Assembly (NCBI RefSeq): GCF_014701195.1
Contig: NZ_AP018712.1
Coordinates: 1,630,501-1,694,500 of the forward strand
Direction of reading: 5' to 3'
From: Tepiditoga spiralis
Lineage (GTDB): Bacteria; Thermotogota; Thermotogae; Petrotogales; Petrotogaceae
Length of the DNA stretch: 64,000 nt
The translations under genes and the position numbers were made by a program. Of the stretch, positions 1 through 64,000 are shown one piece after another (the stretch's first letter is position 1; the number at the start of each line of letters is the position of its first letter). The notes under the pieces were generated by a model that saw only the letters and a program-made list of their open reading frames with translations, was not told the origin of the DNA and made no database searches.

Positions 1-74
1 TGAAAATTGGTGATAAAGTTGAAGTAATAAAAAGGGAAAGTAATATATTAAAGGTGAAAAAGGAGGAGATGTAA
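1..74 (+). CDS. NfeD-family protein, C-terminal end (partial)
   Basis: The reading frame open from base 3 encodes 23 residues (starting KIGDKVEVIKRES) and stops at 72-74, directly before the ATG of the SPFH gene. The GDKVEV..S..LKVKK pattern is typical of the small OB-fold that ends NfeD proteins, and NfeD genes commonly sit directly upstream of SPFH/stomatin genes as a membrane-associated pair. The ribosome site of the next gene lies inside this coding end, so the two are translationally linked. The rest of the gene is outside the window. Identity rests on a short tail plus context. Confidence 0.7.
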   Translation, partial: KIGDKVEVIKRESNILKVKKEEM

Positions 75-995
75 ATGTTTTTGTTGATTATTGTTGCAGT
101 ATTTTTAATATTAATAGTTGCAAGTAGTTTGAAAATTGTAAGACCTTATGAAAAAGCTTTGGTTGAAAGATTAGGGAAATTTCATAGAGAAATTGGACCA
201 GGTTTAAACATAATAGTTCCATTTCTTGAAAGAATAACAAAAGTAGATATGAGAGAAATGTTAATAGATGTTCCACCACAAGAAGTTATTACAAAAGATA
301 ATGTTATAGTTACAGTTGATGCAGTTATATATTATCAAGTAATGGAAGCATTTAAAGTAATATATAATGTTGGTGAATTTACAATAGCTTCTGTAAAATT
401 AGCTCAAACGAACTTAAGAAATTTGATAGGTGAATTGGAATTAGATCAAACATTGACTTCAAGAGAAAGAATAAATACAAAACTTAGAGAAATATTGGAT
501 GAAGCAACAGATAAATGGGGTATAAAAGTAACTAGAGTTGAAATAAAGAAAATTGATCCACCAAAAGATATAATGGAAGCTATGAGTAGACAAATGAAGG
601 CTGAAAGACTTAAAAGAGCAGTTATTTTAGAATCTGAAGGATACAGACAATCTCAAATATTAAAAGCAGAAGGAGATAAACAATCTGCAATATTGAAAGC
701 AGAAGGACAAGCTGAAGCAATAAAAAGAGTTGCAGAAGGACAAAAATATAAATTAAAAACAGAAGCAGAAGGACAAGCTGAAGCAATACAAAATGTTTTT
801 AATGCTATTCATGAAGGAAATCCAACAAAAGATTTAATAGCGGTAAAATATTTAGATGCTTTAAGAGATATTTCTAATGGACAGGCAACAAAAGTATTTT
901 TACCTTACGAAGTATCGGGTGTTCTTGGATCAATATCAACAATGATTGAAGCAGCTAAAACCGATGTATTTAAAAAAGAGAAAAAGGAAAAATAA
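75..995 (+). CDS. qmcA: SPFH/stomatin-like membrane protein (QmcA type)
   Basis: 306 aa. One N-terminal membrane anchor (about residues 1-20) is followed by the SPFH/band 7 domain, with the family pattern VRPYEKALVERLGKF, GPGLNIIVPF and VDMRE. A long helical segment (about 185-245) carries repeated EGQAEAI/LKAEGDKQ units, which form the coiled-coil oligomerisation region of stomatins. Such proteins build ring-like membrane microdomains and scaffold membrane proteases. It follows the NfeD fragment with no gap. The strong GGAGGAG site at 61-67 supports the ATG at 75. The family is clear; the symbol is assigned by similarity of layout only. Confidence 0.9.
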   Translation: MFLLIIVAVFLILIVASSLKIVRPYEKALVERLGKFHREIGPGLNIIVPFLERITKVDMREMLIDVPPQEVITKDNVIVTVDAVIYYQVMEAFKVIYNVGEFTIASVKLAQTNLRNLIGELELDQTLTSRERINTKLREILDEATDKWGIKVTRVEIKKIDPPKDIMEAMSRQMKAERLKRAVILESEGYRQSQILKAEGDKQSAILKAEGQAEAIKRVAEGQKYKLKTEAEGQAEAIQNVFNAIHEGNPTKDLIAVKYLDALRDISNGQATKVFLPYEVSGVLGSISTMIEAAKTDVFKKEKKEK

Positions 996-999
996 AAAA

Positions 1000-1512
1000 A
1001 TGTTAATTTCTGTATTAATAAATGGATTGGCAATTATTTTAGCATTTTATATAATAAAAATTTATACTTTAAATAATAAAGAGTTACCAATGTTCTTAAA
1101 ATATTTCGGCAATTATTTAATTGCCGGAAGTTTTTTAATTCTTTTTTATATTTATGGACATAAAAAAATGAATACAGTTCACTTTTTAAGTTTTTTAATA
1201 CTATTAGTATATTATATAAGACAGTTTAATGTAACTAGAAAAAAATTTCATGAAAACTTTAGATCAATGGTCATGTCTTTTGGATATACAAGAAAAACAT
1301 ATTTTAAATCATTTCTTTCAAAAAAACTTATTAAAAGTGGAATTGAATCTTTTTTTTATGCAAATGCAATGTATATACTGTTTCAAACTTTATCAAAAAA
1401 TATATATGAAGAATTAAATGGAATAAAACTAATAATAATCTTTTTACTGTTAATTTTAGCCTCCTATATAGATAGTTTTAATGAGGAAAAAATATACAAA
1501 AACGTAAAGTAG
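1000..1512 (+). CDS. Multi-pass membrane protein of unknown function
   Basis: 170 aa from the ATG at 1000, which lies 5 nt after the SPFH stop and has AAGGAA at 984-989. An earlier in-frame ATG at 946 would overlap the SPFH gene by 50 nt and is less likely. The protein has about four to five hydrophobic helices (near residues 3-20, 31-50, 56-72, 115-130, 143-158) joined by Lys/Arg-rich loops. No family is recognised. Proximity suggests co-expression with the NfeD/SPFH pair. Its coding sequence holds a hairpin followed by T6 at 1104-1136, listed separately. Confidence 0.7.
   Translation: MLISVLINGLAIILAFYIIKIYTLNNKELPMFLKYFGNYLIAGSFLILFYIYGHKKMNTVHFLSFLILLVYYIRQFNVTRKKFHENFRSMVMSFGYTRKTYFKSFLSKKLIKSGIESFFYANAMYILFQTLSKNIYEELNGIKLIIIFLLLILASYIDSFNEEKIYKNVK
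1104..1136 (+). other. Terminator-like hairpin inside a coding region
   Basis: CGGCAATT and AATTGCCG form a perfect 8-bp core around the loop ATTT. One G-U and two A-U pairs extend it outward to 11 bp. One base later comes T6 (1131-1136), giving the form of an intrinsic terminator within the membrane-protein gene. The codons under the stem (ttc, ggc, gcc) are uncommon in this genome. Confidence 0.6.
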
Positions 1513-1589
1513 ATTAAATATATCGGTGTTAGAATACCGTTGATGGGTATTAAAAAAATAGAAAATATATAAATTCAGGAGGTTACATT

Positions 1590-2261
1590 ATGGAAAGATT
1601 ACTTGATGAAAATACAGCAAAGCAAGTAAAAGAAGTATTAAATGAAATGGAAGGTTCAGTAAAGTGTTTATTATTTAAGGGAGATAATGAATATTCACAA
1701 GTTACTGAACAATTATTAAAAGAAGTTTCAGAAGTGAACGATAAAATAGTTATTGAATCATATGATATAAATGATCCACTCGCTGAAGAATTTGACATTG
1801 ATAAAGAATTAACTCCTGCAATGGTTATGTTAAATTCAAAAGGAGAAGATTTAGGAGTTAAGTTTTATGGAATTCCTTCTGGACATGAATTTTCTACACT
1901 TTTACAAGAATTAATAGCAATGTCAAAAGGTGGAAAAACAGAATTTTCTGAAGATGCAGTAAGTAAATTATCTTCAATAGATAAAAAATTAAGAATAAGA
2001 GCATTTATAACTCCTACATGTCCATATTGTCCTAAAGCAGTTCTTGCAGCTCAACAAACTGCTATGATAAATGAAAATATTTTAGGAGAAATGGTTGAAG
2101 CAAATGAATTTGGTCCACTTTCAATGAAACACGGAGTTAGCTCTGTACCTCATACAGTAATAGAAGTATTTGAAAATGGTGAATGGGTTGTAAAAAATGA
2201 ATTTGTTGGTGCATATCCGGAACCTAACTTTGTAGAAGAAATATTAAAAGCAGTAGAATAA
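1590..2261 (+). CDS. Protein disulfide oxidoreductase (two-thioredoxin-unit PDO / glutaredoxin-like)
   Basis: 223 aa, the length of thermophile PDO proteins built from two thioredoxin folds. The C-terminal unit carries the redox motif CPYC (about residues 144-147, context TPTCPYCP) and the cis-Pro region SVPHTV. The N-terminal unit has KGDNEYSQ where a CxxC would lie, so only one redox centre remains. The role is cytoplasmic disulfide formation or exchange, with reduction probably by the thioredoxin reductase encoded next. The start has AGGAGG at 1576-1581. The terminator at 2273-2302 only partly separates it from trxB. Confidence 0.88.
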   Translation: MERLLDENTAKQVKEVLNEMEGSVKCLLFKGDNEYSQVTEQLLKEVSEVNDKIVIESYDINDPLAEEFDIDKELTPAMVMLNSKGEDLGVKFYGIPSGHEFSTLLQELIAMSKGGKTEFSEDAVSKLSSIDKKLRIRAFITPTCPYCPKAVLAAQQTAMINENILGEMVEANEFGPLSMKHGVSSVPHTVIEVFENGEWVVKNEFVGAYPEPNFVEEILKAVE

Positions 2262-2272
2262 TAAATAAGATA

Positions 2273-2302
2273 AAAAGGTAACCGGAAGGTTACCTTTTTT
2301 TA
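2273..2302 (+). terminator. Intrinsic terminator between PDO gene and trxB
   Basis: AAAAGGTAACC and GGTTACCTTTT form a perfect 11-bp stem around a GGAA tetraloop, followed by T's. The trxB ribosome site (AGGAGG) starts right after it, so partial read-through may set the PDO:trxB ratio. Confidence 0.85.
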
Positions 2303-2315
2303 TAGGAGGAATAAT

Positions 2316-3272
2316 ATGTTTTTTGATATGGGAAGTGCTGGGAAAAAATCAGAATTAAAAGAATATTATGATATGATAATAATAGGCGGAGGTCCTGGTG
2401 GTGTTGCTGCTGCAATATATGCAGTTCAAGGTGGTGTAAAACCTCTAATTATTGAAAAAGCTTTAGATGGTGGGCAAATGAATTTAACTGAAAAAATAGA
2501 AAACTATCCAGGTTTTTCATCAATTGAAGGAAGTGAGTTAGCTGAAAAATTTGGTGAACATGCAAAAGAATTTGGTGTTGAATTTAATTATTCTACAGTT
2601 ATAAAAATAGAAGATAAAGGAAATGAAAAATTAGTTTATACTGATGATGGAAATGTTATAAAGACAAAAGTTATAATAATTGCAACTGGTGCAAATCCAA
2701 GGCCGGCTGGAGTAAAGGGAGAAAAGGAATTTACTAATAAAGGAATTTCATATTGTGCAACGTGTGATGGTCATTTTTTTAAAGATCAAAAAGTAGCAGT
2801 TATTGGTGGTGGTAATACTGCTGTTGAAGAAGCATTGTATCTTTCAAAAATAGCAAAAGAAGTTGTAATTATTCATAGAAGAGATAAACTAAGAGCAGAT
2901 AAAATATATCAAGAAAGAGCGTTTAATACTTCTAATATAAGTTTTAGATGGGACAGTGTTATAGAAGAAATAAAAGGGGATATAAAAGTAAGAAGTCTTG
3001 TATTAAAAAATAAGAAGACAAATGAATTAACTGAAGAGTTATTTGATGGAATTTTTATTTTTATTGGTTTAGAACCAGCTGTAGATTTTTTAAATGGAAT
3101 TGTTGAGTTGAATGAATCAAAATATATAAAAGTTGATAAACACATGCAAACAAATGTAAAAGGAATATATGCTGTAGGAGATGTTATAGAAAAAGAATTA
3201 AGGCAAGTAGTTACTTCAGTAGCTGAAGGAGCAATTGCTGCTTCACATGCTGTCAGAGAGTATTTTAATTAA
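2316..3272 (+). CDS. trxB: Thioredoxin reductase (NADPH/FAD)
   Basis: 318 aa. FAD-binding GGGPGG sits near residue 25 after a short N-terminal extension (MFFDMGSAGKKSELKEYYD). The redox-active CATC is in SYCATCDGHFF near 147-150, and the second nucleotide-binding motif VIGGGNTAVEEA follows. The end has the GDV..K.LRQVVTSVAEGAIAA FAD-site signature. It reduces thioredoxin-like partners. The PDO gene just upstream is the obvious partner, as in known PDO-TrxR redox pairs. The ribosome site AGGAGGAAT supports the ATG at 2316. Confidence 0.95.
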   Translation: MFFDMGSAGKKSELKEYYDMIIIGGGPGGVAAAIYAVQGGVKPLIIEKALDGGQMNLTEKIENYPGFSSIEGSELAEKFGEHAKEFGVEFNYSTVIKIEDKGNEKLVYTDDGNVIKTKVIIIATGANPRPAGVKGEKEFTNKGISYCATCDGHFFKDQKVAVIGGGNTAVEEALYLSKIAKEVVIIHRRDKLRADKIYQERAFNTSNISFRWDSVIEEIKGDIKVRSLVLKNKKTNELTEELFDGIFIFIGLEPAVDFLNGIVELNESKYIKVDKHMQTNVKGIYAVGDVIEKELRQVVTSVAEGAIAASHAVREYFN

Positions 3273-3278
3273 TAAATT

Positions 3279-3308
3279 AGAGTCCAATATAATGGACTCT
3301 TTTTTTTA
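3279..3308 (+). terminator. Intrinsic terminator after trxB
   Basis: AGAGTCCA / TGGACTCT 8-bp perfect stem with 6-nt loop, followed by a run of seven or more T's. Confidence 0.85.
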
Positions 3309-3392
3309 TTGTAATAAACTCTTTTTATTATTGTAAATATAAAACTTATAATAAGTAATAAAATAGAAGTAAAAATAATGGAGGTGAAATTA

Positions 3393-4850
3393 ATGAGAGA
3401 AGCTTTAACCTTTGATGATGTTTTATTAGTGCCACAATATAGTGAAATTGTTCCAACAAAGGTGAACACTACTACAAATTTGATAAAGAATATAAAAATT
3501 AAGGTACCTTTTATTTCAGCGGCTATGGATACAGTAACAGAGTCAGAAATGGCAAAAGCAATGGCAAGAGAAGGTGGCGTTGGAATAATACATAAAAATA
3601 TGTCAATAGAAAGGCAAGCTCATCAAGTTGCAAAGGTAAAAAGAGCAGAAAATGGAGTTATTTTTGATCCTATTACAATTTCACCAAATACAAAGGTATA
3701 TGAAGCAGAAAAATTAATGAAAGAATATAAAATTGGTGGGTTTCCAGTTGTAGATAAAAAAGGAAAATTACTTGGAATATTAACTAATAGAGATATAAGA
3801 TTTGAAAGAAACTCAAAAAAATTAGTTAAAGAATTAATGACACCGTATAAAAAATTAATAGTTGCAGGAACTCACATAGGATTAAAAAAAGCAAAAGAGA
3901 TACTTCATGAAAATAAAATCGAAAAACTTCCAATTGTTGATGAAAATGGGAAAATAGAAGGATTAATAACAATAAAAGATGTAATGGCGGTTATAGAACA
4001 TCCAAATGCAACTAGAGATTCAAAAGGAAGATTAGTTGTTGGTGGAGCAATAGGAATTTCGGATGGTCTTGAAAGATCGAGGGCATTAATTCAAGAAGAT
4101 GTAGATTTTTTAGTTTTAGACTCAGCACATGGACATTCTAAAAATATTATTGAAACATTAAAGAAAATAAAAAATGAATATCCAAATATACCTATAATGG
4201 CAGGAAATATAGCAACGAAAAAAGCAGCAAAGGATTTAATAGAAGCTGGAGCTGATGCAATAAAAGTTGGAATTGGACCAGGTTCAATATGTACTACAAG
4301 AATAATTGCTGGAATTGGTGTACCACAGCTGACAGCAATAATGGATGTTTTTGAAATTGCTAAAGAACATAATATACCAGTTATTGCTGATGGAGGTATA
4401 AGATATTCTGGAGATATTGTAAAAGCATTAGTTGCAGGTGCAAAATCTGTAATGATTGGAAGTATATTTGCAGGAACTGATGAAGCACCAGGTGAAACCA
4501 TAATATATGGAGGTAGAAAGTTTAAAACATATAGAGGAATGGGCTCAATAGGTGCAATGGAAAAAGGAAGTAAAGATAGATATTTTCAATCAGAAATTGA
4601 AGAATCTGAAAAATTAGTTCCAGAAGGTGTTGAAGGAATGGTTCCTTATAAAGGTGGAGTAAAGGATATAATTTATCAATTACTTGGTGGATTAAAAGCT
4701 GGAATGGGTTATAATGGAGCTGAAACCATAGAAAAATTAAGAGAAAATTCAGAATTTATAAAAATAACTCCAGCAAGTATGCAAGAAAGTCATCCACATG
4801 ATATATCAATTACAAAGGAGTCTCCAAATTACTCTTACTTTCAGAAATAA
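3393..4850 (+). CDS. guaB: IMP dehydrogenase
   Basis: 485 aa, usual length. It oxidises IMP to XMP with NAD+, the first committed step of GMP synthesis. The N-terminal LTFDDVLLVPQYSE is the family signature. Two CBS domains lie at about 90-200. The catalytic Cys loop GPGSICTTR is near residue 300, and the phosphate-binding and flap region ADGGIRYSGD ... GRKFKTYRGMGS follows. I place the start at the ATG at 3393, because GGAGGTG (3380-3386) lies ahead of it. The upstream in-frame ATG at 3378 touches that ribosome site. It is a single-gene unit between two terminators. A TATAAT at 3347-3352 may be its -10. Confidence 0.96.
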   Translation: MREALTFDDVLLVPQYSEIVPTKVNTTTNLIKNIKIKVPFISAAMDTVTESEMAKAMAREGGVGIIHKNMSIERQAHQVAKVKRAENGVIFDPITISPNTKVYEAEKLMKEYKIGGFPVVDKKGKLLGILTNRDIRFERNSKKLVKELMTPYKKLIVAGTHIGLKKAKEILHENKIEKLPIVDENGKIEGLITIKDVMAVIEHPNATRDSKGRLVVGGAIGISDGLERSRALIQEDVDFLVLDSAHGHSKNIIETLKKIKNEYPNIPIMAGNIATKKAAKDLIEAGADAIKVGIGPGSICTTRIIAGIGVPQLTAIMDVFEIAKEHNIPVIADGGIRYSGDIVKALVAGAKSVMIGSIFAGTDEAPGETIIYGGRKFKTYRGMGSIGAMEKGSKDRYFQSEIEESEKLVPEGVEGMVPYKGGVKDIIYQLLGGLKAGMGYNGAETIEKLRENSEFIKITPASMQESHPHDISITKESPNYSYFQK

Positions 4851-4859
4851 AGTAAATAT

Positions 4860-4897
4860 AAAATATGATACTTCGATTTTATGAAGTATCATATTTT
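4860..4897. terminator. Bidirectional terminator between guaB and tmcAL
   Basis: AAAATATGATACTTC / GAAGTATCATATTTT perfect 15-bp stem with an 8-nt loop. A/T tracts on both sides suit termination of both convergent genes. Confidence 0.85.
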
Positions 4898-4908
4898 ATT
4901 AATTATAT

Positions 4909-6192
4909 TTAAAGCATAATAACTTTTTTTATCATATCTTCTTCATAAGAAGAAGATATTTTATTTTGGTATAAAAGAGAATAGATATTTGAAGCTTTAA
5001 AATCATACTTTATTTGTTCTAAAAATATTTCTGGAATGCTATCGTATTTTTTATCTTCATTTTTTAAATCTTTTATAAGTTTTTTATATATTTGATAATA
5101 TTGAGAAGGAGTCGTTATTATTGGATATTTAGATTTTTTCTTTATAATATTTAATAATTTTTGTCCTTTTTTATTAAAACCTAATACTCTTAAGTATTGT
5201 GGACCATATTCAGCATATTTTTTGTATTCATAATCCTTTAAATCAAATAAAATATTTAGCATACTTCTTTTTACTCTGGTATATGTAAATCTTTTAGATT
5301 TTACTTTTTTCAATAAATCATTTATATCCTTACTCCTTTTAGAGTATTCAATAAAACGTTTATCTAATCCTTCTTTTATATCTAAAATATCTGTAATATC
5401 TTCTCTTTCTGATAACCTTAATTTGTAAAGAATTATTTCCCTCATTTTTTCAAGATTTATTGGTCCATTCCCTTTACTTATTTCTCTTTTTAATATTTCT
5501 AAAGTTTTTTTAGGAACTGAGTTTTCTATTTTAGAGATTTTATTTTCAAATATTAACTTTCTTATTGCAGTAGCACTGGATAATTTTCCTTTGAATTCAG
5601 AATCATTATAGTCAGAACCGTGTCTTTGAATAGTATGAGGTATAATTTTTGAATTATAATAATTTAAATTATTTAAATATTCAATTCCCAATATATCATT
5701 GGATTTTTCAACTATTTTTTCAATATCAGTATCATTATCAAAAAACTTTTTTAATGCTTCTTTTCTAGCATTTGGAAAGCTTAATCCTTTTTTTAAATAA
5801 TATTTTAGTAAATTAGTATATTCTTTTTTTTGAGTAATTAATACATTGGATATTTTTTTTAAATACTCAATATTTGAAGATTCGCTTCCAAAAACTATAT
5901 CAGTAACTACGTTTGTTCTTTCAAGAACTCCAATAGAACCATTTGCAAATGTTCCAGCACTTTGTGTTGCATATACAAAAGGTAATTCAAAAACAATATC
6001 AATTCCCATATTTAAGGCTGTTTCTGTTCTTGAAAATTTATTTATTATGGCTGGTTCTCCTCTTTGAACAAAGTTGCCACTCATTACGGCAACAGTATAA
6101 TCTGGAGATACAATTTTTTTTGCTGAATTAAGGTGATACAAATGTCCGTTATGAAATGGATTGTATTCTACAATTAAACCTAAAACATTCAT
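4909..6192 (-). CDS. tmcAL: tRNA(Met) cytidine acetate ligase (TmcAL, YlbM family)
   Basis: 427 aa. The N-terminal nucleotidyltransferase signature VEYNPFHNGHLYHL includes the HxGH-type ATP site. VMSGNFVQRGEPAI and FELPFVYATQSAG follow, as in the YlbM/TmcAL family, which acetylates the wobble cytidine of elongator tRNA-Met using ATP and acetate. Length matches the family (about 400-430). GAGGTAG 8 nt before the ATG supports the start. It lies 11 nt downstream of ychF, so the two are probably co-transcribed. An 11-bp hairpin (4934-4959) at its 3' end uses normal codons and may be chance. Confidence 0.92.
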   Translation of the reverse strand: MNVLGLIVEYNPFHNGHLYHLNSAKKIVSPDYTVAVMSGNFVQRGEPAIINKFSRTETALNMGIDIVFELPFVYATQSAGTFANGSIGVLERTNVVTDIVFGSESSNIEYLKKISNVLITQKKEYTNLLKYYLKKGLSFPNARKEALKKFFDNDTDIEKIVEKSNDILGIEYLNNLNYYNSKIIPHTIQRHGSDYNDSEFKGKLSSATAIRKLIFENKISKIENSVPKKTLEILKREISKGNGPINLEKMREIILYKLRLSEREDITDILDIKEGLDKRFIEYSKRSKDINDLLKKVKSKRFTYTRVKRSMLNILFDLKDYEYKKYAEYGPQYLRVLGFNKKGQKLLNIIKKKSKYPIITTPSQYYQIYKKLIKDLKNEDKKYDSIPEIFLEQIKYDFKASNIYSLLYQNKISSSYEEDMIKKVIML

Positions 6193-6203
6193 AATTATCT
6201 ACC

Positions 6204-7301
6204 TCACACATGAAAATGAAAGTATACACAGTCTCCTTCTTTTAATACATAATCTTTTCCTTCTATGGATACTTTTCCTTTTTCTTTTGCATCTTTAAAA
6301 CTACCTATGCTTTTTAACTCTTCAAAATTTATTACTTCTGCTTTTATAAAACCAGATTGTATATCTGTATGGATTTTTCCAGCTGCATCATAAGCTGTGA
6401 TACCTTTTAAAACATTCCAAGATTTTGATTCGTTTTCTGTTCCAGTTATAAAAGTTATTAAATTTAATGTATCTTTACACAATTTTACAAAATTATCTAT
6501 TAAATTACCTTTTATATTAAATTCTTCCATAAAAATTTCTTTTTCTTCATCATCTAATTCTATTAAATCCATTTCTAATTTTGCAGAAATTTTATAAAAA
6601 TTTGCATTTTTATTTTTTGCATATTCTTTTAATTTTATTACATATTCATTATCTTTTGTTAAGCCTTCTTCGTCTACATTTGCTACATAAATTACAGGTT
6701 TTTCAGTTATTAAAAATAGTGATTTTATAATTTCAATGTCTTTATCCGTTCTGGTTTCTTTGAATGTTCTAGAAGGGTTTGAAGTTTCTAAGTGTTTTTT
6801 TAAATCTTCCAGTAAACTACATTCATATTTTGCATCTTTATTTCCAGTTCTTGCTAATTTAAATGTTTTTTCATATCTTTTATCTATTGTATCAATATCT
6901 TTTTGAATTAATTCAAGGTCTACAACTTCTGCATCAAATATTGGATCTATTGTTCCAGATACATGAGAAATATTATCATCATCAAAAGCTCTAACTATAT
7001 GCGCTATTGCATCAACTTTACTTATATTATCTAAAAATTTATTACCAAGTCCTTCACCCTTACTTGCACCTTTTACAAGACCAGCAATATCAACAAATTC
7101 TATAGATGGTTTTACAGTTTTTTGTGAATTATAAATTTTTGATATATAATCAACTCTTTCATCTTCATACTCAACTATGGCAATATTAGGCTCTATTGTA
7201 CAGAATGGATAATTATCAGAAGGAACCATTTTTTTGGAAAGTGCATTGAACAAAGTTGATTTACCTACATTAGGTAATCCTACTAATCCTACTTGAAGCA
7301 T
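6204..7301 (-). CDS. ychF: Ribosome-associated GTPase/ATPase YchF (Obg family)
   Basis: 365 aa, the standard YchF length. G1 is GLPNVGKST at the extreme N-terminus, and the G3 region is FVDIAGLVKGASKGEGLGNKFL. A NVDE motif replaces the canonical NKxD, consistent with YchF preferring ATP. The C-terminal TGS-like domain ends KEGDCVYFHFHV. Role: translation-associated P-loop NTPase. GAAAGGGG precedes the ATG. It is the first gene of the ychF-tmcAL pair, divergent from the PilZ gene. Confidence 0.96.
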   Translation of the reverse strand: MLQVGLVGLPNVGKSTLFNALSKKMVPSDNYPFCTIEPNIAIVEYEDERVDYISKIYNSQKTVKPSIEFVDIAGLVKGASKGEGLGNKFLDNISKVDAIAHIVRAFDDDNISHVSGTIDPIFDAEVVDLELIQKDIDTIDKRYEKTFKLARTGNKDAKYECSLLEDLKKHLETSNPSRTFKETRTDKDIEIIKSLFLITEKPVIYVANVDEEGLTKDNEYVIKLKEYAKNKNANFYKISAKLEMDLIELDDEEKEIFMEEFNIKGNLIDNFVKLCKDTLNLITFITGTENESKSWNVLKGITAYDAAGKIHTDIQSGFIKAEVINFEELKSIGSFKDAKEKGKVSIEGKDYVLKEGDCVYFHFHV

Positions 7302-7391
7302 TTTAAAACCCCTTTCAATTTTTATTATATATATTATACATTATTCAGTTTAATACAATTAACAAAAAAAATTGTGCTATAATTCATTAAT

Positions 7392-7420
7392 TTTACAAAA
7401 AGGTTAAAATATTGTATAAT
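7392..7420 (+). promoter_or_regulatory. Sigma-70-type promoter of the PilZ gene
   Basis: TTTACA (7392-7397), a 17-bp spacer and a perfect TATAAT (7415-7420). The start codon follows 28 nt later. A second TATAAT with TGC extension is at 7375-7383 but has no good -35. Confidence 0.65.
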
Positions 7421-7447
7421 GTTAAATGTGTAATGGAGGTGATTTTT

Positions 7448-8104
7448 ATGTATGATTTTTTAAAAAAAATAGTATCAAAAGATATATTGTATAAAAACAT
7501 GAAAGTTGAATTTGAAATAAATGGAGTTATGTATAGTGGAGTTTATAAAGGTAAATCTGAAAATTTTAATAGTAATACAGACTATGAAATTATATTTTCT
7601 GACGAAGATTTGAGTACATATAAAGTTAGTGAGTATAGTAAGATGAGATTTTATTCAAAATTATCTGTTTTTTTGTTTAAAACACAGATACACGAAATAA
7701 AAAAAGTTGAAGATAAAACATTAATATTTTTTAAAATACCTCCAAAAGTTTATAGAGTAAAAAGAAGAGCAGATATAAGAGTTGATGTTTGTCAAAATGT
7801 TTTTTTTTATTTAAAAGAAGAGTTTGAAAAATTTCATAATCCAGATAGAAATTACTTTCTTTCAATTGATTTTAGCGTTGGTGGTTTATATATTAGATCT
7901 AAAAAAAATTTAAAAATAAATGAAAAAATATTGATAAATTTTAATTTAGGAAGTGGATATAATATAAAAAATTATGAAAGTAAGGTAGTAAGAAAAGGTT
8001 ATGATGAAGGGAAAGAATATCTATATGGAATAATGTTTATGAAAAAATTAAATTGGCTTATGAATGTATCACTTTATAAAACACTTTTGAAATTTAAAAA
8101 ATAG
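7448..8104 (+). CDS. PilZ-domain protein, YcgR/flagellar-brake type (c-di-GMP receptor)
   Basis: 218 aa. An N-terminal YcgR-like beta domain (about 1-100) is followed by a PilZ domain with both c-di-GMP motifs: the arginine cluster KRRADIR and the DFSVGGLYIRS (D/NxSxxG) motif. Such proteins bind c-di-GMP and slow motility or alter envelope functions. The start is the ATG at 7448 with GGAGGTG at 7435-7441. Earlier in-frame codons overlap the promoter. It is a single gene with its own promoter. It can act as effector for the HD-GYP phosphodiesterase encoded at 27.5 kb. Confidence 0.88.
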   Translation: MYDFLKKIVSKDILYKNMKVEFEINGVMYSGVYKGKSENFNSNTDYEIIFSDEDLSTYKVSEYSKMRFYSKLSVFLFKTQIHEIKKVEDKTLIFFKIPPKVYRVKRRADIRVDVCQNVFFYLKEEFEKFHNPDRNYFLSIDFSVGGLYIRSKKNLKINEKILINFNLGSGYNIKNYESKVVRKGYDEGKEYLYGIMFMKKLNWLMNVSLYKTLLKFKK

Positions 8105-8121
8105 TAAAAAATATGAAAAAT

Positions 8122-8160
8122 AAAGTATTTTCCATTTAGTTGACTTTAAATACTTTTTTT
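8122..8160 (+). terminator. Probable terminator after the PilZ gene
   Basis: AAAGTATTT and AAATACTTT pair across a 17-nt loop and are followed by a T run. All-AU stem ends make it weaker than the others. Confidence 0.45.
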
Positions 8161-8207
8161 AAAGAAAAAAAAAGTATTTTTAAAATTGAAAAAATTTTCA
8201 TGTGTAG

Positions 8208-8216
8208 TGTTATAAT
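8208..8216 (+). promoter_or_regulatory. Extended -10 promoter of the gcv operon
   Basis: TGTTATAAT is a perfect extended -10. A TTGAAA lies 19 bp upstream at 8186-8191. Predicted start is about 8223, leaving a leader of only some 13 nt that carries GGGGTGA. There is therefore no room for a glycine riboswitch. Confidence 0.6.
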
Positions 8217-8235
8217 ATGCTGGGGTGATTTTTAA

Positions 8236-8466
8236 ATGAAAAAATTAATAGAAAATGTAGAATTTTTTAAGGCAGAAATGATTAAACAAATTCTTGAAAA
8301 TGAGGGAATAAATCCAATTATAAAGTCAACAAGTATGATTGGCTCTGAATATATGGGATATGGTATTAGAAAAGATTTATATATTAATGAAAAATTTTTT
8401 GAACAAGCAAAAAAAATATTAAATGATTTAGAAATTTCAAATAAAAAGGAGGATCAAAATGTCTGA
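8236..8466 (+). CDS. DUF2007-family small protein
   Basis: 76 aa. It begins like DUF2007 (putative signal-transducing) proteins: KLIENVEFFKAEMIKQILENEGI, then a variable centre and ENEKFFEQAKKIL-like end. The fold is ferredoxin-like and the function is not known. GGGGTGA precedes the ATG. Its last 8 nt overlap the gcvT start, and the gcvT ribosome site AGGAGG lies inside it, so the two are translated together. Position at the head of the gcv operon suggests a role linked to glycine cleavage or its control; this is inference. Confidence 0.75.
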   Translation: MKKLIENVEFFKAEMIKQILENEGINPIIKSTSMIGSEYMGYGIRKDLYINEKFFEQAKKILNDLEISNKKEDQNV

Positions 8467-9568
8467 ATTAAAAATGACGCCTTTACATGAAGAACATATT
8501 AAGGCTGGAGCTAAAATGATAGAATTTGGTGGTTGGGATATGCCAGTATGGTATACTTCGTTGATTCAAGAACATAAGATGGTAAGAGAAAGTGTTGGAA
8601 TATTTGATGTTTCTCATATGGGTGAAATAGAAGTAAAAGGTAAAGAAGCAAGAAAATTTGTTGATTACTTAATAACAAATAATGTTGAAGTAATAAATAC
8701 AGGCGATATTGTTTATTCTCCTATGTGTAATGAAAATGGTGGAATTGTAGATGATTTACTTGCATATAAATTTTCAGAAGAATATATATTTTTAGTTGTT
8801 AATGCATCAAATACAGAAAAAGATTTTAATTGGATCTTAAAGCAATCAAAAGATTTTGATGTTGAAGTAAAAAATCTTTCAAAAGAATATGGGCAAATTG
8901 CTTTTCAAGGACCAAAAGCCGAAGAGCTTTTAATGAATATAACAAATGCTCCATTAACTGAAATGGGATTTTATACATTTGTTGAAGCTGATGTTGCAGG
9001 AATAAAGTCAATAGTTTCAAGAACGGGGTATACTGGAGAAGATGGATTTGAAATATACTTACCTGCAGAATACACTTCAAAAGTATGGCAAGAATTAATG
9101 AAACTTGCAAAAGAAGTTAATGGAGGTCCAGCTGGTCTTGGATGTAGAGATACATTAAGATTTGAAGCTGTTTATATGCTTTATGGCAATGATATTAATG
9201 ATGAAACGACACCACTTGAAGCAGGATTAAAATGGGCTGTTGACTTAAATAAAGAATTTATTGGAAAAGAACCTATTTTAAAAATGAAAGAAGAAGGATT
9301 ACCAAGAAGATTAAAAGGAATAGAGATTTTGTCTAAAGTTCCAGCAAGACATAATTATAAAATTTATTCTGGAGATGAAGAAATTGGATATATAACAAGT
9401 GGTTCAAAATCTATTTCAACAGATAGAAATTTAGCTTTAGGATATTTGAAAAAAGGTTTTACAAAGGTTGGAACAGAAATAGAAATAGAAGTTAGAAATA
9501 AAAGAGTAAAAGCACAAGTAATAAAAACACCATTTTATAGAGGTAGTGTAAAATCTAAGAAAAAATGA
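8459..9568 (+). CDS. gcvT: Glycine cleavage system T protein (aminomethyltransferase)
   Basis: 369 aa, standard length. It transfers the aminomethyl carbon from lipoyl-GcvH to tetrahydrofolate, releasing ammonia. Signatures include TPLHEEHIKAGAKMIEFGGW, the VSHMGEIEVKG stretch, SRTGYTGEDGFEIY and CRDTLRFEAVYMLYGNDI. The ribosome site AGGAGG is inside the DUF2007 gene. The next gene, gcvPA, starts 17 nt downstream. No gcvH lies between, unlike the T-H-PA-PB order I recall for Thermotoga. Confidence 0.97.
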   Translation: MSELKMTPLHEEHIKAGAKMIEFGGWDMPVWYTSLIQEHKMVRESVGIFDVSHMGEIEVKGKEARKFVDYLITNNVEVINTGDIVYSPMCNENGGIVDDLLAYKFSEEYIFLVVNASNTEKDFNWILKQSKDFDVEVKNLSKEYGQIAFQGPKAEELLMNITNAPLTEMGFYTFVEADVAGIKSIVSRTGYTGEDGFEIYLPAEYTSKVWQELMKLAKEVNGGPAGLGCRDTLRFEAVYMLYGNDINDETTPLEAGLKWAVDLNKEFIGKEPILKMKEEGLPRRLKGIEILSKVPARHNYKIYSGDEEIGYITSGSKSISTDRNLALGYLKKGFTKVGTEIEIEVRNKRVKAQVIKTPFYRGSVKSKKK

Positions 9569-9584
9569 TAGGGGTGAAAAAATA

Positions 9585-10928
9585 ATGTCTAATTTTTCAT
9601 ATCTTCCTCATACAGAAGAAGAAATAAAAGAAATGTTAAAAACAATTGGTGTTGATTCTTTAGAAGAATTATATAAAGATGTTCCACAATTATATAAAGA
9701 AGAACTAAATATACCAAAATCAAAATCAGAAATAGAAGTAAAAAGAGAAATAAAAGAAATGGCTTCATTGAATGCAGATATTTCTGAATATGGTATGTTT
9801 AGAGGTGCAGGTGTTTATAATCATTATATTCCATCATTAGTACCTCAAATAGCAGGTAAAAGAAGTTTTTTAACAGCTTATACACCATATCAAGCAGAAG
9901 TTTCTCAAGGGACATTACAGATGATGTTTGAATTTCAAACAATGATAGCAGAACTTACTGGAATGGAAGTTTCTAATGCTTCAATGTATGACGGTGCTTC
10001 AGCAATGGCAGAAGCAATTTTAATGTCTGCAAGGGTTAATAAAAAGAATAAAACATTAATTGCAGAAACTATTCATCCTGAATATATGGAAGTTGCTAAA
10101 ACTTATGTTGAACCTCAAGGGTTTTCAATAGAAACTATAAAACATACAGATAGTGGAAAAATTGATATAAATGATTTAAAAAGTAAATTAAACGATGATA
10201 TAAATTCAGTTATAATAGGATATCCAAATTTTTATGGAGTAATAGAAAATATAAAGAAAATAAAGGAAATATTACCTCAAAAAGTTATGCTTATAGTAGT
10301 TGCTAATCCGATGGCATTAGGTATTTTAGAAGCACCAGGTAAATTAGGTGCAGATATAGTTGTTGGAGATGGGCAACCTCTTGGTAATCCAATGGCATTT
10401 GGAGGACCTTCATTTGGATTTTTTGCTGTTAATAAAAAAGATGTTAGAAAGATGCCAGGAAGAATTATTGGTGAAACAGTCGATGAAGATGGTAAAAGAG
10501 CATTTGCAATGATTTTGCAAACAAGAGAACAACATATAAGAAGAGCAAAAGCTACCTCCAATATTTGTTCTAATCATGCACATAATACATTGTTGGCTTC
10601 TATTTATATGACAATTATGGGAAAAGAAGGTTTTTCAGAAGTTTCAGAACAAAACTATCATAAAGCTCATTATTTAGCTAAAAAATTGATTGAAACAGAA
10701 AAATTTGAAATGGCATTTAGTGGAGAATTTTTTAATGAATTTGTTGTTAAATCAAAAATACCAGTTGATGAGTTAAATAAAAAATTATTTGAAGAAAAAA
10801 TGATAGGACCATTACACTTAACTAAATTTTATAAAGAAAAAGAAAATTACGCATTATTTTGTGCAACAGAATTAACTACAAAAGAAGATATCGATTACCT
10901 CGTATCATTTGTGGAGGGATTAATATGA
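9585..10928 (+). CDS. gcvPA: Glycine dehydrogenase (decarboxylating) subunit 1
   Basis: 447 aa, usual for the N-terminal half of split P protein. It has the [18 protein letters not shown] and [11 protein letters not shown] patterns plus [19 protein letters not shown]. With gcvPB it forms the PLP enzyme that decarboxylates glycine and loads the aminomethyl group on lipoyl-GcvH. GGGGTGA precedes the ATG. Its stop overlaps the gcvPB start (ATGA at 10925-10928). Confidence 0.97.
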
Positions 10929-12352
10929 AGTTGATATTTGAAAAAAGTACTAAAGGAAGAAAAGGTTTTAGATTACCAAGATTAGACGTACCAAAGCAAG
11001 AACTTCCAAAAAATCTTCTTAGACAAGAAAAGGCAGAACTTCCAGAAGTTTTTGAAATGGATGTTGTTAGACACTTTGAAAGTCTTGAAAAAATAAACCA
11101 TTCTATTGATAGAGGATTTTATCCATTAGGATCTTGTACAATGAAATATAACCCTTTTATAAATGAAGAAATGGCATCTTTGAGTGGCTTTGTTAATTTA
11201 CATCCTTATGTTGAAGAAAAAGATGCTCAAGGCGCTTTAGAATTGATGTACAATCTTCAAAAAAGTCTTGGTGAAATAACTGGAATGGATGCAGTTACAT
11301 TGCAACCTGCTGCTGGAGCACATGGTGAGTTAACGGGTATGCTCATAATTAGGAAATATATAGAAGATAAAGGTTTAACACACAAAACAAAGGTAATTGT
11401 TCCAGATTCAGCACATGGAACCAATCCAGCATCAGCAACTATGGCTGGTTTTAAAGCTGTTGAAGTTAAGTCAACAGATAAAGGTAGAGTTGATATTGAA
11501 GAATATAAAAAATTAATGGACGATGATGTTGCAGCAATAATGCTTACAAATCCTAATACAGTAGGATTATTTGAATCTGATATTCTTGAAATAGCAAAAC
11601 TTGCTCATGAACATGGAGCTTTATTGTACTATGATGGAGCAAATTTAAATGCAATAATGGGAATGGTAAGACCTGGAGATATGGGATTTGATGTTGTTCA
11701 TATGAATTTACATAAAACTTTTTCAACTCCACACGGCATGGGTGGACCGGGAAGTGGTCCAGTTGGTGTAAAAGAATATTTAAAAGATTACTTACCAAAG
11801 CCAATAGTTGAAAAAAATGAGAATGGATTATATGAATTAAACTATGATATTCCAAAAAGTATTGGAAGAGTTAGAAGTTTATATGGAAACTTTCTTGTTT
11901 TAGTAAGAGCATATACATACATTTCAACAATGGGTAGTGATGGTCTAAAAAAATCAAGTGAATATGCAGTTTTAAATGCTAATTATATGCGTGTAAAACT
12001 TATGAATTCAATGAAAATGGCTTATGATGAAATATGTAAACATGAATTTGTTGTTGAAGGAACCTTTTTAAAGGAATATGGATTAAAAACTACAGATTTT
12101 GCCAAAAGAATGCTTGATTATGGAATTCATCCATCAACAATTTATTTTCCTTTAATTGTAAAGGAAGCAATGATGTTTGAGCCAACAGAAACAGAAAGTA
12201 AAGAAACTTTAGACGAAGTAATTGAAGTAATGTTAAAAATAGTAGATGAAGCAAAAAATACTCCAGAAAAATTACACAATGCACCTTTTACAACTCCTGT
12301 AAGGAGATTAGATGAATTAAAAGCAAATAAAGATATTAAAGTAAAATATTAA
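10925..12352 (+). CDS. gcvPB: Glycine dehydrogenase (decarboxylating) subunit 2
   Basis: 475 aa from the ATG at 10925. This start overlaps the gcvPA stop and follows GTGGAGG, so the longer frame reaching back to 10859 is unlikely. The PLP-lysine motif [18 protein letters not shown] is present, as are the [10 protein letters not shown] and [12 protein letters not shown] signatures. It carries the PLP cofactor of the split P protein. It is the last gene of DUF2007-gcvT-gcvPA-gcvPB and ends in a strong terminator. Confidence 0.97.
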
Positions 12353-12375
12353 AAGCAGGCTAAGCCTGCTTTTAA
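12351..12375. terminator. Bidirectional terminator between gcvPB and the Fur-family gene
   Basis: AAAAGCAGGC / GCCTGCTTTT perfect 10-bp stem with TAA loop. A-run and T-run flanks serve both convergent genes. Confidence 0.88.
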
Positions 12376-12387
12376 TATTTTAAGTAT

Positions 12388-12801
12388 TTAATTAGATTTA
12401 CAATTATTACAAATTCCTCTATAGATGACTTCTACTTCATTTACCTTCATACCCATTATTTCATTTGGAACAGAAATATTTTGTTCGCCATCTACATCAT
12501 AAACTTTTCCGCATATCTCACAAATAAAATGAGAATGTGGTTTTAAGTTTGGATCAAATCGACTTCTTTCGGAATATTTTAATTCCTTTATTAAATTAGC
12601 TTTTTGTAAAACTTTAATTATATTATAAACGGATGTAAAAGAGATATTTTTTCCTCTTTTCGTTAAAGTAAGGTGTATTTCATCAGTAGATGGATGGTTA
12701 GTTGCATTTAAAATAATTTCTGCAATTAAAACTCTATTTGGCGTAGGGTGTATTTTGTTTCTTTTTAAAGTTTCGACTATTTGCTCTCTTGTTTTAAACA
12801 T
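12388..12801 (-). CDS. Fur/PerR-family metalloregulator
   Basis: 137 aa from the ATG at 12801, which is preceded by AAAGGAGGAG. The upstream in-frame ATG at 12819 sits in front of that ribosome site and is rejected. Winged-helix DNA binding lies at about 1-80 (HPTPNRVLIAEIILNATNHPS ... SFTSVYNIIKVLQ). The dimer domain keeps the structural zinc pairs CEIC and CNNC and the H-rich strand PHSHFICE. The presence of both CxxC pairs and length fit PerR or Fur; which metal is sensed cannot be decided. It is divergent from pfkA across a 327-bp intergenic region. Confidence 0.9.
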   Translation of the reverse strand: MFKTREQIVETLKRNKIHPTPNRVLIAEIILNATNHPSTDEIHLTLTKRGKNISFTSVYNIIKVLQKANLIKELKYSERSRFDPNLKPHSHFICEICGKVYDVDGEQNISVPNEIMGMKVNEVEVIYRGICNNCKSN

Positions 12802-12874
12802 AAGCACTCCTCCTTTCATTAATTATTTATTTGAATTATTTTATAGTATTTAGATGATTAGAAATATGATTTAT

Positions 12875-12889
12875 TAACATAAGTTGTTA
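12875..12889. promoter_or_regulatory. Inverted repeat spanning the start of the Fur-family transcript
   Basis: TAACA-N5-TGTTA. With the -10 at 12895-12900 (minus), transcription would begin near 12888, so the repeat covers about +1 to +14. This position suits autorepression. It does not match the textbook Per box closely. Confidence 0.35.
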
Positions 12890-12951
12890 TTCCAATTATA
12901 TCATGAAAAATAATTTGAATTTAAAACGTTACAAAATATAAATAAAAATCT

Positions 12952-12994
12952 TTAATTTGTATTAATTTAAAATATTAACTTTAATACAAATTAA
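12952..12994. promoter_or_regulatory. 14-bp perfect inverted repeat upstream of pfkA
   Basis: TTAATTTGTATTAA (12952-12965) and its exact reverse complement TTAATACAAATTAA (12981-12994), spaced 15 bp. It lies about 70-110 bp upstream of the predicted pfkA start site. It is a possible operator pair or cruciform; no T run, so not a terminator. Confidence 0.45.
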
Positions 12995-13128
12995 TTTCAA
13001 ATGTAAAAAAACTTAATTTAATTATAAAAAAATATATTACAATAAGTGATATAATATAATTAGAATTTATTTTAATAAATGGATATAAATAAAAATATTC
13101 GGGGATATACAAACTTTAGGAGGCAGTT

Positions 13129-14097
13129 ATGAAAGAAATAAAAAGAATAGGGTTAATAACTAGTGGTGGCGATGCTCCAGGAATGAATGCGGCTATTAGA
13201 TCTGTTGTTAGAACTGCAGAGTCAAAAGGTATAGAGGTATATGCTTTTTTAAGAGGGTATGCAGGAATTTTAGATAAAGAATACAAAGTTTTAAAATTTT
13301 CTGATGTTGGTGGAATAATGGAAAAAGGAGGAACAATATTAAGAACAGCGAGAGTTCTAGAGTTTAAACTTCCAGAAGTTAGAAAAGAAGCGGCTGATAT
13401 TTTAAGGGAATTAAAAATTGAAGCATTAGTTGTTATTGGAGGAGAAGGAAGTTTAACTGGAGCAAAACTTTTAATGGAAGAACAAGATATACCTGTTGTG
13501 GGGATACCTGGTTCAATAGATAATGATATTCCACAAACGGACATGTGCATTGGAGTAGATACTTGTTTAAATACAACTATTGAAGCTATGCAAAAATTAA
13601 AAGATACAGCTTCTTCTCATGAAAGAGCATTTATTGTTGAAGTTATGGGAAGAGGATCTGGATATATAGCACTAATGTCAGCTCTTTCAGTTGGTGCTGA
13701 AGCAGTTATAATTCCAGAAACACCTGTTGATTTTAAAGCAATAGCAGAAAGAATATGGGAAGAAAGGCAAAGAGGTAAGGTTAATAGCATAATAGTTGTT
13801 GCTGAGGGTGCAGCAAGTGCTTATACAGTTGCAAGACATTTAGAAAACAGAATAGGTTTTGAAACAAGAATAACTATACTTGGACATATAGTAAGAGGTG
13901 GATCTCCAAGTGCTTTTGATAGGATATTAGCTTCTAGAATGGGATATGAAGCTATTAAATCAATTGTTGAAGGAGAGTATGGAGTTATGATAGCTCTTTC
14001 AAGAAGTAATATGATAAGAGTACCTATTGAATCGGTTCTTTCTGAAAAAAAAGAATTAGATATGGAAATATTAAAACTAGCTAAGATTTTGTCATAA
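13129..14097 (+). CDS. pfkA: ATP-dependent 6-phosphofructokinase
   Basis: 322 aa. It phosphorylates fructose-6-phosphate in glycolysis. The N-terminal [20 protein letters not shown] is present. The nucleotide loop GGEGSLTGA (about 103-111) has Glu where most ATP-PFKs have Asp, as I recall for the Thermotoga ATP-PFK. The catalytic loop is [12 protein letters not shown] (about 126-137), then [19 protein letters not shown] and GHIVRGGSP. The substrate loop starts PGSID, not PKTID, which fits ATP use. AGGAGG precedes the ATG. pyk follows after 77 nt and has its own promoter. Confidence 0.95.
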
Positions 14098-14103
14098 ATT
14101 AAT

Positions 14104-14132
14104 TTGGTTTTAACTAATTATTGATGTATAAT
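14104..14132 (+). promoter_or_regulatory. Promoter of pyk
   Basis: TTGGTT (14104-14109), 17-bp spacer, perfect TATAAT (14127-14132). It allows pyk expression apart from pfkA. Confidence 0.5.
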
Positions 14133-14174
14133 TTATGTAGATATAACATTAAAACTCTGGAAGGAGTGATAACT

Positions 14175-15593
14175 TTGAAAAAAACAAGAATAGTTTGTAC
14201 ACTTGGACCTGTAACAGAAAGCGAAGAAATTCTTGGTGAATTAATGGATATTGGTATGAATGTTGCCAGACTCAATACATCTCATGGAGATCCCGAAGAA
14301 CACTTTACAAGAGTTCAAAGAGTTCAAAAAATCAGAAAGGCAAAAGGAATACCAATTGCAATTCTTTTGGATCTTGAAGGTCCAAAAATGAGAACTACTA
14401 ACTTTAAAACAGATGAAGTTGAATTAATTGAAGGAAATGAATTTATTTTAACTTCAGAAGATATAGTAGGTGATGAAACGATAGTTGGTTTAACTTATAA
14501 AAGACTTCCAGAAGATGTTAAAAGTGGAGATTTAATACTTTTAAATGATGGGAAAGTTAAACTTGAAGTTATAGAATCTAATGGAATACAAATAAGAACA
14601 AAAATAATAAATGGAGGTATTGTAACTCATAGAAGAGGAATAAATGTTCCAGGAGTAGATATACAACTTCCAGGATTAACAGAAAAAGATAAGTCTTATA
14701 TTGAATATGGAGTAAAATGGAATGTAGATTATATGGCTCAATCTTTTGTAAGAAAAGCAGATGATATAAGAGAAACAAAAGAAATTCTTGCAAAATTAGG
14801 AGCACCTGATATGCCAGTAATAGCGAAAATAGAGACTCTACAAGCATTGGATAATTTAGAAGAAATAATTGATGCAGCAGATGGTGTAATGGTTGCAAGA
14901 GGTGATCTTGGGGTTGAAATACCAGTTCAACAAGTTCCCGTTGTTCAAAAAAGAATTATTTCTATGGCAAATGCAAAAAGTAAACCAGTAATTACTGCAA
15001 CACAGATGCTTGAAACGATGATAGAAAATCCAGTTCCCACAAGAGCAGAAGCAACAGATATTGCAAATGCAATAATGGATGGAACTGATGCGGTCATGCT
15101 TTCAGCCGAAACATCTGTTGGTAAGCATCCTTTAGAGGCAGTAAAAGTAATGTCAAATATTGCAATTGAAACAGAAAAATATCTTTGGAAATATTCTAGA
15201 ATGTTTAATTTTGTTACTACTGAGGGAAAAGATGAAGTAACTAATGCAATAACAAAATCTGCAGTTGAAATGGCAATTGAATTAAATATACATACAATTG
15301 TTGCGACAACATATAGAGGATATACAGTAAGAGCTCTTTCTAGATTTAGAAAAGATTTAAATATTATTGCAGCCTCACCAAGAGAAGAAACATTTAATAG
15401 AATGGCTCTTGTTTGGGGAGTAACTCCTGTTATAATGACAAAATTTATAGATACTGATTCAATGTTGGAAAATGTTTCTAATATTGTAAAATCATTGAAT
15501 TTAAATAAAAAAGGAGATAAGATAATTGTTACTGCAGGAATTCCATATGGATTTGCTGGAACAACTAATCTAATAAAAGTGCACGAAGTTTAA
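14175..15593 (+). CDS. pyk: Pyruvate kinase
   Basis: 472 aa from a TTG start at 14175, chosen because AAGGAG (14161-14166) precedes it and because KKTRIVCTLGP is where the family begins. Upstream in-frame ATGs lack a ribosome site and overlap the promoter. Signatures are the N-terminal VCTLGP, NTSHGDPEEH, the catalytic block VIAKIETLQALDNLEEI and GVMVARGDLGVEIP with metal and PEP ligands, and the K+/ADP region TATQMLETM. It makes pyruvate and ATP from PEP. It lacks the extra C-terminal PEP-utilising domain of some Firmicute enzymes. Confidence 0.96.
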   Translation: MKKTRIVCTLGPVTESEEILGELMDIGMNVARLNTSHGDPEEHFTRVQRVQKIRKAKGIPIAILLDLEGPKMRTTNFKTDEVELIEGNEFILTSEDIVGDETIVGLTYKRLPEDVKSGDLILLNDGKVKLEVIESNGIQIRTKIINGGIVTHRRGINVPGVDIQLPGLTEKDKSYIEYGVKWNVDYMAQSFVRKADDIRETKEILAKLGAPDMPVIAKIETLQALDNLEEIIDAADGVMVARGDLGVEIPVQQVPVVQKRIISMANAKSKPVITATQMLETMIENPVPTRAEATDIANAIMDGTDAVMLSAETSVGKHPLEAVKVMSNIAIETEKYLWKYSRMFNFVTTEGKDEVTNAITKSAVEMAIELNIHTIVATTYRGYTVRALSRFRKDLNIIAASPREETFNRMALVWGVTPVIMTKFIDTDSMLENVSNIVKSLNLNKKGDKIIVTAGIPYGFAGTTNLIKVHEV

Positions 15594-15605
15594 AATACTA
15601 CAAAT

Positions 15606-15635
15606 AGTGCGGTAAGTATTCCGCACTTTTTTTTT
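15606..15635 (+). terminator. Terminator after pyk
   Basis: AGTGCGG / CCGCACT 7-bp GC-rich stem with an 8-nt loop, followed by a run of T's. Confidence 0.88.
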
Positions 15636-15680
15636 AAGTTTATTTATGGTAAAATTGTTATAAATATCGGAGGTGAAAAA

Positions 15681-17084
15681 ATGGTTTTGGATAAATTAAC
15701 ACCAAAAGAAATAGTAGCACAATTAAATAAATATATTATAGGACAAAATATAGCAAAAAAACAAGTTTCAATAGCATTGAGAAACAGAATTAGAAGATTG
15801 AAATTAGAAGAAAATATGAGAAAAGAAGTGATACCTAAAAATATATTAATGATAGGACCAACTGGAGTAGGTAAAACCGAAATAGCAAGAAGACTGGCTC
15901 AAATTGCAAAAGCTCCATTTATAAAGGTTGAAGCTACAAGATTTACAGAGGTTGGGTATGTTGGTAAAAATGTGGAAAGTATGATAAAAGAATTAATGGA
16001 TGTTTCAGTTAATCTTGTTAGAACTGAAATGATGGAAAAAGTTGAAGAATTAGCAAAAAAAATGGTTGAACAAAGAATTGTGGAAGCTTTAGTTCCTGCA
16101 TCAAAAAAGCAAAATTCAAATGCTAATTTTATGGAAATGTTTCAAATGTTTAATCAACAAGGAAATTATCAAAATCAAAAAAAAGAAACTATTGAAGAAC
16201 CAGAAATAAAAAGAAGAAGAGAAGAAATTTATGAACAGTTAAAAAAGGGTGAATTAGAAAATATAGAAATAGAAATTGAATTGGAAGAAGATTCAACACC
16301 AATGTTTGCAGGAATGGGATCAGAATTTGAAGACATGGGAATGCAAATTGGTGAAATGTTTTCAAATTTAATGCCAAAGAAAAAGAAAAAAAGAAAGATG
16401 AAAGTTTCAGAAGCAAGAAAAATATTACAACCAATAGAAGCGGAAAAATTGATAGATAAAGAAAAAATGATACAAGAAGGCATTGAAAGGGCTCAAAGCA
16501 GAGGAATAATATTTATAGATGAAATAGATAAAATAACAGCAAAAGGTAGTGGCGCAGGACCTGATGTGTCACGTGAAGGAGTTCAGAGAGATTTATTACC
16601 AATTGTTGAAGGTACTAATGTAATGACTAAGTATGGTCAAGTTAAAACAGATTATATATTATTTATTGCTGCAGGTGCATTTCATATGGCAAAACCATCT
16701 GATTTAATACCAGAATTACAGGGAAGATTTCCAGTAAGAGTAGAATTACAAGACTTAACAGAAGATGATTTTATTAAGATTTTGGTTGAACCAGAAAATG
16801 CAATAATAAAACAGTACAAAGCTTTACTTTTAACAGATGATGTTGAACTTGAATTTTCAGAAGATGGAATAAAAGAAATTGCCAAAATTTCTTTTGAATT
16901 AAATGAAAAAGTTGAAAATATAGGAGCTAGAAGATTATATACAGTTGTTGAAAAAGTTTTAGAAGAAGTTTCATATGAAGCTCCATCATCAACAGCATGG
17001 AAAGTAGTAGTTAATTCAGAATATGTTAAAGCAAAATTAGGAGATATAGTTAAGGATGAAAATTTAAGAGAATACGTATTGTAG
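15681..17084 (+). CDS. hslU: HslU, AAA+ ATPase of the HslUV (ClpYQ) protease
   Basis: 467 aa. The N-terminal LTPKEIVAQLNKYIIGQ is the HslU signature. Walker A GPTGVGKTE is at 58-66, followed by VEATRFTEVGYVGKNVESMI. The I-domain insertion (about 110-245) contains acidic and Lys-rich stretches, and Walker B is IIFIDEIDKI (about 275). It ends with a hydrophobic tail (YVL) of the type that docks into HslV. No hslV is present before or after it in the window; the gene is instead followed by an unusual receiver and Trk genes. GGAGGTG precedes the ATG, and an extended -10 (TGTTATAAA) ends at 15664. Confidence 0.95.
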   Translation: MVLDKLTPKEIVAQLNKYIIGQNIAKKQVSIALRNRIRRLKLEENMRKEVIPKNILMIGPTGVGKTEIARRLAQIAKAPFIKVEATRFTEVGYVGKNVESMIKELMDVSVNLVRTEMMEKVEELAKKMVEQRIVEALVPASKKQNSNANFMEMFQMFNQQGNYQNQKKETIEEPEIKRRREEIYEQLKKGELENIEIEIELEEDSTPMFAGMGSEFEDMGMQIGEMFSNLMPKKKKKRKMKVSEARKILQPIEAEKLIDKEKMIQEGIERAQSRGIIFIDEIDKITAKGSGAGPDVSREGVQRDLLPIVEGTNVMTKYGQVKTDYILFIAAGAFHMAKPSDLIPELQGRFPVRVELQDLTEDDFIKILVEPENAIIKQYKALLLTDDVELEFSEDGIKEIAKISFELNEKVENIGARRLYTVVEKVLEEVSYEAPSSTAWKVVVNSEYVKAKLGDIVKDENLREYVL

Positions 17085-17092
17085 GTGAAAAT

Positions 17093-17713
17093 ATGAATTC
17101 AGAACATGTAGATATATTAATAATAGAAGAAAATGAATCAATCATAAATTTATATAAAAAAATGTTAATGAATATATTAAATGATGAATATTCAATAAAA
17201 ATATTGAAAAATAATAAGGAAATATCAAATTTTTTTGATAACACTAACAACTTTAAAAATAAAATATCTTTAATTATTTCTGAATCATCTATTGAAGGCG
17301 TTGAAATAATAGAAAAACTCGGGGACATAAAAAGTATGTTCCCGAGAGTTTGTGTATATATAATGAGTAATGATGTAAATATAGAAAAATTAAAAAAAGC
17401 TTTAAAGTATGGTGTAAGTGATTGGATTGAAAAACCTATTACTCCAGATGAATTTTATGAAGTTGTGCATAAATCTATTTATAGAGGAACATCATTTGAA
17501 TCAAAAATTAGAGATATTGAAAAAGAAATTGATAATTTTAATGTAGAAAATGAAATTGAATATTATAAATTAGAAAATAGATTAGGTAAATTATTGGGAG
17601 AAAATCCATCAAGATATGAAACTCATTATTTATTAGGTAAATTATATGAAAAAAAAGGAATTAAAACATTATCTATAAAACATTATAAAGCTTCAGAAGC
17701 ATTGAAAAATTGA
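17093..17713 (+). CDS. Degenerate receiver-domain protein with C-terminal TPR-like helix pair
   Basis: 206 aa. Residues about 6-125 follow a response-regulator receiver: the acidic pair in ILIIEENES, MSND in the T/S position, and the conserved Lys in EKPIT. At the phospho-acceptor strand the sequence is LIISESSIEG, giving Glu where Asp is expected. A Glu here may mimic phosphorylation or mark a pseudo-receiver. The C-terminus (about 165-206, PSRYETHYLLGKLYEKKG) resembles a TPR unit; no DNA-binding or enzyme domain is seen. It lies 8 nt after hslU and 8 nt before the first TrkA gene, so it is in the potassium-uptake operon. Confidence 0.72.
   Translation: MNSEHVDILIIEENESIINLYKKMLMNILNDEYSIKILKNNKEISNFFDNTNNFKNKISLIISESSIEGVEIIEKLGDIKSMFPRVCVYIMSNDVNIEKLKKALKYGVSDWIEKPITPDEFYEVVHKSIYRGTSFESKIRDIEKEIDNFNVENEIEYYKLENRLGKLLGENPSRYETHYLLGKLYEKKGIKTLSIKHYKASEALKN
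17318..17346 (+). other. GC-rich hairpin inside the receiver gene
   Basis: CTCGGGGACAT pairs with ATGTTCCCGAG over 11 bp (10 Watson-Crick, one G-U) around a 7-nt loop. Codons used are ctc ggg gac ... ttc ccg, all unusual for this genome. No T run follows. Confidence 0.6.
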
Positions 17714-17721
17714 GGTGAAAA

Positions 17722-18156
17722 ATGAAATCAAAATATATAATAGTAATTGGTTGTGGAAGGCTTGGATCTGAATTGGCAGTGAAGTTTTCACAAAATCATA
17801 GTGTCGTTGTTATAGATAAAAATGAAAAAGCTTTTTCAAGACTTGTAAATAAAAATTTTACAGGTTTTACTATGACAGTTGATACTAATGATATGGATGC
17901 ATTAAAAAAAGCTAAATTAGATAAGGCAGATATAGTTTATATAGTAACACCAGATGATAACCTTAATTTTATGTTGGCCTATGGAATTAAAATGATTAAA
18001 AAGGAAATAAATAAGGAAGATTTAAGAATAGTTGCAAGAGTTAATGATCCAATGAAAAAAGATTTATTTCAAAGAGCTAAGCTAGAACTTTTTTGCCCAA
18101 TTGAAAATTCTGCAAATCAAATATTTGCAGATTTTAAAGGGGCTGATGAATTATGA
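17722..18156 (+). CDS. trkA: TrkA-type NAD-binding (RCK) regulator of potassium uptake
   Basis: 144 aa, a single RCK-N Rossmann domain. The dinucleotide motif is GCGRLGSELA with acidic VVVIDKNE at the end of strand 2, and TPDDNLN follows. No TrkA-C domain is present, so it matches the short KtrA-like form. It gates a TrkH/KtrB-type channel according to bound nucleotide. GAGGTGA precedes the ATG. Its stop overlaps the start of the second TrkA gene (ATGA at 18153-18156). Confidence 0.88.
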   Translation: MKSKYIIVIGCGRLGSELAVKFSQNHSVVVIDKNEKAFSRLVNKNFTGFTMTVDTNDMDALKKAKLDKADIVYIVTPDDNLNFMLAYGIKMIKKEINKEDLRIVARVNDPMKKDLFQRAKLELFCPIENSANQIFADFKGADEL

Positions 18157-18830
18157 GAAAAAAAATATTTTATATTTTTGAAGGAAAAACTCTAGCCTAT
18201 GCTTTGGCAAAAAAATTATTATTATTAGGAAATAGTGTTTATTATGTTTCTAAAAATCCTGAAAGTATTGAAATATTAGATGGATTAAAAGTGTATCATT
18301 CATCACTAGAATTAATACAACATGATCCAACAGATATAAATTGGATAGATAATTTTGAAATGACTAAAGACATAGGGGCAGTTATTCTTCTTTCAGAAGA
18401 TGATGCACAAAATTTTGTTATTTCTTGGATATTAAGGCAAAAATATGATACATTAAAAATATTATCGCTTGTAAATCACGTTGAAAATAAGTTTGTTTTT
18501 GATGATATAAATATAATAAATATATTGCCTACATTATGGATGGAAAAAGTGATTGAATCTACATTAAAATATGAAGATATAACAGATTTTTTCAATCCTT
18601 ATGTTGATAAACTATCTATTTTAGAAATGACTATTTCTAAAAATGATAAATCATGCAATAAACCACTTAAAGAATTAAGACCACCAGAAAATAGTATAGT
18701 TGGAGTTATAATAAAGAAAAATGGTGAAATTATGGTACCACAAGGTAATACAATAATTGAAGAAGAAGATAAATTAATAGTTTTTTCTATAAAAGAACAG
18801 GTACAAAAAGTTAAAGACGCTTTAAAGTAA
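18153..18830 (+). CDS. Second TrkA-type regulator: divergent RCK-N plus TrkA-C domain
   Basis: 225 aa. The N-terminal part folds like RCK-N, but its nucleotide loop reads FEGKTLAYALA and lacks GxGxxG, so nucleotide binding is doubtful. The C-terminal ~70 residues form a TrkA-C domain (NKPLKELRPPENSIVGVIIKKNG... GNTIIEEEDKLIVFS), which binds small ligands in other Trk systems. Together with the short TrkA upstream it probably forms a split hetero-oligomeric gating ring for TrkH. Confidence 0.8.
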   Translation: MRKKIFYIFEGKTLAYALAKKLLLLGNSVYYVSKNPESIEILDGLKVYHSSLELIQHDPTDINWIDNFEMTKDIGAVILLSEDDAQNFVISWILRQKYDTLKILSLVNHVENKFVFDDINIINILPTLWMEKVIESTLKYEDITDFFNPYVDKLSILEMTISKNDKSCNKPLKELRPPENSIVGVIIKKNGEIMVPQGNTIIEEEDKLIVFSIKEQVQKVKDALK

Positions 18831-18841
18831 GAGGTGATCAT

Positions 18842-20386
18842 GTGTCTGATTATAAATATTATTTAAAATTAAGGTATAAAACGATATTAAAAAATACAGC
18901 TTCAATGCTATTTGCTCTTTCTTTATTAATTTTTTTAGTTGGAAGTATATCAATTTTTTATGGAGATTTTAAAACCTTTAATTCTTTTTTTATGACAACA
19001 ATTACTACAGCTGGTTTTGGATTAATTTTAATGTTATTTAGTATTGGTGAAAAATCAAAAATAATAAATGTTCAAGATGCAGTTATGATAATTTTTTTTG
19101 TATGGACATTTTCAATATTTTTTTCATCTTTACCTTTTGTTTATTATGGAATGCTTAATATACATCAAGCAATATTTGAATCAACAAGTGGATGGACGAC
19201 AACAGGTCTTACAATGATTTCAAATGTTGAGATTATACCAAAAACTTTTTTACTTTGGAGAAGTATAATGCAATATATTGGTGGAGCAGGTTTTGCCCTT
19301 ATTATGGTAATAGTTGCGGGAAGTACAGGGGTAGGATTGTATCAAGCAGAAGGAAGAACCGATAATATAGTTCCAAACTTAAGAGGATCTGCAAAAATTA
19401 TAACTTTAATTTATGTTTCATGGGCAATTTTAGGAATAGTTTTATTAATGCTTATTTCAAAATTACCATTTTTTGAAGCTTTTAATCATACATTGACAGC
19501 TTTAGCAACAGGCGGATTTTCTACTAAAAATGCAAGTGTTGGAGCATTTAATAATTTATCTATGGACATAATAATAATGATTTTAATGATAGCTGGTGGA
19601 ACTGGTTTTGGGGTTCATTATGCTTTTTTATTGATGACAAAAAATTTTTATAAAAACATTAAAGATTATAAATCAAAAAAAATTTCAAAATTAAAATTAA
19701 AAGATAGAATTTCATCTGAGCCATATTTAAAAAATCCTGAACCAAAAACGATGTATTTTTTACTTTTTATATCGATAATACTGATATTTTTATTTATGGG
19801 TAAGTCTTTATATGGAGTTGGAAATGGATTAAGACATTCAGCATTTCAAGCAATATCAGCTCTTACTGGAACAGGGTTTTCAACAGTTAGCTTTTTAAAA
19901 TGGAATCCATTTGGAATTTTAGTTATGATAATACTTATGATTCTTGGTGGAATGATGGATTCAACCTCAGGTGGATTAAAACTTTACAGAGTGTATGTAA
20001 TTATAAAAGTAATAAAACTTCAAATATTAAATTTTTTTAAACCACAAGGTACTAAATTTCATGTTGAAGTGTATAAAGGAGTATCAAAAAAGTTCATTAA
20101 TGAAAGCACATTTAAAGATGTAATAGCAGTAATATTTATGTATTTTTTGATATTTTTTATAGGAGTATTTACTCTTTTAGGATATGGATATAATTTACAA
20201 GATTCTATGTTTGAATATTCTTCTGCATTATCAGCAGTTGGATTATCAGTAGGAATAACTTCACCAACTGCACCACTTGGAGTAATATGGATAGAAACAA
20301 TTGGAATGTACCTTGGAAGACTAGAATTTTTTGTAATTTATTATGCAATTATAAAATTAATAAAAGATTTAAAAGAATTTATATAA
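18842..20386 (+). CDS. trkH: TrkH/KtrB-family potassium channel subunit
   Basis: 514 aa with about ten membrane helices. All four pore-loop repeats are visible: STSGWTTTGLT, ALATGGFSTKN, SALTGTGFSTV and SAVGLSVGITS. The conserved glycines line the K+ filter. The start is the GTG at 18842 (MSDYKYYLK) 5 nt after GAGGTG; an ATG at 18840 is out of frame. It is the last gene of hslU-receiver-trkA-trkA2-trkH, with a terminator directly after the stop. Confidence 0.94.
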   Translation: MSDYKYYLKLRYKTILKNTASMLFALSLLIFLVGSISIFYGDFKTFNSFFMTTITTAGFGLILMLFSIGEKSKIINVQDAVMIIFFVWTFSIFFSSLPFVYYGMLNIHQAIFESTSGWTTTGLTMISNVEIIPKTFLLWRSIMQYIGGAGFALIMVIVAGSTGVGLYQAEGRTDNIVPNLRGSAKIITLIYVSWAILGIVLLMLISKLPFFEAFNHTLTALATGGFSTKNASVGAFNNLSMDIIIMILMIAGGTGFGVHYAFLLMTKNFYKNIKDYKSKKISKLKLKDRISSEPYLKNPEPKTMYFLLFISIILIFLFMGKSLYGVGNGLRHSAFQAISALTGTGFSTVSFLKWNPFGILVMIILMILGGMMDSTSGGLKLYRVYVIIKVIKLQILNFFKPQGTKFHVEVYKGVSKKFINESTFKDVIAVIFMYFLIFFIGVFTLLGYGYNLQDSMFEYSSALSAVGLSVGITSPTAPLGVIWIETIGMYLGRLEFFVIYYAIIKLIKDLKEFI

Positions 20387-20422
20387 ATAATAAGCCAACA
20401 TTTGTTGGTTTATTATTTTTTG
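20386..20422 (+). terminator. Terminator after trkH
   Basis: AATAATAAGCCAACA pairs with TGTTGGTTTATTATT (15 bp including one G-U) around a tiny loop, then a T run. Confidence 0.8.
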
Positions 20423-20431
20423 TGGTATAAT
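20402..20431 (+). promoter_or_regulatory. Promoter of the phosphodiesterase-like gene
   Basis: TGGTATAAT (20423-20431) is a perfect extended -10. TTGTTG at 20402-20407 is a weak -35 with an 18-bp spacer, overlapping the trkH terminator. Confidence 0.5.
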
Positions 20432-20460
20432 TAACTCCTAAACAAAATGGAGGTGTGTAA

Positions 20461-21717
20461 ATGATAAATAAAAATTCTATAATAGCGGTTGAAAGTTCTA
20501 TTATAAAAAATAATTTTATAAAACCTATGTATGAAAGTTATTGTTTTTCAAATATTCCAGGAACTATTATGAAAAATTTTGGAATAAATAATAATAGAAC
20601 CTTACCAAATGATATTTTTGGAAATATAGACCAAAAAAATAAAAAAATAGTTTTTTTATTTTTAGATGCTTTTGGATGGAATTTTTTAAATGAAAATAAA
20701 GAAAAAATTCCTTTTTTAAATGAATTGGTAGAAAATGGAGTGTTATCAAAATTAACCTCTCAATTTCCTTCAACTACATCAGCACATGTTACAACTGCTT
20801 ATTCATCATTACAAGTTGGAGAAAGTGGAGTTTATGAATGGAATTATTATGATCCAACAGCAGATGAAGTAATAACTCCTCTTTTGAATGCATTGGCATT
20901 AGATTGGGATACAAAATTAATTGATTTGGGAATTCCTTCAGATAAACTATATCCAAATAAAAATATATTTATTGAACTAAAAAAAATGGGAGTTACATCA
21001 AGAATATTTCAAAGTGTTGAAACAAGTACAGGTGCATATAGTGATTTTATGCTTAAAGGAGCTATAAAAGAACCATATGAAAGTTTAGAAGATGGGTTGG
21101 AAAATTTAATGAATTGTATAAATAGTAATGAAAAAGGATATTATTTTTTTTATTACTCAAATATAGATCACACAGCACATAAATATGGTCCAAAATCGGA
21201 AGAGGTTAAAGAAGTTATAAAAAATTTCTTTAAAGTATTAGAAGGATATTTTAAACAAATAAAAGAAAATAATGAAACATTATTTTTATTTACGGCAGAT
21301 CATGGAATGGCAAATATTGATTTAGAAACCCCTTATTATTTGAATCTCGAAATACCAGAATTAAATAATTATACTGAGGTAAATAAAAAAGGTAAACCAA
21401 TAATTAGATGCGGATCTTATAGAGATGTTTTTTTATATATAAAAGATGAAAATTTAGAAGAAGTATATGATTTATTAAAAGAAAAATTAAGCAATACTGC
21501 TGAAGTTTTTAAAACAAGTGATATGATAAAAGAAAAATTTTTTGGAAATGTTTCTGAAAGATTTTTAGAAAGAGTTGGAAATATAGTTATACTTCCGTAT
21601 GAAAATAAAAGCGTTTGGTGGTATGAAGAAGGAAAGTTTAGTATAGAACTTCCAGGTATGCATGGAGGACTTAGTAAAGAAGAAATGGAAATACCTTTAT
21701 TATTGTATAAAAAATAA
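20461..21717 (+). CDS. Alkaline-phosphatase-superfamily phosphodiesterase/nucleotide pyrophosphatase-like protein
   Basis: 418 aa. It has the metal-site pattern of the type I phosphodiesterase/nucleotide pyrophosphatase family: FLDAFG (Asp), the catalytic Thr region FPSTTSAHVTT, NIDHTAHKYGP (Asp/His), TADHGMA (Asp-His) and a final His in MHGGLS. No signal peptide is seen, so it is probably cytoplasmic. The substrate is unknown (phosphodiester or phosphonate type). GGAGGTG precedes the ATG. It is a single-gene unit with its own promoter and a strong terminator. Confidence 0.82.
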   Translation: MINKNSIIAVESSIIKNNFIKPMYESYCFSNIPGTIMKNFGINNNRTLPNDIFGNIDQKNKKIVFLFLDAFGWNFLNENKEKIPFLNELVENGVLSKLTSQFPSTTSAHVTTAYSSLQVGESGVYEWNYYDPTADEVITPLLNALALDWDTKLIDLGIPSDKLYPNKNIFIELKKMGVTSRIFQSVETSTGAYSDFMLKGAIKEPYESLEDGLENLMNCINSNEKGYYFFYYSNIDHTAHKYGPKSEEVKEVIKNFFKVLEGYFKQIKENNETLFLFTADHGMANIDLETPYYLNLEIPELNNYTEVNKKGKPIIRCGSYRDVFLYIKDENLEEVYDLLKEKLSNTAEVFKTSDMIKEKFFGNVSERFLERVGNIVILPYENKSVWWYEEGKFSIELPGMHGGLSKEEMEIPLLLYKK

Positions 21718-21733
21718 AATTTATTGAAAATAC

Positions 21734-21779
21734 AATAACGGTGTATATATTACAATAAATATATACACCGTTATTTTTT
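21734..21779 (+). terminator. Very long perfect terminator hairpin
   Basis: AATAACGGTGTATATAT and its exact complement (21759-21775) form a 17-bp stem with an 8-nt loop, followed by T's. Confidence 0.88.
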
Positions 21780-21803
21780 ATATTCGTATAATAGAAATGG
21801 TTA

Positions 21804-21842
21804 TTTTATACAATACTTGAACGATAATGTTTTTTCATATAT
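21804..21842. repeat. Shared ~39-bp upstream element, copy A (ahead of rel)
   Basis: TTTTATACAATACTTGAACG followed by ATAATGTTTTTTCATATAT. It is nearly identical to 25901-25940, differing by one substitution and two 2-nt indels. It contains TTGAAC, a possible -35. It lies between the terminator above and the rel -10. Confidence 0.65.
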
Positions 21843-21868
21843 TGAAATAACAATTAATAAAGAAAATA

Positions 21869-21877
21869 TGGTATAAT
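21869..21877 (+). promoter_or_regulatory. Extended -10 of rel
   Basis: TGGTATAAT, a perfect extended -10. The leader to the TTG start is about 25 nt. Confidence 0.55.
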
Positions 21878-21908
21878 TATTATATAGAAATACATTGAGG
21901 TGATTTTT

Positions 21909-24035
21909 TTGTCAGATATTTTAAATTATATAAAAGAAATTGAAGATATATTAAATAGAAATTTAACTGAAAAAGAAATGAAAAAATTAATGGATGCATA
22001 TGAATTGGCTGAAAAATCACATGAAGGACAAATGAGAGATTCTGGTGAACCCTTTTTTGAACATCCCAAAGCTGTATCTAAAATATTGGCTAATTTTAAA
22101 ATGGATATAGATACATTAGCAGCTGGATTATTACATGATGTTGTTGAAGATTGTGATGTGCCAATAGAAAAAATAAAGTCAAAATTTGGAGAAGACGTAG
22201 CAAAAATTGTTGATGGAGTTACAAAGATAAGTAATTTAAAGTTAAATGAAAGATTAAATAAAAAAGATATGAAGTCTATTGAAAAGATTGAAACCATAAG
22301 GAAAATGCTTATGGCAATGTCTAGTGATTTAAGAGTAATTATAGTAAAATTATCTGATAGGCTTCACAATATGAGAACATTAAACTTTGTCCCAAGAAAA
22401 AAACAATTAATAAAGTCACAAGAAACATTGAGGATTTATGCACCTATTGCACACAGGCTTGGTATACATAAAATAAAAGCAGAATTAGAAAACCTTTCTT
22501 TTTATTATTTATATCCTGATACATATACAGATTTAGAAAATAAAATAAAAAATAAATTATCAGATAGAGAAGAAAGTATTGAAGAGTATAAAAAATATAT
22601 AAAAAAAGAATTAGAAAAACATAAAATAAAAGCAAAGGTAGTAGGGCGATCTAAACATCTTTATAGTATTTGGGAAAAGATGATAAGAAAAGGGAAACCT
22701 TTTGAAGAAATATATGATTTTATAGCTTTAAGGGTTATTACAGAAAATGCTAATCAATGTTATGCTACTCTTGGAATAATTCATTCAATTTGGCCTCCTA
22801 TACCAGGAAGAATAAAAGATTATATAGCAACTCCTAAATTTAATGGATATCGTTCATTACATACAACTGTAATTACTAATAGGGGAGAGCCGCTTGAAAT
22901 TCAAATAAGAGATATTGAAATGCATGAAGAGGCAGAATTTGGATTAGCGGCTCATTGGGCATATAAGCAAGGAGTTAGTCCTAAAAAAATAAAATTTTTG
23001 AACAATCTTATGGAATTGCATAAAGATATTGCTCAATCTGCTTTTGATATGAATGATATTGAAAATAGTTTAGAATCTTCAGAAATTTTTGTTTTTACTC
23101 CAAGAGGAGAAATTATACATTTACCTAAAGGAGCAACTCCAATAGATTTTGCTTATGCTATTCATACAGATGTGGGAAATCATTTTGCTGGTGCTAAAAT
23201 AAATGGAAAAATAGTTCCAATGACTTATAAAATTCAAAATGGTGAAATTATAGAAATTATTATAAATAGAAATTTTCAAGGTCCGAGTATTGATTGGTTA
23301 AAGTATGCAAAATCTCCAAGAACTCGAACAAAAATTAAAAAGTATTATAGACAAAAAAATGAAAAAAATTTAATAGATAAAGGTAAAAACAAATTTAGAG
23401 AATTAGCAAAAAAAATAAATCTATCTATGGAAGAAATGTTGGAATATTTAAATGAAGATACATTTTATTTAAAGTATAATATAAAAAATGAAGAAGATTT
23501 ATATATAAAAATAGCTTTAGAAGATGTGAGCATAAAAAATATTAGAAAAATATTTGAACCATCAGAAGATAAAAAAATTATTAATCCAAGAAATTCACAA
23601 AAAATAAAAAAACCTTCTGTAATAATAGATGGTGTTGATGGTGTAGAAAGTTATTTTGCTAAATGTTGTTTACCTGTTCCGGGTGATGAAATTATTGGAA
23701 TAATAAGTAAAAGAGGAATTGGAATTCATAGGATAAATTGTAAAAATATTAGAGGAATACAAGAAGAAAAAAAAGTTGATGTTCATTGGAGTAATGAAGA
23801 AACGACATCTTTTAATGCTGTTTTAAATATAGATATTTTTGAGAAAAATACAATGAATAAAGTTAGAAGTGTTATTAAAGAAGAAAAAGGATATATTGAA
23901 AAATTTGAAATAATTAAACATGGAGAAGTTATAAGTACTAAACTAAGAATTAAGGTAATAAATATAGAACATCTTATAAGAATAACAAATAAAATTATGG
24001 AAATAAATGGAGTATATACTGTTAGGAGGGCTTAA
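21909..24035 (+). CDS. rel: RelA/SpoT-family (p)ppGpp synthetase/hydrolase
   Basis: 708 aa from a TTG at 21909, 6 nt after GAGGTG; an in-frame GTG at 21900 lies within that ribosome site and is rejected. Domains in order: HD hydrolase ([12 protein letters not shown] ... [11 protein letters not shown], about 45-150), synthetase (FIALRVIT ... [20 protein letters not shown]-type block, about 235-345), TGS ([25 protein letters not shown]), a linker with conserved [13 protein letters not shown], and a C-terminal ACT domain. It is a bifunctional stringent-response enzyme. It is followed 1 nt later by dtd. Confidence 0.95.
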
Positions 24036-24036
24036 T

Positions 24037-24489
24037 TTGAGGGCAGTTATTCAAAGAGTTTTAAATGCTTCGGTTGCTGTTGATGAAAAGACTGTTGGAA
24101 GTATAAAAAATGGTATTTTAGTATTATTAGGGATTTCTCCAGAAGATACTGAAAAAGATATAAAATGGTTGGCAGATAAAATATTGGGATTGAGAATTTT
24201 TGAAGATGAACAAGAAAAAATGAATAAATCGTTATTGGATATAAATGGAGAATTATTGATAATTTCTCAATTTACACTATATGGAGATTGTAGAAAAGGA
24301 AAGAGACCTTCATTTACTTTATCTGCAAAACCAGAATTAGCAAAGAAAATGTACGATAAATTTGTAAATTATATAATAAATAATTATGATATAAAAGTAG
24401 AGACGGGGATTTTTCAAGCTGATATGAAAGTTAGTTTGGTAAATGATGGACCTGTCACTTTTATGCTTGATTCTACAAAATTATTCTAA
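24037..24489 (+). CDS. dtd: D-aminoacyl-tRNA deacylase
   Basis: 150 aa from a TTG at 24037, chosen because AGGAGG precedes it and [13 protein letters not shown] is the family N-terminus. Signatures are [17 protein letters not shown] and the C-terminal Gly-Pro motif NDGPVTFML, which forms the chiral-proofreading pocket. It removes D-amino acids, and glycine, from mischarged tRNA. rel-dtd is a widespread bacterial gene pair. Confidence 0.95.
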
Positions 24490-24503
24490 CGGAGGTGTTG
24501 CTT

Positions 24504-24698
24504 ATGAAAGAAACCGAAGTAACAGTATTTGTTTATAAGGAAGAACCATTTGAAGTACACATTTCAGAAGAAGGATTAAACTATGGGATAAATGAAAAAA
24601 ATATACATAAAATTTATACTGGGTATGAAAAACCACCAAAAGGTATAGTTGTAAAGTTTAAAATGCCTGATGGAAGTAAAAAATATATTAGAGAATAA
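24504..24698 (+). CDS. Small protein of unknown function
   Basis: 64 aa. The ATG at 24504 follows GGAGGTG at 24491-24497. The predicted fold is mostly beta strands, with an acidic N-terminal half, a YEKPPKG turn and Lys-rich C-terminus. I recognise no family. It lies 14 nt after dtd and ends before a bidirectional terminator, so it is the third gene of rel-dtd-orf. Confidence 0.6.
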   Translation: MKETEVTVFVYKEEPFEVHISEEGLNYGINEKNIHKIYTGYEKPPKGIVVKFKMPDGSKKYIRE

Positions 24699-24714
24699 AA
24701 AAATTATATAATGA

Positions 24715-24745
24715 TAAAAAAGATAGCCAAGGCTATCTTTTTTAT
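24715..24745. terminator. Bidirectional terminator
   Basis: AAAAAAGATAGCC / GGCTATCTTTTTT perfect 13-bp stem with AA loop. It serves the small gene and the convergent HD gene. Confidence 0.88.
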
Positions 24746-25827
24746 TTAAAGGTATTGTATTCTATTTCATCTAAAATATCCGAAAGATCATATGGAGATA
24801 TAATTTTCAATTCTTTTTTAGATGTAAAAAAAGCTTTTCTAAAAATATCATCTTGATTACCTGTTATTATTTCAGCTGCACATTCATTCATAGCAGCTAA
24901 TAAATCGGCAGAACGTACATAACGTCCATACTCTTTATTGAATGGTTCTAACATATAATTTTTATACTTTTTCATTATTTCGTTTATATTAGGATTTAAT
25001 GTTGACCATTCATCTACGAATGTATCTTCAACCTTACCAATTAAAGATTCTAATCCTTTAACTTTTCTTTTAGTTGGTGTTATTACATCTCCTGTAAAAG
25101 CTTCTGGTATATCATGAAGTATAGAAGCAATCATTATTTCTTTTAATAATTCTCCATTCACATCATTATTTAATGCAAGTATATATGCTGTTATTAACAC
25201 ATAAAATGAATGAGAAGATACACTACTTCTAACATTCCTATGGTTTTTATTCCATCTAATCATAGTATTTAATCTTATAGTTGAATTTAATAAATAGTCT
25301 GAAATGGAAAAAACTTTTTTTGAAAAGTTCGTATTTATTTTTTTTATTTCCTCATCAATTTCTTTTTTTGGTAATGAATAATATTCGGGAAATACTCTTT
25401 CGTTTAATTCCACTTCTTTTTTTGATACTAATAATTTAACTAAATCAGTTGTTTTATTAATTTCTTCATTAATATTTTTTTCAATAAATAATTTTTTAGA
25501 CAAATTTTCATTATCTAAAATTAAATTTAAATCTTTATAAGATTCATTAATTACATCATTCCATATAGTTGGATTTATAGATTTTATTTTATTTTTTGTT
25601 TCGAGTGAAACATCAGATAAAATTATTTTTGGAATTTCTTTTATAATTTTATTGTGAACCATGTTTATAGTATCTTCAGCATTTAAATCATTCATAGCAA
25701 ATAAACTTAATGTTGTTGTATGAAATGCATTATCTGCTTCTGTGAATCTAATTATACCAGGCCTATTGTTCCATCTATAAATGGTAAATAAATTAGTTAA
25801 TTCTAGCAAAAATTTACCTATTCCCAT
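24742..25827 (-). CDS. Tandem HD-domain protein, YfbR-like (putative nucleotidase)
   Basis: 361 aa built from two copies of a YfbR/HD_3-like domain. The second (about 195-361) keeps the metal motif: SSHSFYVLITAYI ... ASILHDIPEAFTGDVITPTK, like 5'-deoxynucleotidases. The first (about 1-130, IYRWNNRPGIIRFTEADNAFHTTTLSLFA) has the same opening but lacks the HD pair, so it is probably structural. Both begin with an xxRWN motif, supporting internal duplication. GGAGG precedes the ATG. Substrate not known; nucleotide hydrolysis is inferred from the family. Confidence 0.78.
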   Translation of the reverse strand: MGIGKFLLELTNLFTIYRWNNRPGIIRFTEADNAFHTTTLSLFAMNDLNAEDTINMVHNKIIKEIPKIILSDVSLETKNKIKSINPTIWNDVINESYKDLNLILDNENLSKKLFIEKNINEEINKTTDLVKLLVSKKEVELNERVFPEYYSLPKKEIDEEIKKINTNFSKKVFSISDYLLNSTIRLNTMIRWNKNHRNVRSSVSSHSFYVLITAYILALNNDVNGELLKEIMIASILHDIPEAFTGDVITPTKRKVKGLESLIGKVEDTFVDEWSTLNPNINEIMKKYKNYMLEPFNKEYGRYVRSADLLAAMNECAAEIITGNQDDIFRKAFFTSKKELKIISPYDLSDILDEIEYNTFK

Positions 25828-25900
25828 TTTTTATCAACCTCCTCAAATTTTTACTTTAATAATTATATCACATTTTTTTACTAATACATAATTAAATATT

Positions 25901-25940
25901 TTTTATATAATACTTGAACGAAATGTTTTTTTTCATATAT
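25901..25940. repeat. Shared ~39-bp upstream element, copy B (ahead of glpK)
   Basis: TTTTATATAATACTTGAACG followed by AAATGTTTTTTTTCATATAT. Near-identical to 21804-21842. It lies 110-150 bp ahead of glpK in the divergent region with the HD gene. Confidence 0.65.
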
Positions 25941-25965
25941 AAAAAAGACATTTAATAAAATTATT

Positions 25966-25985
25966 CTTTGGCTAAAAAGCTAAAG
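25966..25985 (+). other. Stem-loop in the glpK upstream region
   Basis: CTTTGGCT pairs with AGCTAAAG over 8 bp (one G-U) around AAAA. No T run follows. The best -10 for glpK (TATAAT, 26018-26023) lies downstream, so the stem is in an mRNA only if transcription starts earlier. Confidence 0.4.
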
Positions 25986-26049
25986 GTCTTGAAAAAAAAT
26001 AATTTTTAATGTATTATTATAATGTTAATATTTTTTAGGGGGAATAAAA

Positions 26050-27537
26050 TTGAAAGAGTATGTTGGAGCTATTGATCAGGGAACTACGAGTACAAGATTT
26101 ATTGTTTTTAATAAGATGGGAGAAATTGTTGGAGTTGATCAACTTGAACATGAACAAATTTATCCTGAATCTGGGTGGGTAGAACATAATCCTTTGGAAA
26201 TTTGGGAAAAAACACAAAAAGTTATTGTTGGTGGTCTTTCAAATGCTGGCATTACTATGCATGATTTAGCAGCAGTTGGAATAACTAACCAGAGAGAAAC
26301 TACTATTTTATGGAATAAAAAAACAGGAAAACCTTATTATAATGCTATTGTTTGGCAAGATGTTAGAACAAGAGAATTTTGTAAAACTTTAAACAGCGTA
26401 GAAAAAATAAAAAAATTAACAGGACTTCCTATAAACACTTATTTTTCTGCAAGTAAAATAAATTGGATATTAAATAATGTAAAAGGAATAAAAGAAGATA
26501 TAAAAAAAGGAGAAGTTTTATTTGGGAACATAGATACTTGGATAATTTGGAATTTAACGGGTGGAGTTGATGGTGGCATTCACGTTACAGATGTTACTAA
26601 TGCTTCAAGAACACTTTTAATGAATATCAATACTCTCAAATGGGATGAAGAGTTACTAAAAATATTTGATATACCAAAAAATATATTGCCTGAAATTAAA
26701 GCTTCATCTGAAATATATGGAACTTCAAGTGGATTATTAGAAGGTGTTCCTGTTTCAGGAGATTTGGGGGATCAACAAGCTGCTTTATTTGGTCAGTTAT
26801 GTTTTGAAAAGGGTGATGTGAAAAATACTTATGGTACTGGCTGTTTTATGCTTTTAAATACTGGTGAAAAACCTGTTTTTAGTAATAATGGATTACTTAC
26901 GACTGTTGGCTATAAATTAAAAAATGAAAAAGCTGTTTATTGTCTTGAAGGATCTGTTGCAATTGCAGGAGCTTTAGTTCAATGGCTTAGAGATAATCTT
27001 GGTATAATAAAAAAATCTTCAGATATTGAAAAATTAGCGAATAAAGTTGAAAATAATGGTGGCATTTATTTTGTTCCTGCTTTTTCTGGATTGTTTGCTC
27101 CATATTGGAGAGATGATGCAAGAGGTACTATTGTTGGAATGACGAGATATGTAAATAAAAATCATATAGCCCGTGCTTCTCTTGAAGCGACGGCTTATCA
27201 AACCAAAGATGTTTTAAATGCTATGGAAAATGAATCTAAAATTAAAATAAAAACATTAAAAGTTGATGGTGGAATGGTTGTAAATGATTTATTAATGCAA
27301 TTTCAATCTGATATTTTAAATGTTCCAGTAATAAAGCCAAAAGTTTCAGAAACAACAGCTCTTGGTGCAGCTTATGCTGCAGGATTAGCTGTTAATTTTT
27401 GGAATGGAAAAGAAGAACTTAAAAAAAATTGGAATAAGGATAAAGAGTGGAATCCAAATATGATTGATGAGGATAGAAAAAATTTTTATCTCAATTGGAA
27501 AAAGGCTGTTGATAAAAGTATGAATTGGATAGATTAA
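26050..27537 (+). CDS. glpK: Glycerol kinase
   Basis: 495 aa, standard length, from a TTG start after AGGGGGAA. FGGY kinase signatures are AIDQGTTSTRFIVF (ATP and catalytic region), TNQRETTILW, GDLGDQQAALFGQ and TYGTGCFMLLNTGEKP, with GGMVVNDLLMQFQSDIL near the C-terminus. It phosphorylates glycerol to sn-glycerol-3-phosphate. No glpF or glpD is adjacent, so it stands as a single transcription unit ending in a strong terminator. Confidence 0.97.
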   Translation: MKEYVGAIDQGTTSTRFIVFNKMGEIVGVDQLEHEQIYPESGWVEHNPLEIWEKTQKVIVGGLSNAGITMHDLAAVGITNQRETTILWNKKTGKPYYNAIVWQDVRTREFCKTLNSVEKIKKLTGLPINTYFSASKINWILNNVKGIKEDIKKGEVLFGNIDTWIIWNLTGGVDGGIHVTDVTNASRTLLMNINTLKWDEELLKIFDIPKNILPEIKASSEIYGTSSGLLEGVPVSGDLGDQQAALFGQLCFEKGDVKNTYGTGCFMLLNTGEKPVFSNNGLLTTVGYKLKNEKAVYCLEGSVAIAGALVQWLRDNLGIIKKSSDIEKLANKVENNGGIYFVPAFSGLFAPYWRDDARGTIVGMTRYVNKNHIARASLEATAYQTKDVLNAMENESKIKIKTLKVDGGMVVNDLLMQFQSDILNVPVIKPKVSETTALGAAYAAGLAVNFWNGKEELKKNWNKDKEWNPNMIDEDRKNFYLNWKKAVDKSMNWID

Positions 27538-27565
27538 AAAAAGAGTGCTTAAGCACTCTTTTTTT
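27536..27565. terminator. Bidirectional terminator of glpK and the signalling operon
   Basis: AAAAAAAGAGTGCTT followed directly by its exact complement AAGCACTCTTTTTTT. It serves glpK (+) and ends the five-gene minus-strand operon, whose last stop codon lies within it. Confidence 0.88.
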
Positions 27566-28835
27566 GTAAATATCTTTCTAAAGCATCAATAGCTTTTTTG
27601 TAGTATTTTGTTTCTTGATTTTCTCTTAATAAATTAATTGCTTTTTCAACAGGCCAAGGTTCTTTGTAAGAACGTTTAGTTGTTAAAGCATCATAAATAT
27701 CAGCTATAGCTAATATCTTCCCTATTTCAGATAATTCTTCTTCTTTTTTTCCATAAGGATATCCGGAACCATCTAATTTTTCATGATGTTCAAGCGGTCC
27801 ACAAAGAATTTTATCATTTATAAATTCAACTTCTGACAATATATCTGCACCCATAATAGTATGTGATTTTATTATTTCAAATTCTTGAGAAGTTAATTTT
27901 CCTTTTTTATTTAAAATTTCATCAGGTATACCAATTTTGCCTATATCATGTACAAGACCAGCAATTTCTATCGATTCAATAAAATCATCAGAATGTCCCA
28001 TTTCTTTTGCTATTGCAACACCATACCCAGTTACATTTTGTGAATGAAGATGAGTATAATTATCCCTAAGGTCAATAGCAGTTGCAAAAGACAATATTAT
28101 TGATTTTGTTGTATCTGAAATTTCTTTATATAATCTTGAATTTAGAAGTTTATTTGATATTATTTTTGAAAATACTTCAATTATATTTTTATCTTCTTCT
28201 GTAAATCCATTTTCTTTATTTACTGATTCTAAAACACCTATAATTTCATCGTGAAATATTATTGGTGTTCCAATTATATTTTTAGTAGTAAAACCACTTT
28301 TTTTATCTGTTTTTTTAAAATGGAAGGGTAATTCTTCAGTATTATTTGCTACAAAAGTTTTTTCATTTTTAAAAATGTATCCTGCAACAGAATTATCAAT
28401 TGGAACATCTATTGTTTCTATTTTTCCACTTGCACCACCAGAAGTTATAAAAAAGTTCAATACTTTTTTTTCTTTGTTGTATAAAAGTATAGAAGAACCT
28501 TCACTTCCAAGTAAGTTACATAAACTTTCTTCAATTTTTTTTAATAAGTTTTCAAGTTTATACTGTTTATTTAAAATTTTTATTATATTAAAAAATTTTG
28601 AAATATCAATTTTTATATTACGGATATCGTTTAAATCACTATTTTTTAACATTACTTTGAGTGACTTTTTTTCAAAGTCACTCAAAGAAGTATTATTTTC
28701 AATAAATAAAATTAAATTTTTATTATTGATAGTTAATTTTTCAAAATTTTTGGATTGAATACCTATTATTTTATTGTTTATTTTTATACCAATTATTTTA
28801 GGATATATAATTCTTATTTTTTCAAAAATGGTCAT
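27549..28835 (-). CDS. GAF-HD-GYP protein, probable active c-di-GMP phosphodiesterase
   Basis: 428 aa. A variable N-terminal segment (about 1-75) is followed by a GAF domain (about 80-220, SSILLYNKEKKVLNFF ... NIIGTPIIFHDEIIGVLESVN) and a C-terminal HD-GYP domain with intact motifs: LHSQNVTGYG, HDIGKIGIPDEIL (about 296), KSHTIMGADIL, EHHEKLDGSGYPYG and ADIYDALTTKRSYK. It hydrolyses c-di-GMP under control of a GAF ligand. It is last in the operon, 12 nt after the FecR gene, with AAGGTGGTGA before its ATG. Its coding sequence holds a 14-bp perfect hairpin (28655-28687). Confidence 0.9.
   Translation of the reverse strand: MTIFEKIRIIYPKIIGIKINNKIIGIQSKNFEKLTINNKNLILFIENNTSLSDFEKKSLKVMLKNSDLNDIRNIKIDISKFFNIIKILNKQYKLENLLKKIEESLCNLLGSEGSSILLYNKEKKVLNFFITSGGASGKIETIDVPIDNSVAGYIFKNEKTFVANNTEELPFHFKKTDKKSGFTTKNIIGTPIIFHDEIIGVLESVNKENGFTEEDKNIIEVFSKIISNKLLNSRLYKEISDTTKSIILSFATAIDLRDNYTHLHSQNVTGYGVAIAKEMGHSDDFIESIEIAGLVHDIGKIGIPDEILNKKGKLTSQEFEIIKSHTIMGADILSEVEFINDKILCGPLEHHEKLDGSGYPYGKKEEELSEIGKILAIADIYDALTTKRSYKEPWPVEKAINLLRENQETKYYKKAIDALERYLQKKSA
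28655..28687 (-). other. 14-bp perfect hairpin inside the HD-GYP gene
   Basis: CTTTGAGTGACTTT and its exact reverse complement AAAGTCACTCAAAG, 5-nt loop. On the coding strand it reads through SLSDFEKKSLK with codons gac, aag and ctc. No T run follows on the coding strand. Confidence 0.65.
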
Positions 28836-28847
28836 TATTTCACCACC

Positions 28848-30890
28848 TTAAAATGGACTATTTTCAAATAATACAGAATATACTATTTTTCCTTGTTCTG
28901 CATCGTAGCTATATATCAAGTTAACTCCATTTGTACCCATAATAGGATAAAATGCTGCAATTTTTAAATAAGTATCGCTATCCAATAATGAAGTTACATT
29001 TTTATTCATATATTCTCCAGAAATAGTTAAGTTAGGTAATGATTCCATTGCATTTTGTATATTTATTGCTAATGAACCACTCAAAACATCATATGATTCA
29101 TTGAAAAATTTTTTGTATGAAATTTCAGATTTCATTAAATCTCCGAAAATCATATTGGCATTTCCTATTATACCAAGACCATATGGATTATTTGGAACTG
29201 TTAACTTGTTATTATTTTTTAAATATTCATAATTAGAATCAATAAATTGAGGTGTAAAGTTATCTCCTGAATAACTTAAACCAGCTGTAAGTTGTAAAAA
29301 TGGAGGCAAATCAAAGAATATCCCTGCTAATCCACCATATCCTAATCCTTTATCAGTCATTAATCCATCGACTTCAATACCAGTTTTAAAGTTAAATATA
29401 TTTCTGTAAAAAGCTAATGCAACAGCATGATTAAAATGAGCACTTGTATCATTTTGTTCATAAATATAATTTAAATCTAATTTATTTCCAGAAATATCTG
29501 ATTTAAGATTTGCTATATACATAGACGATGATTGAGAAACATCAAATGGATATAATTTTTTAATTTCATAAGGAATATGTATAAATGTTTCTATTCCTCC
29601 CATTCTAAAACCAACATCAAAAATATTTGAATAAGGAATATAGTATCTATTTACTAACATTCCCATAGCCATAGTGTATAATGAAGATTTTCCATAGTTA
29701 AAATAAATCGTTCCAAAATCCATTCCAAGCCTAGTTAAGGTTATTGCACTTAAAATATTGTCACTTAAAATTTCTGAAGGTGCACCAAAATAAAGAGTTC
29801 CCCCAAGTTCTTTTTGATATGCAGAAAAACCGATACCCAGACTTAAACCGCCAAAAGTAAATTCAGGTGAGAATGAATATACAAAATAATTAATTCCATC
29901 TTTTTGTATTGTACCAAATTGAACATTATTTACTTTTGTTTCAGTTTGAGGTGTTGTTTCTTTGTTTTCTTTAGGTTGTTCTTTATTTTCTTTAGGTGGT
30001 GTAGTTTGTTCAGGTTTTTTTTCAATTTGTTTAATAAATTTTTCTTCAGGAATATCTACTTTATCAAATGAATTTTTTCCTGTAATTGGATCAGCAATAA
30101 ACATGTTATTTGGATTTATATTCCATGATTTATTTTGAGCTGCTACTTGAACAACACCATCATAAACTCTTACTACACATTTTTCACCACTTTCAAATGA
30201 AAATCTTGTACCTCTAACACCTGCGGCTACATCTTGATTATCTGTTATTATAAACTTTGAACCAGGTAGTAATTTTTTGTTTATTGAGTTGTATGTTACA
30301 CCTTTCTTCAACTTATATCTAAAATCAATTTTTTTATCTACTTCTCTTAAAACACTAAATAGCATTTGTGTGTTTTCGGAAATATCTATATTTATCTCAT
30401 TTGGACCCGAAAGTTTTAAATAACCTTTTTCAGCTACTAAAACTTCATCACCTTCTGTTAATTCAATATTTGGATTTAATGGATTCCATACATCATTTCC
30501 TTTTTCCTTATAAAGATTTGGGCCAGATAGTTTTACAACTTTTAAAGATATTTTGTTCCCTTTCAAAACATTATTAGTAATATTTATTTTTTGTGATGTG
30601 GATTCTCCAGTATCTGTTGTAAAAGTTATTGTTGCCTCAGTTGGAGTAAATGGAGCAAGATAAATTAAATTAGCTTTTCCATCTTTTACAGGTTCACCAT
30701 CAAATATAATATCTGGATTATTAAAACCGCCAAAATCAACATCAGCAAATATGGTTTGTGCATCAGTATTAATTGTTATACTTGCACTACTTCCAATTTG
30801 AATTGTTGTTGAATCTAGTGAGATATTCATGTAAGAAAAACTAAAAATGGACAATGACAGTAAAAATATAAAACCTAGAAACTTTTTCAT
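28848..30890 (-). CDS. Secreted FecR-domain protein with C-terminal beta-barrel-like region
   Basis: 680 aa from the ATG at 30890 (GGAGGTG ahead; an earlier in-frame ATG at 30941 is inside the previous gene). The signal peptide is MKKFLGFIFLLSLSIFSFS. Next come an Ig-like region (about 20-125) and a FecR domain (about 140-255) with KGVTYNSINKKLLPGSKFII and VAAGVRGTRFSFE...VRVYDGVVQVA. A Pro/Glu/Lys linker (PEQTTPPKENKEQPKENKE, about 280-310) leads to about 350 residues of alternating amphipathic strands ending in Phe (FENSPF), like an outer-membrane barrel. It is likely anchored in the outer envelope (toga). The start overlaps the DUF3307 stop as ATGA. Confidence 0.75.
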   Translation of the reverse strand: MKKFLGFIFLLSLSIFSFSYMNISLDSTTIQIGSSASITINTDAQTIFADVDFGGFNNPDIIFDGEPVKDGKANLIYLAPFTPTEATITFTTDTGESTSQKINITNNVLKGNKISLKVVKLSGPNLYKEKGNDVWNPLNPNIELTEGDEVLVAEKGYLKLSGPNEINIDISENTQMLFSVLREVDKKIDFRYKLKKGVTYNSINKKLLPGSKFIITDNQDVAAGVRGTRFSFESGEKCVVRVYDGVVQVAAQNKSWNINPNNMFIADPITGKNSFDKVDIPEEKFIKQIEKKPEQTTPPKENKEQPKENKETTPQTETKVNNVQFGTIQKDGINYFVYSFSPEFTFGGLSLGIGFSAYQKELGGTLYFGAPSEILSDNILSAITLTRLGMDFGTIYFNYGKSSLYTMAMGMLVNRYYIPYSNIFDVGFRMGGIETFIHIPYEIKKLYPFDVSQSSSMYIANLKSDISGNKLDLNYIYEQNDTSAHFNHAVALAFYRNIFNFKTGIEVDGLMTDKGLGYGGLAGIFFDLPPFLQLTAGLSYSGDNFTPQFIDSNYEYLKNNNKLTVPNNPYGLGIIGNANMIFGDLMKSEISYKKFFNESYDVLSGSLAINIQNAMESLPNLTISGEYMNKNVTSLLDSDTYLKIAAFYPIMGTNGVNLIYSYDAEQGKIVYSVLFENSPF

Positions 30891-31537
30891 AGTTTCACCT
30901 CCGAAGTTATTATTATTAAAAGTGTTATTAAGTAACTCCAATAAAGAGAAAAAAGTACTTCTTCTAAACTTTTGTTAGTACTTTTTTTATAATGTTTATA
31001 GTAAATATAAGAATATACAGGAACACTTGAAAGTATTAAAAATGGATTTAACATAAAAGGAATTGAAAATCTTAATATGTATCCAAGTTTATCTTTAGTA
31101 TATTTAGTAATATCATTGAATATAAAACTTGATAATATGCCTATAAAATAAGCATTGAATAATCCTAAAGAAATTATTAAAGCATATTTTTGAGGAAAAA
31201 AGAAGCTTTGGGGTTTAAAAAAATATGAAATTATCATTAATGATGTTAAATGAAGTATTTGATCGAAAAGATAATAATGTGATCCTTTAAAAAATTTTTT
31301 GTTTTTATACTTAAATTTAAAAGTATCAATCAAAAGATGTATACCTGTTAGAGATAAAATTAATATGTGGTTTGTTATATTTTTTGGAAAAATAATTATT
31401 AACATTGAAAGATAAATTAAAGATACATGAAGTAATAATACTGATATTTTTGAATTTTTATATCGAGCTATAAAATTTGTTTGCAAAAAATAATCTCCAA
31501 TAAAATGTGACAATAAAAAGTAAAAAAAATAATTCAT
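30887..31537 (-). CDS. DUF3307-family integral membrane protein
   Basis: 216 aa with about six hydrophobic helices. The N-terminus FLLSHFIGDYFLQTNFIARYK and the GIHLLIDTFKFKYK segment match DUF3307; the His/Asp pairs (SHFIGD, HLLID) are conserved polar residues within the membrane. Function unknown. It overlaps the upstream HD-GYP gene and the downstream FecR gene, each by ATGA, showing tight translational coupling. Confidence 0.8.
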   Translation of the reverse strand: MNYFFYFLLSHFIGDYFLQTNFIARYKNSKISVLLLHVSLIYLSMLIIIFPKNITNHILILSLTGIHLLIDTFKFKYKNKKFFKGSHYYLFDQILHLTSLMIISYFFKPQSFFFPQKYALIISLGLFNAYFIGILSSFIFNDITKYTKDKLGYILRFSIPFMLNPFLILSSVPVYSYIYYKHYKKSTNKSLEEVLFSLYWSYLITLLIIITSEVKL

Positions 31538-32820
31538 GAAATCACCTCACTTAGTGTATCAACTAAAATTGGGTTAAAAAGTATACCAGAATTTTCTTTT
31601 AATTTTTTTAAGGCATCTTGTTTAGAATATTTTTTTCTATAAGCTCTGTTTTCTGTCATTGCTACATAAGTATCACAAATTCCAATTATTTGAGCTAAAA
31701 GTGGTATTTTATCTTCTTTTAATCCATTTGGATAACCTGAACCATTCCATCTTTCATGATGATAAAGTATTATTTTTTTTAATTTATTTGGTAAAGATTG
31801 CATTTTTTCAGCAAGTTGATATCCAAATTCAACATGTTTTTTTACGGTTTCATACTCTTCAGTGGATAATTTGTTTGAATTTGTAAAAAGTGCATTTGGT
31901 AATCCGATCATTCCTATATCGTATATATATGAAGAAAGTTCTAAAATCCATTTGTCAGATGAATTTAAATTGAGTTTATCTGCCATTTTAAGAACATATT
32001 CTTTTATTCTAAGATGTTCTTCTGGAGATTTTTTTATACGAGAATTTTGTGCTTTTAATAAAGCTTTTAGAGTTCCAAGAAGCATGAATTTTAATTTGTT
32101 TTCTCTTAAACTTACTTCCATTATTGAAGCTATGATTTCATTCAACATTATTGATAAAAACATATCTTTTATAGAAATATTTTCGCTTTTTTTATTAATT
32201 ATTGAAATTACACCATACATATCTCCATTTTCTTCAAAGATTGGAAAGTAAATTATATTATTTATTTTATTTTTTAAAACACCATGTGCAAAAAGAGGGT
32301 GTTTTTTTGGATTATTTAATGAAATTATTGTTTTCTTTTTTAAGGCTAATCCAGAAACACTATTATCTATAGAAATTTTTACATTTTTATTTGTTGGTTT
32401 TATTCCTATAAAATGCTTTAAAGATAAATAATTTTCTTTTGATTTCAACAAAAAAAATGCACCATTAAAGTCTAAAATTTTACAAAGTTTTTTCATAATT
32501 AATTGTACAGTTTCTTCAATATTTACCTTTGGGGAAATAGAATTTGTTATTTCTGATAACTTGTTTAAATCTTCATTTGAAATTAAAGCTTCATTTAAAT
32601 GCTTTTTTATTAATTCATCTAAAACTAATATATGTTGTGAATAATCTTTTGGTATCTTATAAAAAGATATAAAGTTATTATTTTCATATTCAAAATATCC
32701 AATCATTTCCTCTTTTTTACAATTTATTTTATTGGAGTTATTAAATTTATTTATTTTATATTCAATACAAAAATTATTTTCATTCATTGTTTTAATAAAG
32801 TCAATTATTTCTGATATCAT
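31534..32820 (-). CDS. GAF-HD-GYP protein with degenerate metal site
   Basis: 428 aa, same size and layout as the paralogue at 27549. An N-terminal segment is followed by a GAF domain (about 100-235, SVSGLALKKKTIISLNNPKKH) and an HD-GYP domain. The HD motif reads YDIGMIGLPN (about 298) instead of HDIGKIGIPD, losing the key His and Lys. KKHVEFGYQLAE, YHHERWNGSGYPNG and CDTYVAMTENRAYRKK are kept. It may bind but not cleave c-di-GMP, acting as a sensor or partner of the intact paralogue. Its ATG directly follows the cyclase stop (TAA|ATG). Confidence 0.85.
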   Translation of the reverse strand: MISEIIDFIKTMNENNFCIEYKINKFNNSNKINCKKEEMIGYFEYENNNFISFYKIPKDYSQHILVLDELIKKHLNEALISNEDLNKLSEITNSISPKVNIEETVQLIMKKLCKILDFNGAFFLLKSKENYLSLKHFIGIKPTNKNVKISIDNSVSGLALKKKTIISLNNPKKHPLFAHGVLKNKINNIIYFPIFEENGDMYGVISIINKKSENISIKDMFLSIMLNEIIASIMEVSLRENKLKFMLLGTLKALLKAQNSRIKKSPEEHLRIKEYVLKMADKLNLNSSDKWILELSSYIYDIGMIGLPNALFTNSNKLSTEEYETVKKHVEFGYQLAEKMQSLPNKLKKIILYHHERWNGSGYPNGLKEDKIPLLAQIIGICDTYVAMTENRAYRKKYSKQDALKKLKENSGILFNPILVDTLSEVIS

Positions 32821-34749
32821 TTATAATCGCCCCTTTAAAGCATATATTTTTAATGGTTTTGATTTTCCTTTTACACTAAACTCTCCTCTGTACTCAAATT
32901 CAAAACCTTTTGCATTTTTAAAAATGCTTTCTGTAACTAAAATTTCATCTTTTGTTTTTCTTGTTAAACTTTCAACTCTTGATGCAGTATTTACTGTGTC
33001 TCCTATTGCTGTATAATCCATTCTAAATGGTGCACCAAGATTACCTATAATTGCATTTCCATAGTGAATTCCAATTCCATTTTTTAGTTCAAATGGTAGG
33101 TCTAATTCTTCATTTAATTTCTTTAATCTTTTTTTCATATCTATTGCACAATTTAATGCTCTTTCTATTTCATCACCATATTTTACAGGAGCACCAAAGA
33201 TACTCATAATAGCATCTCCTATAAATTTATCTATTGTTCCATTATAATCATTTCTTATTACTTCTGATAATGCGGTTAAATATTTATTTAAAAATGCCAA
33301 AACTTCATCTGCATTTAATTTTTCTGATTTTTCAGTAAACCCTTGAATGTCTGAAAATAATACTACTACATCAGTAACTTCTCCACCAAGATTCAAAGAT
33401 TTATTTTTTATTAAATTATTTACAACTGTATCTGGAACATATTTTGATAAAAAGCCTTTTAGTTTTCTTCTTTCTTTATATTCTGATATAAAAGATAAAA
33501 TAGATTCTATTGTTATTAAAACTATATTTGCAAAAAATATATAAAATGTATCTATCCAAATTTTATTTATAAAGGAATAATAAGATATTATTATGAATAC
33601 AATTGGAACTAAAAAAGCAAAAATTTTATTTATTGATTTTTTAAATGAAAGCATTATTAATGATAAAATTAGTGTAAATATTAATATAAAAATTCTCCAC
33701 AGTGGGTTTAATCTTTTTAAATAATCATGGTTTATTAAGTTTTGTATTGTATTTGCATGAATAAATACTCCAGCTTCATTATTATTAAATGGTGTTGGCC
33801 TTAAATCATATAGTCCAACAGATGATGTAGTATAACCAAAAAGCACGATTTTATTTTTAAAGGTTTCTTTTGGAAAATTATTGTTTAGTATGTCTATAAA
33901 TGAAATTTTTTTAAAAATTTTATTTCCTATACCATAAAAGTAAATTTGAAATATTCCATTTTCATCAACAGGAATAGTTTCTTTTCCCATTTCTATTGTT
34001 AATGTTTTTAAATTTATATTTATTTTTTTGTTTTTAATGTATTTATTAAATATCATTAAATCCATATTTGGTAAAAAAACATCACCATAATTATTTTCTT
34101 CAGCCCATTGTTCTTTGAAAAATAAAGGTATGTTTCTAAATATACCATCACTGTCAGGATTTCCAACAGTAAAAACACACGTAGGAACTATTTGTGAATA
34201 TTCTGGTATTGATGGAACAAACTTATAATTTGTTTTTGGAAGTAAGTTATTTCTGTATGTAGGATTTTTAATACCTAAAGAATAATTTAAATAATAAAGA
34301 TTTGTATTTAAATATTTTTTAAAGTCATCAAAAGCTTTTTCATATGAATTTTTACTTAAATTGTAACTTCCTATAACAACATTTGGATATTTTCTTAAAA
34401 TTGAAGCAAAATATAAATCATTTTTTTTATTGCTTTCATCATTACTTGTGAACGAAATATCAAAACCTATTACTTTTGCCCCATCTAAAAAAATATTTTG
34501 AACCGCTTTTCCAAAAAAACGTCTTTGCCAAGGCCAACCATCTTTATACTTTCCAAATTCCATATGATTTATTGATTTTTCATCAATAGCAGCAATTACA
34601 ATATTTGAAGGAATAGTTTTTTCCCCTCTGATTTTGTATCTTATATCAAGTGATTTTAATTCAAATATTTCTAACCACTCAAATCTTGTAATGTTAAAAA
34701 TTACAAACAAAAAGATTAATAAAAAGAAAATAATATATTTGGTTTTCAT
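32821..34749 (-). CDS. CHASE2-domain class III adenylate cyclase
   Basis: 642 aa from the ATG at 34749. An N-terminal signal anchor (about 5-22) is followed by an extracytoplasmic CHASE2 sensor (about 30-330), three membrane helices (about 340-425) and a class III cyclase domain (about 455-640). Catalytic residues are present: metal Asp in LFSDIQGF (about 465) and GDAIMSIFG (about 511), adenine-selecting Lys in DKFIGD and Asp in MDYTAIGD, and N/R in NTASRVE. It makes cAMP from ATP in response to an envelope signal. It is first in the five-gene operon. No ribosome site precedes it, and the promoter places the RNA start at the A of this ATG. Confidence 0.9.
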   Translation of the reverse strand: MKTKYIIFFLLIFLFVIFNITRFEWLEIFELKSLDIRYKIRGEKTIPSNIVIAAIDEKSINHMEFGKYKDGWPWQRRFFGKAVQNIFLDGAKVIGFDISFTSNDESNKKNDLYFASILRKYPNVVIGSYNLSKNSYEKAFDDFKKYLNTNLYYLNYSLGIKNPTYRNNLLPKTNYKFVPSIPEYSQIVPTCVFTVGNPDSDGIFRNIPLFFKEQWAEENNYGDVFLPNMDLMIFNKYIKNKKININLKTLTIEMGKETIPVDENGIFQIYFYGIGNKIFKKISFIDILNNNFPKETFKNKIVLFGYTTSSVGLYDLRPTPFNNNEAGVFIHANTIQNLINHDYLKRLNPLWRIFILIFTLILSLIMLSFKKSINKIFAFLVPIVFIIISYYSFINKIWIDTFYIFFANIVLITIESILSFISEYKERRKLKGFLSKYVPDTVVNNLIKNKSLNLGGEVTDVVVLFSDIQGFTEKSEKLNADEVLAFLNKYLTALSEVIRNDYNGTIDKFIGDAIMSIFGAPVKYGDEIERALNCAIDMKKRLKKLNEELDLPFELKNGIGIHYGNAIIGNLGAPFRMDYTAIGDTVNTASRVESLTRKTKDEILVTESIFKNAKGFEFEYRGEFSVKGKSKPLKIYALKGRL

Positions 34750-34755
34750 AATAAA

Positions 34756-34784
34756 ATTATAACACATTTTATAAAAAATGAGAA
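34756..34784 (-). promoter_or_regulatory. Promoter of the cyclase operon, predicted leaderless start
   Basis: Minus strand: TTCTCA (34784-34779), 17-bp spacer, TGTTATAAT extended -10 (TATAAT at 34761-34756). Position +1 falls at 34749, the first base of the cyclase ATG. Confidence 0.65.
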
Positions 34785-34787
34785 CAT

Positions 34788-34813
34788 AGCATTAATTAAT
34801 ATCAATTAATGCT
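34788..34813. promoter_or_regulatory. Perfect 10-bp inverted repeat between cyclase operon and dxr
   Basis: AGCATTAATT / AATTAATGCT separated by 6 nt. It lies just outside the -35 of the cyclase promoter and 42 bp before the dxr -10. No T run on either side; candidate operator for the cyclase operon. Confidence 0.45.
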
Positions 34814-34893
34814 AACTGTTATTAAAAAAAAACAACAAATAGGTTTTTATATTGTATAATATATATATAGAAATGAATTTTATGAGGTGAAAA

Positions 34894-36015
34894 ATGAAAA
34901 AAATATTTATTACAGGAATAACAGGTTCTATTGGTATACAAACGTTAGACGTTGTGAGAACATTGAAAAATTTTGAAATAGTTGGTGGTTCTATATATTC
35001 AAATTGGGAAAAGTTAAAAAAAATTATTGATGAATTTCATTTGAAATATGTGGCTGTAGTAAAAGATGGTGAATTTCCAAAAGAATATAATGGTTGTAAG
35101 GTATTAGTAGGAAAAAGATCTGTAGAAAGAGCAATAGAATTATCTTCTCCAGATATAACAATTGTTGCTACTTCAGGAGCTTCTGGAATAAAGCATACAA
35201 TTCAAGCAATAAAATCTTCTAAAAGAATAGGTCTTGCAAATAAAGAAAGTATAGTTTGTGGAGGAAATCTTGTTTTAGATTTAGCAAAAAAATTTAATAC
35301 AGAAATAATTCCAGTAGATAGTGAGCATAGCGCCATTTATCAATTGTTATTAGGCGAAAAAGAAGTAGAAAAAATAATATTGACGGCTTCTGGAGGTGCA
35401 CTTAGAGATTATCCTGTTGAAAAATTAAAAGCAGTAAAACCTAGTGAAGTTTTAAAACATCCAAATTGGAATATGGGTAAAAGAATAACCGTTGATTCCG
35501 CTACAATGCTAAATAAAGGTTTAGAAATAATAGAAGCTTATTATTTATTTAAAACAAAAAATATAGAAGCTTTTATAAACAGAAACAGTCATATACATTC
35601 TATGGTTAAATTCAAAGATGGTGTAATAAAAATGCATTTTGGTACTCCAACAATGAAAATACCAATTGCTTATTCTTTAACTTATCCAGAAAGAATTTAT
35701 AAATTTGATATTCCAAATTTATTCGATGAAAAAATAGAGTTTGAAAAGATAGATTTTCAGAGATATACTTTAATTAAAACAGCTTATGAAATATTAGGAA
35801 ATCAAAAACTTCATATTGCTTATAATGCAGCAGATGAAGTTTTTGTAGAGTTATTTTTGAATGAAAAAATATCTTTTTTAGAAATTAATAAAGGAATAAG
35901 TGAAACCTTAAGTAAAATTGAAAAAGAAAATATAAAAATATCCTCTTTTGAAGATGTTTTTAAGATCGATGAATTATCAAGAAATATAGCCAAAGAATTA
36001 GGAGGTAATTATTAG
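34894..36015 (+). CDS. dxr: 1-deoxy-D-xylulose 5-phosphate reductoisomerase
   Basis: 373 aa. It converts DXP to MEP with NADPH, in isoprenoid synthesis. The NADPH loop is ITGITGSIGIQTLDVV. The catalytic region is LANKESIVCGG, PVDSEHSAIYQ, TASGGALRDYPVEKL, HPNWNMGKRITVDSATMLNKGLEIIEAYYLF. GAGGTGA precedes the ATG. A -10 TATAAT lies at 34855-34860. The stop overlaps the rseP GTG by 1 nt. dxr, rseP and ispG form a unit, joining two MEP-pathway steps with a membrane protease. Confidence 0.97.
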   Translation: MKKIFITGITGSIGIQTLDVVRTLKNFEIVGGSIYSNWEKLKKIIDEFHLKYVAVVKDGEFPKEYNGCKVLVGKRSVERAIELSSPDITIVATSGASGIKHTIQAIKSSKRIGLANKESIVCGGNLVLDLAKKFNTEIIPVDSEHSAIYQLLLGEKEVEKIILTASGGALRDYPVEKLKAVKPSEVLKHPNWNMGKRITVDSATMLNKGLEIIEAYYLFKTKNIEAFINRNSHIHSMVKFKDGVIKMHFGTPTMKIPIAYSLTYPERIYKFDIPNLFDEKIEFEKIDFQRYTLIKTAYEILGNQKLHIAYNAADEVFVELFLNEKISFLEINKGISETLSKIEKENIKISSFEDVFKIDELSRNIAKELGGNY

Positions 36016-37526
36016 TGTCATTAATTATATTTTTTCTCATATTAACTTTTATAGTTGTTGTACATGAATTTGGTCACTTTTTGTTTTCAAGATTATTTGG
36101 AGTTAAGGTTGAAGAATTTGCCGTTGGTTTTGGACCAGCGTTTTTTAAAATAAAAGGTAAGAAAACTACATTTAGATTTAATGTATTTCCACTAGGAGGA
36201 TATGTTAGGCTTGCGGGTGAAGATGAATTAAGTGAGGATAAAGTTTCAGACGATCCAGAACTTTTAATAAATAAAAAACCATGGCAAAAATTTTTAATTG
36301 CTCTTGCTGGTCCAGCCTTTTCAATATTGTTGGGGTATTTTTTGTATGCATATATAGGTAGTTTTTATGGTTTTAATATTACTAAAATTCAAGCTGTTTC
36401 AAAAGATATGCCGGCTTATTCTGCTGGAATAGAAAGTGGAGATAAAATATTAAAAGTAAATGGTAAATATGCTTTTGATCCTATGGTTTTAAATCTTTCT
36501 TTAAAATCAGGAAAAAGTGTTTCTGTTGAACTTTTGAAAAAAAATGGATTACTTAAAAAAGTAAATGTAACCCCAAAACTTTCACAAGAACAAAATTCTA
36601 TTATATTAAATAAATTTAAAGGGAATATTGGTAATGAATTAAAGGGATTAAATGGTAGTTTAGAATATTCAAAGGTTCTAAAAAGAATGGAAATTGGAGA
36701 TCCTATTGAATTAAAAACAGAAGATGGTATATTAAAAGGTTTCTTGGAAAATAGTACAATTTCTCCGAGAAGATATATGATAGGTATTGCGTATGCTTAT
36801 GCTAGTAATATTATTTCAAAAGATACAACTCCATTTTTAAAAGGGGATAAGATTATAAGCATAGATGATAAACCAATAAATTTACCTTATGATATGAATA
36901 GCACTTTATTATCAAGGTTATATGATTCTATGGCAGAATTAAATTTAGAAAAAAATGATATTGAAATTTCTTTTGAAAAAAACAAAATAACAAAAGTTTT
37001 AATGCATAAAGATTTTATAAATATTAAAGTTATTAGAAATAATAAAGAATTTACTTTTAGTATTGATAAAAACAAATTGGAAAGTTTAACTAAACAAGGA
37101 GCAATAGTTATTCAAAAAAATATATATAAATTGAAACCTAGTGAATCTATTTCTGCCTCTATACAATGGACAAATACATTATTGAATACTATGATTGATT
37201 TTGTTGTTAGACTTTTTAGTGGAAAAGAAAATGTAAAGCAATTAACTAGTATAGTTGGAGTTGGAGTTATGGTTGATGAAGCCAGAAAAGAAGGAATACA
37301 ACAACTCTTAAGCTTAATTGCCTTAATTACATTAAATTTAGGAATTATAAATTTATTGCCTTTACCTGCTTTAGATGGTGGAAGAATAGTTTTTTCATTG
37401 ATTGAAATGATTACAAGAAAAAAAATAAATCCAAAGATTGAAGCAATAATTCATACGGTAGGATTTTTTATTTTATTTGCTTTTGGAATTTATATAATAT
37501 TCCAAGATATCTTTAGATTTTTTTAA
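36015..37526 (+). CDS. rseP: RseP-type site-2 intramembrane zinc protease
   Basis: 503 aa, longer than the usual ~450. It has the N-terminal HExxH motif in VVVHEFGHFLFS (about 16-21) and the second metal motif NLLPLPALDGGRI near the C-terminus. Between them are two PDZ-like regions (about 125-190, MPAYSAGIESGDKILKVNG, and 255-350, FLKGDKIISIDDKPI), the second with an insertion. It cleaves membrane proteins, typically anti-sigma factors. The GTG start has GGAGG 9 nt upstream. Confidence 0.93.
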   Translation: MSLIIFFLILTFIVVVHEFGHFLFSRLFGVKVEEFAVGFGPAFFKIKGKKTTFRFNVFPLGGYVRLAGEDELSEDKVSDDPELLINKKPWQKFLIALAGPAFSILLGYFLYAYIGSFYGFNITKIQAVSKDMPAYSAGIESGDKILKVNGKYAFDPMVLNLSLKSGKSVSVELLKKNGLLKKVNVTPKLSQEQNSIILNKFKGNIGNELKGLNGSLEYSKVLKRMEIGDPIELKTEDGILKGFLENSTISPRRYMIGIAYAYASNIISKDTTPFLKGDKIISIDDKPINLPYDMNSTLLSRLYDSMAELNLEKNDIEISFEKNKITKVLMHKDFINIKVIRNNKEFTFSIDKNKLESLTKQGAIVIQKNIYKLKPSESISASIQWTNTLLNTMIDFVVRLFSGKENVKQLTSIVGVGVMVDEARKEGIQQLLSLIALITLNLGIINLLPLPALDGGRIVFSLIEMITRKKINPKIEAIIHTVGFFILFAFGIYIIFQDIFRFF

Positions 37527-37539
37527 GGAGAGAATAAAT

Positions 37540-38586
37540 ATGTATTCAAGAAAAGAAGTTAAAGTTGGTAATGTTTATATTGGAGGAAATCATCCAATAA
37601 GTATTCAAAGTATGACAAATACTAATACGGCTGATGTAGAAAAAACAGTAAAACAAATAATTAATTTAAGTAATGCTGGAGCAGAATTAGTAAGAGTATC
37701 AGTTAGAACATTAGAAGATATTAATCCCTTAAAAGAAATTTTAAAAAATACTAATATACCCTTAATAGCTGATATTCATTTTGATTATAGAGTTGCAATT
37801 GAATCAATAAAAGCAGGAATTTCAAAAATAAGATTGAATCCAGGTAATATAGGATCTAAAGAAAAAGTAAAAGAAGTTGTAAAGGTTGCAAAAGAATATA
37901 AAATCCCTATAAGAGTTGGTGCAAATTCTGGGTCAATAGATAAAAATTTCATTAAATTAGATAGATGGAAGGCAATTGCCGAGAGTGCACTTGAAGAAGT
38001 TAAATTATTAGAAAATGAAGAGTTCAATGATATAGTTATTTCTTTGAAATCTTCTGATGCAAGGGAAACTTATTTGGCAAATAAATATGTAAAAGAAAAA
38101 GTAGATTATCCATTACATGTTGGTATAACAGAGGCAGGTGTTTATGAAGATTCTTTAATTTTATCTTCTGCTGGTATTGGATCTATGCTTTTAAATAATA
38201 TTGGAGATACTATAAGAATTTCTATGGCTGGTGATCCAATAAAAGAAGTAATTGCAGCAAAGAAGTTATTAACTTTATTGGGATTAAAAAAAGGTATAAG
38301 AGTTATAGCTTGCCCAACTTGTGCAAGGACAGAGTACAATGTTGAAGAAACTGCACTTTATATTAAGTCTATTGTTGAAGATTTTGAAGTAAAAAAAGAT
38401 TATACAATAGCAGTTATGGGATGCGTTGTTAATGGACCTGGAGAAGCTTCTCATGCTGATTTAGCAATTGCAGGATCTAAAAATAAATTAGCTTTATATA
38501 AAAAAGGAAAGTTATTAAATATGGTAAATAAAGAAAATATTAAGGAAGAAATATTAAAAATAATAAAAGAAAGTTTTGGTGATTAA
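37540..38586 (+). CDS. ispG: 4-hydroxy-3-methylbut-2-enyl diphosphate synthase (IspG/GcpE)
   Basis: 348 aa, the single-domain bacterial form. N-terminal VGNVYIGGNHPISIQSMTNT and the TIM-barrel LVRVSVRT / PLIADIHFDYRVA motifs are typical. C-terminal 4Fe-4S cysteines are in ACPTCARTEYNVEE and MGCVVNGPGEA. It catalyses the penultimate step of the MEP pathway. AAGGAGAG precedes the ATG, 13 nt after rseP. Confidence 0.97.
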   Translation: MYSRKEVKVGNVYIGGNHPISIQSMTNTNTADVEKTVKQIINLSNAGAELVRVSVRTLEDINPLKEILKNTNIPLIADIHFDYRVAIESIKAGISKIRLNPGNIGSKEKVKEVVKVAKEYKIPIRVGANSGSIDKNFIKLDRWKAIAESALEEVKLLENEEFNDIVISLKSSDARETYLANKYVKEKVDYPLHVGITEAGVYEDSLILSSAGIGSMLLNNIGDTIRISMAGDPIKEVIAAKKLLTLLGLKKGIRVIACPTCARTEYNVEETALYIKSIVEDFEVKKDYTIAVMGCVVNGPGEASHADLAIAGSKNKLALYKKGKLLNMVNKENIKEEILKIIKESFGD

Positions 38587-38587
38587 A

Positions 38588-39055
38588 TTGTTTATTAATC
38601 CTATGGGAGATAATAACAAACCAAATAATAGTAAAAAATCAAAAAAAATCAAAAAAAAAGGTACCAAAAGCATTCATAAAACTGCTGAAAATTCAGGTTT
38701 TTTTGATATATTAACAAATACTGAATATGAAATATCAGAAAAAGAATTAAAAAAATTAGTAGATAGTATTTTAGATTTAGGAAATAGATTTGTTCGATCT
38801 CCCACACAAAGAAATTTAAAAGAGTATAAGAGATCAATAAAAGAGTATTTAAAGAAAATAGAAAAAAGTATATATAAGGTAAGAGAAGGATTAAATCTTG
38901 ATGATGATATCCCAAGATTACACATTATTGCAGAAGTTGTTGATCAAAAAATTCAAAGTATAACTGATGCAATTATGAATAAAGAAAAAGATACTCTTTT
39001 TTATGCATCAAAGGTAGAAGAAATAAATGGATTATTATTAGATCTCTATAGGTAG
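38588..39055 (+). CDS. YaaR-like (DUF327) protein
   Basis: 155 aa if started at the TTG at 38588, which has GGTGAT 5 nt upstream; the ATG at 38603 has no ribosome site, and earlier TTG/GTG codons (38576, 38579) overlap ispG. The N-terminus is Lys-rich and probably disordered. The rest is helical with the DUF327 pattern LVDSILDLGNRFVRSPTQRNLKEYKRSIKEYLK and KLHI-like IPRLHIIAEVVDQKI. Function unknown. The order yaaR-holB-PSP1 matches Bacillus yaaR-holB-yaaT, which supports the call. Confidence 0.75.
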   Translation: MFINPMGDNNKPNNSKKSKKIKKKGTKSIHKTAENSGFFDILTNTEYEISEKELKKLVDSILDLGNRFVRSPTQRNLKEYKRSIKEYLKKIEKSIYKVREGLNLDDDIPRLHIIAEVVDQKIQSITDAIMNKEKDTLFYASKVEEINGLLLDLYR

Positions 39056-39063
39056 GTTTTTAT

Positions 39064-40050
39064 ATGAAAATATTAAATTTAAATAATTATAAAGGAACCT
39101 CATTATGTATTGTTTCTGATTTTAATGAACTTAACAGAATTTTTGTTATGGAATCTTTGAATAATGTTAAAAACTTTAATAAACTTGATTTATTAGATAT
39201 TAAACCCAAAAATGGGAATATAAAAATTTCTCAAATAAGAGAATTACAAGAATTTTTGTCTTATAAACCAAATTATTCAGATAAAAAAATAGTTATTATA
39301 AATAATATACATAGCATGAAGCTAGAATCTGCAAATGCTATGCTAAAAATAATTGAAGAACCTCCTAATTATGCAATTGTTATAGGAACGACAAATAATT
39401 GGAATAATGTTATAAATACAATTAAAAGTAGAATGCTTAAGGTTAATGTAAGCATTTCAAGTGATTTATATGAACAACTGAAAAATAAATTTAAAGATAA
39501 TATTAGATATGTTAAACTTTTTATTAAATATGATTATGGAATAGCTAATTATATTTTATCTAACACAAAAGAAGAAGTAAATGATATAATAGAAAATTAT
39601 ATTATAGATGAAAAAGATTTTGAATTTTATTTAAAAACTCTTACTTTTGAAAATAATGAAAAAAATAATATGATAAAAACATTTGCATATTTTAAAATTT
39701 TAAAATATTTATTCAATTTAAAAGAAATAGATTTTATTGATAAATTAGATGAAATAAATTCAATAAAAAATGATGTAGAAAAATTGTCCTTTTTAAAGAA
39801 TATATCAAAATTATCCAGTATTTTAATAAGAGATACACTTGTTTCAAAAATGACTTCAAAATGGAAGTATATGTGGAATTTAAATTTAATAGAATTTTTA
39901 GGTATTGAAAACTATAAATTTGATGTTTCTTGTGCTTTAGATACGTTAACTTATTTTAATGGTATAATAAATAGTAGAGTGTCTAATTACAATTTTAATA
40001 TGGAAATTTACACGCATTTTATACGTTTAAGACAAATATATAAAAAATAG
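39064..40050 (+). CDS. holB: DNA polymerase III delta-prime-like clamp-loader subunit
   Basis: 328 aa. It lacks a Walker A motif, as delta-prime subunits do. It keeps the core KISQIRELQEFLSYKP, KIVIINNIHSMKLESANAMLKIIEEPPNYAIVIGTTNN and the sensor-like NTIKSRM. The C-terminal half is diverged and helical. It opens the sliding clamp as part of the loader. AGGTAGG lies upstream. The neighbours DUF327 and PSP1 match the Bacillus layout. Confidence 0.82.
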   Translation: MKILNLNNYKGTSLCIVSDFNELNRIFVMESLNNVKNFNKLDLLDIKPKNGNIKISQIRELQEFLSYKPNYSDKKIVIINNIHSMKLESANAMLKIIEEPPNYAIVIGTTNNWNNVINTIKSRMLKVNVSISSDLYEQLKNKFKDNIRYVKLFIKYDYGIANYILSNTKEEVNDIIENYIIDEKDFEFYLKTLTFENNEKNNMIKTFAYFKILKYLFNLKEIDFIDKLDEINSIKNDVEKLSFLKNISKLSSILIRDTLVSKMTSKWKYMWNLNLIEFLGIENYKFDVSCALDTLTYFNGIINSRVSNYNFNMEIYTHFIRLRQIYKK

Positions 40051-40059
40051 GAGGAAAAT

Positions 40060-40899
40060 ATGATAGATCTTACTGCAGAGGTTTATGGAGTTGAGCTTTC
40101 ACATTTAGAAAAAATATATTATTTTTCATATATGGGTGATGAAACTTTAAATGTTGGGGATATGGTAATAATAAATAGTGATATGGGAGAAGATTTTGGA
40201 AAAATAGTTTTGGGTCCTAAAAGTATGTCATTTGAAAATATTGGATATGAACCTAATTCAATAATAAGAAAAGTTAATGATGAAGATATGGAAGTATTAA
40301 AAAATAACGAAAATGATGCAAAAGAAGTAACTGAATTTACAAAAATTAAAGCAAAAGAATTAAAATTAAAAATGAGAGTTTTATATTCAAGGTATAACTT
40401 AAATAGAACAAAGCTTGTAATATATTTTGGTGCTGATGCAAGAGTTGATTTTAGAGATTTAGTAAAGGAATTAGCCAAAGAGTATAGGTTAAGAATCGAA
40501 TTAAGACAAATAGGAATTAGAGATGAAGTAAAAATTAAAGGTTCTTTGGGTTTGTGTGGACAAATTGCTTGTTGTGCAAGATATAAAAGAGAGTTTGATT
40601 CAATAAAAATGGAACTTGCAAAAACACAACAAATGATGATAAATACAGCTAAAATATCTGGAAGATGTGGTAAATTATTATGTTGTTTGAAGTATGAAAA
40701 TGACTTTTATGAAGAAATATTAAAAGATGTTCCATATGAAAATACAACCATAGAATATGAAGGGAAACCTGCAAGAGTAGTTACTGTTAATGTTTTTTTG
40801 AAAGAAGTTACTTTACAATTAATAAAAGATAATCAACCAATTTTATTAAAAATACCTTTTGAATATTTTAAATCAATCAATAAAAATGATAAAGACTAA
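40060..40899 (+). CDS. PSP1-domain protein (YaaT/RicT family)
   Basis: 279 aa. The PSP1 C-terminal domain (about 60-150) is followed by the Cys-rich stretch GSLGLCGQIACCARY and GRCGKLLCCLKYE, a conserved Fe-S-binding signature. In Bacillus the homologue (YaaT/RicT) partners RicA/RicF and RNase Y in mRNA maturation; whether that holds here is unknown, as RicA/F are not in the window. AGGAGG precedes the ATG. Confidence 0.88.
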   Translation: MIDLTAEVYGVELSHLEKIYYFSYMGDETLNVGDMVIINSDMGEDFGKIVLGPKSMSFENIGYEPNSIIRKVNDEDMEVLKNNENDAKEVTEFTKIKAKELKLKMRVLYSRYNLNRTKLVIYFGADARVDFRDLVKELAKEYRLRIELRQIGIRDEVKIKGSLGLCGQIACCARYKREFDSIKMELAKTQQMMINTAKISGRCGKLLCCLKYENDFYEEILKDVPYENTTIEYEGKPARVVTVNVFLKEVTLQLIKDNQPILLKIPFEYFKSINKNDKD

Positions 40900-40911
40900 T
40901 GGAGGTGTAAT

Positions 40912-42801
40912 ATGAAAAAAAGTATTTCAGAGTTAAAAAAATTATCAAAAATTTGTAGAGGAGATATTTTGAAGATGACATATGTATCAAAATCAGGTCA
41001 TCCTGGTGGATCAATGTCTTCAATAGATATTTATTTATCCGTATTTAATAGAGCAAATATGAATCCCGAAAAACCATTTGATGTTAATAGAGATAAAACA
41101 ATAATAAGTCATGGCCACACTTCTCCTGGTGTTTATGCAGCACTTGGAAGATTAGGATTTTTTAATATAGAAGAAGCTTTAGCTGGTTTTAGACATCCAG
41201 GAAGTATTTTTGAAGGACATGTTACAAGAGGTATACCTGGTATAGAATGGTCTACTGGTAATCTTGGTCAAGGATTATCTGCTGGAGTTGGTATGGCACT
41301 TGCAGCAAAAAAATTAAATAATAATTCAAGAGTTTATGTGCTTTCTAGTGATGGTGAAAGTCCAAAAGGTCAAATAGCAGAAGCAAGAAGAACTGCAAAA
41401 AAAGAAAATTTAAATAATTTAACGGTTATAGTTGATTACAATGATATTCAAATTTCTGGTAGAGCAAGAGATGTTTTATATGTTGATATAGCAAGTGAAT
41501 ATAAATCTGCTGGCTGGAATATAATTGAAATAGATGGTCATAACTTTGAACAAATAAATGCAGCACTTGAAAGTGCTGAAAATTATAAATTGGGACCAAC
41601 AGCTATTATTGCAAAAACAATAATAGGTAAAGATGTTTCATTTATGGAAAACAGACACGAGTATCATGGTTCACCATTAAATGAAACTGAATTAGAAAAA
41701 GCATTAAAAGAATTAAATGTAGAAAACGATGTAAAAAAATACATTGAAATGAGAAATAAACTTACTCTTGAAAGAGATTCTCATAATTATAATAATGTAA
41801 AACTTGATGTAAATACTGGAAAACCAATTATGTATACAAGAGAAACTACTACTGATAATAGATCTGCTTGGGGAAATGCTGTTGCTGATTTAGCAGTTTT
41901 AAATAAAGATAAGTTCCCTGTTGTCACAATTGATTGTGATTTGAAGCCATCTGTTAAACTTGCAAAATTTGAAAAAGTAAATCCAGAAGGTTATGTACAA
42001 ATTGGAATTCAAGAACATAATGCAGCTACTATAGGTGGAGCTATGTCAACTTGTGGAGTATTAACTTTCTTTACTGATTTTGGAGTTTTTGGACTAGATG
42101 AAGTTTTCAATCAACAAAGATTAAATGATATAAATCATACAAATTTTAATACAGCGATAACTCATTGTGGTATTGATGTGGGTGAAGATGGAAAAACTCA
42201 TCATGCAATAAATTATATAGGTTTAGTTAGAAATATGTACAACACTCAATTAATAGTTCCTGCTGATCCTAATCAAACTGATAGGGCAATAAGATATGCC
42301 GCTTCTCATGAAGGAAATGTTATTACTGCAATGGGAAGATCTAAAATACCAGTTATTTTAAATGAAAATGGTGAAATATTCTTTAATGAAAATTATGAAT
42401 TTGAATATGGTAAAGCAGATATATTTAGGAAAGGAAAAGGTTTGACTATATTTACATATGGAAGTTTTGCTAATATGGCTGTAAATGCTGCAGATGAATT
42501 AAAAAAAGAAGGTATAAATATTTCTGTTGTTAACTTATCAACACCATTATCTATAAATGTAGAAGAAATAAAAGAATTTATAGAAGATAATATTGTAATA
42601 ACTTATGAAGATCATAATGTAAATAGTGGAATTGCTAATGAACTTTCTAAATTAATAGTAGAAAATGGATTAAAAGTTAAAAAAATTATAAATATGGGTG
42701 TTAATGAATATGCACCATCAGGATCTATTAAATATTTATTAAAATATTTTGGAATGGATGTAGAGTCTTTAATTAAAAAAATTAAGGAGTTAATGAAGTG
42801 A
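40912..42801 (+). CDS. tkt: Transketolase
   Basis: 629 aa, full-length single-chain enzyme. It is ThDP-dependent: SKSGHPGGSMSS at the N-terminus, GNLGQGLSAGVGMA, SSDGESPKGQIAEA ... VDYNDIQISGR (ThDP/Mg region), and IQEHNAATIGGAMS in the pyrimidine domain. It moves two-carbon units in the pentose phosphate pathway. GGAGGTG precedes the ATG. Its stop overlaps the rnc GTG start (GTGA). Confidence 0.95.
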   Translation: MKKSISELKKLSKICRGDILKMTYVSKSGHPGGSMSSIDIYLSVFNRANMNPEKPFDVNRDKTIISHGHTSPGVYAALGRLGFFNIEEALAGFRHPGSIFEGHVTRGIPGIEWSTGNLGQGLSAGVGMALAAKKLNNNSRVYVLSSDGESPKGQIAEARRTAKKENLNNLTVIVDYNDIQISGRARDVLYVDIASEYKSAGWNIIEIDGHNFEQINAALESAENYKLGPTAIIAKTIIGKDVSFMENRHEYHGSPLNETELEKALKELNVENDVKKYIEMRNKLTLERDSHNYNNVKLDVNTGKPIMYTRETTTDNRSAWGNAVADLAVLNKDKFPVVTIDCDLKPSVKLAKFEKVNPEGYVQIGIQEHNAATIGGAMSTCGVLTFFTDFGVFGLDEVFNQQRLNDINHTNFNTAITHCGIDVGEDGKTHHAINYIGLVRNMYNTQLIVPADPNQTDRAIRYAASHEGNVITAMGRSKIPVILNENGEIFFNENYEFEYGKADIFRKGKGLTIFTYGSFANMAVNAADELKKEGINISVVNLSTPLSINVEEIKEFIEDNIVITYEDHNVNSGIANELSKLIVENGLKVKKIINMGVNEYAPSGSIKYLLKYFGMDVESLIKKIKELMK

Positions 42802-43541
42802 AGGATAACAGTATAAAAATGACGAAAATGGAAGAAAAAAAAATAAATAAAATGATAAAAGAAATGAATTTGCCTGATTCAATAAACAAAACTCTATTAT
42901 TTGTTTCACTATGTCATACTTCATACGTGTTTGAAAAAGAAAATAAAGGAAGAAAAATTAATTCTAATGAAAGATTAGAATTTCTCGGAGATTCAGTGTT
43001 GGAACTCATAATCTCCGAGTTCCTTTATAATAATTATAGCCTTTCAGAGGGAGATATGTCGAAGATAAGAGCTACTGTTGGAAGTGAATTAATCTTAGCT
43101 GAAGCTGCATTAGAAATAAATTTAAATAAATATATATTTTTAGGGTTAGGAGAAGATAAACATGGTGGTAGAGAAAAACATTCTATATTATCTGATGCAA
43201 TGGAATCACATATAGCTTCAATATATCTATCTCTTGGATTTGATTTTACAAAAGATTATGTTTTAAATATATTAAATAAGTATATAAAAAAAGCAATAAA
43301 AGGCGAATTATTTTTAGATTATAAAACAAGATTACAAGAAATAACACAAGAAGTTTTTAAAGTATTACCTGAATATAAAATTATGAATTCTGAAGGACCT
43401 TCGCATTATAAATACTATAAAATAGCAGTCATAGTAAAAGAAAAAGTTTATGGAATTGGTGAAGGCCATTCAAAAAAAATAGCAGAACAACTTGCAGCAA
43501 AAAAAGCTTGTGAAAGGCTTACAAAAAATGAAGAAAATTAA
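42798..43541 (+). CDS. rnc: Ribonuclease III
   Basis: 247 aa from a GTG overlapping the tkt stop, with AAGGAG at 42784-42789. The signature ERLEFLGDSVLELIISEFLY (about 58-77) holds the catalytic acidic residues, and SDAMESHIASIYL carries the second set. A C-terminal dsRBD ends GIGEGHSKKIAEQLAAKKA. It cleaves double-stranded RNA in rRNA and mRNA processing. A 10-bp hairpin (42984-43019) lies on the signature motif, listed separately. Confidence 0.96.
   Translation: MKDNSIKMTKMEEKKINKMIKEMNLPDSINKTLLFVSLCHTSYVFEKENKGRKINSNERLEFLGDSVLELIISEFLYNNYSLSEGDMSKIRATVGSELILAEAALEINLNKYIFLGLGEDKHGGREKHSILSDAMESHIASIYLSLGFDFTKDYVLNILNKYIKKAIKGELFLDYKTRLQEITQEVFKVLPEYKIMNSEGPSHYKYYKIAVIVKEKVYGIGEGHSKKIAEQLAAKKACERLTKNEEN
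42984..43019 (+). other. GC-rich hairpin on the RNase III signature of rnc
   Basis: CTCGGAGATT (42984-42993) and exact complement AATCTCCGAG (43010-43019), 16-nt loop. Codons ctc, ctc, atc, tcc, gag, ttc cluster exactly here and are rare elsewhere in the window. A possible site for RNase III to act on its own mRNA. Confidence 0.65.
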
Positions 43542-44343
43542 ATTAATAAATTTAAAGAAAACAAAATCAATTTCTGTAACTGGAGAATATTGTTATTTAA
43601 ATTGTAATCATTGTAATAAACATTATTTAAAAGATATGAAAAAAATTAATGATATTGAAGATCTAATAAAAAATGGTTATACTTCTTTTCTAATGAGTGG
43701 TGGGATGAATGAAGAAATAAAAGTACCAGCCTATAATTTTTCAAAACAACTTTTAAAAATAAAAGAAAAGTATGGTATAAAGTATAATTTTCATACGGGA
43801 TTTATAAAAGAAGAAGAAATAGAAAAAATCAAAAATATTGCTGATACAATTTCTTATGACTTAGTAGGAAACAAACAAACAATGATTGATGTGTATAAAA
43901 TAAATAAGTTTAAAGAAATGTGGGAAACCTTTGAATTATTATTAAAAAATAATTTGAAAGTTAAACCACATATAACTATAGGTTTAAATGGTGGAAAACT
44001 TACACATGAAAATGATGCTTTAAAAAAATTAAAAAATTATAAAGATTATATAGATGAAATAATTTTTATTGTTTTTATACCAACAAAAGGAAGTTTTTTT
44101 GAAAATAATAATCCACCAGAACTTGACAAAGTAATAGAAATAATAAAAACAACAAAAAAAGAATTTAGTAATCATACCATAACTTTGGGCTGTATGCAGC
44201 CTAAAGGATCTTATAGATTAAACTTACAATTAAAAGCTATTGATTATGTCGATAAATTAGTACAACCTGTAAACTCTGTAATAAAAGAATGTATTAAAAG
44301 AAACTATGATATAGAATATGGAGATGAATGTTGTGCCTTTTGA
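43528..44343 (+). CDS. Radical SAM protein, BioB-related (COG1856-like)
   Basis: 271 aa from the ATG at 43528, overlapping the rnc end by 14 nt; a longer frame from 43492 lies within rnc. The cluster motif CYLNCNHC (CxxxCxxC, about 20-27) is followed by SFLMSGGMNEE and the barrel. The C-terminus ends DECCAF, a second Cys motif. This fits the uncharacterised biotin-synthase-like family; some relatives may be lipoyl synthases of the LipS type, which I cannot confirm. It overlaps the next radical SAM gene by 26 nt. A hairpin lies at 44183-44206. Confidence 0.75.
   Translation: MKKIKLINLKKTKSISVTGEYCYLNCNHCNKHYLKDMKKINDIEDLIKNGYTSFLMSGGMNEEIKVPAYNFSKQLLKIKEKYGIKYNFHTGFIKEEEIEKIKNIADTISYDLVGNKQTMIDVYKINKFKEMWETFELLLKNNLKVKPHITIGLNGGKLTHENDALKKLKNYKDYIDEIIFIVFIPTKGSFFENNNPPELDKVIEIIKTTKKEFSNHTITLGCMQPKGSYRLNLQLKAIDYVDKLVQPVNSVIKECIKRNYDIEYGDECCAF
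44183..44206 (+). other. GC-rich hairpin inside the BioB-related gene
   Basis: CTTTGGGCTG pairs with CAGCCTAAAG (10 bp, one G-U) around TATG. Codons ggc and cag are rare in this genome. The arm sequence resembles the stem ahead of glpK (25966-25985). Confidence 0.55.
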
Positions 44344-45265
44344 ACCATCGTATATAAAATTATATAAAAATGGTGAATTACATAAAAGAAGAGATGAATT
44401 ATATAAAAAATTAACTGAATGCGATTTATGTCCAATTAATTGTAAAGTAAATAGAAAAAATAATATTGGTTTTTGTTTAGCTAATGATAAGATTAAAATA
44501 TCAGAATATGTTTTATATCCAGGTGAAGAACCACCATTAACAGGAAGTACTGGAGCAGGTGGTGTTTTTTTTAGTGGATGTAATATGAAATGTATTTATT
44601 GTCAAAATTTTAAATTTAGTCAAGAAGGAAATGGAAAGTATATATCTGTTAAGAAATTAAAAGAAATATTTTTGGAATTACAAAACGAAAAAAAAGCCTC
44701 TAATCTTGATTTAATAACAGCAACGCCATATTTACCATTTATATTTGATGCGTTGATAATGGCTATAGAAGAAGGGTTTAAATTACCTATAGTTTGGAAT
44801 ACATCATCATATGAAAAGCAAGATACTTTAAAATATTTAAAAGATGTTGTAGATATATATTTAGCGGATATAAGATATACATCAAATATTATAGGTAAAA
44901 AATATTCAAAAGTAGATAATTATTGGACTAATTCAAAAAAATCTTTAATTGAAATGTACAATCAAATAAGTAACGATTTTATTATTGAAAACAATATCTT
45001 AAAAAGAGGAATAATACTTAGAATATTAGTATTACCAAATAATATAAGGCAAGCAAAAGAAGCTTTGAAGTTTATAAAGTATGATTTATCAGAAGATTTA
45101 CATATAAGCTTAATGGATCAGTATGTACCAGTTTATAAAGCAAGAGAAACAAAAGAGTTATCAAGATTTTTAAAAAGAGAAGAGTATGATGAAGTTGTTG
45201 AATTAATGAAAAATTTAGAATTAAAAAATGGATGGATACAACATCATAAATTATTAGGGGATTGA
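44318..45265 (+). CDS. Radical SAM protein, PflX-like (pyruvate-formate-lyase-activase homologue)
   Basis: 315 aa from the ATG at 44318. Alternatives are the ATG at 44324 or the GTG at 44333, which has GGAG 9 nt ahead. The N-terminal Cys set is CDLCPINCKVNRKNNIGFC. The cluster motif is GAGGVFFSGCNMKCIYCQN (CxxxCxxC). A TIM-barrel remainder follows (ITATPYLPFIFDAL, YLADIRYT). This matches the PflX family of unknown target. It overlaps the BioB-related gene, so the two probably act together. The PAS regulator gene follows 8 nt later. Confidence 0.85.
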   Translation: MEMNVVPFEPSYIKLYKNGELHKRRDELYKKLTECDLCPINCKVNRKNNIGFCLANDKIKISEYVLYPGEEPPLTGSTGAGGVFFSGCNMKCIYCQNFKFSQEGNGKYISVKKLKEIFLELQNEKKASNLDLITATPYLPFIFDALIMAIEEGFKLPIVWNTSSYEKQDTLKYLKDVVDIYLADIRYTSNIIGKKYSKVDNYWTNSKKSLIEMYNQISNDFIIENNILKRGIILRILVLPNNIRQAKEALKFIKYDLSEDLHISLMDQYVPVYKARETKELSRFLKREEYDEVVELMKNLELKNGWIQHHKLLGD

Positions 45266-45273
45266 GGTGGGAA

Positions 45274-46914
45274 ATGACAACAGAAGAATTAATAAAAAAT
45301 ATTATTGATCAACTTCAAGAAGGTGTCATTGCAATTGATGAATATGAAAAAATAATATTTATAAATAAATCAGCAAAAGATATTCTTGAATTAGATAACA
45401 AAGAAAAAATATTGGGGAAAAATGTAATTGATGTAGTTCCAAATACTAGGCTTCATGATATTTTAAGAACTGGTGAAAGAGAAATAGATAGATTACAAAA
45501 CTTGGGTAATAAAGTTATTATAACTTCAAGGACGCCTATAAAAAATGATGAAAATGAAGTTATTGCTGCAGTAGCTGTATTTAGAGATGTAACTTCTATA
45601 CAAAAATTAGCAGAAGAAGTTACAAATTTAAAAGAAATAGAAGCATTGTTAACTTCCATAATTGATTATACTTCAGATGCAATTTCTGTTGCAGATCAAG
45701 AAGGAAGAGTAATAATGGTTAACAGAGCTTATACAAAGATAACTGGTTTAACTCCAAGAGAAGTTATAGGAAAACCAGCCACTATTGATATTGCAGAAGG
45801 AGAAAGCTTACATATAAGATGTGCTAAAGAAAAAAAACCTTTATTTAATGTTAAATTAAAAGTTGTTGAAGGGAAAAAAGATGTTATTGCAAGTGTTACT
45901 CCTATTTTCGTTAAAAATGAATTTAGAGGAAGCGTAGCTGTAATACATGATATATCTGAATTAAAAAGGCTTGGAAATGAGCTTGAAGCAACAAAAAGGA
46001 TGTTAAAAAAAGAAAAAGCCAAGTATTCTTTTGAAGATATTGTAGCAAAATCTTTAATAATGCAAAATTCAATAAAACAAGCTCAAAAAGCTGCTCAGTC
46101 TAAAGTAAATGTTTTATTAGTTGGAGAATATGGTGTTGGAAAAGAAGTTATGGCTCAAGCAATTCATAATTCAAGTAGAAGAAAAGATAATCCTTTTTTA
46201 AGAATAAATTTTTCTCTCTTAACAAAAGAAAAACAAATTGATTTGTTATTTGGAGAAAATAGTTATATATATAATGCAGATAAAGGAACTTTATACTTAG
46301 AAAATGTTCATTTAGCATCTTTTGAAACTCAAGAAAAATTATTAAAATTATTAAAAGAAAATGAATTTGATTCAAGATATTTTGATATAAAACCTGATGT
46401 TAAATTTATATTTTCAACAACTGAAAATTTAAGAACACTAGTAACTCTTGGTAAATTTTCAAGAGAATTATATTATAAAATATCTGTAGTTACAATAAAA
46501 ATTCCTCCTTTAAGAGAAAGAAAAGAAGATATACCTCTTATGGCAAAACAAAAATTACATTATTTAAATCAAAAATATGGAAGAATTATCTATGATTTTA
46601 CGGAAGATGCTATAAAAAAACTTATGAACTATAATTGGGGAGGAAATATAAGAGAGTTAGAAAATATAATAGATAGATCATTATTGAATATGGATCCAGA
46701 AGATAAAATAGTAACCTCTTCTCATATTCCAGATATTACAGAAAATAATGATAAAACATATGAAAAATTAAAGGATGCTTTGGAAGAGTATGAAAAAAAA
46801 ATAATAATTGAAACACTTGAAGTTTGTCATGGTAATAAAACAGAAACAGCAAAAAAATTAGGTATTACAGTTAGAAATTTGTATTATAAATTAGATAGAT
46901 ATGGTATAAAATAA
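45274..46914 (+). CDS. PAS-containing NtrC-family-like regulator, GAFTGA-less
   Basis: 546 aa from the ATG at 45274 (GAGGTGG at 45264-45270). It has two PAS domains (about 10-105 and 125-235), an AAA+ domain (about 255-480) and a C-terminal Fis-type HTH (GNKTETAKKLGITVRNLYYKLD). Walker A GEYGVGKE is normal (about 283). The sigma-54 loop GAFTGA is absent: the region reads LLFGENSYIYNADKGTLYLENV. Walker B is LYLENV instead of LFLDEI. It is thus unlikely to drive sigma-54 polymerase and may act on sigma-70 promoters like TyrR. It lies in the run with radical SAM genes and fliJ. Confidence 0.85.
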   Translation: MTTEELIKNIIDQLQEGVIAIDEYEKIIFINKSAKDILELDNKEKILGKNVIDVVPNTRLHDILRTGEREIDRLQNLGNKVIITSRTPIKNDENEVIAAVAVFRDVTSIQKLAEEVTNLKEIEALLTSIIDYTSDAISVADQEGRVIMVNRAYTKITGLTPREVIGKPATIDIAEGESLHIRCAKEKKPLFNVKLKVVEGKKDVIASVTPIFVKNEFRGSVAVIHDISELKRLGNELEATKRMLKKEKAKYSFEDIVAKSLIMQNSIKQAQKAAQSKVNVLLVGEYGVGKEVMAQAIHNSSRRKDNPFLRINFSLLTKEKQIDLLFGENSYIYNADKGTLYLENVHLASFETQEKLLKLLKENEFDSRYFDIKPDVKFIFSTTENLRTLVTLGKFSRELYYKISVVTIKIPPLRERKEDIPLMAKQKLHYLNQKYGRIIYDFTEDAIKKLMNYNWGGNIRELENIIDRSLLNMDPEDKIVTSSHIPDITENNDKTYEKLKDALEEYEKKIIIETLEVCHGNKTETAKKLGITVRNLYYKLDRYGIK

Positions 46915-46927
46915 TGGAGATGATTTA

Positions 46928-47377
46928 ATGAAATTTATCTTTAACCTTCAAAGATTAATGGATTTGAGAAAAAAATTTGAAGAAATGGCAAAAGATGAAT
47001 TTAAAAAAAAGGTTAAAGAAAGAATTGAAGTTGAAGAACAAATAGAACAAATAGATAAAAAAATAGATGGTTTTGTTAGTTCATTTAATAATGAACTAAC
47101 CTATTCAGTATCTCCAATGAGATTTAAACAATTAATAGAATATAGAGAATACTTAAAAAAAGAAAGAGTTAAATTAATAAAACTTTATCAAATAAAGTTA
47201 AGAGAAGAAGAAAGTGCTCGAGAAGATTATCTTGAAGCAAAAAAAGAAAAAGATATATTAGATAAATTAAAACAAAGAAAATTAGAAAATTATAATTATG
47301 AAATGAAGTTATCAGAAATAAAAGAACTCGATGAAATAGCTCAAAAAATGTACGTTCAAAAGAATAAAGAAAAATGA
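46928..47377 (+). CDS. fliJ: Flagellar export protein FliJ
   Basis: 149 aa, almost wholly a long alpha-helical coiled coil. The opening FIFNLQRLMDLRKKFEEMAKDEF matches the FliJ family. FliJ stirs the flagellar type III export ATPase FliI. It is not in a flagellar operon here but 13 nt after the NtrC-like gene. The ribosome site GGAGATGA precedes the ATG. An 11-bp hairpin lies at 47075-47100. Confidence 0.78.
   Translation: MKFIFNLQRLMDLRKKFEEMAKDEFKKKVKERIEVEEQIEQIDKKIDGFVSSFNNELTYSVSPMRFKQLIEYREYLKKERVKLIKLYQIKLREEESAREDYLEAKKEKDILDKLKQRKLENYNYEMKLSEIKELDEIAQKMYVQKNKEK
47075..47100 (+). other. 11-bp perfect hairpin inside fliJ
   Basis: GTTAGTTCATT and exact complement AATGAACTAAC around TAAT. 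It spans the FVSSFNNELT codons, including the less common cta and acc. Confidence 0.5.
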
Positions 47378-47417
47378 TATGAAACTATGTAATTTTTAAT
47401 AAAAAGGGGGAATAAAA

Positions 47418-47855
47418 ATGAGGTGGGTTACAAGAGCACATGTCCATGTAGATAGAGTTGCTTGTCCTTGGTTAATTAAAAGATTTGTTGATGTTAATGC
47501 AGAAATATTTTATGTTGCAAGAGATTTAGTTATGGATATAGCAAAGAAAGAAAATGCTATACCATTTGATGTTAAAGATGTAGAATTAGGTCATAAAGAC
47601 GGTCATTGTACATTTATTTCAATATTAGATAAATATAATTTAAATGATCCTGCACTTAGAGCCTTAGGTGAAGTAGTAAATGCTGCTGATACTGGAAAAA
47701 TTGAAAGCAATCCATATGCACCTGGACTTGAAGCAATAGCAAGAGGATTTTCTTTGATGTTTCCAGATGATTATGAAAACCTTGAAAAACAATTTAAAGT
47801 ATATGATGCATTATATGCTGTATTAAAATTAGAAATGGCTAAAAAAAGTAAATAA
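47418..47855 (+). CDS. ChrB-C-terminal-domain protein (chromate-resistance-related)
   Basis: 145 aa. It matches the domain found at the C-terminus of ChrB: RWVTRAHVHVDRVACPWLIKRFVD, ARDLVMDIAKKENAIPFDV, GHKDGHCTF and ARGFSLMFPDDYENL. Conserved His, Cys and Asp residues suggest metal binding. In this stand-alone form it need not relate to chromate. GGGGGAAT precedes the ATG. The MFS transporter gene follows 9 nt later. Confidence 0.85.
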   Translation: MRWVTRAHVHVDRVACPWLIKRFVDVNAEIFYVARDLVMDIAKKENAIPFDVKDVELGHKDGHCTFISILDKYNLNDPALRALGEVVNAADTGKIESNPYAPGLEAIARGFSLMFPDDYENLEKQFKVYDALYAVLKLEMAKKSK

Positions 47856-47864
47856 TATATTTTT

Positions 47865-49067
47865 ATGAATAATAAAAAAATAAATTTAAAAAATTTTTTT
47901 GCAATTAATAATAGCATTTTTTCTATGCTCATAATGGTTATGTTAGTTGGAATGGGAGAAAAAATGTCTGAAAGATTTCTACCAATTTATTTATTGGCAC
48001 TTGGAGGATCTACAGTTTCAATAGCATTTTTAAATGGTATGGACAATCTTTTGAGTGCCCTTTATTCTTTTCCAGGTGGGTATTTAAGTAATAAAATAGG
48101 ATATAAAAATTCTTTAATAGTTTTTACATTGATAGCTATGATAGGTTATGCTTTAGTTATTATATTTCCAACATGGCAAATAGTTATTTTGGCTGCTTTT
48201 TTATTTATATCTTGGACAGCAATATCTTTACCAGCTGTAATGAGCCTTGTTTCAAATGTTGTTCCTAAAAATAAACGTGCTATGGGAGTGTCTATCCATT
48301 CGCTTGTAAGACGTATTCCAATGGCTTTAGGACCTATAGTTGGTGGAAGCCTTATGAGTATTTATGGAACAATAAAAGGTATGAGAATAGCTTTTATTAT
48401 AGCTTTAATTTTTGCCTTTATATCAATAATAATAGTTTATTTTTTTGTTGAAGATAAGCAAAAAAATAAAGAATCAATTAAATTTTTAGATATGCTAAAA
48501 AACATTAAAGGTAATTTAAAAATCTTATTGATATCAGATATTTTAATAAGATTTGCAGAACAAATTCCTTATGCATTTGTTGTTGTATGGGTAGTTGAAA
48601 ATAATGGATTAACTACTATAGACTTTGGTATTTTAACTACAATTGAAATGATAACTTCTGTAATAATATATATTCCAGTTGCATATTTTGCAGATAAAAA
48701 TAGTAAAAAGCCATTTGTATTAACTACATTTATATTTTTTACATTATTTCCATTAGTATTAATTTTTTCAAAAAGCTTTAAAATACTTATTTTTGCTTTT
48801 ATTATAAGGGGATTAAAAGAATTTGGAGAGCCTACAAGAAAATCTATGATAATGGATTTTTCACCTGAAGATGAGAAAGCTGGAACTTTTGGAATTTATT
48901 ATCTTATAAGAGATGTTATTGTTTCAATAGCTGTATTTATGAGTGCTTTTTTATGGAATATTTCTCCAGTAGTTAATTTTTTAGTAGCTTTTTTATTTGG
49001 TTTATTAGGAACAATATATTTTGCTATATTTGGAAAAGATTATAAAAATTTAATAAATAATAAATAG
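47865..49067 (+). CDS. MFS transporter
   Basis: 400 aa with about twelve membrane helices. The MFS loop motif after TM2 is GGYLSNKIGYKNSL, and DKNSKKPF forms the equivalent in the second half. RAMGVSIHSLVRRIPMALGPIVGG fits drug- or metal-efflux-like carriers. No ribosome site is evident before the ATG at 47865, suggesting coupling to the ChrB-domain gene 9 nt upstream. Substrate unknown; the pair resembles an anion or metal-stress unit by context only. Confidence 0.85.
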   Translation: MNNKKINLKNFFAINNSIFSMLIMVMLVGMGEKMSERFLPIYLLALGGSTVSIAFLNGMDNLLSALYSFPGGYLSNKIGYKNSLIVFTLIAMIGYALVIIFPTWQIVILAAFLFISWTAISLPAVMSLVSNVVPKNKRAMGVSIHSLVRRIPMALGPIVGGSLMSIYGTIKGMRIAFIIALIFAFISIIIVYFFVEDKQKNKESIKFLDMLKNIKGNLKILLISDILIRFAEQIPYAFVVVWVVENNGLTTIDFGILTTIEMITSVIIYIPVAYFADKNSKKPFVLTTFIFFTLFPLVLIFSKSFKILIFAFIIRGLKEFGEPTRKSMIMDFSPEDEKAGTFGIYYLIRDVIVSIAVFMSAFLWNISPVVNFLVAFLFGLLGTIYFAIFGKDYKNLINNK

Positions 49068-49087
49068 CAGCTAGGCTGCTATTTATT
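49059..49087. terminator. Hairpin between MFS gene and glnA (bidirectional)
   Basis: AATAAATAGCAGC / GCTGCTATTTATT perfect 13-bp stem with TAG loop between convergent genes. T-runs are short, so efficiency is uncertain. Confidence 0.65.
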
Positions 49088-50441
49088 AGAAATATAATTC
49101 AAATTCTTGTGGTGTTGGTGCATTGTATACATATGCTGCTTCTTCTTTCTTTAATTTTATCCAGTCTTTTATTAATCCTTCTGGAAATACTTTTAAAAGA
49201 TATTCTTTATCTTTTTCTAAGCCTTCGAGAACTTTTTCAAGATTCAATGGAAAGATCATATCTGATTTTTCTTCAGCAGAATGATATCCTTTATCTACTG
49301 GAGATTCCTTCTTATTAATACCATCTACTCCAGCAAGAACCATAGCAGATGCCATATAATAAATATTGGCAGTTGCATCGCCAGTTCTATATTCAATTCT
49401 TATGTCTTTACCTTTTAAATATCCAGGTATTCTTATTGCTGCACTTCTACTACCCTTTGCAAAAGTTGCACTTATTGGAGCTTCGTAACCAGGTACCAAT
49501 CTTCTAAATGAATTTGTACTTGGATTTGTAAAAGCAAGTAATGAACCTGTTAAACTATGATCTAAAAGTCCACAAGTATAATAAAGAGCAGTTTCACTTA
49601 ATCCATGAAGAGCATCGCCTGTAAATATAGATTCTCCATTTTTTTCTAAGAATTGATGTACGTGCATACCGTTTCCAGGCATTTTATACATTGGTTTTGG
49701 CATAAAAGTTACGTATAATCCCATTTCATTTGCTATATTTTTTATTATCCATTTTGCAAGACTAACATTATCTGCTACTTTTAAAAGGCTCATAAAGTTT
49801 AATTCTATTTCAAGTTGAGCAAGGCCTACTTCATGATGATGATACTTCACTGGTATATTTGCTTTTTCTAATGTAGAAACAACATTATTTCTAAAAGAAA
49901 AATATTTTTCTTTTGGATAGAGTCCATGATATCCTTTTTTTAATCCCATTCTTGGAGAAAGATTATAATTATCTCCTAATCCTTCTTCACTTTCTAATGA
50001 ATAATAAGAATGATCTTCACTCGTTGAGTATTCTACATTATCGAAAACATACATTTCTAATTCAACGAGCATTTTTGCATCATCTGCAATATTATTATCT
50101 TTTAAGTATTTTTGAGTTAATTTTACAATATTTCTTGGATATTGTTCAAAAATATTGCCAGTAAATGGATCTTCAACATTACATAACACATGTAATATAT
50201 TGAATTCATCTTTTATTTCTAAGAAAGCAGTATCCATATCAGGAATTGCTACCATATCAGATTTGTTTACGTGTGCGAATCCAAAATTTGAAGCATCAAA
50301 TCCAATTCCTTCATTAAAAATTTTCTTAGAAATATAACCTTTTGGTATTGAGACATGATGAATATTTCCAGAGATATCCAACATCATTAAATCTAAAAAA
50401 TCAATTTTTGAAATATCTCCATTATATTTCTGTAAGTTCAT
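49086..50441 (-). CDS. glnA: Glutamine synthetase, type I
   Basis: 451 aa. It makes glutamine from glutamate, ammonia and ATP. Motifs are MPGNGMHVHQFL (replacing the common NGSGMHxHQ), NPSTNSFRRLVPGYEAP, RSAAIRIP and RIEYRTGDATANIY. The adenylylation motif NLYDLP of the beta subtype is absent, so control is probably by feedback. The N-terminal beta-grasp has DLMMLDISGNIHHVSIP. GGGGGTA lies upstream of the ATG. It is a single-gene unit with a strong promoter. Confidence 0.93.
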   Translation of the reverse strand: MNLQKYNGDISKIDFLDLMMLDISGNIHHVSIPKGYISKKIFNEGIGFDASNFGFAHVNKSDMVAIPDMDTAFLEIKDEFNILHVLCNVEDPFTGNIFEQYPRNIVKLTQKYLKDNNIADDAKMLVELEMYVFDNVEYSTSEDHSYYSLESEEGLGDNYNLSPRMGLKKGYHGLYPKEKYFSFRNNVVSTLEKANIPVKYHHHEVGLAQLEIELNFMSLLKVADNVSLAKWIIKNIANEMGLYVTFMPKPMYKMPGNGMHVHQFLEKNGESIFTGDALHGLSETALYYTCGLLDHSLTGSLLAFTNPSTNSFRRLVPGYEAPISATFAKGSRSAAIRIPGYLKGKDIRIEYRTGDATANIYYMASAMVLAGVDGINKKESPVDKGYHSAEEKSDMIFPLNLEKVLEGLEKDKEYLLKVFPEGLIKDWIKLKKEEAAYVYNAPTPQEFELYF

Positions 50442-50478
50442 TTTATTACCCCCAAAATAGTGAATTTTTTCTACAGAG

Positions 50479-50507
50479 ATTCTATCACTAATTATTTTTA
50501 ATGTCTA
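50479..50507 (-). promoter_or_regulatory. Promoter of glnA
   Basis: Minus strand: TAGACA (50507-50502), 17-bp spacer, TAGAAT (50484-50479) preceded by TGA as extended -10. Five of six matches at both hexamers. Confidence 0.7.
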
Positions 50508-50577
50508 ATCTATTTAAAGATATTTCAAAGATTTGAGAGCAATTTAATAAGGGATATTGAAAAAAATTTCATATTGT

Positions 50578-51426
50578 CTAACAATTAATAATTTTATTAT
50601 CTATTAATCTTGTTTTTCCAAAATATACGGCTAAAGCAATTATAATTTTTTTGTTTTTTACATCAATTAAAGGTTTTAACTCATCTTCTTCTCTAATTTC
50701 AATATAATCAATTTTAGCAAGGGGATAATTTTTAAAATTTTTTTCCATCATAGAAATTAATTCTTTAACATTTGTTATTCCATTTTTTATTGATTTTTCT
50801 GCAAGAGATAAGGAATTGCTTAAAGATAAAGCTTGTTTTCTTTCTTCTTCGTTTAAATAAATATTTCTTGAACTTTTTGCAAGCCCATCTTTTTCTCTTA
50901 TTATAGGCATTTCTACGAGTTCAACGTCCATATTTAAATCTCTTACCATTTTTCTTAAAACTCTAAATTGTTGAGCATCTTTTTGACCAAAATAAGCTTT
51001 TGTTGGTTTAACTATATTAAAGAGTCTATTTACTATTGTAGTTACGCCTCTAAAGTGTGTAGGTCTGGAAGCACCACAAAGCCCTTTACTTAAAATAGTT
51101 TCTTCAACATATGTTGAATAATTTTCTGGATACATTTCATTTGGTTCTGGATTGAAAATATAGTCTACGTTGTATGGTTTTAATAAATTTTCATCTCTTT
51201 CTAAATCTCTTGGATATTTATCTAAGTCTTCATTAGGTGAAAATTGAGTAGGATTTACAAAGATACTAACTATTACTATATCATTTTCACTTCTTGCTTT
51301 TTCTACAAGAGATAAATGACCTTCATGTAAGTATCCCATAGTTGGAACAAAACCAATACTTTTTTTATCTAATACTAATTTTTTAGATATTTTCTTCATT
51401 TCTGAAATATTTTTTATAACTTTCAT
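50578..51426 (-). CDS. panC: Pantothenate synthetase (pantoate-beta-alanine ligase)
   Basis: 282 aa. The ATP-binding signature is [15 protein letters not shown] (HxGH type), then [27 protein letters not shown] and [17 protein letters not shown] is the KMSKS-like loop. It condenses pantoate and beta-alanine. GAGGTGG precedes the ATG. It lies 17 nt downstream of the GH114 gene. coaX, the next enzyme of the CoA route, is encoded 2 kb away on the other strand; panB is not in the window. Confidence 0.96.
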
Positions 51427-51443
51427 AAAATACCACCTCTTTA

Positions 51444-52355
51444 TTATTTATAATATTTCAACGCATTAGAAATATTGTTTAATTCTTGATTAATATTTGC
51501 AGGATATCCCAAAAAATTATATTTTTTACATAGATTTATAAAATTTAATATAATATTTTTATTTGGAGATATAGGATTATATACATAATCAGTTACAAGA
51601 ATAAATTTTCCAGAATTTTTTATTTTTAATATATAATTTAAGCGAGATTCTACATATTTTTTTGAATTTTTATTTGTTTTATAATAAAATAAATCTTCAA
51701 CCCCAAGTCCAGAAATAGTGTTTAAATATTTATTATTATAATCATATTTTAAAATTGATTCTCCGTTTTGAGGAACGATTAAAAAGTTTTTATTTTTTTT
51801 TCGTGCATATTCTGCAATTTCAATTACAAATTTAATCATTTCATGAGCAATTTTTTCTGTATTATATCCTTTTTCTGAAAAATAGTAATATCCGTCTATT
51901 ATATCTAAATACACACCAGAAAATCCTTGAGAAATAATTTTATCTAAATAATTAAATATAATCTTCTTCCAACTTTTATCCCAATATTTAACTTTATAAT
52001 TTCCAGTCCAACGAGGATTTTCATTATCTATCCAATCAGGAAGATCATCATACCAGGAATTTTTCCAATAATATCTATAATCTTCTGCTTCACCTATACT
52101 TAAATAAGCTAATGGTTTTATATTTAGAGTTTTTAAAGTTTTAATTTCAGTATAAGTAAATTTTTTTTCATCACTTCCATCTTTAGAATAATCTATTACT
52201 AGAAATTTTGGAGTATAATAATTAGTAATTTTGTTTAAATTAATATCAGTTAATTGATATATAAATGGAACATATAATTTTTTTGAATTAAATGAAAATG
52301 TGAAAATAGATAGTGTTATAAAAAATACAAAAAGTGTTTTTGATATTTTTATCAC
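51444..52355 (-). CDS. Secreted GH114 / TM1410-like putative endo-alpha-1,4-polygalactosaminidase
   Basis: 303 aa. The signal peptide is at about residues 1-23 ([17 protein letters not shown]). A TIM-barrel follows with family motifs: [42 protein letters not shown], and [14 protein letters not shown], with the catalytic-type acids in EAEDY and LDIID. This family hydrolyses galactosaminoglycan-type polymers; the true substrate here may be a surface polysaccharide. GAGGTGA precedes the ATG. It is co-transcribed with panC. Confidence 0.85.
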
Positions 52356-52495
52356 CTCATTTTTTATTTCAATATATTATACTCTAAAAATAACAATTTT
52401 TTTGATATTAAAATTTCATCTTAAAGATACTTTTACATAAATTATATACTTTTTTTGATAGAATTGATTGTAAAGAATATGGAGGGTAAATTATT

Positions 52496-53503
52496 ATGAC
52501 AAAAATATTTAATATTGATTCTTTAAATTTAAATAATGATAAATTAAAAGAAGCAGGATTAGCTTTGAAAAATGGTAAAACTGTAATTTTTCCAACAGAA
52601 ACTGTTTATGGGCTTGGTGCAAATGGTTTAGATGAAACAGCAATAAAAAAAATTTATAAAGCTAAGGGAAGACCATCTGATAACCCTTTGATATTACATC
52701 TTTCAAATGTTGAAGATATAAAAAAATATGCTTATATAAATGAAGAATTATTAAATAAAATAAAAAAAATAACTCCAGGACCAATAACTTTTGTTTTAAT
52801 AAAAAAAGAAATAGTTCCAGATATAGTCACTGCTAATAGAGAAACTGTTGCTATAAGAATACCGGCTCATCCAATAGCAAGAGAATTAATAAAAAATGCA
52901 GGAGTTCCAATTGCAGCTCCAAGTGCAAACATTTCAGGAAAGCCGAGTTTAACAAGATCTAAAGATGTTATTGAAGAGATGAATAATCGAGTTGATTATA
53001 TTATTACTTCAGATGATCCTGATTTTGGATTGGAATCTACAGTTATAGATTTAACTAAAAAAAATGTAGTTTTATTGAGACCAGGCCCTATATCTCCTGA
53101 AAAATTAAAAGATATTTTTGGAAAGATTGAAGTTCCAGATTTTATTTATGGTAAAAAAGAAGCTGATATAGCAATAGCTCCAGGTATGAAATATAGGCAT
53201 TATTCTCCTGAGAAACCAGTTATTTTGGTAAAAGATTTTTCTAAAGATTTTAAAAATGATATAAAAAATTTTAAGAAACCTGTTTTTTTTATTTTGAAAG
53301 AAAATTTAAAATTTATAAAAAATGATGGGTTTGATTATGAAATAATAGACAAAAATTATTTTGAATTTGCAGTGAAATTATTTGCACTTTTAAGAAAGTA
53401 TGATAAAACACATGATGCTATTATAATTGAAAGTTTAAAAGATGAAGGGATAGGTATTGCTATCATGAATAGATTAAGAAAAGCTGCTTCTAAAATAATA
53501 TAA
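52496..53503 (+). CDS. sua5: Threonylcarbamoyl-AMP synthase (Sua5 type)
   Basis: 335 aa: a YrdC domain (about 15-205, GKTVIFPTETVYGLGANG, KIYKAKGRPSDNPLILH, APSANISGKPSLT) plus the C-terminal Sua5 domain joined by a linker with PGMKYRHYSP. It makes threonylcarbamoyl-adenylate for t6A37 modification of ANN-decoding tRNAs. GGAGGG precedes the ATG. An extended -10 (TGATAGAAT) lies at 52456-52464. It is first gene of the sua5-coaX-radical SAM run. Confidence 0.94.
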   Translation: MTKIFNIDSLNLNNDKLKEAGLALKNGKTVIFPTETVYGLGANGLDETAIKKIYKAKGRPSDNPLILHLSNVEDIKKYAYINEELLNKIKKITPGPITFVLIKKEIVPDIVTANRETVAIRIPAHPIARELIKNAGVPIAAPSANISGKPSLTRSKDVIEEMNNRVDYIITSDDPDFGLESTVIDLTKKNVVLLRPGPISPEKLKDIFGKIEVPDFIYGKKEADIAIAPGMKYRHYSPEKPVILVKDFSKDFKNDIKNFKKPVFFILKENLKFIKNDGFDYEIIDKNYFEFAVKLFALLRKYDKTHDAIIIESLKDEGIGIAIMNRLRKAASKII

Positions 53504-53514
53504 AGAGGTGAAAT

Positions 53515-54288
53515 ATGGAGCTTTTATTTGATGTTGGAAATACACACACAGTTGTTGGTTATTGTAATAATAATGATTTTAAAATATGGAGAATTGGTAC
53601 TAAAAACATTGAAAGTGAAGATGAACTATTTTCAAAATTATACAATATTTTTAAGTTTAATAAAATAAATATGGAAGAAATAAAAGATGTAGGTATTTCT
53701 TCAGTTGTACCTTCAAAAAATTTTATATTTCAAAATTTTGTTAGAAAATACTTTAATACAGAGTTATGCTTTGTGAATGCTCAAACTAAAGTATTAAAAA
53801 TACAATATTTAGTTGATTATCCAAATGAGGTTGGGGCTGATAGAATTTCAAATATAATCGCATCAAAAAAAGAATATGGTAACAATGTTATTGCAATAGA
53901 TTTTGGAACTGCTATAACAATAGATGTTTTAAAAGAAGGAAATTTTATTGGTGGATCAATAATTCCTGGTTTTAAAACTTCTATGCTTGCTTTATTTTCC
54001 AATACAGCAAAGTTACCTCAAGTAGAATTAAAAGTTCCAAAATATTCAATAGGTAAAAATACTATTGATAATATACAAATAGGAGTATTAAAGACAACTC
54101 TATTTGGAATAGAAAGAATTATTGAAGAAATAAAAAGAGAAACTAATACGGATTATAAGATAGTAACAACCGGTGGAATGGGAAAATCATTAAAAAAATT
54201 TTCTAAATCTTTTGAAAATTATGATTCGAACCTTACTTTAAAAGGAATTTTATATTATTTAAAAGAAATAAAAAGAGGTGAAAAATGA
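53515..54288 (+). CDS. coaX: Type III pantothenate kinase
   Basis: 257 aa. The ASKHA-fold phosphate motif DVGNTHTVVG is at the N-terminus. GADRISNIIASKKEYG and AIDFGTAITIDVL carry the catalytic Asp, followed by GGSIIPGFKTSMLALFSNTAKLP and TGGMGKSL. It phosphorylates pantothenate, is insensitive to CoA and needs a monovalent cation, as known of the family. GAGGTGA precedes the ATG. It ends in an ATGA overlap with the radical SAM gene. Confidence 0.96.
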   Translation: MELLFDVGNTHTVVGYCNNNDFKIWRIGTKNIESEDELFSKLYNIFKFNKINMEEIKDVGISSVVPSKNFIFQNFVRKYFNTELCFVNAQTKVLKIQYLVDYPNEVGADRISNIIASKKEYGNNVIAIDFGTAITIDVLKEGNFIGGSIIPGFKTSMLALFSNTAKLPQVELKVPKYSIGKNTIDNIQIGVLKTTLFGIERIIEEIKRETNTDYKIVTTGGMGKSLKKFSKSFENYDSNLTLKGILYYLKEIKRGEK

Positions 54289-55637
54289 ATTTTTTACTTG
54301 TAAATCCTTGGATTTACGATTCTGCAGCTTATGATTTTTGGTTGAAACCTATAGGGTTATTGTATGTGGGTTCTGTTTTAAAAAAATTAGGACACAATGT
54401 TGAATTAATTGATATGCTCGATAGACATGATGAAGAACTCATAAAAATTAAAGAACCTAAAGACAAGAAATATGGAACAGGAAAGTTTTATAATGTTGAA
54501 ATTGAAAAGCCTGAAATATTAAAAAATATTCCAAGGAAATTTAAACGTTATGGACTTCCAGAAGATTTATTCATAAAAAAATTATTAAAACAAAAAGAAC
54601 GAGGAATAGATGGAATATTTGTATCTGTTACTTTAACATATTGGTATTATGGAGGATTAAAAACCATTGAAAAAATTAGAGGAATTTTTCCTAATACTCC
54701 AATATTTTTAGGAGGAATGTATTCTAATATATATCCTATACACGCAAAAAAGATATTTTCTAAATATAATGTTAAAGTGTGTAATGGAACAGGATTATCT
54801 CCAATAAGAAAAGCTTTAAGTACTTATAAAGAGAATGTTCCTGAGTTTAATTGGTTTGAAGAATTGATGCCTGCTTATGAATTGTATACTTCAAAACTTC
54901 CTTATGTAGTGATAACTTCATCTATTGGGTGTCCTTATAATTGTTCATATTGTGTTACTCCAAGAATGTGGAAGTATCAATATAAAAGTGTAGATAGTAT
55001 AGAAAAGATGATAAATAAGATTATTAATGAAAAAAATGTTAAAGATATTGTATTTTTTGATGATGCCTTTTTATTACATAAAGATTTAAAAAAATTATTA
55101 AAAATGCTCGCTAAGTATAATGTTAGATATCATCTTCCAAATGGAATACATGCACATAGAGTTAATAAAGAAATAGCTGAATTAATGGCAGCCGCTGATT
55201 TTAGAACAATAAAATTGGGTTATGAAACATCAGATCCGGATTTACAAAAAAAATCTGGTGGTAAAGTAACTAATCAAGATCTTATAAATGCTGTAAAGTA
55301 TTTAACTGATGCAGGAATATCAAATGAAGAAATAGGTGCTTATATAATTTCAAATTTACCTGGACAAAGTGTTAAATCTGTTAAAGATGCGGTTGATTTT
55401 TGTATAAATCTTAGAATAATTCCAACTGTTAATGAATTTACACCTATACCTCAAACACCCGATTATGATTCTCTTATTGAAAATGGGATAATACCAGATG
55501 AAGTTGATCCATTACTTTTTAATAATACACTAATACCTTATTGGTGGGAAAAGGGAATGAATATAAATGAAGTTTTTGATTTAAAACTTTATTTAAAAAA
55601 CAAAAAGAAGGTGTTATTTAATGGACAAAGAACTTGA
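54285..55637 (+). CDS. B12-binding-domain radical SAM protein
   Basis: 450 aa. The N-terminal ~160 residues resemble a cobalamin-binding Rossmann domain (LLVNPWIYDSAAYDFW, GLLYVGSVLKKLGHNVELIDML, GIFVSVTLTYWYYG). The radical SAM core has CPYNCSYC (CxxxCxxC, about 215-222) in SSIGCPYNCSYCVTPRMW and FFDDAFLLHK. This is class B of methyltransferases and related enzymes; the substrate is unknown. It overlaps coaX upstream and the small coiled-coil gene downstream (17 nt), so it is in an operon. Confidence 0.85.
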   Translation: MNFLLVNPWIYDSAAYDFWLKPIGLLYVGSVLKKLGHNVELIDMLDRHDEELIKIKEPKDKKYGTGKFYNVEIEKPEILKNIPRKFKRYGLPEDLFIKKLLKQKERGIDGIFVSVTLTYWYYGGLKTIEKIRGIFPNTPIFLGGMYSNIYPIHAKKIFSKYNVKVCNGTGLSPIRKALSTYKENVPEFNWFEELMPAYELYTSKLPYVVITSSIGCPYNCSYCVTPRMWKYQYKSVDSIEKMINKIINEKNVKDIVFFDDAFLLHKDLKKLLKMLAKYNVRYHLPNGIHAHRVNKEIAELMAAADFRTIKLGYETSDPDLQKKSGGKVTNQDLINAVKYLTDAGISNEEIGAYIISNLPGQSVKSVKDAVDFCINLRIIPTVNEFTPIPQTPDYDSLIENGIIPDEVDPLLFNNTLIPYWWEKGMNINEVFDLKLYLKNKKKVLFNGQRT

Positions 55638-55962
55638 TAATATTATTAATGAATTAGAAAAAATAGAAATAAAGTTAGATTTGTTTTATAAAAAAGGAGA
55701 TTTTGTTTCGTATAATAATGCTTTAGATTTTAGATTTAAATTATTGAAAAAACTTCAAATTTATAATGAAGAAAAAAGAGTAAAAGAAATAATTCAAAAG
55801 ATTATAAAAAAAGATGAAATAAGAAAAGATGGAATAAAAGAAAAAATGAATAATATAAAAAAACAACAAGTAAACTTACAAACTGGAAAAAGAGCAATAA
55901 AAAATGGTTATTATAATATTCAAGAAGGTTTAAGAAGAAAAAAAATAGATAAGAGCGGGTGA
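55621..55962 (+). CDS. Small coiled-coil protein, unknown (FlgN/FliT-like in appearance)
   Basis: 113 aa, nearly all helix and highly charged: LDNIINELEKIEIKLDLFYKKG at the start, a Lys-rich middle, and LQTGKRAIKNGYYNIQEGLRRKKIDKSG at the end. The C-terminal pattern resembles flagellar chaperones FlgN/FliT, but I cannot establish homology. The ATG at 55621 overlaps the radical SAM gene by 17 nt, and the debranching-enzyme gene starts 4 nt after its stop. Confidence 0.55.
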   Translation: MDKELDNIINELEKIEIKLDLFYKKGDFVSYNNALDFRFKLLKKLQIYNEEKRVKEIIQKIIKKDEIRKDGIKEKMNNIKKQQVNLQTGKRAIKNGYYNIQEGLRRKKIDKSG

Positions 55963-55966
55963 TGAA

Positions 55967-57886
55967 ATGGCCGAATTAAAAAACTTATCAGAAATTGAAT
56001 ATTTGGTTTCAAATGGCTTGGGTGGGACTTCATCTTCAAGTGCAATACAATTAAATTCAAGAAGACATCATTCAATTCTTTCAATTTCATTAAATCCTCC
56101 AGTAGATAGAAGAATATTAGTTTCAAGAATATCAGAAAAAGTATACTGTGATGAAAAAACTTATTTATTGAGTACATTAAAAACAGCTAATGGATTTATT
56201 GAGAAAGGGTATGAAAATATTGTATCTTATAATTTTTATGGATATCCTTCATGGAAGTTTAAGGTTGGAAAAAATTTATTAAAAAAAGAGCTTTTAATGT
56301 TGAAAAATAGAAATATAGTTTTAATTGTTTATGAAAATGTTTTTGGTGAAGATTTAGATATAGAAATTATACCTTATTTTAATGATAGAGATATTCATTC
56401 TAATACTCTTCCGGGACAACTTACTTTAAATAAAACAGTTATGAAAAGTAATTATTTAGAGTTGAAAACAAATTTTTTAAATACGATATTTTTAAAAACA
56501 AATGGGACTTTAAAAAATTTTGAACATACATTACACAATGTTTTTTATGATGTTGAAAACAAAAGAGGACTTTTTGCTTATGAAGAAATATATTCAAATG
56601 TTAAAATAAATGCTCATATGAAAAAAGGAGATAAGGTTTATATAGTATTTAGTGGAAATGAAAGTATAGAAAATATAAATATTGAATCAGAAATAAAAAA
56701 AGAAAAGGAAAGGTTAAATTCATTTAAAATAAATAAAGTTAAAACTATAAATAAACTTCAAATTGCAAGTGATACATTTTTATCTAAAAGAAAAAGTACA
56801 GAAAAATTAACGATACTTGCAGGCTATCCATGGTTTACTGATTGGGGAAGAGATACAATGATAGCTATAGAAGGTCTTTTAATAGAAAATAAAAAGTTTA
56901 ATGAAGCTAAAGAAGTTTTTGAAACATTTTTAATGAATTTAAAAAATGGATTAATTCCAAATGTATTTGATGATTATAGTGGGAAACCAGGTGGTTATAA
57001 TACAGTTGATGGAACTTTATGGATGTTTTATGCTTTGTATAAATATTATGAAGCTACAAATGATTTAGAATTTATAAAAAAACATTATGATAAATTAATT
57101 GAGATAATAAAGTATCATGTTAATGGAACAGATTATAATATACATATGACTGAAGATGGATTAATTTATGCAGGAAATAAGGAAACACAATTAACTTGGA
57201 TGGATGTTAGAGTAGAAAATTGGACAGTTACACCAAGATATGGAAAAACAGTTGAAATAAATGCACTTTGGTATAATACATTAAAAATTATGGAATTTTT
57301 TTCAAGTTTAATTAAAGTAGATTTTGAATATGACTTATTATCAGAAAAAGTAAAAAAAACATTTAACGATACATTTTGGAATGTTGAAAAAAAATGTTTA
57401 TATGATTGTGTGAATGAATTTGAAAAAGATAGTTCAATAAGACCAAATCAAATTTTTGCTGTTAGTTTACCATTTTCAATTTTAGAAAAAAAGAAAGAAA
57501 AATCAATAGTAAATAAGGTTTTTGAAGAATTATATACACCATATGGTTTAAGAACATTGAGTCCAAATGATCCAAGATATATAGGTATTTATACTGGAGA
57601 TAGATGGACAAGGGATGGATCTTATCATCAAGGAAATGTTTGGCCATGGCTATTAGGACATTTTTATGAAGCATTTTTAAAAATAAATAATTACGATTTA
57701 GAATCTAAAACAATAGTAAAAGAATTACTTTATCCAGTTTCAATAAGAATTAACGATGAATGGGGAGGTACAATTCCAGAAATTTTAGAAGGAAATTGGC
57801 CACATGAAAAACGTGGATGTTTTTCACAAGCTTGGTCTGTATCAGAAATTTTGAGAATTATGAAAAAAATAGATTTTACTGAATAA
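55967..57886 (+). CDS. Glycogen debranching enzyme, amylo-alpha-1,6-glucosidase type (GDE)
   Basis: 639 aa. The N-terminal domain begins EIEYLVSNGLGGTSSSS and RRHHSILSISLNPPVDR, typical of archaeal/bacterial GDE. The (alpha/alpha)6 catalytic domain has GYPWFTDWGRDTMIAIEGLL, TVDGTLWMFYALYKYYE, WMDVRVENWTVTPRYGKTVEINALWYN and YHQGNVWPWLLGHF. It removes alpha-1,6 branches from glycogen or limit dextrin. Start ATG at 55967 has GGGTGATG upstream. It fits with the sugar ABC ATPase and two PFKs as part of carbohydrate metabolism. Confidence 0.92.
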   Translation: MAELKNLSEIEYLVSNGLGGTSSSSAIQLNSRRHHSILSISLNPPVDRRILVSRISEKVYCDEKTYLLSTLKTANGFIEKGYENIVSYNFYGYPSWKFKVGKNLLKKELLMLKNRNIVLIVYENVFGEDLDIEIIPYFNDRDIHSNTLPGQLTLNKTVMKSNYLELKTNFLNTIFLKTNGTLKNFEHTLHNVFYDVENKRGLFAYEEIYSNVKINAHMKKGDKVYIVFSGNESIENINIESEIKKEKERLNSFKINKVKTINKLQIASDTFLSKRKSTEKLTILAGYPWFTDWGRDTMIAIEGLLIENKKFNEAKEVFETFLMNLKNGLIPNVFDDYSGKPGGYNTVDGTLWMFYALYKYYEATNDLEFIKKHYDKLIEIIKYHVNGTDYNIHMTEDGLIYAGNKETQLTWMDVRVENWTVTPRYGKTVEINALWYNTLKIMEFFSSLIKVDFEYDLLSEKVKKTFNDTFWNVEKKCLYDCVNEFEKDSSIRPNQIFAVSLPFSILEKKKEKSIVNKVFEELYTPYGLRTLSPNDPRYIGIYTGDRWTRDGSYHQGNVWPWLLGHFYEAFLKINNYDLESKTIVKELLYPVSIRINDEWGGTIPEILEGNWPHEKRGCFSQAWSVSEILRIMKKIDFTE

Positions 57887-57896
57887 AAAATTTAAC

Positions 57897-57925
57897 TTGA
57901 CAAATAACAAAAAAATGACTATAAT
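57897..57925 (+). promoter_or_regulatory. Perfect consensus promoter of the Phd-type gene
   Basis: TTGACA (57897-57902), exactly 17 bp, TATAAT (57920-57925) with TGAC just upstream. Predicted start near 57932, leaving a leader of about 15 nt with AAGGAG. Confidence 0.88.
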
Positions 57926-57934
57926 TATAGTCAT
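57915..57934. promoter_or_regulatory. 20-bp perfect palindrome over the -10: probable autorepression operator
   Basis: ATGACTATAATTATAGTCAT is its own reverse complement. It covers the -10 hexamer and start site of the strongest promoter in the window, directly ahead of a Phd/YefM-family DNA-binding protein, the usual position for antitoxin autoregulation. Confidence 0.75.
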
Positions 57935-57946
57935 AAGGAGATAAAA

Positions 57947-58204
57947 ATGAATTTGAATAGACTGAAATTTTTTAGCGTTGCAGAAGCAAAAGCAAAATTT
58001 TCAAGAGTAATTGAAGAATCAAAAAAAGATAATATTATAATAACTAAAAATGGGAAACCGGAAGTAATTATGATGGACTATAAAAAATTTGTAAAAATGA
58101 TTGAATTTTTAGATGAAGTAAAAGATTTAACCATGCTTGAAATTGAAGATGTTGAAAAATATAAGGAAATAAAGGAATTTTTTGAAACATTTGATAATTT
58201 ATAA
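57947..58204 (+). CDS. Phd/YefM-family antitoxin-like DNA-binding protein (no toxin partner)
   Basis: 85 aa. The N-terminal Phd/YefM domain is clear: FFSVAEAKAKFSRVIEESKKDNIIITKNGKPEVIMMDYKKF. The C-terminus is acidic and helical (VEKYKEIKEFFETFDNL), the part that normally wraps a toxin. No RelE-, ParE-, YoeB- or Doc-like gene lies up- or downstream; instead a sugar ABC ATPase begins 14 nt later. It probably binds the palindrome in its own promoter and so also tunes the ATPase gene. Either the toxin is lost or this is a dedicated repressor. Confidence 0.85.
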   Translation: MNLNRLKFFSVAEAKAKFSRVIEESKKDNIIITKNGKPEVIMMDYKKFVKMIEFLDEVKDLTMLEIEDVEKYKEIKEFFETFDNL

Positions 58205-58217
58205 CGGGGGTGTAACT

Positions 58218-59318
58218 ATGGCAGACGTTCTTTTAAAAGATGTAAATAAAATTTATCCAAATGGATTTCATGCAGTTAAAGATGCAAATTTTGAGATAAA
58301 AGACAAGGAATTTGTCGTTTTATTAGGACCATCTGGATGTGGAAAAACAACAACATTAAGAATGATTGCAGGACTAGAAGATATTTCAGGTGGAACTGTT
58401 AAAATAGCTGAAAAAGTTGTAAATGACATAGAACCAAAAGATAGAGATATAGCAATGGTTTTTCAAAATTATGCACTTTATCCACATATGACAATTTATG
58501 ATAATATGGCTTTTGGACTAAAATTAAGAAAAACACCAAAGGAAGAAATTGACAAAAGAGTTAAAAATGCAGCTAAAATATTAGATATAGAACATCTTTT
58601 AGATAGAAAACCTAAACAACTTTCTGGTGGTCAAAGACAAAGAGTTGCTGTTGGTAGAGCAATTGTTAGAGATCCTAAAGTTTTCTTATTTGATGAACCT
58701 TTATCAAACTTAGATGCAAAGTTAAGAGTTCAAATGAGAAGTGAATTAAAAAAATTACATTTAAGATTAAATGCTACAATTGTTTATGTTACACATGATC
58801 AAGTTGAAGCTATGACAATGGCAGATAAAATTGTTATAATGAAAGATGGACATATACAACAAATAGGAAATCCATTTGATGTATATCATCATCCAAACAA
58901 TGTTTTTGTTGCTGGATTTATAGGAACACCTGCAATGAACTTTTTGAATATGAAAGTAACTGAAAAAGATGGAAAAATAATTTTAACAGAAGACAAAATT
59001 GTTTTTGAAGTTCCAGATGAATATAAAGAAAATTTAAAAGAATACATTGGAAAAGAAGTTATTTTTGGTATAAGACCTGAAGATATTTATGATCAAAAAT
59101 ATTACAATGGAAATCATACAAATGAAGTTGAAGCAACTATAGAAGTTGCAGAACCTCTTGGTGCTGAAACTTTATTACATATAGTTATATCTGGTCAATC
59201 AATTACTGCTAAAGTAGATCCAAAAACAGTTGTAAAATCTGGAGAAAAATTAACTTTTGTTTTTGACTTGGATAAGATGCATGCTTTTGATAAAGAAACA
59301 CAACAAGCAATATTTTAA
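58218..59318 (+). CDS. Carbohydrate ABC transporter ATP-binding protein (MsmX/UgpC/MalK family)
   Basis: 366 aa from the ATG at 58218, preceded by GGGGGTG; an earlier frame start at 58182 lies inside the Phd gene. Walker A is GPSGCGKTT, the signature LSGGQRQRVAVGRA, Walker B VFLFDEPLSNLDAKL and the switch His in VYVTHDQVEA. The C-terminal regulatory TOBE/OB domain (about 235-366) includes GIRPEDIYD. Stand-alone MsmX-like ATPases energise several sugar importers, which fits the absence of permease or binding-protein genes nearby. Confidence 0.92.
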   Translation: MADVLLKDVNKIYPNGFHAVKDANFEIKDKEFVVLLGPSGCGKTTTLRMIAGLEDISGGTVKIAEKVVNDIEPKDRDIAMVFQNYALYPHMTIYDNMAFGLKLRKTPKEEIDKRVKNAAKILDIEHLLDRKPKQLSGGQRQRVAVGRAIVRDPKVFLFDEPLSNLDAKLRVQMRSELKKLHLRLNATIVYVTHDQVEAMTMADKIVIMKDGHIQQIGNPFDVYHHPNNVFVAGFIGTPAMNFLNMKVTEKDGKIILTEDKIVFEVPDEYKENLKEYIGKEVIFGIRPEDIYDQKYYNGNHTNEVEATIEVAEPLGAETLLHIVISGQSITAKVDPKTVVKSGEKLTFVFDLDKMHAFDKETQQAIF

Positions 59319-59323
59319 ATAAT

Positions 59324-59360
59324 AAAAAAAGGAGTGATTTTAAAATCACTCCTTTTTTTT
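59324..59360 (+). terminator. Terminator after the sugar ATPase gene
   Basis: AAAAAAAGGAGTGATTTT followed directly by its complement AAAATCACTCCTTTTTTT, then T. 18-bp arms with only the central bases unpaired. Confidence 0.88.
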
Positions 59361-59417
59361 ACTTTAATTTAAATAAATATTATTATATTTTATTTAATAA
59401 TTATGATAAAAATCATT

Positions 59418-59445
59418 ATTGCTTATTTTAACATATAAAAGCAAT
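59418..59445. other. Inverted repeat upstream of cas6
   Basis: ATTGCTT (59418-59424) and AAGCAAT (59439-59445), with additional T/A pairs inside after one bulged A. It lies 20 bp upstream of the cas6 -10, where an activator or repressor could bind. Confidence 0.35.
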
Positions 59446-59464
59446 ATTAATTTAATATTTTTTC

Positions 59465-59473
59465 TGTTATAAT
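59465..59473 (+). promoter_or_regulatory. Extended -10 promoter of cas6
   Basis: TGTTATAAT (59465-59473) is a perfect extended -10, 46 nt before the ATG. No good -35, so control by an activator is possible. The leader carries AAGGAGG. Confidence 0.55.
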
Positions 59474-59518
59474 TTTATATAAATATATTTATTATTTTAA
59501 AATTAAGGAGGTTTTTTT

Positions 59519-60274
59519 ATGATAATTAAAATAACTTTTAAGCCAAAAGATAATGCTACTGTTGATTTACCTGTTCATTATAATAGACCATTACAAGGTA
59601 TGTTTTACTCATTAATGGATTTTATGGAAGAAAAAACCCCAAGATTATTTACTTTTTCTAGGATTTATCCAGAAGATAATTTTAAAGTAGAAAATAAAAG
59701 ATTAAAATTTAATGGCAACTTTGTGGTTTATTTTACTTCTCCTATTGAAAAAATAAATAATTCTATCATAAATATTTTAAGTAAAAAGAATATATTTAGA
59801 GTAGAAAAAAATTATTTTGAACTTGTGAATTTTAAAATTATTGAAAAAAATATTTCTAACAATCTTTTAATAAAAACATTATCTCCAATAACAACTTATA
59901 TTTCTGTTAATTTACCTAGTGGTAATAGATACACTCATTATTTTACACCTTATTCTACAGATTTCAAGGTTTTAATAGAAGAAAATTTAAAAAGAAAAGC
60001 TGAATTAGTAGGAATAGATACAAAAAATATGGAATTTAATATAGAACCTTATGGAATAACTGAAAAAAATGAAAAAATACTTTTTTATAAAGGTGTTATA
60101 GTAAAAGGATGGACTGGGTATTATAAAATAAGTGGCTCAAAAACATTAGTGGATTTTGCATTAAACTCTGGAATAGGAGCTAAAAATTCTCAAGGTTTTG
60201 GAATGATTGTTCCAATAGATGAATTTGAAGATGTAACTATCGAAGATGAAGATGAATTTATAATAATAAAATAA
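59519..60274 (+). CDS. cas6: Orphan Cas6-family CRISPR RNA endoribonuclease
   Basis: 251 aa. It opens IIKITFKPKDNATVDLPVHYNRPLQG and ends with the Cas6 glycine-rich loop GIGAKNSQGFGMI (about 218-230). Two ferredoxin-like halves fit the length. Where active Cas6 proteins often have a His (fLH...pFtfS), this one reads DFMEEKTPRLFTFSRIYPED; only His21 (LPVHYN) and a His in RYTHYFT remain. It may thus bind without cutting, or use another residue. No other cas gene or repeat array occurs in the window. AAGGAGG precedes the ATG. Confidence 0.88.
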   Translation: MIIKITFKPKDNATVDLPVHYNRPLQGMFYSLMDFMEEKTPRLFTFSRIYPEDNFKVENKRLKFNGNFVVYFTSPIEKINNSIINILSKKNIFRVEKNYFELVNFKIIEKNISNNLLIKTLSPITTYISVNLPSGNRYTHYFTPYSTDFKVLIEENLKRKAELVGIDTKNMEFNIEPYGITEKNEKILFYKGVIVKGWTGYYKISGSKTLVDFALNSGIGAKNSQGFGMIVPIDEFEDVTIEDEDEFIIIK

Positions 60275-60300
60275 AGCATGACAATGTCATGCTTTATTTT
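60270..60300 (+). terminator. Terminator after cas6
   Basis: AATAAAGCATGA / TCATGCTTTATT perfect 12-bp stem with a 5-nt loop (CAATG), then T's. Confidence 0.85.
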
Positions 60301-60400
60301 ATTATTATTGTGAATTATTATAGTAAAAATAAATAATCAAATATAATTGATGAATAAATATCAATTTTACCTATAATTATAATATACTTTAAAAAATTTC

Positions 60401-60412
60401 TATGATATCATA
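60401..60412. promoter_or_regulatory. 12-bp palindrome upstream of the PPi-PFK gene
   Basis: TATGATATCATA is its own reverse complement and overlaps CATAAT (60409-60414), the best -10 for the gene. A possible operator. Confidence 0.35.
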
Positions 60413-60446
60413 ATTCTATGAAACAAAATATAAAAGGGGGCTAAAA

Positions 60447-61646
60447 ATGAAAAATGCTATATATGCACAATCAGGAGGAGTAACAAGTGTTATAAATGCT
60501 TCTGCTTATGGAGTAATTAAAAAATCTTTAGACTCAAATTTAATAAATAAAGTCTTTGTTGGAATTAATGGAATAAACGGTGTTTTAAATAAAGAATTTA
60601 TTGTTATTGACTCTGCAGATAAAGAAATAAATAATTTAAAGTATACTCCTTCGGCTGCATTTGGTTCTTGTAGAAAAAAATTAACTGACGAAGAAACTAT
60701 AAAAAAAGTTTTTAAAATATTTGAAGAAAATAATATTGGATATTTTTTTTATAATGGTGGAAATGATTCTATGGATACTGCAAATAAAATAAATGATTAT
60801 GCCATAAAAACAGGGTATGATTTAAAAGTAATTGGAATTCCTAAAACTATAGATAATGATTTAATAGAAACGGATCATACACCAGGTTTTGGATCTGCTG
60901 CAAAATATTTAGCTATTTCTATGCTTGAAGGAAGTTTAGATGTTAAAAGTATGTGTGCAGATTCAACAAAAGTATTTGTCATGGAAACAATGGGTAGACA
61001 TGCGGGGTGGTTAGCAGCATCAACAGCACTTGCTAATTTAAATAATAATTTTGGACCTCATATAATATTATTACCCGAAGTTCCATTTGACGAAAATAAA
61101 ATTTTAAATAAAATTGAAAATATTATAAATAAGCATGGATATTGTTCCATAACAGTCTCTGAAGGAATTCAAGATAAAAACGGAAAATTTTTGTCTGATA
61201 AGGGGTTTACAGATGCTTTTGGAAATAAACAACTTGGAAATGCTGGGGTTTTAATTTCAGATATTATACACAATAATATGAAATTAAAAGTACATACAGC
61301 AATTCCAGATTATCTTCAAAGAAGTGGTAGACATATATCGAGTCTATCTGATGTTAAAGAAGCAATTAATTGTGGTATGATGGCAGTAAAATATGCACTT
61401 GATGGTGAAAGTGGTTATATGGTTACAATAAATAGAGTTTCAAATATACCGTATTATGTTGAATATGGAAAAGTAAAGCTTTCGAAAATTGCTAATGGAA
61501 CAAAGTATATGCCTAAAGATTTTATTTCAGAAGATGGATTATATATAACAGATAAGTTTATTAGATATGCTAAACCTTTAATTGAAGGAGAATATTATCC
61601 TATTTATGAAAATGGTATACCAATTTATTCAAAATTCAATATTTAA
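60447..61646 (+). CDS. pfp: Pyrophosphate-type 6-phosphofructokinase
   Basis: 399 aa. It has the PfkA-superfamily motifs AQSGGVTSVINAS and METMGRHAGWLAA. The nucleotide loop GGNDS (about 102) and catalytic loop PKTIDNDL (about 131, Lys replacing the Gly/Ala of ATP-PFK) mark PPi dependence. It performs reversible phosphorylation of fructose-6-phosphate with PPi. The genome thus has both ATP- and PPi-PFK, as does Thermotoga maritima. AGGGGGC precedes the ATG. Single-gene unit with terminator. Confidence 0.92.
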   Translation: MKNAIYAQSGGVTSVINASAYGVIKKSLDSNLINKVFVGINGINGVLNKEFIVIDSADKEINNLKYTPSAAFGSCRKKLTDEETIKKVFKIFEENNIGYFFYNGGNDSMDTANKINDYAIKTGYDLKVIGIPKTIDNDLIETDHTPGFGSAAKYLAISMLEGSLDVKSMCADSTKVFVMETMGRHAGWLAASTALANLNNNFGPHIILLPEVPFDENKILNKIENIINKHGYCSITVSEGIQDKNGKFLSDKGFTDAFGNKQLGNAGVLISDIIHNNMKLKVHTAIPDYLQRSGRHISSLSDVKEAINCGMMAVKYALDGESGYMVTINRVSNIPYYVEYGKVKLSKIANGTKYMPKDFISEDGLYITDKFIRYAKPLIEGEYYPIYENGIPIYSKFNI

Positions 61647-61668
61647 AAGCCGCTTAAAGCGGCTTTTA
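61645..61668. terminator. Bidirectional terminator between the PFK gene and dacB
   Basis: AAAAGCCGC / GCGGCTTTT 9-bp perfect stem with a TTAAA loop between convergent genes. Confidence 0.85.
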
Positions 61669-62856
61669 ATATATTTTATATATAGTTGTTAAAATTTTAT
61701 TCTCAAATTCTTTTGCTTTTGAATAATGAAATGGAAAGTTATTTTCTATTAAAGTAAATATATATCTATTTCCAGAAGATGCTTGAAGTATTCCTGAAAT
61801 AGCTGAATCAGAATAAAGAGTTCCTGTTTTCCCCCACACTGTAAAGTTAAATCTGTTTTTCAAAGTGCTATCTTCATATGGAGTTGCTAATATATCATAA
61901 AATAAACTATTATACTTGTTTAAAATATACTGTATCAAATCATTTATTAATGATGGACTAAGTAAGTTATACATAGATAAACCACATCCATCTTTCAATA
62001 TAAAATTTGATGTTTTAAATGTTTTTTCAATTAAATTTTTTTCATATTCAATAGAATCATCAATTTTTCCAGTTCCATTTATAGTTCCTAAATTTCTAAA
62101 AAGTTGTTCGGCAATTTGATTATCACTTTTTTCAAGCATTTGTTTTAATATTTTATTTAATGTTGGAGAATAGTGAATATATACAGGCTTTAGTTGATTT
62201 GGTACTATATCATATTTTACTTCACCATAAAAATTAATTCCTATTTCTTGTAAATAAGAAGTAGTTAAATATGTAATATAATCTTTTAATTGGAAGTCTG
62301 TTTTATATTTAAATGCTTCATGATTTTCTTGCCATATGTTTAATGCTGCAATTTGTGGTTGAGGGTCATCCCACATCCATCCTTTCCCAAATCCGTTTTC
62401 TTTATAATAAGAGTAATCAAATATTATATTTCCATAAATTTTTTTTATACTATTATTTGATATGGCAGCATTTAATAAATATTTGTATTTTAAAGGAGTT
62501 AAAACTGGATTTCCAAATCCCTTTATGTAAATATTACCTCTGTAGTATGATGTTGGTTTTTCATCAAAGTATACTTTAGTTTTGAATGTATAATATTTAT
62601 TATAAGATTCAAGAGCACTAAAACAAGTAAATAATTTGGTTATAGAAGCTGGAATAAATAATTTATTGGAATTATAATTTATTATTTTTTCCCCATCTAA
62701 GCTTCTCATTTCAAAACCAACAAATCCATTAAAAGTTTTTAGTAAATTCACTATTTTATCAGAATTTATATTAGTCAGATTTTGAGTTTTAATTTGTTTT
62801 GAAAAGAATAAATTAATTGTTAAAATAATTATAATGATTAGTATAATTTTCTTCAT
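61666..62856 (-). CDS. dacB: D-alanyl-D-alanine carboxypeptidase/endopeptidase, PBP4 type
   Basis: 396 aa from the ATG at 62856, which has GGATGAT upstream; an in-frame ATG at 62865 overlaps the previous stop as ATGA and is also possible. The N-terminus is a signal peptide (KKIILIIIIILTINLFFS). Active-site motifs of the S13 family are SxxK in PASITKLFTCF, SxN in KSDNQIAEQLF and KTG in WGKTGTLYSDS. It trims peptidoglycan peptides in the periplasm. It is downstream of the THUMP methyltransferase. Confidence 0.93.
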   Translation of the reverse strand: MKKIILIIIIILTINLFFSKQIKTQNLTNINSDKIVNLLKTFNGFVGFEMRSLDGEKIINYNSNKLFIPASITKLFTCFSALESYNKYYTFKTKVYFDEKPTSYYRGNIYIKGFGNPVLTPLKYKYLLNAAISNNSIKKIYGNIIFDYSYYKENGFGKGWMWDDPQPQIAALNIWQENHEAFKYKTDFQLKDYITYLTTSYLQEIGINFYGEVKYDIVPNQLKPVYIHYSPTLNKILKQMLEKSDNQIAEQLFRNLGTINGTGKIDDSIEYEKNLIEKTFKTSNFILKDGCGLSMYNLLSPSLINDLIQYILNKYNSLFYDILATPYEDSTLKNRFNFTVWGKTGTLYSDSAISGILQASSGNRYIFTLIENNFPFHYSKAKEFENKILTTIYKIY

Positions 62857-62861
62857 ATTTA

Positions 62862-63971
62862 TCATCCATACATATAAAAATAAGTTTCTAATTTTCCATT
62901 TTGTATTTTCTTTCTTTTATTAGATTTCATTTCAAAATATTTATCAAAATTACTATATGTTGTTATAAAATTGTACTTCCAATTTGGAAATATAACTTTT
63001 AATTTTTTCATTTTTTTATAAAGAATATCTATTTCATCATTAGTATTTAATCTTTCCCCATAAGGAGGATTAGTTATTATAAATCCATTTTCTAATTCAT
63101 TTTCTATTTTAGTAAAATCTTTTGTTGTAAAAGTAATATGTTTTTCAAGATTTAATTCATTTAGGTTTGTTTTTGCAACTCGTATAATTTCAGGATCAAT
63201 ATCACTACCTATTATATTAACATCTATATCTGTTCTTATTTTATTTTTATAAAATTCTCTTGTTTTTTCAAATAATTCTTTATTGTGTATTTTTAAATTG
63301 TTTATTCCAAACTTTCTTTTTAAACCAGGAGCATAATCCATCGCATACATTAAAGCTTCAATAGGAATTGTTCCAGAACCACAAAATGGGTCATAAAGAG
63401 GGTATTTTCTTTTCCAACCAGATAGAATAATTAATCCTGCAGCAAGGGTTTCTTTTATTGGAGCATCACTTATTAATTTTCTATATCCTCTTTTATGAAG
63501 AGGTTCTCCTGAAGTATCGAGTGCTACAGTAACTTTATCTTTATATGTATATACTCTTACATTTATATTGTATTTTTTTTCTGTCCAATCATCTAAATTA
63601 TATGATTTTTTTAAACTTTCATATATAGCTTTTTGAGCAACTGATTGCATTGCTGAAAGTCCATATAACCTTGAATATTTACTACTCATTTTATCTATAG
63701 TAATGTTGGTATCTTTATATAAATATTTTTTCCAATCTATAGAAAATATTTCATTATATAAATCATCAAAATCATAAGCTCTAAATTCTTTTAACACGAT
63801 CATAAGTCTTTCAACAACTCTTGAACTTATATTAACTTTATAAATACCTTCTAAATCTGTTTCAAAAAATATCATACCACTCTTTGAATCAATAACTTTG
63901 TATCCCATTCTTTTAATTTCATTTGCTACTACTTTTTCTAACCCTATTGTACATAATGCTAAAGCTTTCAT
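62862..63971 (-). CDS. THUMP-domain RNA methyltransferase (RlmL N-terminal-half / YpsC family)
   Basis: 369 aa. It begins with MKALALCTIGLEKVVANEIKRMGY and a THUMP domain (about 50-155). A Rossmann methyltransferase follows: GEPLHKRGYRKLISDAPIKETLAAGLI, DPFCGSGTIPIEALMYA (SAM), GSDIDPEIIRVAKTNLNEL and the catalytic FIITNPPYGERL. This pattern belongs to N2-guanine rRNA methylases (YpsC/RlmL type). GAGGTGG precedes the ATG at 63971. The last 29 bases of the window are upstream sequence. Confidence 0.93.
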   Translation of the reverse strand: MKALALCTIGLEKVVANEIKRMGYKVIDSKSGMIFFETDLEGIYKVNISSRVVERLMIVLKEFRAYDFDDLYNEIFSIDWKKYLYKDTNITIDKMSSKYSRLYGLSAMQSVAQKAIYESLKKSYNLDDWTEKKYNINVRVYTYKDKVTVALDTSGEPLHKRGYRKLISDAPIKETLAAGLIILSGWKRKYPLYDPFCGSGTIPIEALMYAMDYAPGLKRKFGINNLKIHNKELFEKTREFYKNKIRTDIDVNIIGSDIDPEIIRVAKTNLNELNLEKHITFTTKDFTKIENELENGFIITNPPYGERLNTNDEIDILYKKMKKLKVIFPNWKYNFITTYSNFDKYFEMKSNKRKKIQNGKLETYFYMYG

Positions 63972-64000
63972 TTTTCCACCTCATTTGTTTTTAGTGCGGA

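Follow-up and report, generated by a model that had tools for sequence, protein, structure and literature searches.

A conserved mRNA hairpin in the active-site codons of Petrotogaceae rnc, a candidate site for feedback by RNase III

To our knowledge, feedback by RNase III on its own message has been mapped in few bacteria, with a different site each time. PMC3386247 and PMC8708148 provide three precedents, at differing places. In Escherichia coli, as these two papers recount from Bardwell 1989 and Matsunaga 1996, the enzyme cleaves a hairpin, rncO, in its own transcript and thereby lowers its expression. In Staphylococcus aureus the cut that RNase III makes in its own coding sequence falls at U+296, in a group of three coding hairpins (Lioliou et al. 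2012, PMC3386247), a precedent in line with the statement of an earlier note on this DNA that the enzyme cuts its own mRNA in some bacteria. Streptomyces RNase III is also autoregulated through its coding sequence (PMC3386247). In Streptomyces coelicolor, whose phylum is unrelated to Thermotogota, the enzyme encoded by absB (rnc) limits its own polycistronic transcript via the coding sequence, as far as the citations of Xu et al. 2008 in PMC3386247 and PMC10126417 describe it.

The gene analysed here is the rnc of Tepiditoga spiralis sy52T, a member of Petrotogaceae with a published genome of 2,502,404 bp and 25.8% G+C (PMC7734402); the genome from which rnc was taken is a single contig of 2,502,404 bp. 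Within the window, by which we mean the whole 64,000-nt stretch of DNA that was analysed, rnc lies downstream of the transketolase gene tkt (40912–42801), and its product matches PF14622 at 2.6e-33. The genes after rnc look, from their sequences, like those of radical-SAM enzymes. In every genome that carries the hairpin described below, rnc abuts or overlaps tkt, with a gap of −4 to +1, and is an internal cistron without a leader of its own. An E. coli-type leader site therefore has no place there: rncO sits in the 5′ untranslated leader, whereas the gene of the carriers is leaderless and its element lies in the active-site codons. Since rnc overlaps the end of tkt and is leaderless, a site within the coding sequence permits separate control of rnc, and an internal site is natural for feedback specific to one cistron. 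In genus g8 (loci L006 and L007), rnc is out of the tkt overlap, with an upstream ORF of 939 nt, a 19-nt gap and no hairpin. The features of the T. spiralis gene, in window coordinates, are the following.

42798..43541, + strand: rnc, RNase III, 247 aa; GTG start, 4-nt overlap with the tkt stop
42960..42982, + strand: upstream hairpin AATTCTAAT/ATTAGAATT, separated from the main stem by 1 nt; common codons
42984..42993, + strand: 5′ arm of the main stem, CTCGGAGATT; codons 63–65, CTC GGA GAT (L G D in the active-site signature), and one further nt
42994..43009, + strand: loop of 16 nt; codon conservation across genera not above chance
42995–42997 and 43004–43006, + strand: possible inner 3-bp helix in the main loop, AGT with ACT
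43010..43019, + strand: 3′ arm of the main stem, AATCTCCGAG; 1 nt plus codons 72–74, ATC TCC GAG, I S E
43001..43023, + strand: alternative hairpin, GGAACTC (43001–43007) with GAGTTCC (43017–43023); excludes the main stem and shares its 3′ arm
43023..43025, + strand: codon 76, CTT; the same in each of the six representative genomes, where 0.83 of 5 matches would be expected

The main stem, CTCGGAGATT paired with AATCTCCGAG, is a perfect 10-bp helix in frame over FLGDSVLELIISEF, covering nt 187–222 of the rnc coding sequence and codons 63–74 (LGD...ISE). The earlier note had placed a perfect 10-bp stem on the active-site motif of rnc, and its arms lie exactly at 42984–42993 and 43010–43019. The 86-nt segment around the stem folds at −22.6 kcal/mol (z = −3.6), a value that none of 200 shuffles equalled. 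A 10-bp repeat in this AT-rich window is unremarkable per se: perfect 10-bp inverted repeats with loops of at most 30 number 32 in the window versus 5–11 in shuffles. The repeat in rnc stands out by its unusual G+C-richness, and repeats with five G/C per arm number four in the window versus none in five shuffles. Three perfect inverted repeats of 18–23 bp with loops of 3–6 nt, at 12342–12382, 21734–21775 and 60260–60308, are possibly terminators.

The arms were also said to use rare codons. That is correct for CTC (2.2% among the codons of its own amino acid), ATC (3.5%), TCC (3.0%) and GAG (6.8%), as counted over approximately 20 kb around rnc, but TTC, named with them, falls just outside the arm (43020–43022). 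A second rare CTC, at 43005–43007, sits in the main loop. The LGD and ISE codons pair because these residues allow reverse-complementary codons (CTC/GAG, GGA/TCC, GAT/ATC), and for the same reason the stem lies in the codon frame. The second positions pair automatically, so the remaining pairing is set by the choice of third base. A coincidence, in which complementarity driven by the amino acids meets chance codons, gains from these free pairs, but the complementarity of LGD and ISE does not explain the codons actually chosen. Given the amino acids and codon usage, the probability of equal or better pairing is 7.5e-7 in T. spiralis, an exact value summed over all synonymous choices with local codon usage, and ranges from 7.5e-7 to 3.1e-5 per representative genome. 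Nor do non-carrier Thermotogota have a strong stem, locus L089 apart, and the 20 genomes of a distant phylum with the same protein signature form only 4–8 of nine pairs, with weak scores. We regard coincidence, along with recent interspecies transfer of the segment, as very improbable; a chance 10-bp repeat was rejected on the codon-usage probability together with conservation.

The family that bears the hairpin consists of marine and oil-field bacteria, and rnc was present in all 21 genomes sampled from it. The conservation of pairing in relatives had been set beforehand, in the earlier note, as the test by which its proposal might fall; the hairpin withstood this test, and the observation stands confirmed and firmer than originally put. 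Nine of the ten stem pairs are kept in all ten carrier genomes, which represent five genera (g1, g2, g4, g6 and g7) and encode RNase III proteins 57–69% identical to that of T. spiralis. The carriers retain CTCGGAGAT...ATCTCCGAG, letter for letter in nine of ten; the remaining genome has CTT for CTC, which turns a G-C pair into G-U. With up to 200 nt of flanking context on each side, the predicted pairing probability is 0.86–1.00 in all ten carriers versus near 0 in most non-carriers. Tepiditoga is among the carriers, as probably are Petrotoga, Oceanotoga and Geotoga, and Marinitoga probably belongs to the non-carriers, the putative genus labels being g4 Geotoga-like, g6 Oceanotoga-like, g7 Petrotoga and g5 Marinitoga. 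In the Marinitoga-like locus L018 (genome G009, g5), rnc has one TAA in the aligned stretch, at which a shorter frame may in fact end.

The hairpin was not found in the three other genera of the family, where one g3 genome retains the 5′ arm with a degraded stem. On the concatenated tree its distribution takes three changes, readable as one gain followed by losses in g3 and g8, and on the rnc tree, with weaker branches, it takes three as well. Among six representative genomes, all 90 comparisons of the six stem codons show identity, where codon usage alone would give 48%; for the six loop codons identity is 42%, where codon usage would give 43%. A sliding synonymous score over 13 codons reaches 67.2 at the main hairpin; in the control set of 11 neighbouring orthologous genes it has a mean of 0.5, a standard deviation of 2.5 and a maximum of 12.7. 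This control maximum comes from the tkt end, which overlaps the start signals of rnc, and is sensibly taken as a positive control. The second-highest synonymous conservation of the region is at tkt codons 614–629, at the overlap with the ribosome-binding site and start of rnc.

Set against the loop and the 11 control genes, the excess of synonymous conservation is restricted to the paired codons. Conservation in five genera lends strong support to the view that codon choice has been shaped by the RNA structure. A conserved mRNA hairpin in rnc is well supported, and we hold it to be almost certainly a selected mRNA structure. Selection at synonymous sites appears to have preserved it from the ancestor shared by most of Petrotogaceae onwards. 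Because synonymous identity in the loop and flanks is close to or at the chance level, the tract was not transferred whole, and recent transfer or gene conversion was rejected on this ground. Where a catalytic motif is highly conserved, strong synonymous constraint of this kind can bias evolutionary estimates made from codons.

Within the nine-pair core, eight pairs are invariant and the ninth changes once, from C-G to U-G; the tenth pair is U-A, G-U or U-G. Candidates for the compensatory changes in orthologues that were suggested earlier as a check are this tenth pair and a C-G pair of L089, but they are few, and since the core barely varies the compensatory evidence is thin. The observed number of pairs with two-sided change was reached in 153 of 500 shuffles, which makes the evidence on strand and pairing suggestive only. 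Wobble pairs hold in sense RNA and break on the opposite strand, and so the pattern favours, at that suggestive level, a sense mRNA structure over a DNA operator.

Conservation of the nine core pairs extends to their sequence, beyond pairing alone, and the CTT codon just downstream (codon 76) is likewise kept. Both observations would suit some other partner, such as an RNA-binding protein, a small RNA, another nuclease or a DNA-binding dimer on the inverted repeat. We consider such a partner unlikely: no second copy of the arm pair exists in any of the ten carrier genomes, where rnc holds the sole copy, sequences close to the 5′ arm occur no more often than those close to a reversed control, the G-U pairs speak for sense RNA rather than DNA, and the hairpin matches no family among the Rfam covariance models. 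A recurrent DNA operator or mobile motif was rejected on the single copy per carrier and the lack of any surplus of sequences close to the 5′ arm, and a known RNA family on the lack of an Rfam match.

Two further hairpins adjoin or compete with the main stem. The upstream hairpin, which the earlier note did not mention, is partly kept (88.9% of cells paired), which is not significant alone, and shows no synonymous excess in the 13-codon comparison; its loop-closing pair is U-A, U-G or C-G in carriers. The upstream and main hairpins could stack end to end as a longer helix. The alternative hairpin is a perfect 7-bp helix only in g1, g4 and g6, and again uses rare codons (CTC and TTC), with a probability for its codon choice of 2.5e-4 in g6 and 7.5e-4 in g4. 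It could act as a switch, or else present ribosomes with a second barrier. A pseudoknot between GGAA in the loop and a downstream TTCC was rejected by reasoning as sterically implausible, since it would have to span the 10-bp stem with no connecting loop.

The overlap of rare codons with a stable hairpin, and an alternative hairpin, in g1, g4 and g6, that could form again in front of a ribosome once the first had been opened, bring in translation pausing, the main rival to feedback by RNase III. Here hairpin and rare codons would slow ribosomes approximately 60–75 codons into rnc, with no recognition by RNase III; the delay would serve to time how the enzyme folds or dimerises, or to reduce its output. 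What is kept, however, is complementarity and not rarity: most loop codons are ordinary ones, and they vary freely, and the change of CTC to CTT in one genome retains the pair. The choice of rnc among all genes would also go unexplained, and we judge a translation-speed element improbable, though less so than another binding partner.

The hairpin, its conservation, its uniqueness in each genome and its position in the operon come from computation, and within the rnc transcript it is predicted double-stranded RNA. The best single explanation, to which we give an even chance, is that RNase III reads it and so regulates its own gene. From these data we infer RNase III as the reader, cutting as the event and negative feedback as the outcome. 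RNase III would bind the double-stranded element, probably with the adjacent hairpin and the inner pairs; enzyme in excess over rRNA and other substrates would nick or occupy its own message, and nicking or occupancy would reduce further translation of rnc. Self-cleavage, for which S. aureus and Streptomyces offer precedents, is plausible and would be the most economical function of the hairpin. Several points stand against RNase III as reader. Translating ribosomes would open the hairpin, three genera of the family are free of it, and the S. aureus site lies elsewhere in the gene. In the predicted folds, moreover, the stem of carriers has 10 bp plus 1–5 inner pairs, approximately 11–15 in total, close to the minimum of about 12 bp at which the E. 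coli enzyme makes a single nick (PMC8708148), which argues against cleavage. RNase III also forms non-catalytic complexes on ill-fitting structures (PMC8708148), so binding without cutting is possible at this hairpin.

Like the rnc of Petrotogaceae, that of S. aureus has coding-sequence hairpins that are conserved among relatives and for which feedback has been proposed, in S. aureus by cleavage. As opposed to the Petrotogaceae element, U+296 lies in a long irregular helix, approximately 75–110 nt deeper into the coding sequence, and cleavage there is proven, whereas the Petrotogaceae hairpin is predicted, with no sequence homology shown between the two. The Tepiditoga pre-23S stem, which the same enzyme is expected to process, is likewise a point against cleavage: it has 14 contiguous pairs and further pairs besides, is clearly longer than the rnc stem, and showed no sequence similarity to it. 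The natural relatives with and without the hairpin allow a direct test of its function. If RNase III does act there, the feedback site would be made of active-site codons, in a deep-branching phylum, and would have been found through conservation.

The wider comparison covered approximately 80 other Thermotogota rnc genes and the 20 genomes of a distant phylum. Among the other Thermotogota, only L089 (genome G039, family f4) gave P < 0.01 in a within-gene codon-permutation test of pairing strength. This locus belongs to a distant family of the same class and is a lead for the generality of an active-site hairpin. Tentatively, and short of an even chance, the active-site codons may themselves be the RNase III feedback site, with LGD–ISE pairing under joint selection, and may have arisen repeatedly, in Petrotogaceae and in L089. 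The L089 gene has a perfect 9-bp stem, CTCGGCGAT/ATCGCCGAG, at the same rnc codons, with P = 6.7e-5 given codon usage and approximately 0.005 when corrected for the approximately 80 genomes. In it the protein has A in place of S, and the central pair of the stem is C-G in place of A-U.
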